Source of the DNA: a bacterium
GTDB lineage: Bacteria; Patescibacteriota; Minisyncoccia; UBA6257; UBA9933
Assembly: GCA_030693235.1 (NCBI GenBank)
Contig: JAUYBE010000012.1
Coordinates: 1-39,598 of the forward strand
Direction: 5' to 3'
Length of the DNA: 39,598 bases
The translations under genes were made by a program, and so were the position numbers. Under the pieces are notes generated by a model. The model was not told the origin of the DNA, did no database searches, and saw only the letters and a program-made list of their open reading frames with translations. This document shows, piece after piece, positions 1-39,598 of this stretch (position 1 is its first letter; every line of letters begins with the position of its first letter).

Positions 1-1718
1 CTTCCTAAATATTTAGGAAGTCGGACTTCCCTAGATTTAATTTTGAGTTTATCGTAGTTAATAAGCGCGTTTGGATGGATTCCAATGTCGCCGGCGATAA
101 TAAACTCTTCTCTCGCCAACCCGACGCCGTCATTCGGCAAAAATGATTTCTCAAAAGCGGTTTCCGGCGTGGCGATATTCATCATTATTTTGGTCTTTGT
201 CCGCCGGCCGGCGGATTGGAAATTTTTAACGTCGTTTTCAACGATTTTATATTTCAACGCGCCGTCATAAACATAACCATCGCTACCGGTCGTATCCGCC
301 GTAATCATCTGACCGGTTTTTATTTTTCGAGTGGCGTTAACGGAACCGACAATACAAGGAATGCCCAGCTCGCGGCTGACGATTGCGGCATGACTCGTCC
401 GGCCGCCTTTGTCCGTTACTATCGCCGAAGCGATTTTCATAATTGGTTCCCAGTCCGGATCGGTCATATCTGTCACTAAAATTTCACCCGCCTTAAAATC
501 GTGGATTCCTTTAACGTCCAATATTACCCGCGCTTTTCCTACGGCAATCTTGCTTCCAACCGAAATTCCCCCGACAATGGCATTTGACGCCTGACCACTA
601 ACATCCGATAAAATATACTCTTTGATTTTGGAAAAATCTCTTATGGCGTGAATTGTTTCGGGTCGCGCCTGAACAATATAAAGCTCGCCTGTTTTGCCGT
701 CTTTCGCCCACTCCAAATCCATCGGTGTCCATTTTTTATTTTTATTTGAATAATGCTCTTCCACTAAAACGCACCACTTCGCCAATTTCAAAATTTCTTC
801 GTCGGACAGAATAAAAATTTCTCTTTCTTTTTGAGAAGTCGGAACAACTTTAGTATTTTTAATGCCGGAACCTGCCGATAAACTTGCCGCGGCATAAATC
901 ATTTTTTGCTTTTTGTCGCCTAATTTTTTATCAATAATCGGCTTTAGCCGCTGATCTATTTTAGGCTTAAAGATTAAAAATTCGTCCGGTATTATTTTGC
1001 CCTGAACGATCATTTCTCCCAACCCCCAAACGCCATTAATTAAAACCGCATCTTTAAAACCGGACTCTGTCTCCAGGGTGAAAACCACGCCGGAACACCC
1101 CGTATCCGAACGCACCATTTTTTGCACTCCAACGGACAAGGCAACCTTAAAATACTCAAAACCCTTATCAACGCGATAAGAAATCGCCCGATCGGTAAAA
1201 AGCGAGGCCATCGCCGATTTCACGGCCGCTAAAACCCCTTCAACTCCGCGAATATTTAAAAACGTTTCATGCTGGCCGGCAAAAGAGGCCCCAGGCAAAT
1301 CTTCGGCCGTAGCCGACGAACGCACCGCCACATCCACGCTCTTGCCATATTCTTTCTCCATTTCCCGATAAGCCGCCGCAATTTCTTTTTTCAAATCTTC
1401 CGGAAATTCCGCTTTTTTAGTCGTTTCGCGGATTAATTTCCCCCGCCGCGATAAATCTTTGAGGTTTTTTGTGTCCAGTCCGGCAAGCGTTTTTTTAATA
1501 AAACTTTCTAAAGTTATAAGTCGTTGGTTATTGGTCGTTAATTCGGCATTTTTCAAAAAATGCCTGTAAGCGCTCGTCGTTACCGCGAATCCGCCGGGAA
1601 TTTTCACCCCCTTCGGCGACAAAACTTGAATCATCTCGCCAAGCGAAGCGTTTTTCCCGCCAACATCAGCAACATCTTTAATACCAACTTCTTTAAGTTG
1701 TTTAATAAAAGAATTCAT
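1..1718 (-). CDS. ppsA: Phosphoenolpyruvate synthase, 3' end truncated by window edge
   Basis: Absent from ORF track (runs off the edge). Reverse-strand reading starts at 1718: MNSFIKQLKEVGIKDVADVGGKNASLGEMIQ...; also VDVAVRSSATAEDLPGASFAGQHETFLN and the swivelling-His motif GGRTSHAAIVSRELGIPCIV. Confidence 0.95.
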   Translation of the reverse strand, partial: MNSFIKQLKEVGIKDVADVGGKNASLGEMIQVLSPKGVKIPGGFAVTTSAYRHFLKNAELTTNNQRLITLESFIKKTLAGLDTKNLKDLSRRGKLIRETTKKAEFPEDLKKEIAAAYREMEKEYGKSVDVAVRSSATAEDLPGASFAGQHETFLNIRGVEGVLAAVKSAMASLFTDRAISYRVDKGFEYFKVALSVGVQKMVRSDTGCSGVVFTLETESGFKDAVLINGVWGLGEMIVQGKIIPDEFLIFKPKIDQRLKPIIDKKLGDKKQKMIYAAASLSAGSGIKNTKVVPTSQKEREIFILSDEEILKLAKWCVLVEEHYSNKNKKWTPMDLEWAKDGKTGELYIVQARPETIHAIRDFSKIKEYILSDVSGQASNAIVGGISVGSKIAVGKARVILDVKGIHDFKAGEILVTDMTDPDWEPIMKIASAIVTDKGGRTSHAAIVSRELGIPCIVGSVNATRKIKTGQMITADTTGSDGYVYDGALKYKIVENDVKNFQSAGRRTKTKIMMNIATPETAFEKSFLPNDGVGLAREEFIIAGDIGIHPNALINYDKLKIKSREVRLPKYLG

Positions 1719-1721
1719 AAT

Positions 1722-2075
1722 TTAATCAATAAAAAAATTTAGTTGTTCCCTTGGAATGCCAATAGAAATACCATAATCTATAACCTGTTTTTTGGCATTT
1801 TCATCACCCCGATTAAATTCAAACTTTTTATCTTGAAAACATAAAATAACATCTTTTCCTTTCCAGAAATGCATATACCATTTTTTATCGTTAATATTTT
1901 TAGAAAGTTTATCGATATCGTCTTTGGAGGCGTGAACTTTAAAAATATGCCATCGCTCAGCTGGATTTTCTTCTGTGGTAATTTCTAAATTAATAATTTC
2001 TAAATTATTTAACAAGCGATTATCAACCAAACTCTCTTCAATAATCGCGCCTTTATAATCTTTTTGAATATTCAT
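1722..2075 (-). CDS. Conserved hypothetical protein (117 aa)
   Basis: Intact ORF directly upstream of ppsA on the same strand; no recognised motif. Confidence 0.7.
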   Translation of the reverse strand: MNIQKDYKGAIIEESLVDNRLLNNLEIINLEITTEENPAERWHIFKVHASKDDIDKLSKNINDKKWYMHFWKGKDVILCFQDKKFEFNRGDENAKKQVIDYGISIGIPREQLNFFID

Positions 2076-2108
2076 ACATTTATATTCGCTTATTCGTAAA
2101 TTCGTACT

Positions 2109-3596
2109 TTATTCGCTATTCGTTGATTTTAATACTATCATCAAATCCGCCACATTGAAAGTTTTTTGTTCAGTAAAAATCAAATCTTTGGTTTTTTTGA
2201 AAAAATTAAAAGAGTCGTGTCGATCTAAATATTTTTGCGAATTTAATTTTAATTTTTGCGCTTTTTTAATTGTTAATATATCGCCAATCGCGCCGGCGGC
2301 CTCGGTGTTGTCGCGACCGTCGGAAGCGAAAGACATAAAAATCGTGTCTGTCGTTAGTCGTTTGTAGTTTGTCGTTAGTGCTCCCAACACCGCTTCCATA
2401 TTCCGCCCGCCTTTGCCAAAATTTAAACTTTTAACTTTGAACTTTGAACTTTGTAATGTGACCGTTGTTTCACCTCCGGCTAAAATCACTGCCCCTTTTC
2501 TATTAATAAGATTGCTTCGCTTCGCTCGCAATGACAATCCTAAAACTTTTTTAATTAATAACAACAAAGAATCTTTTGCTTCTCCCTGTAATGAATGAGA
2601 ATAAATTTTCGACTTGAACCCTAATTTTTTGGCTTTTTCCGCCATTGCCAAAACTGGCTCGCGATTGGATAAAAATAAAATGTTTTTGATTTTTTTGAAG
2701 TATTTTTTGTTTTTTGGCGTTTCTACAAATTTTAATTTTTGGACATCGGATGTCCTAAAATTATTTCTATTAATATTTGGGACATCTGATGTCCCCATAT
2801 TGAAATATTTTTTAAGAACCTTTTCCGCTTCTTTTTTTGTTGTCTTGTCAAAAACTGTTGGACCGGAAGCCACCATTGACAGGTTATTACCTAAGACATC
2901 GGAAACAATTAAAGAAATTATGTTAGCTGGATAGGCTAATTTAGCTAAGCCGCCAGCCTTAACCAAAGAGAGATGTTTTCTGACAGTATTTAATTCCAGA
3001 ATATTGGCGCCGGCTTGCGTTAATAATTTAGTGGCTAAAACCGAATTTTTTAATTCTTTTTCCGAGCCGCATAATAAAGCCGAACCGCCGCCGCAGATAA
3101 AAGCGACTATTAAATCATCTTTGCCAGCTTTTTTCACTAGTTCAATTATTTTTTTGGTTGCGGCGATGTTTTGTTTAGATGGTAATGGATGAGTTCCGAT
3201 TAAAAATTTTAATTTTGGGGACATCGGATGTCCCAAATATTGACGTTTAATTTTAGGACATCGGATGTCCTGATATTGAATATCTAAAGCAATCCCGCTG
3301 GTTAATTTATCGCCTAAAATTTTCGCCAAACTCAACGAAGCTAAAATCGAACCCTTGCCAATGCCAACAAGAAAAACTCTTTTATATTTATTTAAATCAA
3401 GTTTTATAATACTATCACGCGTGATAGTATTACTGCGGACGGCAGGATTAAAAATAAACAACTGATTTTGTTTAATTTTTATTTTCTGTTGAACTACTTT
3501 TTCAATATCAATTGCCTCATGGCCGGTCTTGGCAATCAAAAGCGCCTTTCTTCGAAGAGAATTTTTAGCTAAATTTTTAAAATTAGTAATTTCCAT
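2109..3596 (-). CDS. Glycerate 2-kinase (DUF4147/MOFRL type) with several repeat-derived insertions
   Basis: GIGKGSILASLSLAKIL, AFICGGGSALL, LNTVRKHLSLVKAGGLAKLAYPANIISLIVSDVLGNNLSMVASGPTVFD, ILAGGETTV, FMSFASDGRDNTEAAGAI. Confidence 0.93.
   Translation of the reverse strand: MEITNFKNLAKNSLRRKALLIAKTGHEAIDIEKVVQQKIKIKQNQLFIFNPAVRSNTITRDSIIKLDLNKYKRVFLVGIGKGSILASLSLAKILGDKLTSGIALDIQYQDIRCPKIKRQYLGHPMSPKLKFLIGTHPLPSKQNIAATKKIIELVKKAGKDDLIVAFICGGGSALLCGSEKELKNSVLATKLLTQAGANILELNTVRKHLSLVKAGGLAKLAYPANIISLIVSDVLGNNLSMVASGPTVFDKTTKKEAEKVLKKYFNMGTSDVPNINRNNFRTSDVQKLKFVETPKNKKYFKKIKNILFLSNREPVLAMAEKAKKLGFKSKIYSHSLQGEAKDSLLLLIKKVLGLSLRAKRSNLINRKGAVILAGGETTVTLQSSKFKVKSLNFGKGGRNMEAVLGALTTNYKRLTTDTIFMSFASDGRDNTEAAGAIGDILTIKKAQKLKLNSQKYLDRHDSFNFFKKTKDLIFTEQKTFNVADLMIVLKSTNSE
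2741..2794. repeat. REPIN-like palindrome doublet, copy 1
   Basis: GGACATCGGATGTCC-TAAAATTATTTCTATTAATATTTG-GGACATCTGATGTCC. Confidence 0.9.
3219..3270. repeat. REPIN-like palindrome doublet, copy 2 (inverted relative to copy 1)
   Basis: GGACATCGGATGTCC-CAAATATTGACGTTTAATTTTA-GGACATCGGATGTCC; spacer reverse complement TAAAATTA..AATATTTG shares both ends with the copy-1 spacer. Confidence 0.9.
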
Positions 3597-3607
3597 AGAT
3601 TTAATTT

Positions 3608-4516
3608 TTAAATTAATAACAAAATTAAAGGTATTACAAAAAACGACAAAATTGTTGATATTAAAATGGTATTTCCGACTATATCTTTCTCCAAATTAAA
3701 TTCCTCGGCTATAACAAATGCTGTCGCCGCCGCAGGCATAGCCCCTAATAAAGTATAGATTCCGAAATCTTGGATTTTAAAAGCCAAACCTATAACAAAA
3801 GCCAAGGCGGAAAATCCTAAAAGCTTTAGAGTTGAAGAAACAAAAACAACGCCTAAATCTTTTTTGAGAAATTTTCCATAAAGAAAACCGCCCAAGGCAA
3901 AAAGCGCTATGGGCGAAGCCGTAGCGCCAACCATCGAAAGCGCTTTTTTTACAGAACTTATTATTTCCCAATCCAACCTAATATAACTTAAAAGAAACCC
4001 CGCTATCACAGACACTACTAAGGGATTTTTTATAAAACTTATTAATTGCTTTAAAACCTCGTGTTTTTTATCGTGCCAATATTTTATAACAAAAATTGCG
4101 ATCAAAAGAGGAATTACTAAAAATATAACGCTTATTAAAGCCCCCTTTTCCAAAAATTGGCCGCCAAAACCCATTTCCACCAAGGGAAATCCCATGTAAA
4201 CCGTGTTTCCTGCGGTCGCGCAAAGAAATATGGCCGCTTTTAAACTAGTCCTAATTTTTATAAACGAAAGAGCCGCTAAAATTAGCAAAGAAAAAAACAA
4301 GACAATAAATAAGCTCCAGCAAACTATTTGCCAGGAATTTTTATCAGTAAAATCTATAGCCCAAAAACTGACAATAATCAAAGCCGGCAATGCCACGTAA
4401 TAAGCGAATTGGTTTAAAATATGAATCCAATCGCTTTTGACGATGCCGTTTCTTTTCATCAGCCACCCGGCAAAAATTATCAAAAACACCGGCAAAGCAA
4501 TAAATAAAATATTCAT
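3608..4516 (-). CDS. AEC family (auxin efflux carrier-like) transporter
   Basis: About 10 hydrophobic segments; MNILFIALPVFLIIFAGWLMKRNGIV start and GNTVYMGFPLVE motif typical of AEC permeases. Confidence 0.85.
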   Translation of the reverse strand: MNILFIALPVFLIIFAGWLMKRNGIVKSDWIHILNQFAYYVALPALIIVSFWAIDFTDKNSWQIVCWSLFIVLFFSLLILAALSFIKIRTSLKAAIFLCATAGNTVYMGFPLVEMGFGGQFLEKGALISVIFLVIPLLIAIFVIKYWHDKKHEVLKQLISFIKNPLVVSVIAGFLLSYIRLDWEIISSVKKALSMVGATASPIALFALGGFLYGKFLKKDLGVVFVSSTLKLLGFSALAFVIGLAFKIQDFGIYTLLGAMPAAATAFVIAEEFNLEKDIVGNTILISTILSFFVIPLILLLI

Positions 4517-4622
4517 TTTCCTGCCCTTAATTATACTCCTTTAAATAAAAAAAGAATAAAAGATCTTTTTTTATTATACCAAAATTAACAACCCAGCGCC
4601 ACGCGCGAAGCCTCGCCGGTGC

Positions 4623-5183
4623 TTAGTGAACAAGAAAAACAATAAGAATAATTATAGCAACTAAAAATGATAAAAATTCAATTATTAAAATTTTACTAGG
4701 ACGCAAATAAATATTTTTAATCCAATTTGGGTCGCCGTATTTTGCAACTGTGTCAATTAGCTCATCTTTTCTCCATGAAACTACCAATCGTTTTGAAAAT
4801 TTGCCATTCTTTTCAGAAAAAAATTTGTAGGCATTTTTCGAAAATGGCCAAAACCATCTAATACCCCACCCAAGGCCAATACTATCATGGACAAAATGGA
4901 ATAAAGTGGCTAATCCAAAAAATACACCCCACATTTTTCCGAAAATAAAAAATATTAAAACCACCAAGGGAATATAAAGCAGTGGGAAATGCGTAACTTC
5001 TCGATGTTCTCTTATAACTTTGCCGCCTACATTGCCGTGCCGCGCTAACTCAATAAAAAAATCAATATCAGGCAATAAAACAAAAACAATACCCATAGAA
5101 ATCAACAAAAGGGTTAATTCAATATTAAAATACAAACTCATTCCAATTGACAATAAAATTCCGAGAGCAATATCTAAAAACAT
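4623..5183 (-). CDS. Membrane-bound metal-dependent hydrolase, YdjM-like
   Basis: LLPDIDFF, REHREVTHFPLLYIP, FHFVHDSIGLGWGIRWFWPFS: D/H pattern of the YdjM family. Confidence 0.7.
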   Translation of the reverse strand: MFLDIALGILLSIGMSLYFNIELTLLLISMGIVFVLLPDIDFFIELARHGNVGGKVIREHREVTHFPLLYIPLVVLIFFIFGKMWGVFFGLATLFHFVHDSIGLGWGIRWFWPFSKNAYKFFSEKNGKFSKRLVVSWRKDELIDTVAKYGDPNWIKNIYLRPSKILIIEFLSFLVAIIILIVFLVH

Positions 5184-5201
5184 ATTCAGTAAAATTATCT
5201 A

Positions 5202-5825
5202 TTACTTTTTCTGGGCAATTACACAAACGTCTTCCTCTGGCCTATTGTGCGTGAAAGGAATATCCGCCAATTCGTCGGTAGCCTTTAATTCTTTTATATT
5301 CTCAAATTCTCCGACTTCCCTCAAAATAAATTCAAGACCTTCATAATCATAACACCATTTGTGCTGCTCAAAAGGCATACTATGGGTAAAAATAGAAAAA
5401 TAAAAACTATCTGGCGCGTTTTCGGGGATTCTTTTTAAAGCCCACCATTTAAATCCCTTCCAATTCTTATATTTATTATTTAAATACTTATTTATATGAA
5501 TTTTTAAATCCGGTGTGCTTATCAAAATATAGCCATCTTTATTTAATAATTTTGCGCAATTCTTGAGAACAACCCTTCCTTCTTCATAAGAAAAATGCTC
5601 GAAAGTGTGTTGCATTCTTAGTAAATTAAACTTTCCTAATTTATCTAATTCATGCTCCGGACTATTCAAAATGTCAATTCTGAAATATCTATTTCTAAAT
5701 TTAGGATCTATAACTCCCTCCGGGAATAAATCAACGTAATAAAAATTATCGTCAAAAACTCCTCCGCAGCCGACATCCAGCCATCTTGTTTTATCCTGTT
5801 TTGTAAGAAGTGCTTTGAGGGTCAT
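5202..5825 (-). CDS. Class I SAM-dependent methyltransferase
   Basis: RWLDVGCGG motif I, FNLLRMQHTFEHFSYEEGRVVLKNCAKLLNKDGYILISTPD. Confidence 0.8.
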   Translation of the reverse strand: MTLKALLTKQDKTRWLDVGCGGVFDDNFYYVDLFPEGVIDPKFRNRYFRIDILNSPEHELDKLGKFNLLRMQHTFEHFSYEEGRVVLKNCAKLLNKDGYILISTPDLKIHINKYLNNKYKNWKGFKWWALKRIPENAPDSFYFSIFTHSMPFEQHKWCYDYEGLEFILREVGEFENIKELKATDELADIPFTHNRPEEDVCVIAQKK

Positions 5826-5835
5826 CTTTATTATT

Positions 5836-8800
5836 TTACATCTTTTTAATTCCTAGCCAGATTTTTTTACCGTCAATATTTGTTTCTGACTCGGCGTCAA
5901 AATCCTTGTTTCGACGAAATTCTATAGTTTTCGCGCCGATTTTTTCTTGAAAATCTTTGAGATGTTTATTAATTATATTTTTAATTTCCTTTGACGCTTC
6001 CAGCCACAAATTAATTTTATCTTTCGGCGTATATCCGGCTTCTTTCCGCAAATCCTGAATCATTCTTATTAATTCGCGCAATTGACCCTCGGCTTTCAGT
6101 TCAGCTGTAATCGTAGTATCTAATTCAATCTCGCTTGAAATATTTTTATCGAAAATAATTTCTTTAATATTAAGCTCGTCTTTAATCAAATCCAATAAGT
6201 CCTCATTAATTTTTAATTTTTTATTTTTAATTTTTAATTTAGACAGAGGCTGTCGCACCTTTATTCCGGCTTTCTGTCTCGCTTCAAGCCCAAGCGAGCA
6301 AATCTTTCGCACTTCTTTCATTTGACTTAAGAGTCGTTTGTCGTTTGTCGTAAGTCGTTTGTCAAATTTAGGCCATTCTTCTAAATGAACGGAATAAACA
6401 GCTTTTAGTTTTGAGCTTTTAGCTTTTAGTTGTTGATAAATTGTTTCCGCCATAAACGGCATAAACGGCGCGATAATTTTGGAAAATTCAATCAAAACAA
6501 ATCTTGTTGTTAAAATAGCCGCCTGTTTATCTTGTTCTAACTCTTTCTGCGTTAGTCCGCGTTTAGTCTGCGTTAGTCCGCGCGCTGTAAAGCGCTCGCG
6601 GGAACGGCGCACATACCAATTGGACAAATCCTCCACAAAATCGCCTATCGGCCGGCTCGCCGCATTCAATTCATATTTGTCCATTGCGCCTGTGATTTCG
6701 CTAGTTAAAATATTCAATCTCGCCAAAATCCATTTATCCAATATAGAAGCGGATTTACGCGGATTAAAATTTTTTAGAAGCGGATTTACGCGGATGTTGC
6801 TAGTATAAAGTTCATAAAACTTATAAACATTCCAAAGCCGCATAATCACTTTTTTATGCGCTTCATCAACGCCTTTTTCCGAAAAATTAAGATTTTCCGC
6901 AGCCACCACCGGCGAAGTCAAAAGATAATAGCGCAATGCGTCGGCGCCGTATTTATTTATAACCTCCATCGGGTCGGGATAATTTTTTAAACGCTTGGCC
7001 ATTTTTTTTCCGTCTTCCGCCAAAACTGTGCCGTTTACAATCACATTGTCAAACGCCCGCGAATCTTTGATGGCTGTAGCAATGGAATGCAGATAATAAA
7101 ACCACGAACGCGTCTGGTCCACGCCTTCGGCGATAAACTGCGCCGGAAAATTTGCCTCAAATTTTTCTTTATTTTCAAAAGGATAATGGACTTGGGCATA
7201 GGGCATGGAACCAGAATCGAACCAAGTATCTAAAACATCCGAAATCCTCCGCATCTCCCCGCCACAAGAACATTTAAATTTAATTTCATCTATATATGGG
7301 CGATGCAAATCAATTTCATAATTGTCATTATGGGGAAGAGGGCTGAAATCAAGTTTTTGAAATTCTCCCGTTTTAATAAATTGTTCCTTTTTATTTTCTG
7401 TAATTTCCAACGTCTTATCAATATCGGCGCCAATCGCTCCGGCGACCATACACAAAATAGGCGCTTCGTGGCTTATAATTAAAATATTTTTGTTTGAATA
7501 TTTTTTATCAATATCGTATAAAAATTCGCTCACTCTGTTTTTTAATTGGCTGAAATTTTCTCCATCCGGCGGAATTTTTTCAAATCTTTCTTTATGAGAC
7601 GAAAAATAAGCGCGGTATTCTTCGGACTTTTTACCGTCAAAAATTCCGAAATTTACTTCTCTTATTCGCTTATCAAAAATTATTTTATCCCTGCTGATTT
7701 CCAAACTATCGGCAATCATTTCCGAAGTTTCTTTCGCGCGCAACAAATCGGAAGAAAAAATCAAATTAATCTTTTCTTGCCGAAGGATTTCCGCTGCCGC
7801 CAAAACCTGTTTTTTTCCTTTTTCGGTAAGACAATAATGATTCGTTTCTAATTTTGAGTTTAAAATTCCCTTAACATTCTGTTCCGCTTCGCCATGCCGC
7901 ATCACGAAATATCTATTGCCGGATTTTTTTATATTTTCTTTTAATTCTTCTAGCGACCCTATTACTTTTATCGCCCCGCATCCATTTTTTCCGCGTTGTT
8001 CCGCGTTTATTCCACGCGCTTCTGCATCTTGGCATTTCCAAATCGGCATTGCCGATGCCCAATATCTCTGCCTTGAAATAGACCAATCTCGCGCTCCTTC
8101 CAGCCATTTGCCGAACCTGCCTTCTTTAATATGAGCCGGAGACCAGTTTATTTCCTTCGCCAATTCCAAAGCCTTGTCTTTAATTTTTAAAACATTCACA
8201 AACCACGACGAAGTGGCGTAATTAATAAGCGGGGTTTCGCAACGCCAGCAATGCGGATAAGAATGCTCATATTTTTCTTTGGCAAAAAGCAGATTATTTT
8301 TCGCCAGATATTTTATTATTTCCACATCTGTCTTCTGGTGGTCATCCATCGGCTTAACACTCATACCAAAAAAATCCTTCGCTTCCGGTTTGATAATCCC
8401 ATCCATACCCACGTGCTGAATGAAAGGCAATTTTTCTTTTATGCCCAGATTTAAATCGTCTTCGCCAAACGCCGGCGCGATATGAACAATTCCCGTGCCT
8501 TCGTCGGTCGTTACAAAATCCGCTCCATAAATTTTCCAACCATTTTCTTTATTCTCAAATTCTTGAGAATTATAGAATTCAAACAGAGGTTTATATTTTT
8601 TACCGATTAAATCAGATCCTTTCAAATCGTCTAATATCTCATATATCTTGCCGTAAAAAATATATCTTCTGCTTAAATTTCCCCCTGGGACAAGCTTTTG
8701 TTCCTCTTTCACAAATATATCTTTCGCAACAATATATACTCCATTATCAGGAGATGGATATGCATGATCTGAACTAATAACAGCCACACCCACTTCACGA

Positions 8801-9618
8801 ATTTTCACATACTCAATATCATTCCCAACTGCCAATGCCACATTTCCTATTAAAGTCCATGGAGTTGTTGTCCACGCTAAAATATAGGTTTTGGGTTTTA
8901 GGTTTTGGGTTTTAGGTTCACTTGCCCCGTTAGAAGTAGGCTCTTTAGAGCCGTCGGTTCTAATGGGGTCAATTAATTCAAATTTAACCGTTGCCGAAAT
9001 ATCTTTTATGTCTTTGTATCCTTCGCTCACTTCCTGTTGTGAAAGCGTCGTTTCACACCGCGTGCAAATATGTATTGAACGGTAGCCTTCATAAATCAAT
9101 CCTTTATCCCATAATTGCTTAAATACCCACCACACAGATTCCATAAAAGAAACATCCATGGTCTTGTAGCTGTTCTCCATATCCGCCCAACGGCCAAGGC
9201 GCGCGATAACTTTTTTCCATTCGTCCACATAACTCAAAACTTTTGAACGGCAGAATTCATTGAATTTCCCGATGCCCATTTCTTCAATTTCTTTTTTCCG
9301 CTTTATGCCCAATTCCTTTTCCGCTATGTTTTCTATCGGCAAGCCGTGGCAATCCCAGCCCCATTTGCGCTCCACTCGATAACCCTTCATAGTCCAATAT
9401 CTTGGCACCGCGTCTTTGATGACGCTGGCGACAATATGGCCGTAATGCGGAGTGCCGGTGGCGAACGGCGGGCCGTCGTAGAAAATATAGCTTTTAGCTT
9501 TTAGCTTAGAGCTTTTAGGTTTTTGAACCGATTTCTCAAAAATTTTATTTTTCTTCCAAAACTCTAAAATTTCTTCTTCAAATTCTGAAAGTTTGAGATT
9601 TTTAAAATCGCCAAACAT
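5836..9618 (-). CDS. ileS: Isoleucyl-tRNA synthetase with internal histidine phosphatase domain
   Basis: HIGH-type motif PPFATGTPHYGHIVASVIKDAVPRYW; WGWDCHGLPIE; AWTTTPWTLIGNVALAVG editing core; DVLDTWFDSGSMPYAQ; KMSKS-type KKMAKRLKNYPDP; internal YFVMRHGEAEQN...SDLLRAKETSEMI...ISHEAPIL. Confidence 0.97.
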   Translation of the reverse strand: MFGDFKNLKLSEFEEEILEFWKKNKIFEKSVQKPKSSKLKAKSYIFYDGPPFATGTPHYGHIVASVIKDAVPRYWTMKGYRVERKWGWDCHGLPIENIAEKELGIKRKKEIEEMGIGKFNEFCRSKVLSYVDEWKKVIARLGRWADMENSYKTMDVSFMESVWWVFKQLWDKGLIYEGYRSIHICTRCETTLSQQEVSEGYKDIKDISATVKFELIDPIRTDGSKEPTSNGASEPKTQNLKPKTYILAWTTTPWTLIGNVALAVGNDIEYVKIREVGVAVISSDHAYPSPDNGVYIVAKDIFVKEEQKLVPGGNLSRRYIFYGKIYEILDDLKGSDLIGKKYKPLFEFYNSQEFENKENGWKIYGADFVTTDEGTGIVHIAPAFGEDDLNLGIKEKLPFIQHVGMDGIIKPEAKDFFGMSVKPMDDHQKTDVEIIKYLAKNNLLFAKEKYEHSYPHCWRCETPLINYATSSWFVNVLKIKDKALELAKEINWSPAHIKEGRFGKWLEGARDWSISRQRYWASAMPIWKCQDAEARGINAEQRGKNGCGAIKVIGSLEELKENIKKSGNRYFVMRHGEAEQNVKGILNSKLETNHYCLTEKGKKQVLAAAEILRQEKINLIFSSDLLRAKETSEMIADSLEISRDKIIFDKRIREVNFGIFDGKKSEEYRAYFSSHKERFEKIPPDGENFSQLKNRVSEFLYDIDKKYSNKNILIISHEAPILCMVAGAIGADIDKTLEITENKKEQFIKTGEFQKLDFSPLPHNDNYEIDLHRPYIDEIKFKCSCGGEMRRISDVLDTWFDSGSMPYAQVHYPFENKEKFEANFPAQFIAEGVDQTRSWFYYLHSIATAIKDSRAFDNVIVNGTVLAEDGKKMAKRLKNYPDPMEVINKYGADALRYYLLTSPVVAAENLNFSEKGVDEAHKKVIMRLWNVYKFYELYTSNIRVNPLLKNFNPRKSASILDKWILARLNILTSEITGAMDKYELNAASRPIGDFVEDLSNWYVRRSRERFTARGLTQTKRGLTQKELEQDKQAAILTTRFVLIEFSKIIAPFMPFMAETIYQQLKAKSSKLKAVYSVHLEEWPKFDKRLTTNDKRLLSQMKEVRKICSLGLEARQKAGIKVRQPLSKLKIKNKKLKINEDLLDLIKDELNIKEIIFDKNISSEIELDTTITAELKAEGQLRELIRMIQDLRKEAGYTPKDKINLWLEASKEIKNIINKHLKDFQEKIGAKTIEFRRNKDFDAESETNIDGKKIWLGIKKM
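6333..6363. repeat. Heptanucleotide array in ileS
   Basis: GTCGTTT GTCGTTT GTCGTAA GTCGTTT GTC. Confidence 0.95.
9489..9523. repeat. Heptanucleotide array in ileS
   Basis: AGCTTTT AGCTTTT AGCTTAG AGCTTTT AGGTTTT. Confidence 0.95.
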
Positions 9619-9679
9619 ATTGTTAAATATATAAGAATTTTAAGCTTTACTCAAGATAACTAGCGCTTATACTTAAATT

Positions 9680-10135
9680 ATGCCCATAATCACCACCAAC
9701 AAACGCGCCTATTTTGACTATGAAATTCTGGAAACCTACGAAGCGGGAATTGAGCTGAAAGGTTTTGAAGTGAAAGCCGTTAAAACCGGTCGGATAAATC
9801 TGGCCGGGGCTTTTGCGATAATCAAAAATAATCAGATTTGGCTTTTAAATGCCGATATTCCCGCTTACCAGCCGAAAAACGCGCCGGAAGATTATGATTC
9901 AAAAAGAACGCGGCGGCTGCTTCTTAAAAAATCGGAAATTAAAAATCTAATCGGCCGAATTCAGGAAAAAGGCTTGACTTTGGCGCCTTTGAAAGTTTAT
10001 ACTAAGGGCGAGAATGGAAAGATAAAAATAGAGATTGGTTTGGTCAAGAGCAGAAAAAAATCGGACAAGAGAGAATTGATTAAAAAAAGAGACGCAAAAC
10101 GGGAATGCAAGGCTTCGATGGCAGCACTTTTATAA
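9680..10135 (+). CDS. smpB: SsrA-binding protein SmpB
   Basis: NKRAYFDYEILETYEAGIELKGFEVKAVKTGRINLAGAFA, LYTKG-type core (VYTKGENGKIKIEIGLVKSRKKSDKRELIKKRDAKRE). Confidence 0.97.
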   Translation: MPIITTNKRAYFDYEILETYEAGIELKGFEVKAVKTGRINLAGAFAIIKNNQIWLLNADIPAYQPKNAPEDYDSKRTRRLLLKKSEIKNLIGRIQEKGLTLAPLKVYTKGENGKIKIEIGLVKSRKKSDKRELIKKRDAKRECKASMAALL

Positions 10136-10459
10136 AATCGCAAGCCGAGGATAATTCGTCACCTCGTCAATCATCGGATTAAAACATATCTGCCAAAAAC
10201 AGATTAGCCAATCACTTGGCTCCCGCTTTCGCTTTCGCTTAAGCGGCATCGCTTAATTGAAGCCTGATAAATCAAAGCGGTGTTATATTTTCAGGATATA
10301 TTTCAATGTCCGCCGAAACATTGAAATGAAAATTTTCGGCAAAGGATTATAAAGTTTTTCGCCTAATTCATACTTCATAATTCATAATTCCAATTAGGAC
10401 AAGCTTGTAGAAGTTTTATAAAATAGTTGCCAGATGGGGCTTCAATGCCCCCATTTCCA
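10101..10459 (+). ncRNA. ssrA: Transfer-messenger RNA (tmRNA)
   Basis: 5' GGGAATG pairs with 3' CATTTCC (7 bp, one G-U); GGCTTCGATGG ~ GGNTTCGACGG; GCAAGCCGAGG...CCTCGT matches the PK1 signature; H2 strands GGCA/TGCC, TTTTATAAAA/TTTTATAAAA, CAAGC/GCTTG pair; 3' AAGCTTGTAGA; T-arm GGGGCTTCAATGCCCC; tag ORF GCC AAA AAC AGA TTA GCC AAT CAC TTG GCT CCC GCT TTC GCT TTC GCT TAA = AKNRLANHLAPAFAFA. CCA not encoded. Confidence 0.88.
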
Positions 10460-10468
10460 CACATAAAT

Positions 10469-10975
10469 ATTATTCAACAATACAAAATAAACAATCAAAT
10501 AAAATCGCCAGAGCTGCGGATAATAGACGAAACCGGAAATAATCTTGGAGTTATGCCTCTTGAGGCGGCGTTAAAATTATCAATTGAGAAAGGGCTGGAT
10601 TTAATCGAAATCGCGGCAGCCGCCAAACCGCCGGTGGCAAAAATTATCAGCTATGATAAATTCCGATATCAAAAAGAAAAAGAGCTGCGGAAGCAAAAGG
10701 CTGTTCAAAAAACCGGTGAATTCAAACAAATCCGCATTAGCGTCCGAGCCGCCAAAAACGACCTAGAAATCAAAGTTAAAAAAATCGAAGAGTTTTTGAA
10801 TGATGGACATAAGATTGAAATTGTTTTAGCTTTAAGAGGCCGCGAAAAATATCTGAAAGATTGGGCGCGCCAAAAAATGGATGAATTTTTGAAAATGATC
10901 GGCGCTGAATATAAAATAATCATAGAACCGAAATTCGGCGGCAAGGGATTGATAACGCAAATAACAAAGAAATAA
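10469..10975 (+). CDS. infC: Translation initiation factor IF-3 (start uncertain; probably a non-AUG ATT/ATA near 10463-10472)
   Basis: INNQIKSPELRIIDETGNNLGVMPLEAALKLSIEKGLDLIEIAAAAKPPVAKIISYDKFRYQKEKE...; the track start at 10427 and the ATG at 10445 lie within the tmRNA. Confidence 0.9.
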   Translation: MIQQYKINNQIKSPELRIIDETGNNLGVMPLEAALKLSIEKGLDLIEIAAAAKPPVAKIISYDKFRYQKEKELRKQKAVQKTGEFKQIRISVRAAKNDLEIKVKKIEEFLNDGHKIEIVLALRGREKYLKDWARQKMDEFLKMIGAEYKIIIEPKFGGKGLITQITKK

Positions 10976-10979
10976 TATT

Positions 10980-11147
10980 ATGAAAAAAAGCATTTCAAGT
11001 AGAATAAAAATCACCAAAACGGGGAAAATTTTAAGAAGGCCGATGGGTCTGGGACATTGTCGCGCCAAAAAAAGGACCACCCAAATGAAAAGAAAAAAGG
11101 GTTTGCGCGGAATCAAAACCGGTAAAAATATTAATTTAAACTTTTAA
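10980..11147 (+). CDS. rpmI: 50S ribosomal protein L35
   Basis: Below the length cut-off of the track. Reads MKKSISSRIKITKTGKILRRPMGLGHCRAKKRTTQMKRKKGLRGIKTGKNINLNF (55 aa) between infC and rplT. Confidence 0.93.
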   Translation: MKKSISSRIKITKTGKILRRPMGLGHCRAKKRTTQMKRKKGLRGIKTGKNINLNF

Positions 11148-11149
11148 AA

Positions 11150-11494
11150 ATGACCAGAGTAAAACGAGGAAAAACAGCTAATAAAAAAAGAGCGAAAATC
11201 CTAAAATATACCAAAGGTTTTAAGTGGGGGAGGAAGTCCAAAGAAAGAGCGGCAAAAGAAGCTCTTCTTCACGCCTGGACGCACGCTTTCCAGGGGCGAA
11301 AAGAAAAAAAGCGAGATTATCGCCGGCTTTGGCAAACGCAAATCAATGCCGGAGCGCGCGCCGCTGGTTTAACCTATAGCAAATTAATTGCGGAATTAAA
11401 AAAACAGAATATTTTGCTTGATAGAAAAATTTTGGCTGATTTGGCTAAAAACGAGCCCGCGGTTTTTGAAAAAATAATCGCGAAAATAAAATAA
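11150..11494 (+). CDS. rplT: 50S ribosomal protein L20
   Basis: MTRVKRGKTANKKRAKILKYTKGFKWGRKSKERAAKEALLHAWTHAFQGRKEKKRDYRRLWQTQINAGARAAGLTYSKLI. Confidence 0.97.
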   Translation: MTRVKRGKTANKKRAKILKYTKGFKWGRKSKERAAKEALLHAWTHAFQGRKEKKRDYRRLWQTQINAGARAAGLTYSKLIAELKKQNILLDRKILADLAKNEPAVFEKIIAKIK

Positions 11495-11525
11495 AAAAAA
11501 GAGCGGATAGCCGGCTCTTTTTTTT
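11492..11525. terminator. Bidirectional intrinsic terminator between rplT and the NUDIX gene
   Basis: AAAAAAAAGAGC CGG..CCG GCTCTTTTTTTT: GC hairpin flanked by A and T tracts, between convergent genes. Confidence 0.85.
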
Positions 11526-11958
11526 ATTTCCGTAAAGCCTCGTGAGCCTGTCTTAAAACTCTTTGACTGTCTTTGTGTTTGGATAAAATTTTCAACGCTT
11601 CGCGGAAAGTAAACCAACCGTAACCGCTATGCTCTTTTGAAAGGCGGATATCCGCCCTTCTTGTTTCCGCCAGATAAAAAATTACGATTTTAAAAACCCT
11701 TTGCGGCTTCTCTTCCGTTTTCCGCCAAAAATTAAATTTTTCGTAAGCTTTAAAAAATTGGTCGAATTTCAAATCGCTTCTGTTTAATCCGGTTTCTTCT
11801 TTTATTTCCCTCGACGCCGTCTGAAAACTTTTTTCCTCCGACTCTATCTTGCCTTTGGGGAAATTCCAATAACTCCCCCGATGATATAAAATCAAAAACT
11901 TCGGCCCTTCTTCGGTTTTTCGATAAATAATTATTCCGGCTGAAATTTCTTTTATCAT
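11524..11958 (-). CDS. NUDIX hydrolase (Ap4A-hydrolase-like)
   Basis: SAGIIIYRKTEEGPKFLILYHRGSYWNFPKGKIESEEKSFQTASREIKEETGL: Nudix box GX5EX7REUXEEXGU. Confidence 0.92.
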   Translation of the reverse strand: MIKEISAGIIIYRKTEEGPKFLILYHRGSYWNFPKGKIESEEKSFQTASREIKEETGLNRSDLKFDQFFKAYEKFNFWRKTEEKPQRVFKIVIFYLAETRRADIRLSKEHSGYGWFTFREALKILSKHKDSQRVLRQAHEALRK

Positions 11959-11962
11959 TTTT

Positions 11963-13699
11963 TTATTTTAACATTTTTAGCGCTTTCTCGGCAGACCAAC
12001 AATTGACGATGTCAATTTTCTCCGCCCGGCCGCGCCGGGCTTGGCTAACGCCGTATTCCATAAAACGCAAATGGTCTTTATGGTGGGCGTCGGTGTTAAT
12101 AATCATTTTCACGCCCGCTTCTTTGGCGCGGCGGATATTTTGACCGTTCAAATCAAGCCTGTACGGGTTAGCGTTAATTTCTAAAATCGCGCCGGTTTCT
12201 TTAGCCGCTTTCAAAATTTCATCGAAATCTATCTCATATTCGTCCCGCTGTTTTAAAATCCGGCCGGTCGGGTGGGAAATAATATCAACATTCGGATTTT
12301 TCATCGCCTTGATAATTCTCTCGGTCATTTTTTCTTTCGACATTTTCATTTGAGAATGAACGCCGGCAATGACAAAATCAAGTTTTGCCAATGCCTCATC
12401 TTTAATATCAATGGAACCGTCGGCTAAAATATTGGCTTCGCAACCGTGCAAAATCCGCAGTTTTGAATTTTGAGTTTTGAGTTTTGAGTTGATTTTGTCA
12501 ATTTCTTTTCGTTGTTGGACTAATTGTTTTTCGTCCAAACCGTGTTCGATTCTTAAAAATTTCGTATGATCGGAAACGCCGATATATTCGTAGCCCATTT
12601 TAACCGCCTCTTCAACCATCTCTTTGATTGATTCTGTTCCGCCATCCCAATTGGAATGATAATGAAGATCTCCTTTAATGTCTTGGAGTTCAACGAGTTT
12701 CGGCAATTTTTTCCTTAAGGCGAGCTCTATTTCGCCGGTATTTTCACGCATCTCCGGCGGTATCCATTCGAGCCCCAGTTTTTCGTAAATTTCTTTTTCA
12801 GACTCGCCGGCAATCATTTTTGAACCCTTGAAAAGCCCATATTCTGAAAGTTTGTATCCCTTATTAATGGCAATTTTCCGCAAAACAATATTATGTTCTT
12901 TTGAACCGGTGAAATATTGAAGCGCCGCGCCATAGCTTTTTCTCGGCACCACTCTTATATCCATATCAAAACCGTCTTTCAATCTGACCGAAGCTTTTGT
13001 CGCGCCTTTGCCCCAAATTTTTACAACCCCGGGCAAAGAAACAAAAAAATCCATTATCTTCCCCGGCTTATTGGAAGCCACTAAAAAATCAACATCGCCG
13101 ATTGTTTCTTTTTTCCTTCGAACCGAACCGCAGGCCTCAACCCTTTCTGTTTCTTTCAAGTTTTTTAAGGCCGCTTCAATTTCTTTGACTTTGGGCAAAA
13201 TCTCGCCCAATAAAAATCTCCCCCTGCTTCTTTTCAAGAAAGCGATTCCCTCCAGAATATTTTTTTCGGTTTTTTCGCCGAATCCGAACAAAGGCGCGAT
13301 TTTACGCGCTTGAGCCGCTTTTTCCAAATCCTTTAAATTTTTAATGCCCAATACTTTATATAAAATACTGATCTTTTTCGTACCCAACCCCTCAACCCCG
13401 ATTAATTCTCCCAAATCAACCGGTGTTTTCTTTTTGAGCGCCGTGAGTTCTTTGATTTTTCCGGTTTTCAAATATTCCTCAATTTTAAAAGCGATGCCCT
13501 TGCCGACGCCGGGTATTTCCATCAGCGCTTTTAACCCGCCTTTTTTATAAATATTTCCCGCATCCTCGTTCAAAGATTCCAAATTAACCGCCGCTTTTTT
13601 AAGAGCGATGGACTTAAAAGGAACCGAAGCCGCAGCTTCTTCCATATCCAAATAATTGGCGATTTCGTAAAATATCTTGGCGAGTTCTTGATTGGTCAT
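11963..13699 (-). CDS. polX: Family X DNA polymerase with PHP domain (PolX)
   Basis: HhH repeats ALMEIPGVGKGIAFKIEEYL, nucleotidyltransferase core ACGSVRRKKETIGDVDFLV, PHP domain GDLHYHSNWDGGTESIKEMVEEA and ISHPTGR, NTDAHH. Confidence 0.96.
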   Translation of the reverse strand: MTNQELAKIFYEIANYLDMEEAAASVPFKSIALKKAAVNLESLNEDAGNIYKKGGLKALMEIPGVGKGIAFKIEEYLKTGKIKELTALKKKTPVDLGELIGVEGLGTKKISILYKVLGIKNLKDLEKAAQARKIAPLFGFGEKTEKNILEGIAFLKRSRGRFLLGEILPKVKEIEAALKNLKETERVEACGSVRRKKETIGDVDFLVASNKPGKIMDFFVSLPGVVKIWGKGATKASVRLKDGFDMDIRVVPRKSYGAALQYFTGSKEHNIVLRKIAINKGYKLSEYGLFKGSKMIAGESEKEIYEKLGLEWIPPEMRENTGEIELALRKKLPKLVELQDIKGDLHYHSNWDGGTESIKEMVEEAVKMGYEYIGVSDHTKFLRIEHGLDEKQLVQQRKEIDKINSKLKTQNSKLRILHGCEANILADGSIDIKDEALAKLDFVIAGVHSQMKMSKEKMTERIIKAMKNPNVDIISHPTGRILKQRDEYEIDFDEILKAAKETGAILEINANPYRLDLNGQNIRRAKEAGVKMIINTDAHHKDHLRFMEYGVSQARRGRAEKIDIVNCWSAEKALKMLK

Positions 13700-13789
13700 A
13701 ATTTTAGAAATTTCTTTATCTGCTTTTATTATAAAATAAAACGCCTTATCGCGTTAGAGCGGCAAAGAAAAATAAAAATTACGGGACAA

Positions 13790-13915
13790 TTAATCGCTCT
13801 GTTTTCGTTCAATAAGTGGTATGTCTAAAACAACGAAAATTCTTTTTCTCTCCTTGTCGGGGAATTTTTTAAGATTCTTAAAAGCTTGTTTAGCTAATCT
13901 ATAATCCCAAAGCAT
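13790..13915 (-). pseudogene. Truncated RelE-like toxin remnant (41 aa)
   Basis: Not in track. MLWDYRLAKQAFKNLKKFPDKERKRIFVVLDIPLIERKQSD: RelE/ParE-like N-terminal half, 7 nt after the antitoxin ORF. Confidence 0.5.
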
Positions 13916-13922
13916 TTTTTAC

Positions 13923-14120
13923 TTACCGAGAAGTTAAAAACTTTTCTTCAGAAATTTCCCTCAATCCCTTTTCAACGGCCTTTTTAGTATGTGTGGATAT
14001 GGATTCGGCGCTTGCCCAAAAACGAAAAAGTTGCTCATACTCCTTGCGAGGTAAAATAACCAAGTCGTCATTTTTTATTAAGTTTTTGGGGATAGTAATC
14101 GTAGCCATATTATTTACCAT
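13923..14120 (-). CDS. Antitoxin-like protein (AbrB/Phd-like)
   Basis: MATITIPKNLIKNDDLVILPRKEYEQL... short protein with typical antitoxin N-terminus, followed by the RelE-like remnant. True start may be the internal MATITIP. Confidence 0.6.
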   Translation of the reverse strand: MVNNMATITIPKNLIKNDDLVILPRKEYEQLFRFWASAESISTHTKKAVEKGLREISEEKFLTSR

Positions 14121-14187
14121 CCTACCGCAACCAAAAATAAAGAGTCAAATACGATTATCGAGGTTCAACCTCAATAATCTTGTTCTG

Positions 14188-14219
14188 ATCGCTCTGTCCA
14201 GTTAACTGGACAGAGCGAT
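14188..14219. repeat. 32-bp perfect palindrome
   Basis: ATCGCTCTGTCCAGTTAACTGGACAGAGCGAT. Confidence 0.9.
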
Positions 14220-14235
14220 GAAATTAAAATTCAGA

Positions 14236-14253
14236 ACTATCACGCGTGATAGT
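14236..14253. repeat. 18-bp perfect palindrome, second copy of the one at 3411-3428
   Basis: ACTATCACGCGTGATAGT. Confidence 0.9.
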
Positions 14254-14351
14254 GTTGGAAAATTGTATTGAAAATAAAATCTAACGTCCTGCACTGCCCC
14301 GCTTCCTTAATTTTTGCCCGCTCATCAAAACGATGAGAGGTTGCGGAAATT

Positions 14352-14984
14352 CTATGTAAAATTTATGTTCTTCTCTTTAAAAAACTTAAGTGGAATTGGA
14401 TTATCAATAATAAAGCTATTGCTGAAACCTAGTCCAAAATCTTTTGTGTCTTTAATTTGCGGTAAATTCAATAACTTCCGCGTCTCAAATATAAAAATGT
14501 CTAAAAATGCTCTTTCCTCTGGCATAAAAAGCATAACTTCTCCGGGTCTGTGCCTAGATTCTGGATATCGAGAAAATTCGTTGAAGGGGTCAAATTTATA
14601 AACAACGAATTTTATATGATTAGAATTTAAAACTTCTTTTTCTGCGTCGGTTGAAATTTTTATACATTCATCGAGTAATCTACGAAGATCGTGATGGCCA
14701 AATTTTTTAAAATCTATTGAGCCTTTCTTAAAAATAAGAAATGCTTTTAAATAAAGTTCGATTGCTTGTTGAAAAAGAAATAGGAAAAATTGAACACCCA
14801 TACGGCATAATATCCTGCCAGCAAAATATAAATCAGTTCCTTTTTCTGTGTACTCTGCAAAACTAGCTTTTGATACCCTAAAATCTTTCTTGTATTTTTT
14901 GGGGTATTGGTTTAGATCAAAACCTTCTTCGCAAAAATTTTTAATCGCGTGATAATTATTTGACTCTAGGTCCTTAATATCCAT
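14352..14984 (-). CDS. HEPN domain-containing protein
   Basis: FFLFLFQQAIELYLKAFLIFKKGSIDFKKFGHHDLRRLLDECIKI: HEPN-like helix and HDL motif. Confidence 0.6.
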   Translation of the reverse strand: MDIKDLESNNYHAIKNFCEEGFDLNQYPKKYKKDFRVSKASFAEYTEKGTDLYFAGRILCRMGVQFFLFLFQQAIELYLKAFLIFKKGSIDFKKFGHHDLRRLLDECIKISTDAEKEVLNSNHIKFVVYKFDPFNEFSRYPESRHRPGEVMLFMPEERAFLDIFIFETRKLLNLPQIKDTKDFGLGFSNSFIIDNPIPLKFFKEKNINFT

Positions 14985-14987
14985 AAA

Positions 14988-16394
14988 TTACATTGAATTT
15001 TCTTTTAGGGTTGTACACATACTTGAAGAAAAGCCGTAATTCGGAAAATTAGCAAAACAAGATCTCATTTCTTGATATCTTAATGATTTATAACACTGTT
15101 TTTCTTTGGCAAGGTTTAGATATTTTTTTATAGGTTCGGTGGGTTTATCTTGATAATAAGATAAAATTCTTTTTACATCAGAGTCATTATAAAAGTCGGA
15201 AACAACTTGATCGCATTCCGGAATGCGTTCGAAATTAAAATAATTCCCGATTGGAATGCGGTATCTTTGGTCTTTATAAGTTGCGGTCAAGAAATAATTA
15301 TCTAATTCATTTTGATTTTTAGGAAAACGAGTGAGCGTATATTTAAAAATGAAGGGGTTAGATAATTTAATTTCTGCTTCCTTAAAATTATCATACACAA
15401 GTAAATTTGATGATAAATGGTGAAAAAATTCATTCTCTAAAAATATCTTAAAATTTCCATCTATAGAATTAACAACATTGTTTTCATCGCTAAATTGGAT
15501 ATCAATTTTATAATGATTTAACGCCCTATTCGGCGGCGTTTCATAGTCAATATCAGCATAAGTTGGCTCAAACGATAAAATACTTAACTTATAACTTGGT
15601 AGTTGTGGCGCTTGTATCTGATTTTGTGTTTGAGATGGAGAAGCAATAGTGTCTGTTGGTTGTTGATTGGCTGAAGGTGTACTCTGCGGTTCATTCGCTT
15701 TTGGCAAAGTTTGGGATTGGTTTGGTGTTGCTGGTTTGTTTTGAATAGTTTCAGAAGTCGGGGGCGTGGGCGATTTAACGGGCATGGACGCGCTTTCTGA
15801 TTTCTTCCTACTTAACTCCTCATCTGCTTTTGTTTGGGCTTCGTCTTTTGTTTTCAATTCCGCCACCTCTCTTTTTAATTGTTCGACTTCGCCTTTTAAT
15901 TGAACGATTTGTTTTGTGGCTTCTTCTTGGCCTTTTCTACTTGCTAAAATTGCTTTTGTAATCGCCTCTTTTGCTTCATCAGGAACCTTGTTTAAAACAT
16001 CTGATAAAATTTCTTGGTGTTTTGAAGCGTTATCAGTAATTGAAGTAAGCAACCCCTCTGCCTTTTCTTTGTTTTTGATTTGTTTAGATTCTTTTGCCGC
16101 CAAAGCGATATTGCTTTCATAACCGGCAACAGCAGTTTTAATGGCATTAGTGTTCTCTTCTTTGGCGACTGCTCCTACTTCGGCTAATCGTTCATCTGCA
16201 TATTCTAACGCTTTTCGCGCTTTCTTTTCGGGATTAAACGTGAAAAACAGATTTACTTTTTCAAAAGCCGTATCAAAAAAGTAAAAGAAACTGCCGGGTT
16301 TTACGCCCGCGTTCGCGGCGGCCGAAGCGGAAGCCGGCAACGCAAAAACGACCACTAAAAACAAAAGAATAATAAATAAAGGGATCTTTTTCAT
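14988..16394 (-). CDS. Secreted DUF5667-like protein with Ser/Pro/Gln-rich linker and C-terminal domain
   Basis: N-terminal signal peptide; ANAGVKPGSFFYFFDTAFEKVNLFFTFNPEKKARKALEYADERLAEV; low-complexity SPTPPTSETIQNKPATPNQSQ linker. Confidence 0.75.
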   Translation of the reverse strand: MKKIPLFIILLFLVVVFALPASASAAANAGVKPGSFFYFFDTAFEKVNLFFTFNPEKKARKALEYADERLAEVGAVAKEENTNAIKTAVAGYESNIALAAKESKQIKNKEKAEGLLTSITDNASKHQEILSDVLNKVPDEAKEAITKAILASRKGQEEATKQIVQLKGEVEQLKREVAELKTKDEAQTKADEELSRKKSESASMPVKSPTPPTSETIQNKPATPNQSQTLPKANEPQSTPSANQQPTDTIASPSQTQNQIQAPQLPSYKLSILSFEPTYADIDYETPPNRALNHYKIDIQFSDENNVVNSIDGNFKIFLENEFFHHLSSNLLVYDNFKEAEIKLSNPFIFKYTLTRFPKNQNELDNYFLTATYKDQRYRIPIGNYFNFERIPECDQVVSDFYNDSDVKRILSYYQDKPTEPIKKYLNLAKEKQCYKSLRYQEMRSCFANFPNYGFSSSMCTTLKENSM

Positions 16395-16685
16395 TAGTTT
16401 TATTATATACGATTTTATGCTTTTCTCAACTCTCCAAACTTTAAATTATAAATAGAGATTGCTTCGCTATGCTCGCAATGACGATCGGCTCGCAATAACA
16501 ATCTGCCCGCAATAACAAAGTAAATCATAATGGCAAAGCATACGTTTCATAATTTAAAGATCATAAGAGGATAGTAATTTGTGTAATTTAGTAATCTATG
16601 CGCGATCGCGTATGAAGTGCTAAATAAAACAATAGAGTAAAATAGATAGAATGAAAAATTATTAACTAACTAAGAAATTTTATTT

Positions 16686-17318
16686 CTAACGGGGTTGAAT
16701 TGTTTTAATTTCTGGAACCCTAGGCATTTTTTTATCCCTTGGTATTAACTCTTTTTGAATTAAAAGGGGCAAGGAAGCGCTTAAAAGGAGTAAAATTCCT
16801 ATCCCAATAAATAGGACATCAAAACCAAAACGGTAAGCAATTAATCCCCCTAAACTCCCAGCTATTCCTGCCCCTATTCCAATAAAGGCAGCCCGGGCAC
16901 TCCAACTAAATGCTTCCCTTCCTTTGTCAATGTGCCTAGTAAAAATGGCAGTATAACCAGGAATATTCATACCCATACCAATTGCATAAACTCCCTGTAA
17001 AAAATAAATATGCCAGGGGAGATAAGAAAAAATGTATCCGAAAACAGCAAAAGCAGCTAAGGTATTTCCAATAACGATGAAGAAAAGATCGTCTTTTTCT
17101 CCGAGCCTTCTATCTAAATATCTTCCAAAAGGAATTAAAACCAATGAAAGAGTGATCCAGTAAACTGAGGCGGCGAAACCAGCAACCCTCATATCACCCC
17201 CTTGAATATTATCAGCAATGAAAATAGCGAAAATCGGAGTGACAAAACCGAGGCCGGCTAATAAAGCCACATCAGAAAGAATTAAAAATTTTATGACTTT
17301 ATTAATTGAAAAAATCAT
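16686..17318 (-). CDS. Half-length MFS-type transporter (about 6 TM)
   Basis: LGFVTPIFAIFIADNIQGG, YWITLSLVLIPFGRYLDRRLGEKDDL, GMGMNIPGYTAIFTRHIDKGREAFSWS: N-terminal MFS half only. Confidence 0.75.
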   Translation of the reverse strand: MIFSINKVIKFLILSDVALLAGLGFVTPIFAIFIADNIQGGDMRVAGFAASVYWITLSLVLIPFGRYLDRRLGEKDDLFFIVIGNTLAAFAVFGYIFSYLPWHIYFLQGVYAIGMGMNIPGYTAIFTRHIDKGREAFSWSARAAFIGIGAGIAGSLGGLIAYRFGFDVLFIGIGILLLLSASLPLLIQKELIPRDKKMPRVPEIKTIQPR

Positions 17319-19813
17319 AAAAACTTGAGATCTCCATTCTCTAAAACGATTTTCACGCTGCTACCCCTAACGATTTCTTCTCTTAAAATTTTTTCTGCCA
17401 AAACGCTGCGGAGTTTTTCGGAAATCACGCCGCGCAGGGGTCGGGCGCCGAAAACCGGATCATAGCCGAGTTCGGCGATTCTTTTAATCACTGCTTCGTC
17501 AAAATCCAAACTAATGCCGATAGTTTCTTCCAAAGATCGCGCCAAATCATGAAGATGAAGTCCGGCAATGGTTTCAATATTCTCTCTTGAAAGAGTTTTG
17601 AAGGCGATAATGCCGGAAAAGCGGTTAAGCAATTCCGGTTTGAAATAATCAGTGAGTTTTTTCTTCAATTCTTCGGCGATGGTTTCAAATGGCGTATGGG
17701 CTTCAATATGAGTTTTAATAAAATCCGAATGAGCGTTGGAAGTGGCGATAATAATGGTATTGGTAAAATCAACTGTCCGGCCGAAATTATCAGTCAATCT
17801 GCCATCATCAAAAACCTGTAAAAACAAATTCAAAATATCCGGATGGGCTTTTTCAAATTCGTCCAATAAAATCAGACAATACGGTTTTTGGATAACCGCT
17901 TCGGTAAGATTGCCGGCCATTTTACCGTCCGGCGAACCGATAAAACGAAAAATACTTTGTTTGTCTTGATATTCCGACATATCAAAACGGAGCATTAAAT
18001 TTTCCGAACCGAACTGAATTTTCGTTAAAATTTTGGAAAGTTCGGTTTTGCCTACGCCGGTCGGTCCGACAAAAAGAAAAACCGCGATGGGTCCGCCCTT
18101 ACGCGACAATCCGCTGCGATATTCCCGCAAAGAACGGCTGACTGCTTTAACCGCCTCTTCTTGATTAACCAATTTTTGATGGATAATATTTTCAAGATTC
18201 AATAATTTTTCCGCTTCTTCTTTGGTAGTCCGATGAATCGGGATATTTGTTTTTCTTTCGGCAATAGCAATAATATCATCGGCTTGCAAAACTTTATCGC
18301 CTTTTTGAGTGGCGTCAGCCAAAGCCTCTTTCAATAAATCCTCGGCGCTGGAAGGAAGCAGTTTTTGCCGAAAATATTTATGCGCCAAACTTACCGCTTG
18401 TTTTATCGCTCCGAAACTGACGGTAATTTTATATTGGCTTTCCAAAATAATACTGTCGTAAGTCAACAACTTTATCGCTTCTGCCTCGCTGATTTCATTA
18501 ATTCTGATAATTTCAAAAGCTCCGGCAAAATCGCTTTGGGGTTCGATTAAATTTTTGAATTCTCTGGGGTAGGTCGCGCCGATCACCGGAAAAGCGTCAT
18601 TATTGATAATCGGAGCGATAATATCGGCCGCGCTTAGATATTGAGGGCCGGAAGTTTTGGTTAAATTATGAATATCGGGAATATATAAAATAATGTTTCC
18701 GGCTGAAATAATTTCCTCAACAACCTTATTGATGCGAGCCGCGACATCTTCCGAAGAAGCGCCTGAAATTAAATTGCCGATTGATAAAGCCACCAGTCTC
18801 TTGTCAAAAAGCGCGACCGGCGTTTTGTCTTTGACAATCTCATAAGCCAAATGAGCCATTAGCGTTTCCTTGCCGCTGCCCGGTTCGCCGACCAGCATAG
18901 CGTTCGGTTTGACCGCCCGCGACAGAATATCAACCATTCGGTCGTATTCCTGCTGGTGGCCGATGAGAAAACCGACTTTCCGCTCTCTGGCCAAATCCGT
19001 AAAATCAACCGCGTATTTATCAAGATTCGGCGTTGGTCTGGCAGTCCAAGCCCGATTCATAATCCGATGCTGAATTTTATTGGAATGGTTGGCAAACCCG
19101 CCCAAAGTGTTCGGCAAACGCCGCAGCCATCCGAATTTTTTGTGAAAACGGCCGAAAATCAGAGCATTTTCCAAATCTTGAGACAAAATCGAAAATAAAT
19201 TAAAAATCCTGACAATCGCTTTGTCGTTTAAAAAACTCAAAGCGACGAAAAGGCCGCGCGGCTCTATGAATTTCTCCTGATTTAAAAAACTGACTTCAAA
19301 GGCTTTTTTTAATAAATCTTCGCACCAAACTTTTTGGTGTGGGGGTAAAATTTCAACATCCGATTTTAAAAAATCATTTATTTTTTGCTCAAATTCTTTC
19401 GGCTCAACATCCAGCCGGGTAATCATTTCTCGAACATCGCGATTTCCAATCAAAAACTTCGCCAAATAAACAAACGGGTTGTTGTTTGTCGCCGAGGCTT
19501 TGTCAGCCGCTCTTTCCAAAATCGAAAGGCTCGCTGGCGTCAGATATTGAGCGATATTATTGGCGCGGGAGTTAGTCGAGACCAACGAACGCTCGGCTTG
19601 ACCTAGATGAATTAATCGATCGGCTAAAAACAATAAACCCAAAACTCCCAGCCAAAAAAGCCAATCAACGTCTGAAAACAAAAAAGTAATAACAGCGGCC
19701 GTGAGCGTCATATAACCGCAATAAGCGATTAGTCTGATAATAAATCGCTCCGCCATATTCATCTGAAGCCGCGGCTCGGAAAAATACAAATTTTCGATAT
19801 TAAAATTAGCCAT
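17315..19813 (-). CDS. Membrane-anchored ClpB/ClpC-like AAA+ ATPase
   Basis: N-terminal TM pair; D1 GEPGSGKETLMAHLA; D2 GPTGVGKTELSKIL, CLILLDEFEKAHPDILNLFLQVFDDGRLTDNFGRTVDFTNTIIIATSN, GARPLRGVI. Confidence 0.9.
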   Translation of the reverse strand: MANFNIENLYFSEPRLQMNMAERFIIRLIAYCGYMTLTAAVITFLFSDVDWLFWLGVLGLLFLADRLIHLGQAERSLVSTNSRANNIAQYLTPASLSILERAADKASATNNNPFVYLAKFLIGNRDVREMITRLDVEPKEFEQKINDFLKSDVEILPPHQKVWCEDLLKKAFEVSFLNQEKFIEPRGLFVALSFLNDKAIVRIFNLFSILSQDLENALIFGRFHKKFGWLRRLPNTLGGFANHSNKIQHRIMNRAWTARPTPNLDKYAVDFTDLARERKVGFLIGHQQEYDRMVDILSRAVKPNAMLVGEPGSGKETLMAHLAYEIVKDKTPVALFDKRLVALSIGNLISGASSEDVAARINKVVEEIISAGNIILYIPDIHNLTKTSGPQYLSAADIIAPIINNDAFPVIGATYPREFKNLIEPQSDFAGAFEIIRINEISEAEAIKLLTYDSIILESQYKITVSFGAIKQAVSLAHKYFRQKLLPSSAEDLLKEALADATQKGDKVLQADDIIAIAERKTNIPIHRTTKEEAEKLLNLENIIHQKLVNQEEAVKAVSRSLREYRSGLSRKGGPIAVFLFVGPTGVGKTELSKILTKIQFGSENLMLRFDMSEYQDKQSIFRFIGSPDGKMAGNLTEAVIQKPYCLILLDEFEKAHPDILNLFLQVFDDGRLTDNFGRTVDFTNTIIIATSNAHSDFIKTHIEAHTPFETIAEELKKKLTDYFKPELLNRFSGIIAFKTLSRENIETIAGLHLHDLARSLEETIGISLDFDEAVIKRIAELGYDPVFGARPLRGVISEKLRSVLAEKILREEIVRGSSVKIVLENGDLKFL

Positions 19814-20158
19814 CTAAATATTGCTGACGATTTTAAAAATTATGAAAACCGGAATTGCCAGCCAAGCAAAATAAAAAAACAACGCCGTTATTGATAAAAT
19901 CAAAAAAACAACGCCGCCGAAAATCAATCTTCCTGACCGAAAAAGAAAACCCAAAACATAACCGATAAAACTTCGGTCTTGATAAAGCGGTTCAAAAAAA
20001 TGTTTTAAAGTGATTTTAAAAGCGAGTTTCTTCTCTTGTTTTTCCAAGAAAGAAAAAATAAAACGGCCGTAAGCGCGGGAACCGTCCAAATACCAATGCC
20101 GGAAAAAGCCTAAAAATCGATAAGAAAGGCGATTAAAAAGATAAATAAAAATGGACAT
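19814..20158 (-). CDS. Small membrane protein, predicted co-operonic with the Clp-like ATPase
   Basis: ORF abuts the Clp ORF (1 nt apart); two hydrophobic C-terminal segments. Confidence 0.65.
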   Translation of the reverse strand: MSIFIYLFNRLSYRFLGFFRHWYLDGSRAYGRFIFSFLEKQEKKLAFKITLKHFFEPLYQDRSFIGYVLGFLFRSGRLIFGGVVFLILSITALFFYFAWLAIPVFIIFKIVSNI

Positions 20159-20233
20159 TGGTGCGAGCAGAAGGAATCGAACCTTCGACTTCTGTCTTAT
20201 CAGGACAGCGTTCTGCCACTGAACTATGCTCGC
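20159..20233 (-). tRNA. tRNA-Ile (GAT)
   Basis: GCGAGCATAGTTCAGTGGCAGAACGCTGTCCTGATAAGACAGAAGTCGAAGGTTCGATTCCTTCTGCTCGCACCA: full cloverleaf, anticodon GAT, CCA encoded. Confidence 0.96.
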
Positions 20234-20240
20234 GCGATTA

Positions 20241-20435
20241 TTATTTTATTATTCCCAATTTACTCAATCCTTCCAAATTAAATCTGACAATCTCCCGAGA
20301 TTTTGTTGAGTTATGATCAAGAGCGGCTCCGGCGTTTTTCACAAGAAAATTTATCGAATAAACAACAATGCTTATTGTTATTAATAATAATAATGCGCCA
20401 ATTATAATGAATATTAAATCCTTGTGTTTGCTCAT
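20241..20435 (-). CDS. Small membrane protein (64 aa)
   Basis: Single TM; between tRNA-Ile and the PilO-like ORF, same strand. Confidence 0.5.
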   Translation of the reverse strand: MSKHKDLIFIIIGALLLLITISIVVYSINFLVKNAGAALDHNSTKSREIVRFNLEGLSKLGIIK

Positions 20436-20446
20436 ACCCAGTTAAT

Positions 20447-20962
20447 TTAAAACGAAAACACTTGGCCGGTCAATAAAGCCTTAAAATTGCCCCCTTGCCG
20501 GCTAAAATCCAATGTTTTGATTTTAATAGAATACCGACTGTTTTTAAGAAGCGTTAGAAAATTCAATAAATTATCGAATTCGCCCTGACCGGCAACTGTA
20601 AATTCTATTTTCCCCAAATTTTTTTCGTCTCCGGGACTTTCCTGTCCAAGACTCGAATTTATTTCAACCTTACTCTGCCTAGCGATAATGCCCAAATCGC
20701 TCGGGAAAGCCACCAGCTGATCGCGCGTCGGCAAAATACTTTCAAGTTCCGGAAGATAATGTTTCGCTTTTTCGGAGTCCTGACGCAACAGAGCCAAAGA
20801 TTCCGTCATTTCAATATAATAACGCAGATTCCCTTGCAATTGTTCAATTTTATTGGTTTGATTTGTAATGTCCGAACCCAAAAAAAACAAAGCTATTATT
20901 AAAAACAAACAAATCCCCAAAGGAACGCCGATATTTATCAATAAACGCTTTTTGAAATTCAT
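20447..20962 (-). CDS. PilO-like type IV pilus assembly protein
   Basis: TM anchor, coiled coil, then LPTRDQLVAFPSDLGIIARQSKVEINSS...FTVAGQGEFDNLLNFLTLLKNSRYSIKIKTLDF, typical of PilO. Confidence 0.75.
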   Translation of the reverse strand: MNFKKRLLINIGVPLGICLFLIIALFFLGSDITNQTNKIEQLQGNLRYYIEMTESLALLRQDSEKAKHYLPELESILPTRDQLVAFPSDLGIIARQSKVEINSSLGQESPGDEKNLGKIEFTVAGQGEFDNLLNFLTLLKNSRYSIKIKTLDFSRQGGNFKALLTGQVFSF

Positions 20963-21088
20963 GGTTCGCAGAACTGACGCAGAACTTAGTCTGCTACGAC
21001 GGACTGCGCAAAACCGACGTGGAATATTTAGCGTCTGTTTGGCGTATTGTTTTGCGTCTGTTTAGCGATCATTATATAATAAAATCCA

Positions 21089-21997
21089 ATGCAACTCAAT
21101 ACATTAAAGATAACAACCATCTTAAAGGAGAGCAGGCAATACCCTTCTTTATTAAAAGAAATCCCAAATCCGCCATCAAAAATCTTTGTTCTGGGAAAAT
21201 TTCCGGCCGATCCGCCGGTCGGCGGATTGAAAATCGCGATTGTCGGTACCCGCAAAGCCACTCTTGAAGGACGATTGATTGCTAAAAAAATCGCCCAACG
21301 ATTGGCCGAACTTAAAATCGTCGTTGTCAGCGGCTTGGCTATGGGAATTGACACCGCGGCGCATGAAGGCGCCTTGGCCGGCAACGGAGAAACCATCGCT
21401 GTTCTGGCTTGCGGCCTTAATACGATTTATCCCCGCCAAAATGAAAATTTGGCGAAAAAAATTATTGAATCGGGCGGAGCGATTGTTTCGGAATATCCCA
21501 CAGGCACGCCCATTTTGCCTCATCAATTTTTAGAACGCAACCGAATCGTCAGCGGTTTGAGCGTCGCCACAATCGTCATTGAAGCTCCGATTGATTCCGG
21601 CGCTTTGGTAACCGCTCGCTTGGCCGCCGAACAAGGTCGGGAAGTTTTTATTTTTCCAGGTCCGATTAATCATCCAAACTATCGCGGCTCCCATAAATTA
21701 ATCAGAGACGGCGCGAGATTGGTCGCGTCGATTGAAGATATTTTGGAAGACCTCGGATTAGAAAATCCGAAATCCAAAATCCGAAATACTAAACAAATTA
21801 TAAATTCCGAAATCCAAAACATTAAAGATGAAAACCAATTGCTGGTTTTTAAAACAATTCAGGAGGCCGGGAAATCTCTTAATATTGACAAAATTATTGA
21901 ACTCACTAAACTGGAACCGCAAATAGCAAATCAAGCAATCGCTATTTTAATAATCAATAGTTTTATTAAGGAAACGGAACATGGTTATAGTTTTTAG
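21089..21997 (+). CDS. dprA: DNA processing protein DprA
   Basis: IAIVGTRKATLEGRLIAKKIAQRLAELKIVVVSGLAMGIDTAAHEGAL, GLNTIYPRQNENLAKKI, SEYPTGTPILPHQFLERNRIVSGLS. Confidence 0.96.
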   Translation: MQLNTLKITTILKESRQYPSLLKEIPNPPSKIFVLGKFPADPPVGGLKIAIVGTRKATLEGRLIAKKIAQRLAELKIVVVSGLAMGIDTAAHEGALAGNGETIAVLACGLNTIYPRQNENLAKKIIESGGAIVSEYPTGTPILPHQFLERNRIVSGLSVATIVIEAPIDSGALVTARLAAEQGREVFIFPGPINHPNYRGSHKLIRDGARLVASIEDILEDLGLENPKSKIRNTKQIINSEIQNIKDENQLLVFKTIQEAGKSLNIDKIIELTKLEPQIANQAIAILIINSFIKETEHGYSF

Positions 21998-22064
21998 GTT
22001 TTAGTTTTTAGGTTTTAGATGAAAAATTCTAACACCCAACACCTAACACCTAACACCTAAATAA

Positions 22065-24272
22065 ATGAATTTAGTAATTGTAGAAAGTCCTGTAAAAATA
22101 AAAACAATATCAAAATATCTTTCCGGCGATTATGTCGTCCGCGCAAGCGTCGGCCATATTCGCGATTTGCCGAAAAGCAACAAAAAAGCGATAGATATCC
22201 CGGCCGGCTTTGTTCCATATTATGAAATTATCAAAGGAAAAGAAAAAGTTGTCGAAGAAATTAAAGAACTTTCCAAAAAAGCTGAAGAGATAATTCTTGC
22301 GACCGACCCCGACCGCGAAGGAGAAGCAATCGCCTGGCACATAACGCAAGCCATAGGGCTTGCGAATTCAAAATTAAGAATTCAGAATTCAGAATTGCCA
22401 AAAATTAAGCGCATTGTTTTTAATGAAATCACCCAATCGGCTATTGAAGAAGCAATAAAACATCCACGCGATATTGATGTGAATTTAGTAAGGGCCCAGG
22501 AAGCGCGTCGCGTTTTAGATCGCCTGGTCGGCTATAACTTAAGCGGCCTAATATGGAAAAAAGTGCGTTATGGACTTTCAGCCGGCCGCGTCCAATCCCC
22601 GGCCCTGCGAATAATAATGGAGCGCGAAAGGGAAATAAGAGCTTTTGCGCCGGAAAATTATTGGGTGATTACCGGCGTTTTCGAAACCAAGAATAAAAAT
22701 GAAATAACGCTTGTCTGCGACACCCAGCCAAAAAATGAAAATGAAGTTGATGGAATTATTAAAATAGCGAATGAAAATCAGTGGCAAATAACAAACATCG
22801 CGCAAAACGAAACAAAAAGATATCCCAAACCGCCGTTCATTACATCAACGCTTCAACAAGCCGCAAGCTCGCGCCTTGGATATTCCCCTTCCCGCGCAAT
22901 GTCCATTGCCCAAAAACTCTATGAACAAGGCCTTATCACTTATATGAGAACCGACAGCGTGAATATCGGCAAAGAAGCCCTGTCGCAAATTTATAAAGAA
23001 ATAGAAAAAACTTTTGGCAAAGAATATTTGGAGCGCCGGATATATATTACAAAAAGCAAAAGCGCTCAAGAAGCGCATGAAGCAATTAGACCGACGAGCG
23101 CCGGCAAAAAAACAGCGGGCGCAACAGATGAACAAGAAAGACTTTATAAACTTATTTGGGAAAGGACTATCGCTTCGCAAATGTCCAGAGCTCAAATTCT
23201 TAAAACAAAAGTTTCTGCGAATATTATAAAACCAGGATTAATCCCAAATTTTTCAATAATCGGCAGTATTATGATTTTTCCCGGTTGGCTCGCGGCTGAT
23301 ACCGCGGCGCGTGGCGAAGACGTGGAATTGCCAAAATTATCCAAAAATGAACCGCTAAAATTAATAAATATCATAAATGAAGGCAAACAAACCGAACCCG
23401 CTTCAAGATACACTGAAGCCGGTTTGATTAAAGAACTTGAAAAACGCGAGATCGGCAGGCCAAGCACTTATGCCTCAATAATAAAAACAATCATTGACCG
23501 CGGCTACACGATAAAAGAAGGCAGAACATTGCGCCCCACCGATACCGGCGAAGTGGTAAGCGGTTTTCTTGAACAAAATTTCGCCAAATATATCAGCGAC
23601 TCATTCACCGCCGAGATGGAAAATGAACTGGACGAGATAGCCGAGGGAAAAAGAAAATACGAAATAATGCTAAAAAATTTCTATACTCCTTTTTCCAAAG
23701 AAATTAAACTAAAAGAAAAAACAGCGGAAAAAATAACAAACCTCGGCGAAGCCGGCGAAGAACACAAATGTCCTGTTTGCGACGGGCCAATGGTTATTAA
23801 ATTATCCAGAAATGGGAAATTTTTAAGCTGCAAAAAATTTCCGGAATGCGTGGGCGCAAAAAAAATAGACGGTTCTATCATGGAAGGACCGAAAGAAACC
23901 GGTGAAGCCTGTCCTCAATGTCAAACAGGCAAACTCATAGAGCGCGAAGGCCGTTTTGGAAAATTCATTTCTTGCAATAATTATCCCAAATGCCGTTTTA
24001 TAAAAACCAGCCCCGAAGAAGAGAATCGCCGAAAAACCGGCGTTAAATGCCTAAAAGACGGCGGTGAAATTATAGAGCGCCGCGGCAGATACGGTTTTTT
24101 TTATTCTTGCTTAAATTATCCGAAATGCGACTTTATAATGAAATCCCGGCCCACCGGCAATATTTGCAAACTTTGCGGTTCTCTGATGATGCAAGGAACT
24201 AAAACTATCCCCGAACGTTGTAGTAATGTTAAATGCCCAAATAATCGACCAGACAAACTTAACGTCTCATAA
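22065..24272 (+). CDS. topA: DNA topoisomerase I with C-terminal zinc fingers
   Basis: LVIVESPVKIKTISKYL, ATDPDREGEAIAWHI, ITYMRTDSVN, REIGRPSTYASIIKTI, CPVCDGPMVIKLSRNGKFLSCKKFPEC fingers. Confidence 0.97.
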   Translation: MNLVIVESPVKIKTISKYLSGDYVVRASVGHIRDLPKSNKKAIDIPAGFVPYYEIIKGKEKVVEEIKELSKKAEEIILATDPDREGEAIAWHITQAIGLANSKLRIQNSELPKIKRIVFNEITQSAIEEAIKHPRDIDVNLVRAQEARRVLDRLVGYNLSGLIWKKVRYGLSAGRVQSPALRIIMEREREIRAFAPENYWVITGVFETKNKNEITLVCDTQPKNENEVDGIIKIANENQWQITNIAQNETKRYPKPPFITSTLQQAASSRLGYSPSRAMSIAQKLYEQGLITYMRTDSVNIGKEALSQIYKEIEKTFGKEYLERRIYITKSKSAQEAHEAIRPTSAGKKTAGATDEQERLYKLIWERTIASQMSRAQILKTKVSANIIKPGLIPNFSIIGSIMIFPGWLAADTAARGEDVELPKLSKNEPLKLINIINEGKQTEPASRYTEAGLIKELEKREIGRPSTYASIIKTIIDRGYTIKEGRTLRPTDTGEVVSGFLEQNFAKYISDSFTAEMENELDEIAEGKRKYEIMLKNFYTPFSKEIKLKEKTAEKITNLGEAGEEHKCPVCDGPMVIKLSRNGKFLSCKKFPECVGAKKIDGSIMEGPKETGEACPQCQTGKLIEREGRFGKFISCNNYPKCRFIKTSPEEENRRKTGVKCLKDGGEIIERRGRYGFFYSCLNYPKCDFIMKSRPTGNICKLCGSLMMQGTKTIPERCSNVKCPNNRPDKLNVS

Positions 24273-24326
24273 TTAGTTCCGCAGTCCCGTTTTGTTTTTG
24301 CTTCATTGCCCCGTCTTTTTTTAATT

Positions 24327-24355
24327 TTTACAAAGACCTAAAAAGGGGTTAAACT
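24327..24355 (+). promoter_or_regulatory. Sigma70-type promoter for the rel/spoT gene
   Basis: TTTACA - 17 nt - TAAACT, with ATG 8 nt after the -10 box. Confidence 0.55.
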
Positions 24356-24363
24356 AAAACATT

Positions 24364-26079
24364 ATGGATGTTAAGGACTTGCTGAAAGAAATTCAGAAAA
24401 ATAGAGATATCCCCAAAAACGAAACGATTTTAATTAATCGCGCTTTTGATTTCGCCCAAAAAGCCCATCAAAATCAAAAAAGAAAATCCAACGAACCTTA
24501 TTTTGTTCATTGCTTTGAAACTGCTTTAAAAGTCGCCGAGTGGCGGCTTGACGCCGAGACCGTTGCCGCCGCCCTGCTTCACGATACCGTAGAAGACGCC
24601 GGAATAAATCTTGAAGAAATTAAAAAAGAATTCGGGGAAGAAATCGCTTTCTTGGTTGAAGGCGTAACCAAGCTTGGTCGCTTAAAATACCGAACGTCCG
24701 AAGAAAAACAAGCGGAAAATCTCAGAAAAATGTTTTTAGCCATCAGCCGCGACATCAGAGTCATTCTTATTAAATTAGCCGACCGCCTTCACAATATGAA
24801 AACCTTGAAATTCCTGCCTCCTCAAAAACAAAAAAGGATCGCTCTGGAAACCTCGGAAATTTACGCGCCTTTGGCTTATCGCTTGGGAATGGCCAATTTG
24901 GCCGGCGAATTGGAAGATTTGGCTTTCCCTTATCTTCGTCCCGATGAATATAAATGGCTTATTGAAAACGTTAAAGAAAAATACGAAGAGAGAGAGAAAT
25001 ACTTAGAGAGGGTCAAAATTGTCGCTGAAAAAGTTTTTAAAGAAAATAACATTGAGCTGATAAGCATTGACGCCCGCTCCAAACACTATTCCAGTCTGTA
25101 TAAAAAACTTTTCCGTTCCGATATGAACTTGGAACAAGTTTATGACTTGGTTGCTTTGAGAATTATCGTCAAAAACATTGAGGAGTGTTACGCGACCTTG
25201 GGGATCATTCATCAACTCTGGCCGCCCTTGCCCGGCCGAATCAAAGATTATATCGCCTTGCCCAAACCCAATGGTTATCGCAGTCTCCATACTACGGTTT
25301 TTTGTCTTGATAATAAGCCCACCGAATTTCAAATCCGCACCTTGGAGATGCACGAAGAAGCGGAAAACGGCATTGCCGCTTACTGGGCTTACTCTCAAGC
25401 GAAAGACACTAAAAATTACCAAGAGGGTAAAACGATTTTTGCCGAAAAAAAAGAATTGGCATGGATCAAGCAATTGAAAAATTGGCAAAAAGAAGTGTCC
25501 GGTTCGGAAGAATTTTTAAATTCGCTTAAAATTGATTTTTTAAAAAATCGGATATTTGTTATTACGCCGAAAGGGGAAGTTGTTGACCTGCCGGCCGGCG
25601 CCACGCCAATTGATTTCGCCTACCAAATTCATTCAGAAATCGGCGATCAATGTATCGGCGCCAAAGTTAACGGCAGAATAACATCTTTGGACCACGAACT
25701 TCAATCGGGCGACTTGGTTGAAATTCTCATCCAAAAAAGCAAAAAACCGTCGGAGTCTTGGCTAAAATTCATCAAAACCGACCAAGCTCGAAGAAAAATC
25801 AAAGCCGGCTTGCGAAAATTGCCGGAAAGAAAGCAAAAGCTTCAAACGGAGTTTCTAATTACGGCCGCTGACCGAGTCGGACTCTTAAAAGACATTTCCG
25901 CGATTATTTCCCGATCTCACGTTAATATGGTAAGAGTCAATATTCCTCAAACAAGCCACTTTCCTATCATAAAAATCCGCTGCGCTTTAAACGACAAAGA
26001 AAAAATTGAAAAACTGATTTTAAAGCTTAAAAAAATAAAGGGGGTGAAAGAGATAAATTATAAATTGGTAGTTGTTTGA
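24364..26079 (+). CDS. rel: Bifunctional (p)ppGpp synthetase/hydrolase (RelA/SpoT)
   Basis: HD domain YFVHCFETALKVAEWRLDAETVAAALLHDTVED; synthetase LPGRIKDYIALPKPNGYRSLHTTVF; TGS ITPKGEVVDLPAGATPIDFAYQIHSEIG. Confidence 0.96.
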   Translation: MDVKDLLKEIQKNRDIPKNETILINRAFDFAQKAHQNQKRKSNEPYFVHCFETALKVAEWRLDAETVAAALLHDTVEDAGINLEEIKKEFGEEIAFLVEGVTKLGRLKYRTSEEKQAENLRKMFLAISRDIRVILIKLADRLHNMKTLKFLPPQKQKRIALETSEIYAPLAYRLGMANLAGELEDLAFPYLRPDEYKWLIENVKEKYEEREKYLERVKIVAEKVFKENNIELISIDARSKHYSSLYKKLFRSDMNLEQVYDLVALRIIVKNIEECYATLGIIHQLWPPLPGRIKDYIALPKPNGYRSLHTTVFCLDNKPTEFQIRTLEMHEEAENGIAAYWAYSQAKDTKNYQEGKTIFAEKKELAWIKQLKNWQKEVSGSEEFLNSLKIDFLKNRIFVITPKGEVVDLPAGATPIDFAYQIHSEIGDQCIGAKVNGRITSLDHELQSGDLVEILIQKSKKPSESWLKFIKTDQARRKIKAGLRKLPERKQKLQTEFLITAADRVGLLKDISAIISRSHVNMVRVNIPQTSHFPIIKIRCALNDKEKIEKLILKLKKIKGVKEINYKLVVV

Positions 26080-26144
26080 CAAATCTTTTAAACTCCATTA
26101 TTATTCTTTTTAGTAAATTTAAAAAAAGAAAGGGGGTGAGAATA

Positions 26145-26474
26145 ATGGACTTTACGGGTTTAACGGCAAGATTGGCAGACATTCGAGAAAAAGTTGTTAG
26201 CGTTATTGGACAGATAAACGTGGTTGCTGGCGGGGAACCCTTTTACGCAAGATTTTTCCTTGTCAAAAACAAACACATAATCGGTTTAGTTGACGATTTG
26301 CGCGTGAATGGATATAAAATCATATTTAATCTGACTGAGGAAAAACTGATTAATAAGAGGGTTAACCAGAAAATTTCTAAGAAGGAGGTAAATTTTGAAG
26401 AAATTCTAAGAATAGAAGTTTTCAAGACTGCATCCGGAAAGCCGATGTTTATCGAAGGTGAAAAAACAGAATAG
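26145..26474 (+). CDS. Conserved hypothetical protein (109 aa from the SD-preceded ATG)
   Basis: Strong SD AAAGGGGGTGAG 5 nt before ATG at 26145; the track start (26076) is probably too far upstream. Confidence 0.65.
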   Translation: MDFTGLTARLADIREKVVSVIGQINVVAGGEPFYARFFLVKNKHIIGLVDDLRVNGYKIIFNLTEEKLINKRVNQKISKKEVNFEEILRIEVFKTASGKPMFIEGEKTE

Positions 26475-26514
26475 AGGAAAACGAAATATGAACTCGGATA
26501 ATTGCCAAAAGAAA

Positions 26515-26550
26515 AAGCCCGCTGAAATCAAAAAGAAAGTAAGCGGGCTC
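26515..26550. terminator. Intrinsic terminator hairpin
   Basis: AAAAAGCCCGCT ... AGCGGGCTCAATTT stem flanked by A-rich and T-rich tracts, between convergent genes. Confidence 0.7.
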
Positions 26551-26553
26551 AAT

Positions 26554-27060
26554 TTATTTGGGAAGGAGTTTTTTAATTAGAAAGGCGCTTATCAGGCCGA
26601 TTCCGGCGCCCACCAAAATATCTAAAGGCCAGTGGACGCCGACAAAAATTCTCGCCAAACCCATAAATAAAGATAAAGTAAGAATCCACCAACCCCATTT
26701 CCTGTTAAAATAAAAAACCGCCAAAGCCAAAGCGAAAAAAGCAGCTGCGTGCCCCGAAGGAAACGAACCGGTTGAAGTATGGGCGATTAACGGCTGAATT
26801 TCCAAAACCAAAAACGGCCGCGGTTGATAATAGAAAAATCTTATTATTTCAGTAATAATGCCGCGAGCCAAAATCACCGAAAGAATCGCCAAAGAAAAAA
26901 AATAAATCCGTTGTCTTTGGTCTTTTATTTTAATCAAAAGAATAATGGCGGTTACCGCCAAAAAATACCCAGAATAATTCGCCAAGAAAATACCCAGCCA
27001 ATCCAATGGCCACCATTTGCCAGAAAGACCATTTATAAAATTAAAAAAAGAAGTGTTCAT
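26554..27060 (-). CDS. PAP2 family phosphatase (undecaprenyl-PP phosphatase-like)
   Basis: RFFYYQPRPF ... GSFPSGHAAAFFALA ... GLARIFVGVHWPLDILVGAGIG. Confidence 0.93.
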   Translation of the reverse strand: MNTSFFNFINGLSGKWWPLDWLGIFLANYSGYFLAVTAIILLIKIKDQRQRIYFFSLAILSVILARGIITEIIRFFYYQPRPFLVLEIQPLIAHTSTGSFPSGHAAAFFALALAVFYFNRKWGWWILTLSLFMGLARIFVGVHWPLDILVGAGIGLISAFLIKKLLPK

Positions 27061-27067
27061 TTAATTA

Positions 27068-27736
27068 CTAATTACTAATTTGCGGTTGATAAATTACTTG
27101 CCTGATTATCTTTATTTCCTTCCCCAAGAATCTTTTAACTTTAAGCTCAAAAGTGTTGATTCCTATCTGAAGCGAAAAGTCTTTTTCAAACCGGCCGTTT
27201 TCTTCGGGTAAAACCTCTTCGCCGTTTATAACCAATTTATCTCCGGCGCTAACTTCCCCCGAAAGCCTGATTGTCTGATTATTGATTATGGCGCCGTCAA
27301 CCGGAGGATTCGTAATTTCGATTTTAGGAACTCCCAAAAAACCTGAGGCTTGCCAGATTAAACAAAAAATAATTAAAACGAGAATAATTCCCGACACGAT
27401 AACGATTTTTTTTGTCAAAATATTTAAAGCATAACGATTAGACGGCAGCTTATCCGAAGAACCCGAGGTTTTCAGCGACTGCAATGAAATTTCTTGCTTG
27501 TAAGCCCTTAAAAGCAAGTTGGTATCTATTTTTAAAACATCGGCGATTTTAACCAAATAACCGCGAATGTAAGGAGCCGAAGGAAGTTCTATCAAGTCGT
27601 CGTCACTTAAAGCGATTAAATAATTCAACGGAATGTCTGTTAATTCCGACAGTTTCCCCGTGTTTAAATTACGAATCTTTAATGCCTCAATAATAATCTC
27701 GCCCAAAGTTTTAAACTGATTGTTGGTCATTTTCAA
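27068..27736 (-). CDS. RodZ-like HTH membrane protein
   Basis: N-terminal HTH (LGEIIIEALKIRNLNTGKLSELTDIPLNYLIALS), one TM, extracellular beta domain. Confidence 0.8.
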   Translation of the reverse strand: MKMTNNQFKTLGEIIIEALKIRNLNTGKLSELTDIPLNYLIALSDDDLIELPSAPYIRGYLVKIADVLKIDTNLLLRAYKQEISLQSLKTSGSSDKLPSNRYALNILTKKIVIVSGIILVLIIFCLIWQASGFLGVPKIEITNPPVDGAIINNQTIRLSGEVSAGDKLVINGEEVLPEENGRFEKDFSLQIGINTFELKVKRFLGKEIKIIRQVIYQPQISN

Positions 27737-29762
27737 TATACACCTCTCTCGGCTTGGCGCCTTCGCCGGGCCCGATAATCCCCTTATCTTCCATTATATC
27801 AAGAAGGCGGGCAGCCCGAGCATAGCCGACTTTTAAACGACGCTGAAGAAGCGAGGCCGAGGCTTTTTTAGCCTCGCTAACCACTCTAATCGCTTCGTCA
27901 AAAAGTTCGTCCTCTTCATCGCCGGAATATTTTTCAAGCGCTTCTTCGGAAATCGCGCCGTTTGAAAAATCTCCGTTTTCTAGAATCAGTATTCCCTCTT
28001 TCTCCCAAAAACTATCATTATTTTCCCTGATAAAATCCGTAACTTTTTTAACCTCTTCCTCGGTTATATAGGCGCCTTGAATTCTTTTCGGCTTGGAAGA
28101 TTCCGACGAAACATAAAGCATGTCTCCGCCTCCCAATAATTTTTCGGCTCCAGCAATATCTAAAATAGTCCGGGAATCAACTTGGCTTGGCAATTGCAAA
28201 GCGATTCTTGTGGTAATATTCGCCTTAATTAGGCCGGTAACAACTTCTACCGAAGGCCGTTGAGTGGAAAGAACCAAATGAATTCCGGTTGCCCGCGACA
28301 TTTGAGCCAATCGAATAATAGAGCCTTCAATTTCTCTGCCATAAGAGAACATTAAATCAGCCAATTCATCAACCACAATTAAAATATAAGGCAAAGAATC
28401 TTCGGGTTTTTTCTTGTTATAACTTTGAATATCGCGGGAGCCGGCTTTTAAAAGCAATTCATATCTCCTGTCCATTTCCTGAATCGTCCAACGAAAAACC
28501 GCCATGGCTTTTTTGGGATTAATAATCACCGGCGAAACAAGATGGGGCAGGTTATTATAAATTGAAAGCTCCACCCTTTTGGGATCGATCAAAAGCAAGC
28601 GAAGAGTCTGGGGCGAATTTTTATAAAGCAAAGAAATTAAAAGCGAGTGGATGGCGATTGATTTACCGCTGCCCGTCGTGCCGGCAATTAAAAGGTGCGG
28701 CATTTTATCAATGTTGGCGAAAATCGGCTCGCCGTTGACATCCCTCCCAAGAACAAAACCGATCGGACCGGAGCCGGAAAATTCCGGATAAGCCATTAAA
28801 CTGCCGAGTCTTACCAAGGCGCTGGCTTTATTGGGGACCTCTATCCCAACCAAAGACTTGCCAGGGATCGGCGCTTCGATTCTGATCGGATGAGCTGCCA
28901 AAGCCAAAGCCAAATCCTGATTTAACGTCATAATTCGCGAAATCTTGACGCCTTCGGCCGGCTTCAAAGTATAACGCGTCACTTTGGGCCCGATGTTAAT
29001 TTCTCCCATTTCCACCGGAATGCCGAAACTTTCCAAGGTTCTTTTGATAATATTGGCATTGGCCCGAATATCGCCGGATGTCGGTTTTTCAATGGAAGAT
29101 TTTAATAAATCCAAAGGCGGAGGCGTATAATTCTTAAAAGTTTTCGGCAAAGCGGTTTTTTCAGAACGCGGAGGCTCAATAATTTTCTCGTTAATTTTTT
29201 CCTGAACCGCGACGGGCGCAATCATCGGCTCGCTGACTTTTAACGGTTCGGGCGCTTCCACGGATTTTTCCCATTTTTTTATTTTAATTGGAAGATCGAG
29301 AGTGATAAGAAAAGAAACAACTGCCACTACTGAAACGATGACAAGCGAAGCGATATAACCGAAAGGAATTTCCAAAAATCCAACGAAGTCGCCGATTAAT
29401 CCAGCGCTGTCCGGGAAAACAATATCTATCAAGCCTAGGCCGGCCAACACAAAAAAAACAGCCCCGAGAAAAGCGGTTTTATGAATCCTCTGGCGCTCTG
29501 AAACCAAGAACACGCCTGCCATAATCAAAAAAATCAAAGGCAAAAGATAATATCCCCAGCCAAAAAGCCCTTCAAAAATCCGGAATAATAAATTACCGAA
29601 CGGTCCGGCATTATTAAAGCTGGCCAAGACCAAAACCGCGGCAATGCCGAAAAAAACCACCGCCCAAATGCTTTTTTTGGTTTCCGGGTTAAGCCGAAAA
29701 TCATTGGACTTGTCTTCTAATAACTCTTTCTTGAGTTTCTTTTCACGATTTTTCTTTGCCAT
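27711..29762 (-). CDS. ftsK: FtsK/SpoIIIE DNA translocase
   Basis: HLLIAGTTGSGKSIAIHSLLISLLYKNSPQTLRLLLIDPKRVELS, GIHLVLSTQRPSVEVVTGLIKANITTRIALQ, C-terminal gamma domain. Confidence 0.97.
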   Translation of the reverse strand: MAKKNREKKLKKELLEDKSNDFRLNPETKKSIWAVVFFGIAAVLVLASFNNAGPFGNLLFRIFEGLFGWGYYLLPLIFLIMAGVFLVSERQRIHKTAFLGAVFFVLAGLGLIDIVFPDSAGLIGDFVGFLEIPFGYIASLVIVSVVAVVSFLITLDLPIKIKKWEKSVEAPEPLKVSEPMIAPVAVQEKINEKIIEPPRSEKTALPKTFKNYTPPPLDLLKSSIEKPTSGDIRANANIIKRTLESFGIPVEMGEINIGPKVTRYTLKPAEGVKISRIMTLNQDLALALAAHPIRIEAPIPGKSLVGIEVPNKASALVRLGSLMAYPEFSGSGPIGFVLGRDVNGEPIFANIDKMPHLLIAGTTGSGKSIAIHSLLISLLYKNSPQTLRLLLIDPKRVELSIYNNLPHLVSPVIINPKKAMAVFRWTIQEMDRRYELLLKAGSRDIQSYNKKKPEDSLPYILIVVDELADLMFSYGREIEGSIIRLAQMSRATGIHLVLSTQRPSVEVVTGLIKANITTRIALQLPSQVDSRTILDIAGAEKLLGGGDMLYVSSESSKPKRIQGAYITEEEVKKVTDFIRENNDSFWEKEGILILENGDFSNGAISEEALEKYSGDEEDELFDEAIRVVSEAKKASASLLQRRLKVGYARAARLLDIMEDKGIIGPGEGAKPREVYIENDQQSV

Positions 29763-29804
29763 TTATTTTGATTAAACACTAAAATCGGTTAAAATTCAAG
29801 AACA

Positions 29805-30215
29805 ATGAACCTGAAAATTTTTAACTCCTATGACATCCGCGGCAAATATCCGGAGGAGATAAATGAAAAAGTGGTGGCTGAAATTGTTGGGGCTCTAAAA
29901 AAATATTATTTGTCAAAGGTTAATAGTCAAAGGTCAACGGTCAAAGCAATCGTCGGCCGCGATGCTCGCTTAAGTTCGCCAAAACTTTATCGTGCGGCGA
30001 TAAAACAACTTACAACTGACAACTTACAACTGATAACTATTCCTGTCGGTTTGGCGACGACACCTATGCTTTATTTTCTAGTAAACCATTTTAACGCCGA
30101 TCTCGGAATAATAATAACAGCCAGCCATAATCCAAAAGAATATAACGGACTAAAAATTGTCGGTAAAAAAGCGATGCCGATGAGTGGAAAGGAGATTTTA
30201 AAATGGACTATATAA
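29805..30215 (+). CDS. Phosphomannomutase/phosphoglucomutase, N-terminal part (catalytic serine)
   Basis: FNSYDIRGKYPEEINE, VGRDARLSSPKLYRAA, IIITASHNPKEYNGLKIVGK. Confidence 0.9.
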   Translation: MNLKIFNSYDIRGKYPEEINEKVVAEIVGALKKYYLSKVNSQRSTVKAIVGRDARLSSPKLYRAAIKQLTTDNLQLITIPVGLATTPMLYFLVNHFNADLGIIITASHNPKEYNGLKIVGKKAMPMSGKEILKWTI

Positions 30216-31117
30216 AAATTTACGCTAATTTTCTAAAAAAGTTTCTTAAACCTCAATGCAAATTAAAGGTTGTTTTTGACTGCTCCAACGGAACAGCGGG
30301 AATTATACTTAAAAACTTAAAAACTGAAAAACTGAAAGCGATTTTAATTAACCAAAAACCTGATGGTAATTTTCCAGCCCATGGACCGAATCCTTTAATG
30401 CCCGACGCTCTAAAACAGATTCAAAAAGCCGTTATAAAACACAAAGCAGATTTCGGCGCAATTTTTGACGCCGACGCTGATCGGGTATTTTTCATTGATA
30501 ACTTTGGCCGCTTTGTTAATCCAGATATAATCGCCCGGCTTTTAATTTGGCATCTAAAACCCAAAAAGGTGATCATCGATATCCGAACAGGATGGCAAGT
30601 AAAAAAGTCAAAAGTTAAAAGTCAAAAGTTAAAAGTCGTCGTATCTCGGGTGGGTCATTATTTTATTAAAAAATTAATGCGAAAAATCAAGGCCGATTTC
30701 GCAGCTGAATATTCCGGCCACTACTACTTTAAAAAATTCTTTTACGCCGATTCCGGAATTTTAGCGGCCATTGAAGCGATTAACGCGGTTTCAAAATTAC
30801 CGCATAAGTTGTCTGATTTTATCGATTTACTGCCGCAATACTATCGCTCATCTGAATTAAATTTAAAATTTAATTCAGCGCGGAACTACGCAGAACATGA
30901 CACAGAACTACGCAGAATGATGAGAAAAATAGAACAAAAATTTAAAAAACAGGTAATAAAAATTTCGCATCTTGACGGCCTAACGATGGAATTTGAAGAA
31001 TGGTGGTTTAATCTCCGGCCTTCCAACACCGAACCGCTAATCAGATTAAGTGTCGAAGCGGCTTCAAAAAATTTATTGAATCAAAAAACCAAAGAATTGC
31101 AAAAATTGCTTGTATAA
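30203..31117 (+). CDS. Phosphomannomutase/phosphoglucomutase, C-terminal part
   Basis: VVFDCSNGTAG, AIFDADADRVFFID, AEYSGHYYFKKFFYADSG, RPSNTEPLIRLSVEA; AAGGAG 8 nt before its ATG. Confidence 0.88.
   Translation: MDYIKIYANFLKKFLKPQCKLKVVFDCSNGTAGIILKNLKTEKLKAILINQKPDGNFPAHGPNPLMPDALKQIQKAVIKHKADFGAIFDADADRVFFIDNFGRFVNPDIIARLLIWHLKPKKVIIDIRTGWQVKKSKVKSQKLKVVVSRVGHYFIKKLMRKIKADFAAEYSGHYYFKKFFYADSGILAAIEAINAVSKLPHKLSDFIDLLPQYYRSSELNLKFNSARNYAEHDTELRRMMRKIEQKFKKQVIKISHLDGLTMEFEEWWFNLRPSNTEPLIRLSVEAASKNLLNQKTKELQKLLV
30603..30637. repeat. Heptanucleotide array in phosphomannomutase
   Basis: AAAAGTC AAAAGTT AAAAGTC AAAAGTT AAAAGTC. Confidence 0.95.
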
Positions 31118-31134
31118 GTATTGAATATAAAATA

Positions 31135-31172
31135 TTAGTCAACCATTACGCGATCGCGTAATGGTTGACTAA
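31135..31172. repeat. 38-bp perfect palindrome (family with 34131-34168)
   Basis: TTAGTCAACCATTACGCGATCGCGTAATGGTTGACTAA. Confidence 0.95.
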
Positions 31173-31173
31173 A

Positions 31174-32025
31174 TTATTTTGTTTTTAAAATATTGATTTT
31201 TTTATTATCAATTACCAGCTTAATCGTTCCATTTTTATCGGTGCGGAAAATTTGGGAGCCGATTGAAACCAGCCTATTTAAAGTTTCGTTAGTCGGATGG
31301 CCGTAAGAATTCTTGCCGACCCCGATAACTGAAATCTTCGGCATCGCTTTTTTTAAAAAATTTTCGCTGGTGGAAAATTTCGAGCCGTGATGGCTGATTT
31401 TTAAAACATCAACGCTCAAATCGCGATTTTTAATTAAATAATCCTCTATCTTTTTATCGATGTCGCCGGTAAATAAAATTTTAACTTCTTCATTTTCAAA
31501 TTTCATCACCAGAGTTGTATCGTTTAATTCGGCGCTTTGAAGCAGATTTTTTGAGGGCGACAACATATCAAAACGATTTTTAAGATATTTTATTTTATCA
31601 TTCTCGGCAAGAACGACTGTCGCAATTTTATTCTCTTTGATTATTCTTTCTAAATCTAGAAAAGCCGGCGCGCTCCCTCGCCGGCCGTTAAAAATAAAAG
31701 CGCCAACTTGGTATCTTTTTAAAACGTCTATCAGGCCGCCAAAGTGGTCTAGTTCGGGGTGCGAAAGAACAACCAAATCAATATAACGATCAGTCGGCCC
31801 CAAAACCGAAGACAATTCTTTTAAAACCTTATTATTTGGTCCACCGTCAATTAAAATTTTTACATTGCCCGGCAAAATCGCCATTTGAGAATCTCCCTGC
31901 CCGACATTCAGAAAATAAACTTCCAAATTTTCATTCGGACCGCCAAAAACAATCTGCCCCCAGACAAAAACATCAAAAATAACCAGAAACAAAACTAATA
32001 AAATAATCCGATTATTATTTTTCAT
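31174..32025 (-). CDS. ComEC-type metallo-beta-lactamase domain protein
   Basis: FLNVGQGDSQMAILPGNVKILIDGGPN, LSHPELDHFGGL, LFTGDI, LKISHHGSKFSTS. Confidence 0.92.
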   Translation of the reverse strand: MKNNNRIILLVLFLVIFDVFVWGQIVFGGPNENLEVYFLNVGQGDSQMAILPGNVKILIDGGPNNKVLKELSSVLGPTDRYIDLVVLSHPELDHFGGLIDVLKRYQVGAFIFNGRRGSAPAFLDLERIIKENKIATVVLAENDKIKYLKNRFDMLSPSKNLLQSAELNDTTLVMKFENEEVKILFTGDIDKKIEDYLIKNRDLSVDVLKISHHGSKFSTSENFLKKAMPKISVIGVGKNSYGHPTNETLNRLVSIGSQIFRTDKNGTIKLVIDNKKINILKTK

Positions 32026-32026
32026 A

Positions 32027-32068
32027 CTTCGATAAACTCAGTATGACCCTGAACTTGTTGAAGGGTCA
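32027..32068. repeat. 42-bp imperfect inverted repeat between the comEC parts
   Basis: CTTCGATAAACTCAGTATGACCCTGAACTTGTTGAAGGGTCA (arms CTTCGATAAACTCAG / CTGAACTTGTTGAAG). Confidence 0.85.
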
Positions 32069-32073
32069 TTTAT

Positions 32074-33528
32074 TTACTCCGCCACCGTAACATATTTTAG
32101 ACGACGATGATTATAAATAATAAATATAATTAAAATAAAATAATAAACAGCCGCCAAGGGAATGCTTAATGAACTGATTTGAAAAATACTCAATCCGCCG
32201 AAAAATTTTATAATAAAAGTTTCATAAGACAAAAGTAAATTAACGAACCAGCCGAAAATCAAAGAAAACTCGTATGAAATAAATCCGATAAATCCCAGAA
32301 TAAATCCCAAAGCCATCGTCAAGGGGACAACGCTAAGAATTAAAATATTAGACAGCAATGATACTGCGGAAAAATTTCCAAAATATAAAACCAACAACGG
32401 CAAAACGGCTAATTGCGCCGAAAGAGTGGTTAATAAATTTTCTTTCCAGCCCAAAACTGATTCGTTTTCGACGGAAATCTTCAAAAATTTTTGAATCGCC
32501 GGCTGTAAATAAATAATTCCCAATAAAGCCAAAAAAGACAGTTGGAATCCAACATCAAAACTTAAAACCATGGGGTTATCCAAAATCATTAAAAAGGCCG
32601 CAATAACAATGGCGTTGCGAAAACTATAAAGCCGATTGGCTCGTTTTGCCAATAGAACGATTCCGCCCATTATTGCCGCCCGCACCACCGACGCTTCGGC
32701 GCCGGTCATCGCGACAAAACCGGCAATTATCAAAAGTGTCAGCCAGAAAACCAAGCGCCGCGACGCGAAAAAACTCAAGACATAAGCGACTGCGAGCACT
32801 AAAATTGTGATATTGTAACCGGAAAGAGCCACTAAATGAGTGGTGCCACTTTTGCTCATCGCTTGTTTAAATTCTTTGGAAAATTCGGCTCGCTCGCCCA
32901 AAGTAATACCGGCTAAAAAAGCCGCGTTCTCCTGCGGCAAAACTCTCTGAAAAACTCTTATTGTTTTTTCTTTTAAAGAAAACAGTGATGATTTGATTTT
33001 TGAACCGTGGCCAGAGTTGATAAACTCGGCTTTGGGATAATCAACGATGCCGAAAATTCCTTCTTTGGCCAAATAATTAGCGTAAGAGCCGTCTTCCGGC
33101 TTTTGAACATCTCCTTCTAATTTTATTAAATCGCCGTAATTAAAACTCGGATAGTTTTTAAGTTTTACCAAAACTCTGCCGGAATAAGGCAGCCGCAATT
33201 CAACCGCTAATTTCTGCTGGTTGCCCCGCTCGGGATTTTTTATAACTACGCCTTCAAAATTTATTTTTTGATTAAATATTAAATTAAGATTTTTAATTTG
33301 ATTATCGTCGCGTCCAAAATAATAAAAAGCGCCGACAATAACAAACAAAGACAGCCCTGCCAGCCAAAAAGATTTCATTGATTTTCTAAAATAACCGAAC
33401 AATAAAAACAAAACGGCGGCTAAAATAGCCGCTACCACTATAATTAAAAAACTTAATTTCAAGCTGGCGGCCAAAACGCCAAAAATAAAAAAAACGGCGG
33501 CGCAAAAAGAAATGTCGTGAATTCTCAT
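32074..33528 (-). CDS. comEC: ComEC/Rec2 competence permease domain protein
   Basis: LAGITLGERAEFSKEFKQAMSKSGTTHLVALSGYNITIL, GAEASVVRAAIMGGIVLLAKRANRLY, SFDVGFQLSFLALLGIIYL. Confidence 0.95.
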   Translation of the reverse strand: MRIHDISFCAAVFFIFGVLAASLKLSFLIIVVAAILAAVLFLLFGYFRKSMKSFWLAGLSLFVIVGAFYYFGRDDNQIKNLNLIFNQKINFEGVVIKNPERGNQQKLAVELRLPYSGRVLVKLKNYPSFNYGDLIKLEGDVQKPEDGSYANYLAKEGIFGIVDYPKAEFINSGHGSKIKSSLFSLKEKTIRVFQRVLPQENAAFLAGITLGERAEFSKEFKQAMSKSGTTHLVALSGYNITILVLAVAYVLSFFASRRLVFWLTLLIIAGFVAMTGAEASVVRAAIMGGIVLLAKRANRLYSFRNAIVIAAFLMILDNPMVLSFDVGFQLSFLALLGIIYLQPAIQKFLKISVENESVLGWKENLLTTLSAQLAVLPLLVLYFGNFSAVSLLSNILILSVVPLTMALGFILGFIGFISYEFSLIFGWFVNLLLSYETFIIKFFGGLSIFQISSLSIPLAAVYYFILIIFIIYNHRRLKYVTVAE

Positions 33529-34080
33529 TTAATATTCAACTCCGTTTTTGGCGAGCTTTCCTTTTGAAAATGGATGTTTAATTTCTTTCATCTCTGTTGC
33601 CAAATCGGCAATTTTTATAAAACTTTTCGGCGCGTTGCGGCCGGTTAAAATTATATCCATAGAAACGGATTGACGCGGATATTTATCAATAATTTTTAAA
33701 ACGTCGCTTGTTTTTATCAGTTTTAAGCCAGCCGCAACGTTAATTTCGTCCAAAATAATCAAATCCCATTTTTGTCCGCCAGTTGGCGGATTGATTGCTT
33801 TTCCAGCTAATTTTAAAGCATTTTGAGCGGATTTTTTATGTTCTGAGAAAGGCAACTTATCTCCTAAAATTTTTACAAATCCCTTGCCGGCGCGGACAAA
33901 TTTAAAATTTTTTTTATTTAATTTAATCTTGTCAAAAAATTTATGTTCGCCGGAAATCCATGGCCCTTTTATAAATTGAATAATAAGAACTTTTTTGTCC
34001 TGCCCCAAAACTCGCACTGCCTGCCCAAAAGCGGCCGCAGTCTTGCCTTTTCCGTTGCCGGTGAAAACAATAATCATCAA
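33529..34080 (-). CDS. cobO: Cob(I)yrinic acid a,c-diamide adenosyltransferase-like P-loop protein
   Basis: MIIVFTGNGKGKTAAAFGQAVRVLGQDKKVLIIQFIKG, WDLIILDEINVA, ILTGRNAP. Confidence 0.85.
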   Translation of the reverse strand: MMIIVFTGNGKGKTAAAFGQAVRVLGQDKKVLIIQFIKGPWISGEHKFFDKIKLNKKNFKFVRAGKGFVKILGDKLPFSEHKKSAQNALKLAGKAINPPTGGQKWDLIILDEINVAAGLKLIKTSDVLKIIDKYPRQSVSMDIILTGRNAPKSFIKIADLATEMKEIKHPFSKGKLAKNGVEY

Positions 34081-34130
34081 TTTAATAATAAAACAATTAT
34101 AGAAAAATTAAAAATTAAGATTCTCATATT

Positions 34131-34168
34131 TTAGTCAACAACTAGACGATCGTTTAATTGTTGACTAA
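34131..34168. repeat. 38-bp imperfect palindrome (family with 31135-31172)
   Basis: TTAGTCAACAACTAGACGATCGTTTAATTGTTGACTAA; same ends and CGATCG centre. Confidence 0.9.
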
Positions 34169-35301
34169 ATAATTATTCCGCCGCCCAACATTTCGCCGTT
34201 TTTACCGTAAAACACCGCTGACTGGCCAGGGGCGATGAATTTGACGGGCGCGTCGAATTGAATTATGAATTTGGAATTATGAATTATGGGACTATCCTTA
34301 ATTCTTGATTCATTATTCATAATTCTCGCTTTTATGAGCGGTTGACGGTAACGCACCCTAACTAATATTTGGGAAGTCGGACATCTATAAGGAAGTCCGA
34401 CTTCCTTAGATTCCTTAGAATTAATAAAATTAACATTAGCCAATTTAATTTCTTTTTTATATAATGCCTGATTATTCTCTCCTTCAGCGACTATTAAAAT
34501 ATTTTTTTTTACGTTTTTTTTAATAATATAGAGCGGTTTGGTTTCGCGTCGCCCTATAATTCCTGATTCATAATTCATAATTCCAATGTGTCTTTGTCCA
34601 ATTGTATAAAACCAAACACCGTCGTGTTCGCCGATTTTTTTGCCATCAACGCTCAAAACGTCGCCTTTTTTAATAGACAAATACTGCTTCAAAAAATCTT
34701 TAAATTTTACCATTCCCAAAAAACAAATTCCCTGCGAGTCTTTTTTTTCGGCCGTGGACAAACCGGCTTTTTTGGCGATTTCCCGCACTTCGGATTTCAA
34801 ATAATCGCCGATTGGGAAAAGGCAGTGTTTTAACTGCTCCTGCGTCAAAGTCCAAAGAAAATAACTTTGGTCTTTGTTTAAATCTTTGGCGATGTAAAGC
34901 GACAATGCCGGCGAAGCCAAACGCACATAATGACCGGTGGCTATGTAATCCGCTCCCATTCCCAGCGCTTTCTCCAAAAACAAACCGAATTTAATTTCCT
35001 TATTGCACATCACATCGGGATTGGGCGTGATGCCTTTTTTATAGCCGTTAATCATATAATCAACGACCAGTTTTTTGTATTCTTTTTCCAAATCAATCAC
35101 ATAAAATGGAATTTTTAAAAATCCGGCCACCCGTCGGGCGTCTTCGGCGTCAGCCCCCTGACAACCGTCAATATTATAACCTTTTATAAAACAGCCAATG
35201 ACTTCATATTTCTTATTTTTAGCCAACAAAAAAGCGGCGACGCTTGAATCAACGCCGCCAGACATTGCCACAAAGACTCGTTTTAGTTTTCTAATATTCA
35301 T
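34165..35301 (-). CDS. mnmA: tRNA-specific 2-thiouridylase MnmA with repeat-derived insertions
   Basis: VFVAMSGGVDSSVAAFLL, TPNPDVMCNKEIKFG, ATGHYVR, KDQSYFLWTLTQEQL, KDSQGICFLG, RVRYRQ. Confidence 0.97.
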   Translation of the reverse strand: MNIRKLKRVFVAMSGGVDSSVAAFLLAKNKKYEVIGCFIKGYNIDGCQGADAEDARRVAGFLKIPFYVIDLEKEYKKLVVDYMINGYKKGITPNPDVMCNKEIKFGLFLEKALGMGADYIATGHYVRLASPALSLYIAKDLNKDQSYFLWTLTQEQLKHCLFPIGDYLKSEVREIAKKAGLSTAEKKDSQGICFLGMVKFKDFLKQYLSIKKGDVLSVDGKKIGEHDGVWFYTIGQRHIGIMNYESGIIGRRETKPLYIIKKNVKKNILIVAEGENNQALYKKEIKLANVNFINSKESKEVGLPYRCPTSQILVRVRYRQPLIKARIMNNESRIKDSPIIHNSKFIIQFDAPVKFIAPGQSAVFYGKNGEMLGGGIII

Positions 35302-35323
35302 AAAACTGTGTCATGGTCAAAAA

Positions 35324-35923
35324 CTAAATTCTCAAAACGACCAAATTTAAAATTTCAATTATTTTATTGCCAAAAACAAAAACAACAAAAGCCGCCAATA
35401 AAAACGGGTAGCCCAGAGTGGTATATGATTCCTTTAAAACTAAGCGCCGGTAAATCGCGATTAAAACCGTAAAAACAAAAACCAGTGGCAGAAAAATAAC
35501 GAAGTTTGGCCAACCGGAAATCAAAGCCGCCAGAAAACCGAGCCCTGTTTCGCCTTCAATAAAAAATCTGCTTTGGCGCTTTTCCAAGAATTTCAAAAAT
35601 AAATAAAATAAAAAAGAAACCCCCGCGCCTATCAGAACTCCAAGCCAAAAACGGCTAAAAGCGTAAAAAATAAAATATTTGATTGACTGGTGAGGAGGGA
35701 GAAACAATTGACTTAATCCATTAGCCGACCAAACATAATATTGATTTATTGTTTTAATAACCGCGAGAATCGCCGACAAAGAAAGCGCCGCGACAATCAA
35801 TTTATTGATTAAAACCCCGAAATTATTTTTCTTGAAATAATAAAAATAAAAAGATGTCAAGAAAATTATTCCAAAAATAATTAACTGGCTCAGATTATAA
35901 ATATTATTTAACTCTTTCAGCAT
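35324..35923 (-). CDS. Polytopic membrane protein; possibly a degenerate prepilin-peptidase-like fold
   Basis: Several TMs; overlaps the efp 3' end by 20 nt; C-terminal GLGFLAALISGWPNF.. recalls the PilD LLAALG region. Confidence 0.5.
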   Translation of the reverse strand: MLKELNNIYNLSQLIIFGIIFLTSFYFYYFKKNNFGVLINKLIVAALSLSAILAVIKTINQYYVWSANGLSQLFLPPHQSIKYFIFYAFSRFWLGVLIGAGVSFLFYLFLKFLEKRQSRFFIEGETGLGFLAALISGWPNFVIFLPLVFVFTVLIAIYRRLVLKESYTTLGYPFLLAAFVVFVFGNKIIEILNLVVLRI

Positions 35924-36482
35924 ATTCTCCGGTAATTATATTCACCCTAATAATATCGCCTTCGTTGATAAAAAGCGGAGTGGAAATTTTAGCGCCGGTT
36001 TCTATCACTACGACCTTGGTACCACCCTGGGCCGTATCGCCTTTAATTGCCGGCGGCGCCTCAACGACTCTATAGTCGACCTTAACTGGTAATTCAATGC
36101 CGATAATTTTGTCTTTTCCGCCGGAGACGAAGAATTTCAGGGCTATTACTTCCAAGTCGGGCTTTAAAAATTTTTCCGCTTCACCGATGATGTCAATTTT
36201 AAGACTAAAACGATTTTTAGGATTATCAATCTCGGAAAACCAAAATTCGCCATGGCTGGAATAAAGAAAGCGCGATTTTATTCTTTCAATTTCCGCTTCT
36301 TCGAAAGAATCGCTTTGCTGAAAATTGCGATCCAAAATTTTTCCGGTTATTAGATTTTTTATTTTTGTTTTGGCGACCGGCTTGCGTTGCTGCATTCTTA
36401 AAAATTCAAAAGCTTCTACCCTGTAGGGCTCGCCGTTAAAAATAATATAAATCCCGGGTTTTAATTCGTTGTAGGAAAGCAT
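35904..36482 (-). CDS. efp: Elongation factor P (start corrected to MLSYNELKPG)
   Basis: LSYNELKPGIYIIFNGEPYRVEAFEFLRMQQRKPVAKTKIKNLITGKILDRNF; ...VEAPPAIKGDTAQGGTKVVVIETGAKISTPLFINEGDIIRVNIITGEYAERV. The track extension reads through tRNA-Val. Confidence 0.95.
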   Translation of the reverse strand: MLSYNELKPGIYIIFNGEPYRVEAFEFLRMQQRKPVAKTKIKNLITGKILDRNFQQSDSFEEAEIERIKSRFLYSSHGEFWFSEIDNPKNRFSLKIDIIGEAEKFLKPDLEVIALKFFVSGGKDKIIGIELPVKVDYRVVEAPPAIKGDTAQGGTKVVVIETGAKISTPLFINEGDIIRVNIITGEYAERVK

Positions 36483-36504
36483 AAATACTAAGCTAATAAA
36501 TTTT

Positions 36505-36580
36505 TGGTGGGCGCTGAGGGATTTGAACCCCCGACTTCTTCCGTGTAAAGGAAGCACTCTGGCCACTGAGTTAAGCGCCC
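36505..36580 (-). tRNA. tRNA-Val (TAC)
   Basis: GGGCGCTTAACTCAGTGGCCAGAGTGCTTCCTTTACACGGAAGAAGTCGGGGGTTCAAATCCCTCAGCGCCCACCA; anticodon TAC, CCA encoded. Confidence 0.96.
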
Positions 36581-36588
36581 CAAAATTG

Positions 36589-36663
36589 TAGCCCCGACGG
36601 GATTTGAACCCGTGTTTTCAGGATGAAAACCTGATGTCCTGGACCGAACTAGACGACAGGGCC
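36589..36663 (-). tRNA. tRNA-Glu (TTC)
   Basis: GGCCCTGTCGTCTAGTTCGGTCCAGGACATCAGGTTTTCATCCTGAAAACACGGGTTCAAATCCCGTCGGGGCTA; anticodon TTC; CCA not encoded. Confidence 0.94.
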
Positions 36664-38058
36664 AATTCTCTTTATTGCTTCGTCAATTTCAGCTTTGGTT
36701 GTAAACCTTCCCAAGCTAAATCGCAGGCTTGATTTTATGCGATTTTCCGCCAAACCGCAAGATTTTAAAACATAAGATGGTTTTGAAGCGCGCGCCGAGC
36801 AAGCCGAACCGCCTGAAACCGCCACTCCGGCCAAATCCAATTTTATTAAAAGATCTTCGGATAATTTTCCGGGAAAATAAATATTTAAAATATTGGGCAA
36901 TTTATTGACGCCTAACGCCCGACATCTGACATCTGACGCTCCATTTATTTGTACTTTCGGGTTTATTTTTTTTAATTCTTTCCAAAAATAATCGGATAAT
37001 TTTTTAACCCTCTTATTCTCTAATTCGCGCGAATTAGAGATGAGTCCTACGGCCTTGGCAAAACCGACAATCGCCGCTACATTTTCCGTGCCTGAACGAA
37101 AACCGAATTCCTGGCCGCCGCCAACAACAATTGGTTTCACCAATTGTTGCAAATTCGAAATTCGAATATCGAAATTCGAAACTTGTTTATTTGGGGTTTG
37201 AGATTTAGTATTTAGAATTTGTTTAGAATTTCGAATTTCGTGCTTCGGATTTCTAATATATAGCGCTCCTGCTCCTTTCGGTCCGTAGATTTTATGAGAT
37301 GACAAAGTCATTAAATCAACGCCAAGTTTATTTACATCGCAATCTAAATATTGAAAAGATTGAACGGCGTCGGTGTGAAGCAACGGCAAAGCCGTTGCTA
37401 ATTCAGAATTATGTTTTTGCCGAAGGCAAATCCCCAGAGGGTCTATTAAGAATTTAGAATTATTTTTTCTTAATTCTGCATTCTGCATTCTGAATTTCCT
37501 GACAATTTCGACAATTGCCGAAATTGGCTGGATAGTTCCGATTTCATTATTCGCGTACATTATAGAAACTAAAACTGTTCGCTCGTTTAATGATTCTTTT
37601 AGTTTTTTTAAATCAACAAGCCCTTCGCGATCAACCGGCAGATAAATCACTTCAACGTCTTCGCTTTCCAAATCACGAACGGTTTCCAAAATAGATTCGT
37701 GTTCAATCGCCGAGACAATAATACGAGGTGTTAGGTTTTGGGTGTTAGGTGTTAGGGTATATTTTTGATTTTTATTACTAAAACCTAAAACCTGAAACCT
37801 AAAACCTTTTATAATCCCGCGCAGCGCCAAGTTATTCGCCTCGGTCGCCGAACCGGTAAAAATAACTTCACGGAAATTTGCTCCAATGACTTTGGCAATT
37901 TTCTCCCGCGATTCATCTATAGCCGCCATCGCTTCCTGACCAAAAAAATGAAGAGAGGAAGGATTGCCGAATTTCTGACAAAAATAAGGCTCCATGGCCT
38001 TTTTTACCAACGGATCAACCGGCGTGGTCGCGGCATAATCCAAATATATTCTCTTCAT
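36649..38058 (-). CDS. Cysteine desulfurase (NifS/IscS family) with many repeat-derived insertions
   Basis: YLDYAATTPVDPLVKKAMEPYF, TGSATEANNLALRG, VSAIEHESIL, SHKIYGPKGAGALYI, RSGTENVAAIVGFAKA, GGSACSA. Confidence 0.96.
   Translation of the reverse strand: MKRIYLDYAATTPVDPLVKKAMEPYFCQKFGNPSSLHFFGQEAMAAIDESREKIAKVIGANFREVIFTGSATEANNLALRGIIKGFRFQVLGFSNKNQKYTLTPNTQNLTPRIIVSAIEHESILETVRDLESEDVEVIYLPVDREGLVDLKKLKESLNERTVLVSIMYANNEIGTIQPISAIVEIVRKFRMQNAELRKNNSKFLIDPLGICLRQKHNSELATALPLLHTDAVQSFQYLDCDVNKLGVDLMTLSSHKIYGPKGAGALYIRNPKHEIRNSKQILNTKSQTPNKQVSNFDIRISNLQQLVKPIVVGGGQEFGFRSGTENVAAIVGFAKAVGLISNSRELENKRVKKLSDYFWKELKKINPKVQINGASDVRCRALGVNKLPNILNIYFPGKLSEDLLIKLDLAGVAVSGGSACSARASKPSYVLKSCGLAENRIKSSLRFSLGRFTTKAEIDEAIKRIGPVV
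37151..37182. repeat. Heptanucleotide array in cysteine desulfurase
   Basis: AAATTCG AAATTCG AATATCG AAATTCG AAAC. Confidence 0.95.
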
Positions 38059-38552
38059 ACGTGCCTATCCGCCACTTTTGAAGCGGCATAGCTTTCCGGC
38101 TTGGTTCGGGCCTCAAAATCATAAGCCCGAATCATTCCAGTCATCTCCTGAATAAGCGCTTTTGTTTCGCCGTTTTCGCCGATATCAACATGAATTTCAA
38201 AATCAAACTCCGGAATGTCAAAAGTTTTAAGAACTGTTAAAATTTCTTTTGCCGCCTCGATTGAAAACAAGACTTCCTTGATAATCCTGTCTCTTAAAGT
38301 GTGGAATTTCGGCAATTTCGTTCTTCTCCAAAAATAACGGCCGCCGTTGCCGACGCGATGAATGACAATCGCCGTGATAAAATCTATTTTTTCTTCATTA
38401 TGGCCGTCGGAATCGCTGCCAATGATAATTTTATAGCGCCGGTTTTTGTCTTCGGACATAAAACGGGAAACCTCTTGGCTTATCTGCTCAATATTAAATT
38501 TTATTCCAAGCGAACTGTTAAAAAGATTGTCCATTGATTTTAAAAATAACAT
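38055..38552 (-). CDS. DUF458/YkuK-like predicted RNase H-like nuclease
   Basis: YKIIIGSDSDGHNEEKIDFITAIVIHRVGNGGRYFWRR; start may be MDNLF (38534). 4-nt overlap with cysteine desulfurase. Confidence 0.75.
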   Translation of the reverse strand: MLFLKSMDNLFNSSLGIKFNIEQISQEVSRFMSEDKNRRYKIIIGSDSDGHNEEKIDFITAIVIHRVGNGGRYFWRRTKLPKFHTLRDRIIKEVLFSIEAAKEILTVLKTFDIPEFDFEIHVDIGENGETKALIQEMTGMIRAYDFEARTKPESYAASKVADRHV

Positions 38553-38574
38553 TATTTAGGATATAATTCAACAA

Positions 38575-39450
38575 ATGAAAAACCTTATTCTTATTGACGC
38601 CAATTCTTTGATTCATCGCTGTTTCCACGCCTTGCCGCCCTTAACTGGACTGAATAATCAACCTGCTGGCGCGCTCTACGGATTATCAAGCGTTTTAATT
38701 AAAGTCCTGCGCGAACAAAAACCGGATTTTATCGCCGCTTTTTTTGACCGGCCAGAACCGACCTTCCGCAAAGAAATTTTTAACGAATATAAAATTCATC
38801 GGCCCAAAGCGCCGGACGAATTAATTTCCCAAATCATTGAGGCTCGTAATTTGGTCGAGGCTTTTGGAATAAAATTTTTTGAAGCTCCGGGCTTTGAAGC
38901 TGATGATTTAATCGGCAGCGCGGCGGAAAAATTTAAAAACGAACCTGATTTAAAAATCATTATTCTCACCGGAGATTTAGACTCTCTTCAATTAGTGGAA
39001 AACGACAAAGTGGTGGCGGAAACTTTTAAAAAGGGCGTCAGCGAAACAATAATTTACAATGAAGAGGCGGTAAAGGAACGCTATGGCGGACTCTTGCCCG
39101 CTCAAATTGCCGATTATAAAGGATTGGTCGGCGACCCCTCCGATAACATTCCCGGAGTTATGGGCATCGGCCCGAAAACCGCCGCGCCTTTAATCAAGAA
39201 TTATGGCAGTTTGGAAAATTTTCTGGAAAAAGGCGGAGTGGAAAAAAATTACGAAAAAATCATCAAATCCAAAGACATCGCTTTGTTGTCAAAAAAACTG
39301 GCCATTATCAAACGCGACGCTCCGCTCAATATTAATAATCTATCCGAATTAAAATACGATGGCCTGTCAAAAGAAGTTATTGAAAATTATTTTGAAAAAC
39401 TCGGATTTAAAAGCTTGATAAATAGAATCAACAATGGCCAAATCTTATAA
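38575..39450 (+). CDS. 5'-3' exonuclease (Pol I N-domain type), stand-alone
   Basis: LILIDANSLIHRCFHALPPL, AAFFDRPEPTFRKEIFNEYKIHR, FEADDLIGSAA, LTGDLDSLQLV, GDPSDNIPGVMGIGPKTAAPLIKNYGS; no polymerase domain. Confidence 0.94.
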   Translation: MKNLILIDANSLIHRCFHALPPLTGLNNQPAGALYGLSSVLIKVLREQKPDFIAAFFDRPEPTFRKEIFNEYKIHRPKAPDELISQIIEARNLVEAFGIKFFEAPGFEADDLIGSAAEKFKNEPDLKIIILTGDLDSLQLVENDKVVAETFKKGVSETIIYNEEAVKERYGGLLPAQIADYKGLVGDPSDNIPGVMGIGPKTAAPLIKNYGSLENFLEKGGVEKNYEKIIKSKDIALLSKKLAIIKRDAPLNINNLSELKYDGLSKEVIENYFEKLGFKSLINRINNGQIL

Positions 39451-39598
39451 AAATTTTAAAAACGAACAATCCTTCACCCTCATCGAACTCCTTATCGTCA
39501 TCGGCGTTATCGCGGTTTTAGCCGTAGCCGTTGTTTTGGTTCTCAACCCGGCCCAACTTTTCAAAGAAGCCCGGGACGGCAAAAGATTATCCGAACTC
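39434..39598 (+). CDS. Type IV pilin-like protein, 3' end cut by window edge
   Basis: Not in track. MAKSYKNFKNEQSFTLIELLIVIGVIAVLAVAVVLVLNPAQLFKEARDGKRLSEL: prepilin N-methylation motif with F (FTLIELL). Confidence 0.93.
   Translation, partial: MAKSYKNFKNEQSFTLIELLIVIGVIAVLAVAVVLVLNPAQLFKEARDGKRLSEL

Follow-up and report, generated by a model that had tools for sequence, protein, structure and literature searches.

A recurrent overlap of smpB with the tmRNA gene in Patescibacteria, and a candidate ssrA promoter within smpB codons

In the 39,598-nt stretch of patescibacterial DNA analyzed here (the window), smpB and the tmRNA gene ssrA lie on the same strand, and the stop codon of smpB falls inside ssrA. 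The features on which our argument draws are as follows.

9646-9673, + strand: candidate smpB promoter, TTTACT-16-TATACT (consensus scan only)
9680-10135, + strand: smpB, 151 aa, stop TAA at 10133-10135 (open reading frame list and Pfam)
9974-10003, + strand: candidate ssrA promoter inside smpB (consensus scan and codon conservation across linked genomes)
between 10100 and 10101, + strand: predicted RNase P cleavage site, in smpB codon 141 (from the covariance model 5' end)
10101-10135, + strand: smpB/ssrA overlap, smpB codon 141 (last two bases) to codon 151 plus stop
10101-10459, + strand: ssrA (tmRNA), mature 5' end to discriminator A (RF00023 and an independent fold)
10192-10242, + strand: tmRNA tag reading frame, AKNRLANHLAPAFAFA followed by a stop (sequence read directly)
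10469-10975, + strand: infC (IF-3), directly downstream of ssrA (Pfam IF3_N and IF3_C)

Upstream, smpB is divergent from ileS across a 61-nt intergenic region (window 9619-9680). The smpB ATG lies 7 nt after the TATACT of its candidate promoter, and the smpB mRNA may therefore be leaderless. On the far side of ssrA, infC probably starts with AUU at 10469 or 10472, 9-12 nt past the tmRNA discriminator base; the 5' end of infC in relatives carries a conserved ATT ATT CAR CAA TAY, and several have no in-frame ATG, GTG or TTG.

The Rfam covariance model RF00023 matched the window at 10101-10462 over its full length (model positions 1-374), with 103.7 bits against a gathering threshold of 47 bits (E 1.2e-39). 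The match begins at the very base, 10101, that the original prediction had given as the tmRNA 5' end. The acceptor stem pairs 10101-10107 with 10452-10458 and includes a G3.U pair (G10103.U10456); the discriminator is A10459, and the 3' CCA is not encoded. An unconstrained fold of 10101-10459 closed the same acceptor stem, with z = -5.9. The RNA combines an alanine-type acceptor (G3.U70) with an internal tag frame that has a small or hydrophobic end (AKNRLANHLAPAFAFA). Together, the covariance model, the acceptor stem, the tag frame and the free fold argue for a tmRNA that is intact and begins at 10101. ARAGORN, run on the window, did not call the tmRNA at 10101-10462 even though the covariance model gives it 103.7 bits, and tools of this kind may be under-calling tmRNA in related genomes.

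The smpB product matched the SmpB profile PF01668 with 165.8 bits over profile positions 1-141, the DKR of the tail core included. Counted from DKR, its tail has 23 residues, which is inside the range of relatives without an overlap. The overlap measures 35 nt and takes in, on the tmRNA side, the 5' strand of the acceptor stem, the D-loop and the start of the next helix. The tmRNA 5' end splits smpB codon 141 after its first base, leaving 140 residues encoded upstream; these contain the tail core DKRELIKKRDAK, which thus precedes the predicted cut, while the last 11 residues (RECKASMAALL) and the stop are encoded within the tmRNA. The original prediction had placed the smpB stop inside the tmRNA gene, with a 35-nt overlap holding the last 11 codons and the stop; the open reading frame list and the RF00023 5' end reproduce this exactly. 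Any RNase P cut in a transcript spanning both genes would necessarily take away the stop codon of smpB. The genome contains RNase P RNA as well as ClpP.

Among the 246 genomes of the order surveyed, all metagenome-assembled, tmRNA was located in 221, and 216 loci were aligned. The aligned 5' end is GGG in 215 of the 216, the exception being cut by a contig end, and the window tmRNA scores at the low end of the range of its relatives. In 169 genomes smpB precedes ssrA on the same strand (the linked set), and in 25 of these (15%), from 10 of 27 families, the smpB stop lies inside ssrA. The overlap is 50 nt in one genome, 41 in three, 35 in the window, 33 in one, 18 in three, 11 in one, 10 in two, 8 in ten and 1 in three. 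All ten 8-nt overlaps end in a UGA stop formed by tmRNA bases 6-8. Linked genomes without an overlap mostly have a gap of 0-60 nt between the two genes. On a tree of SmpB the overlap state changes 24 times, an upper estimate given that SmpB is a short protein, and close relatives differ: G036 overlaps by 8 nt whereas G037 has a gap of 11 nt, and G218 has a gap of 23 nt whereas G216 overlaps by 41 nt.

In one family, f22, an overlap of 41-50 nt is found in three genera, with one member of the same genus, G218, lacking it. There (L041, L108, L178, L232 and L251) the tmRNA 5' end, GGGAGUGG, encodes the R-E-W of the SmpB tail, and the sequence that it opens encodes REWSRLRRNIETK, a canonical-looking tail (REW...), such that the tmRNA acceptor and D-arm and a conserved protein motif occupy shared bases across the three genera. 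This conserved overlap is suggestive of selection. For the order as a whole, we rejected overlap conservation as evidence of selection in view of the turnover on the SmpB tree. We also rejected the idea that UUUGA in the tmRNA D-loop exists to give smpB its stop codon, as UUUGA is common without an overlap too.

As a control, we took about 0.8 Mb of the window genome and of genome G205, with raw open reading frames of at least 100 aa, and considered the 35 tRNAs with a same-strand frame ending no more than 150 nt upstream. Seven of them were overlapped by the upstream frame, one of the seven frames being doubtful, and the window genome holds at least five cases of a coding sequence overlapping a tRNA. 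The rate of smpB-ssrA overlap is not above that of overlaps between coding sequences and tRNAs, and such an overlap is not unusual for these genomes. Together with the turnover, this tRNA-like rate is better explained by compaction of the genome than by a dedicated loop. In the proposed comparison of smpB-ssrA spacing across relatives, the overlap does recur, but it is gained and lost, and it is no more frequent than at tRNA genes. Two of the seven tRNA overlaps may be recorded here. One is a tRNA-Glu gene at window 36588-36663 on the minus strand, into which a cysteine desulfurase frame (469 aa, PF00266) extends so that its stop lies 15 nt inside; the other is a tRNA-Pro on the reverse strand of contig C4 of genome G000 (among loci L265-L272), whose 5' end is overlapped by 10 nt by a glutamate racemase frame.

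A consensus scan of the window identified a candidate promoter within smpB, with a -35 element TTGACT (9974-9979), an 18-nt spacer and a -10 element TATACT (9998-10003). The tmRNA follows some 97 nt further on; transcription would be expected to start near 10010, giving a leader of about 91 nt. At the same site, relatives carry TTGAC-N-18-TATANT, in the codons for the conserved SmpB motif LTxxPxxxY[NTS]. We scored this site at fixed offset against the sigma70-type consensus TTGACA-18-TATAAT, out of a maximum of 12. Because the hexamers sit on conserved residues, the match is partly forced by the protein, yet 118 of 131 ssrA-linked genomes reach at least 9, where protein and codon usage would predict 50 +/- 4.7, and 68 reach at least 11, where 5.6 are expected with both held fixed. 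Codon choice points the same way. For the -35 Leu, 134 of 139 genes use TTG, compared with 284 of 1721 Leu codons in the rest of smpB, and when all smpB columns of the linked genes are ranked by synonymous codon bias, the -35 Leu (TTG in 118 of 130) and the last -10 codon (AAT, ACT or AGT) come first and second. Unlinked smpB genes use other codons at both columns.

A score of at least 9 was found in 2 of 15 unlinked smpB genes, a contrast with the linked genes that is partly phylogenetic since the unlinked genes cluster by lineage, many of them in family f5; the unlinked genes of G164 and G034 retain the promoter. A tree-based comparison of independent pairs, relating promoter to linkage, offered too few pairs that were informative. 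In a set of named genomes, spanning Nomura-, Zambryski-, Giovannoni-, Nealson-, Portnoy-, Sung- and Niyogibacteria, the promoter is present in 43 of 45 linked genomes versus 1 of 9 that are unlinked or at a contig end, although this set and the G-numbered one are not fully independent, as some records may be identical genomes. It recurs there in Nomura-, Giovannoni-, Nealson-, Portnoy- and Sungbacteria. Elsewhere in the phylum, in other classes, it was seen in 6 of 11 linked genes and in 1 of 18 unlinked ones. The score reaches 9 in 22 of 28 genes with a gap of 60-200 nt, and 24 of the 25 overlap genomes retain the promoter. Synonymous shuffling of the last 140 nt before ssrA gave no promoter excess (7.63 vs 7.51), but that interval missed the motif, which begins, at the median, about 157 nt before ssrA.

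Judged by its sequence, ssrA appears to have its own sigma70-type promoter within smpB codons. We found no description of an smpB-internal ssrA promoter in a literature search, and the 2025 tmRNA database paper (PMC11915505) mentions neither ‘Patescibacteria’ by name nor promoters. Such a promoter, conserved upstream of ssrA, would leave the derivation of tmRNA from the smpB transcript unsupported and would undercut the idea that each transcript yields either full-length SmpB or tmRNA, both of which had been proposed for this locus. Two observations could have told against a self-tagging loop here, namely a separate ssrA promoter and the lack of any overlap in close relatives; the first seems to hold, by sequence, whereas the overlap is present in some relatives only.

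The analysis shows that the overlap exists, that it recurs and turns over among relatives, and that the promoter sequence is conserved and biased in its codons. Our reading is that smpB probably drifted into ssrA by compaction while the main ssrA promoter lay inside smpB, with non-stop smpB mRNA a tolerated side effect. In a compacted Parcubacteria-type genome with smpB and ssrA head to tail, the smpB stop would have drifted 35 nt into ssrA, and ssrA would be driven mainly by the sigma70-type promoter in the LTxxPxxxY[NTS] codons, whose activity we infer. The short precursor made from it, its leader of about 91 nt trimmed by RNase P, would yield tmRNA and leave smpB unaffected. A long transcript would start upstream of smpB and continue through ssrA; with its tmRNA part folded, an RNase P cut would leave smpB without a stop, a non-stop message open to trans-translation, and ClpP would be available to degrade the tagged protein. 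Since cut long transcripts would be non-stop, SmpB would be made mainly from uncut ones, and the net effect would be to cap SmpB output from old transcripts. Non-stop smpB is most likely a tolerated side effect of this kind, exerting mild negative feedback, and not a selected switch.

It is possible, though unlikely, that the overlap is silent. Translation of smpB would then precede tmRNA folding, ribosomes would keep the 5' strand open, and RNase P would act mostly on the short transcript; the corollary, that hardly any non-stop smpB mRNA is translated, is unlikely to the same degree. The internal promoter would give just such a short precursor, without the smpB start codon, and an RNase P substrate requires a 3' end that is made some 360 nt later. 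However, a scan found no terminator between smpB and ssrA on the + strand, so that the long transcript would in time become an RNase P substrate as well.

The original prediction went further, to a self-tagging loop in which every tmRNA matured from an smpB co-transcript costs one smpB message, so that the two levels are coupled; in a selected loop of this kind the overlap would be kept because of the coupling. The part of it that finds support is the geometry, by which RNase P cleavage forces loss of the smpB stop, along with the genomic presence of RNase P RNA and ClpP; the notion that the overlap is special or dedicated is not supported. Recurrence in 10 families, the f22 overlaps of 41-50 nt over three genera with a REW... 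tail encoded by the tmRNA 5' end, and the precedent of arfA non-stop autoregulation (cited in PMC4131195) all speak for selection. Nevertheless, we consider such a loop very unlikely given the conserved internal promoter, gain and loss among close relatives (G036/G037, G218/G216), the equal frequency of overlaps at tRNA genes, and overlaps that are mostly 1-18 nt and end in whichever stop codons the tmRNA sequence happens to offer. We saw no evidence of selection for the loop, and recurrence with turnover, together with the tRNA control, favours compaction. A wrongly placed tmRNA 5' end or a decayed gene, either of which would make the overlap unreal, is scarcely credible: the missing ARAGORN call and the low-end score lean that way, but the full-length model match, the GGG 5' end shared with nearly all aligned relatives, the acceptor stem with G3.U, the intact tag frame and the fold (z = -5.9) do not.

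Overlap of smpB with ssrA is frequent in Patescibacteria, contrary to the 2014 conclusion that it is confined to Carsonella, and natural pairs with and without it allow the effect on SmpB levels to be compared. If the internal promoter is confirmed, it would be a clear case of a protein-coding motif that has long been selected for transcription as well, which would help to explain the lasting linkage of smpB and ssrA in these genomes and would offer a rare handle on promoters of uncultured bacteria. A broader proposition, which we think quite unlikely as a whole, is that throughout Parcubacteria and related Patescibacteria a core motif of SmpB also serves as the promoter of ssrA and so ties the genes together, and that in overlap lineages RNase P gates SmpB while tmRNA supply is independent. 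Were such gating true, the rescue system would limit its own protein cofactor in those lineages.

The feedback idea is already known; what is new is where the overlap occurs. In half of the Carsonella strains smpB extends into ssrA, as Hudson, Lau and Williams (2014; PMC4131195) reported, crediting the first note to Mao et al. (2009). They stated the same non-stop feedback idea, and their survey found the overlap nowhere but in Carsonella, which they believed to be the sole case. In the window, as in Carsonella, the smpB stop lies in the ssrA 5' region on the same strand, here by 35 nt, and processing of the tmRNA should leave an smpB mRNA that lacks a stop. The window differs in belonging to another phylum and in keeping the DKR tail core of SmpB, and in its group the overlap recurs in many families, with a conserved candidate ssrA promoter inside smpB.

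Escherichia coli arfA is likewise a rescue-factor gene whose mRNA is cut before the stop by an RNase, with trans-translation limiting synthesis of ArfA. The cut there is made at an RNase III hairpin, and here, by prediction, by RNase P. Turnover and the tRNA-like rate give no indication that selection keeps the arrangement in relatives, as an arfA-type system would imply. The truncated ArfA protein is the active form, whereas tail-truncated SmpB should be impaired or degraded. In E. coli, truncation of the SmpB tail abolishes activity in vivo (PMC4151336), which makes it unlikely that SmpB(1-140) plus tag is an active form.

Coding sequences that overlap tRNA genes, of which 250 cases were listed in about 2000 genomes (Hudson 2014, Table 4; PMC4131195), also place an upstream stop inside an RNase P-processed RNA; at smpB-ssrA, by contrast, the overlapped RNA itself rescues non-stop messages. 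In Streptomyces coelicolor, tmRNA comes mostly from its own ssrA promoter, with smpB nearby (PMC2635970). The candidate promoter in the window differs in lying within conserved smpB codons, with an 18-nt spacing that is set by the protein motif.
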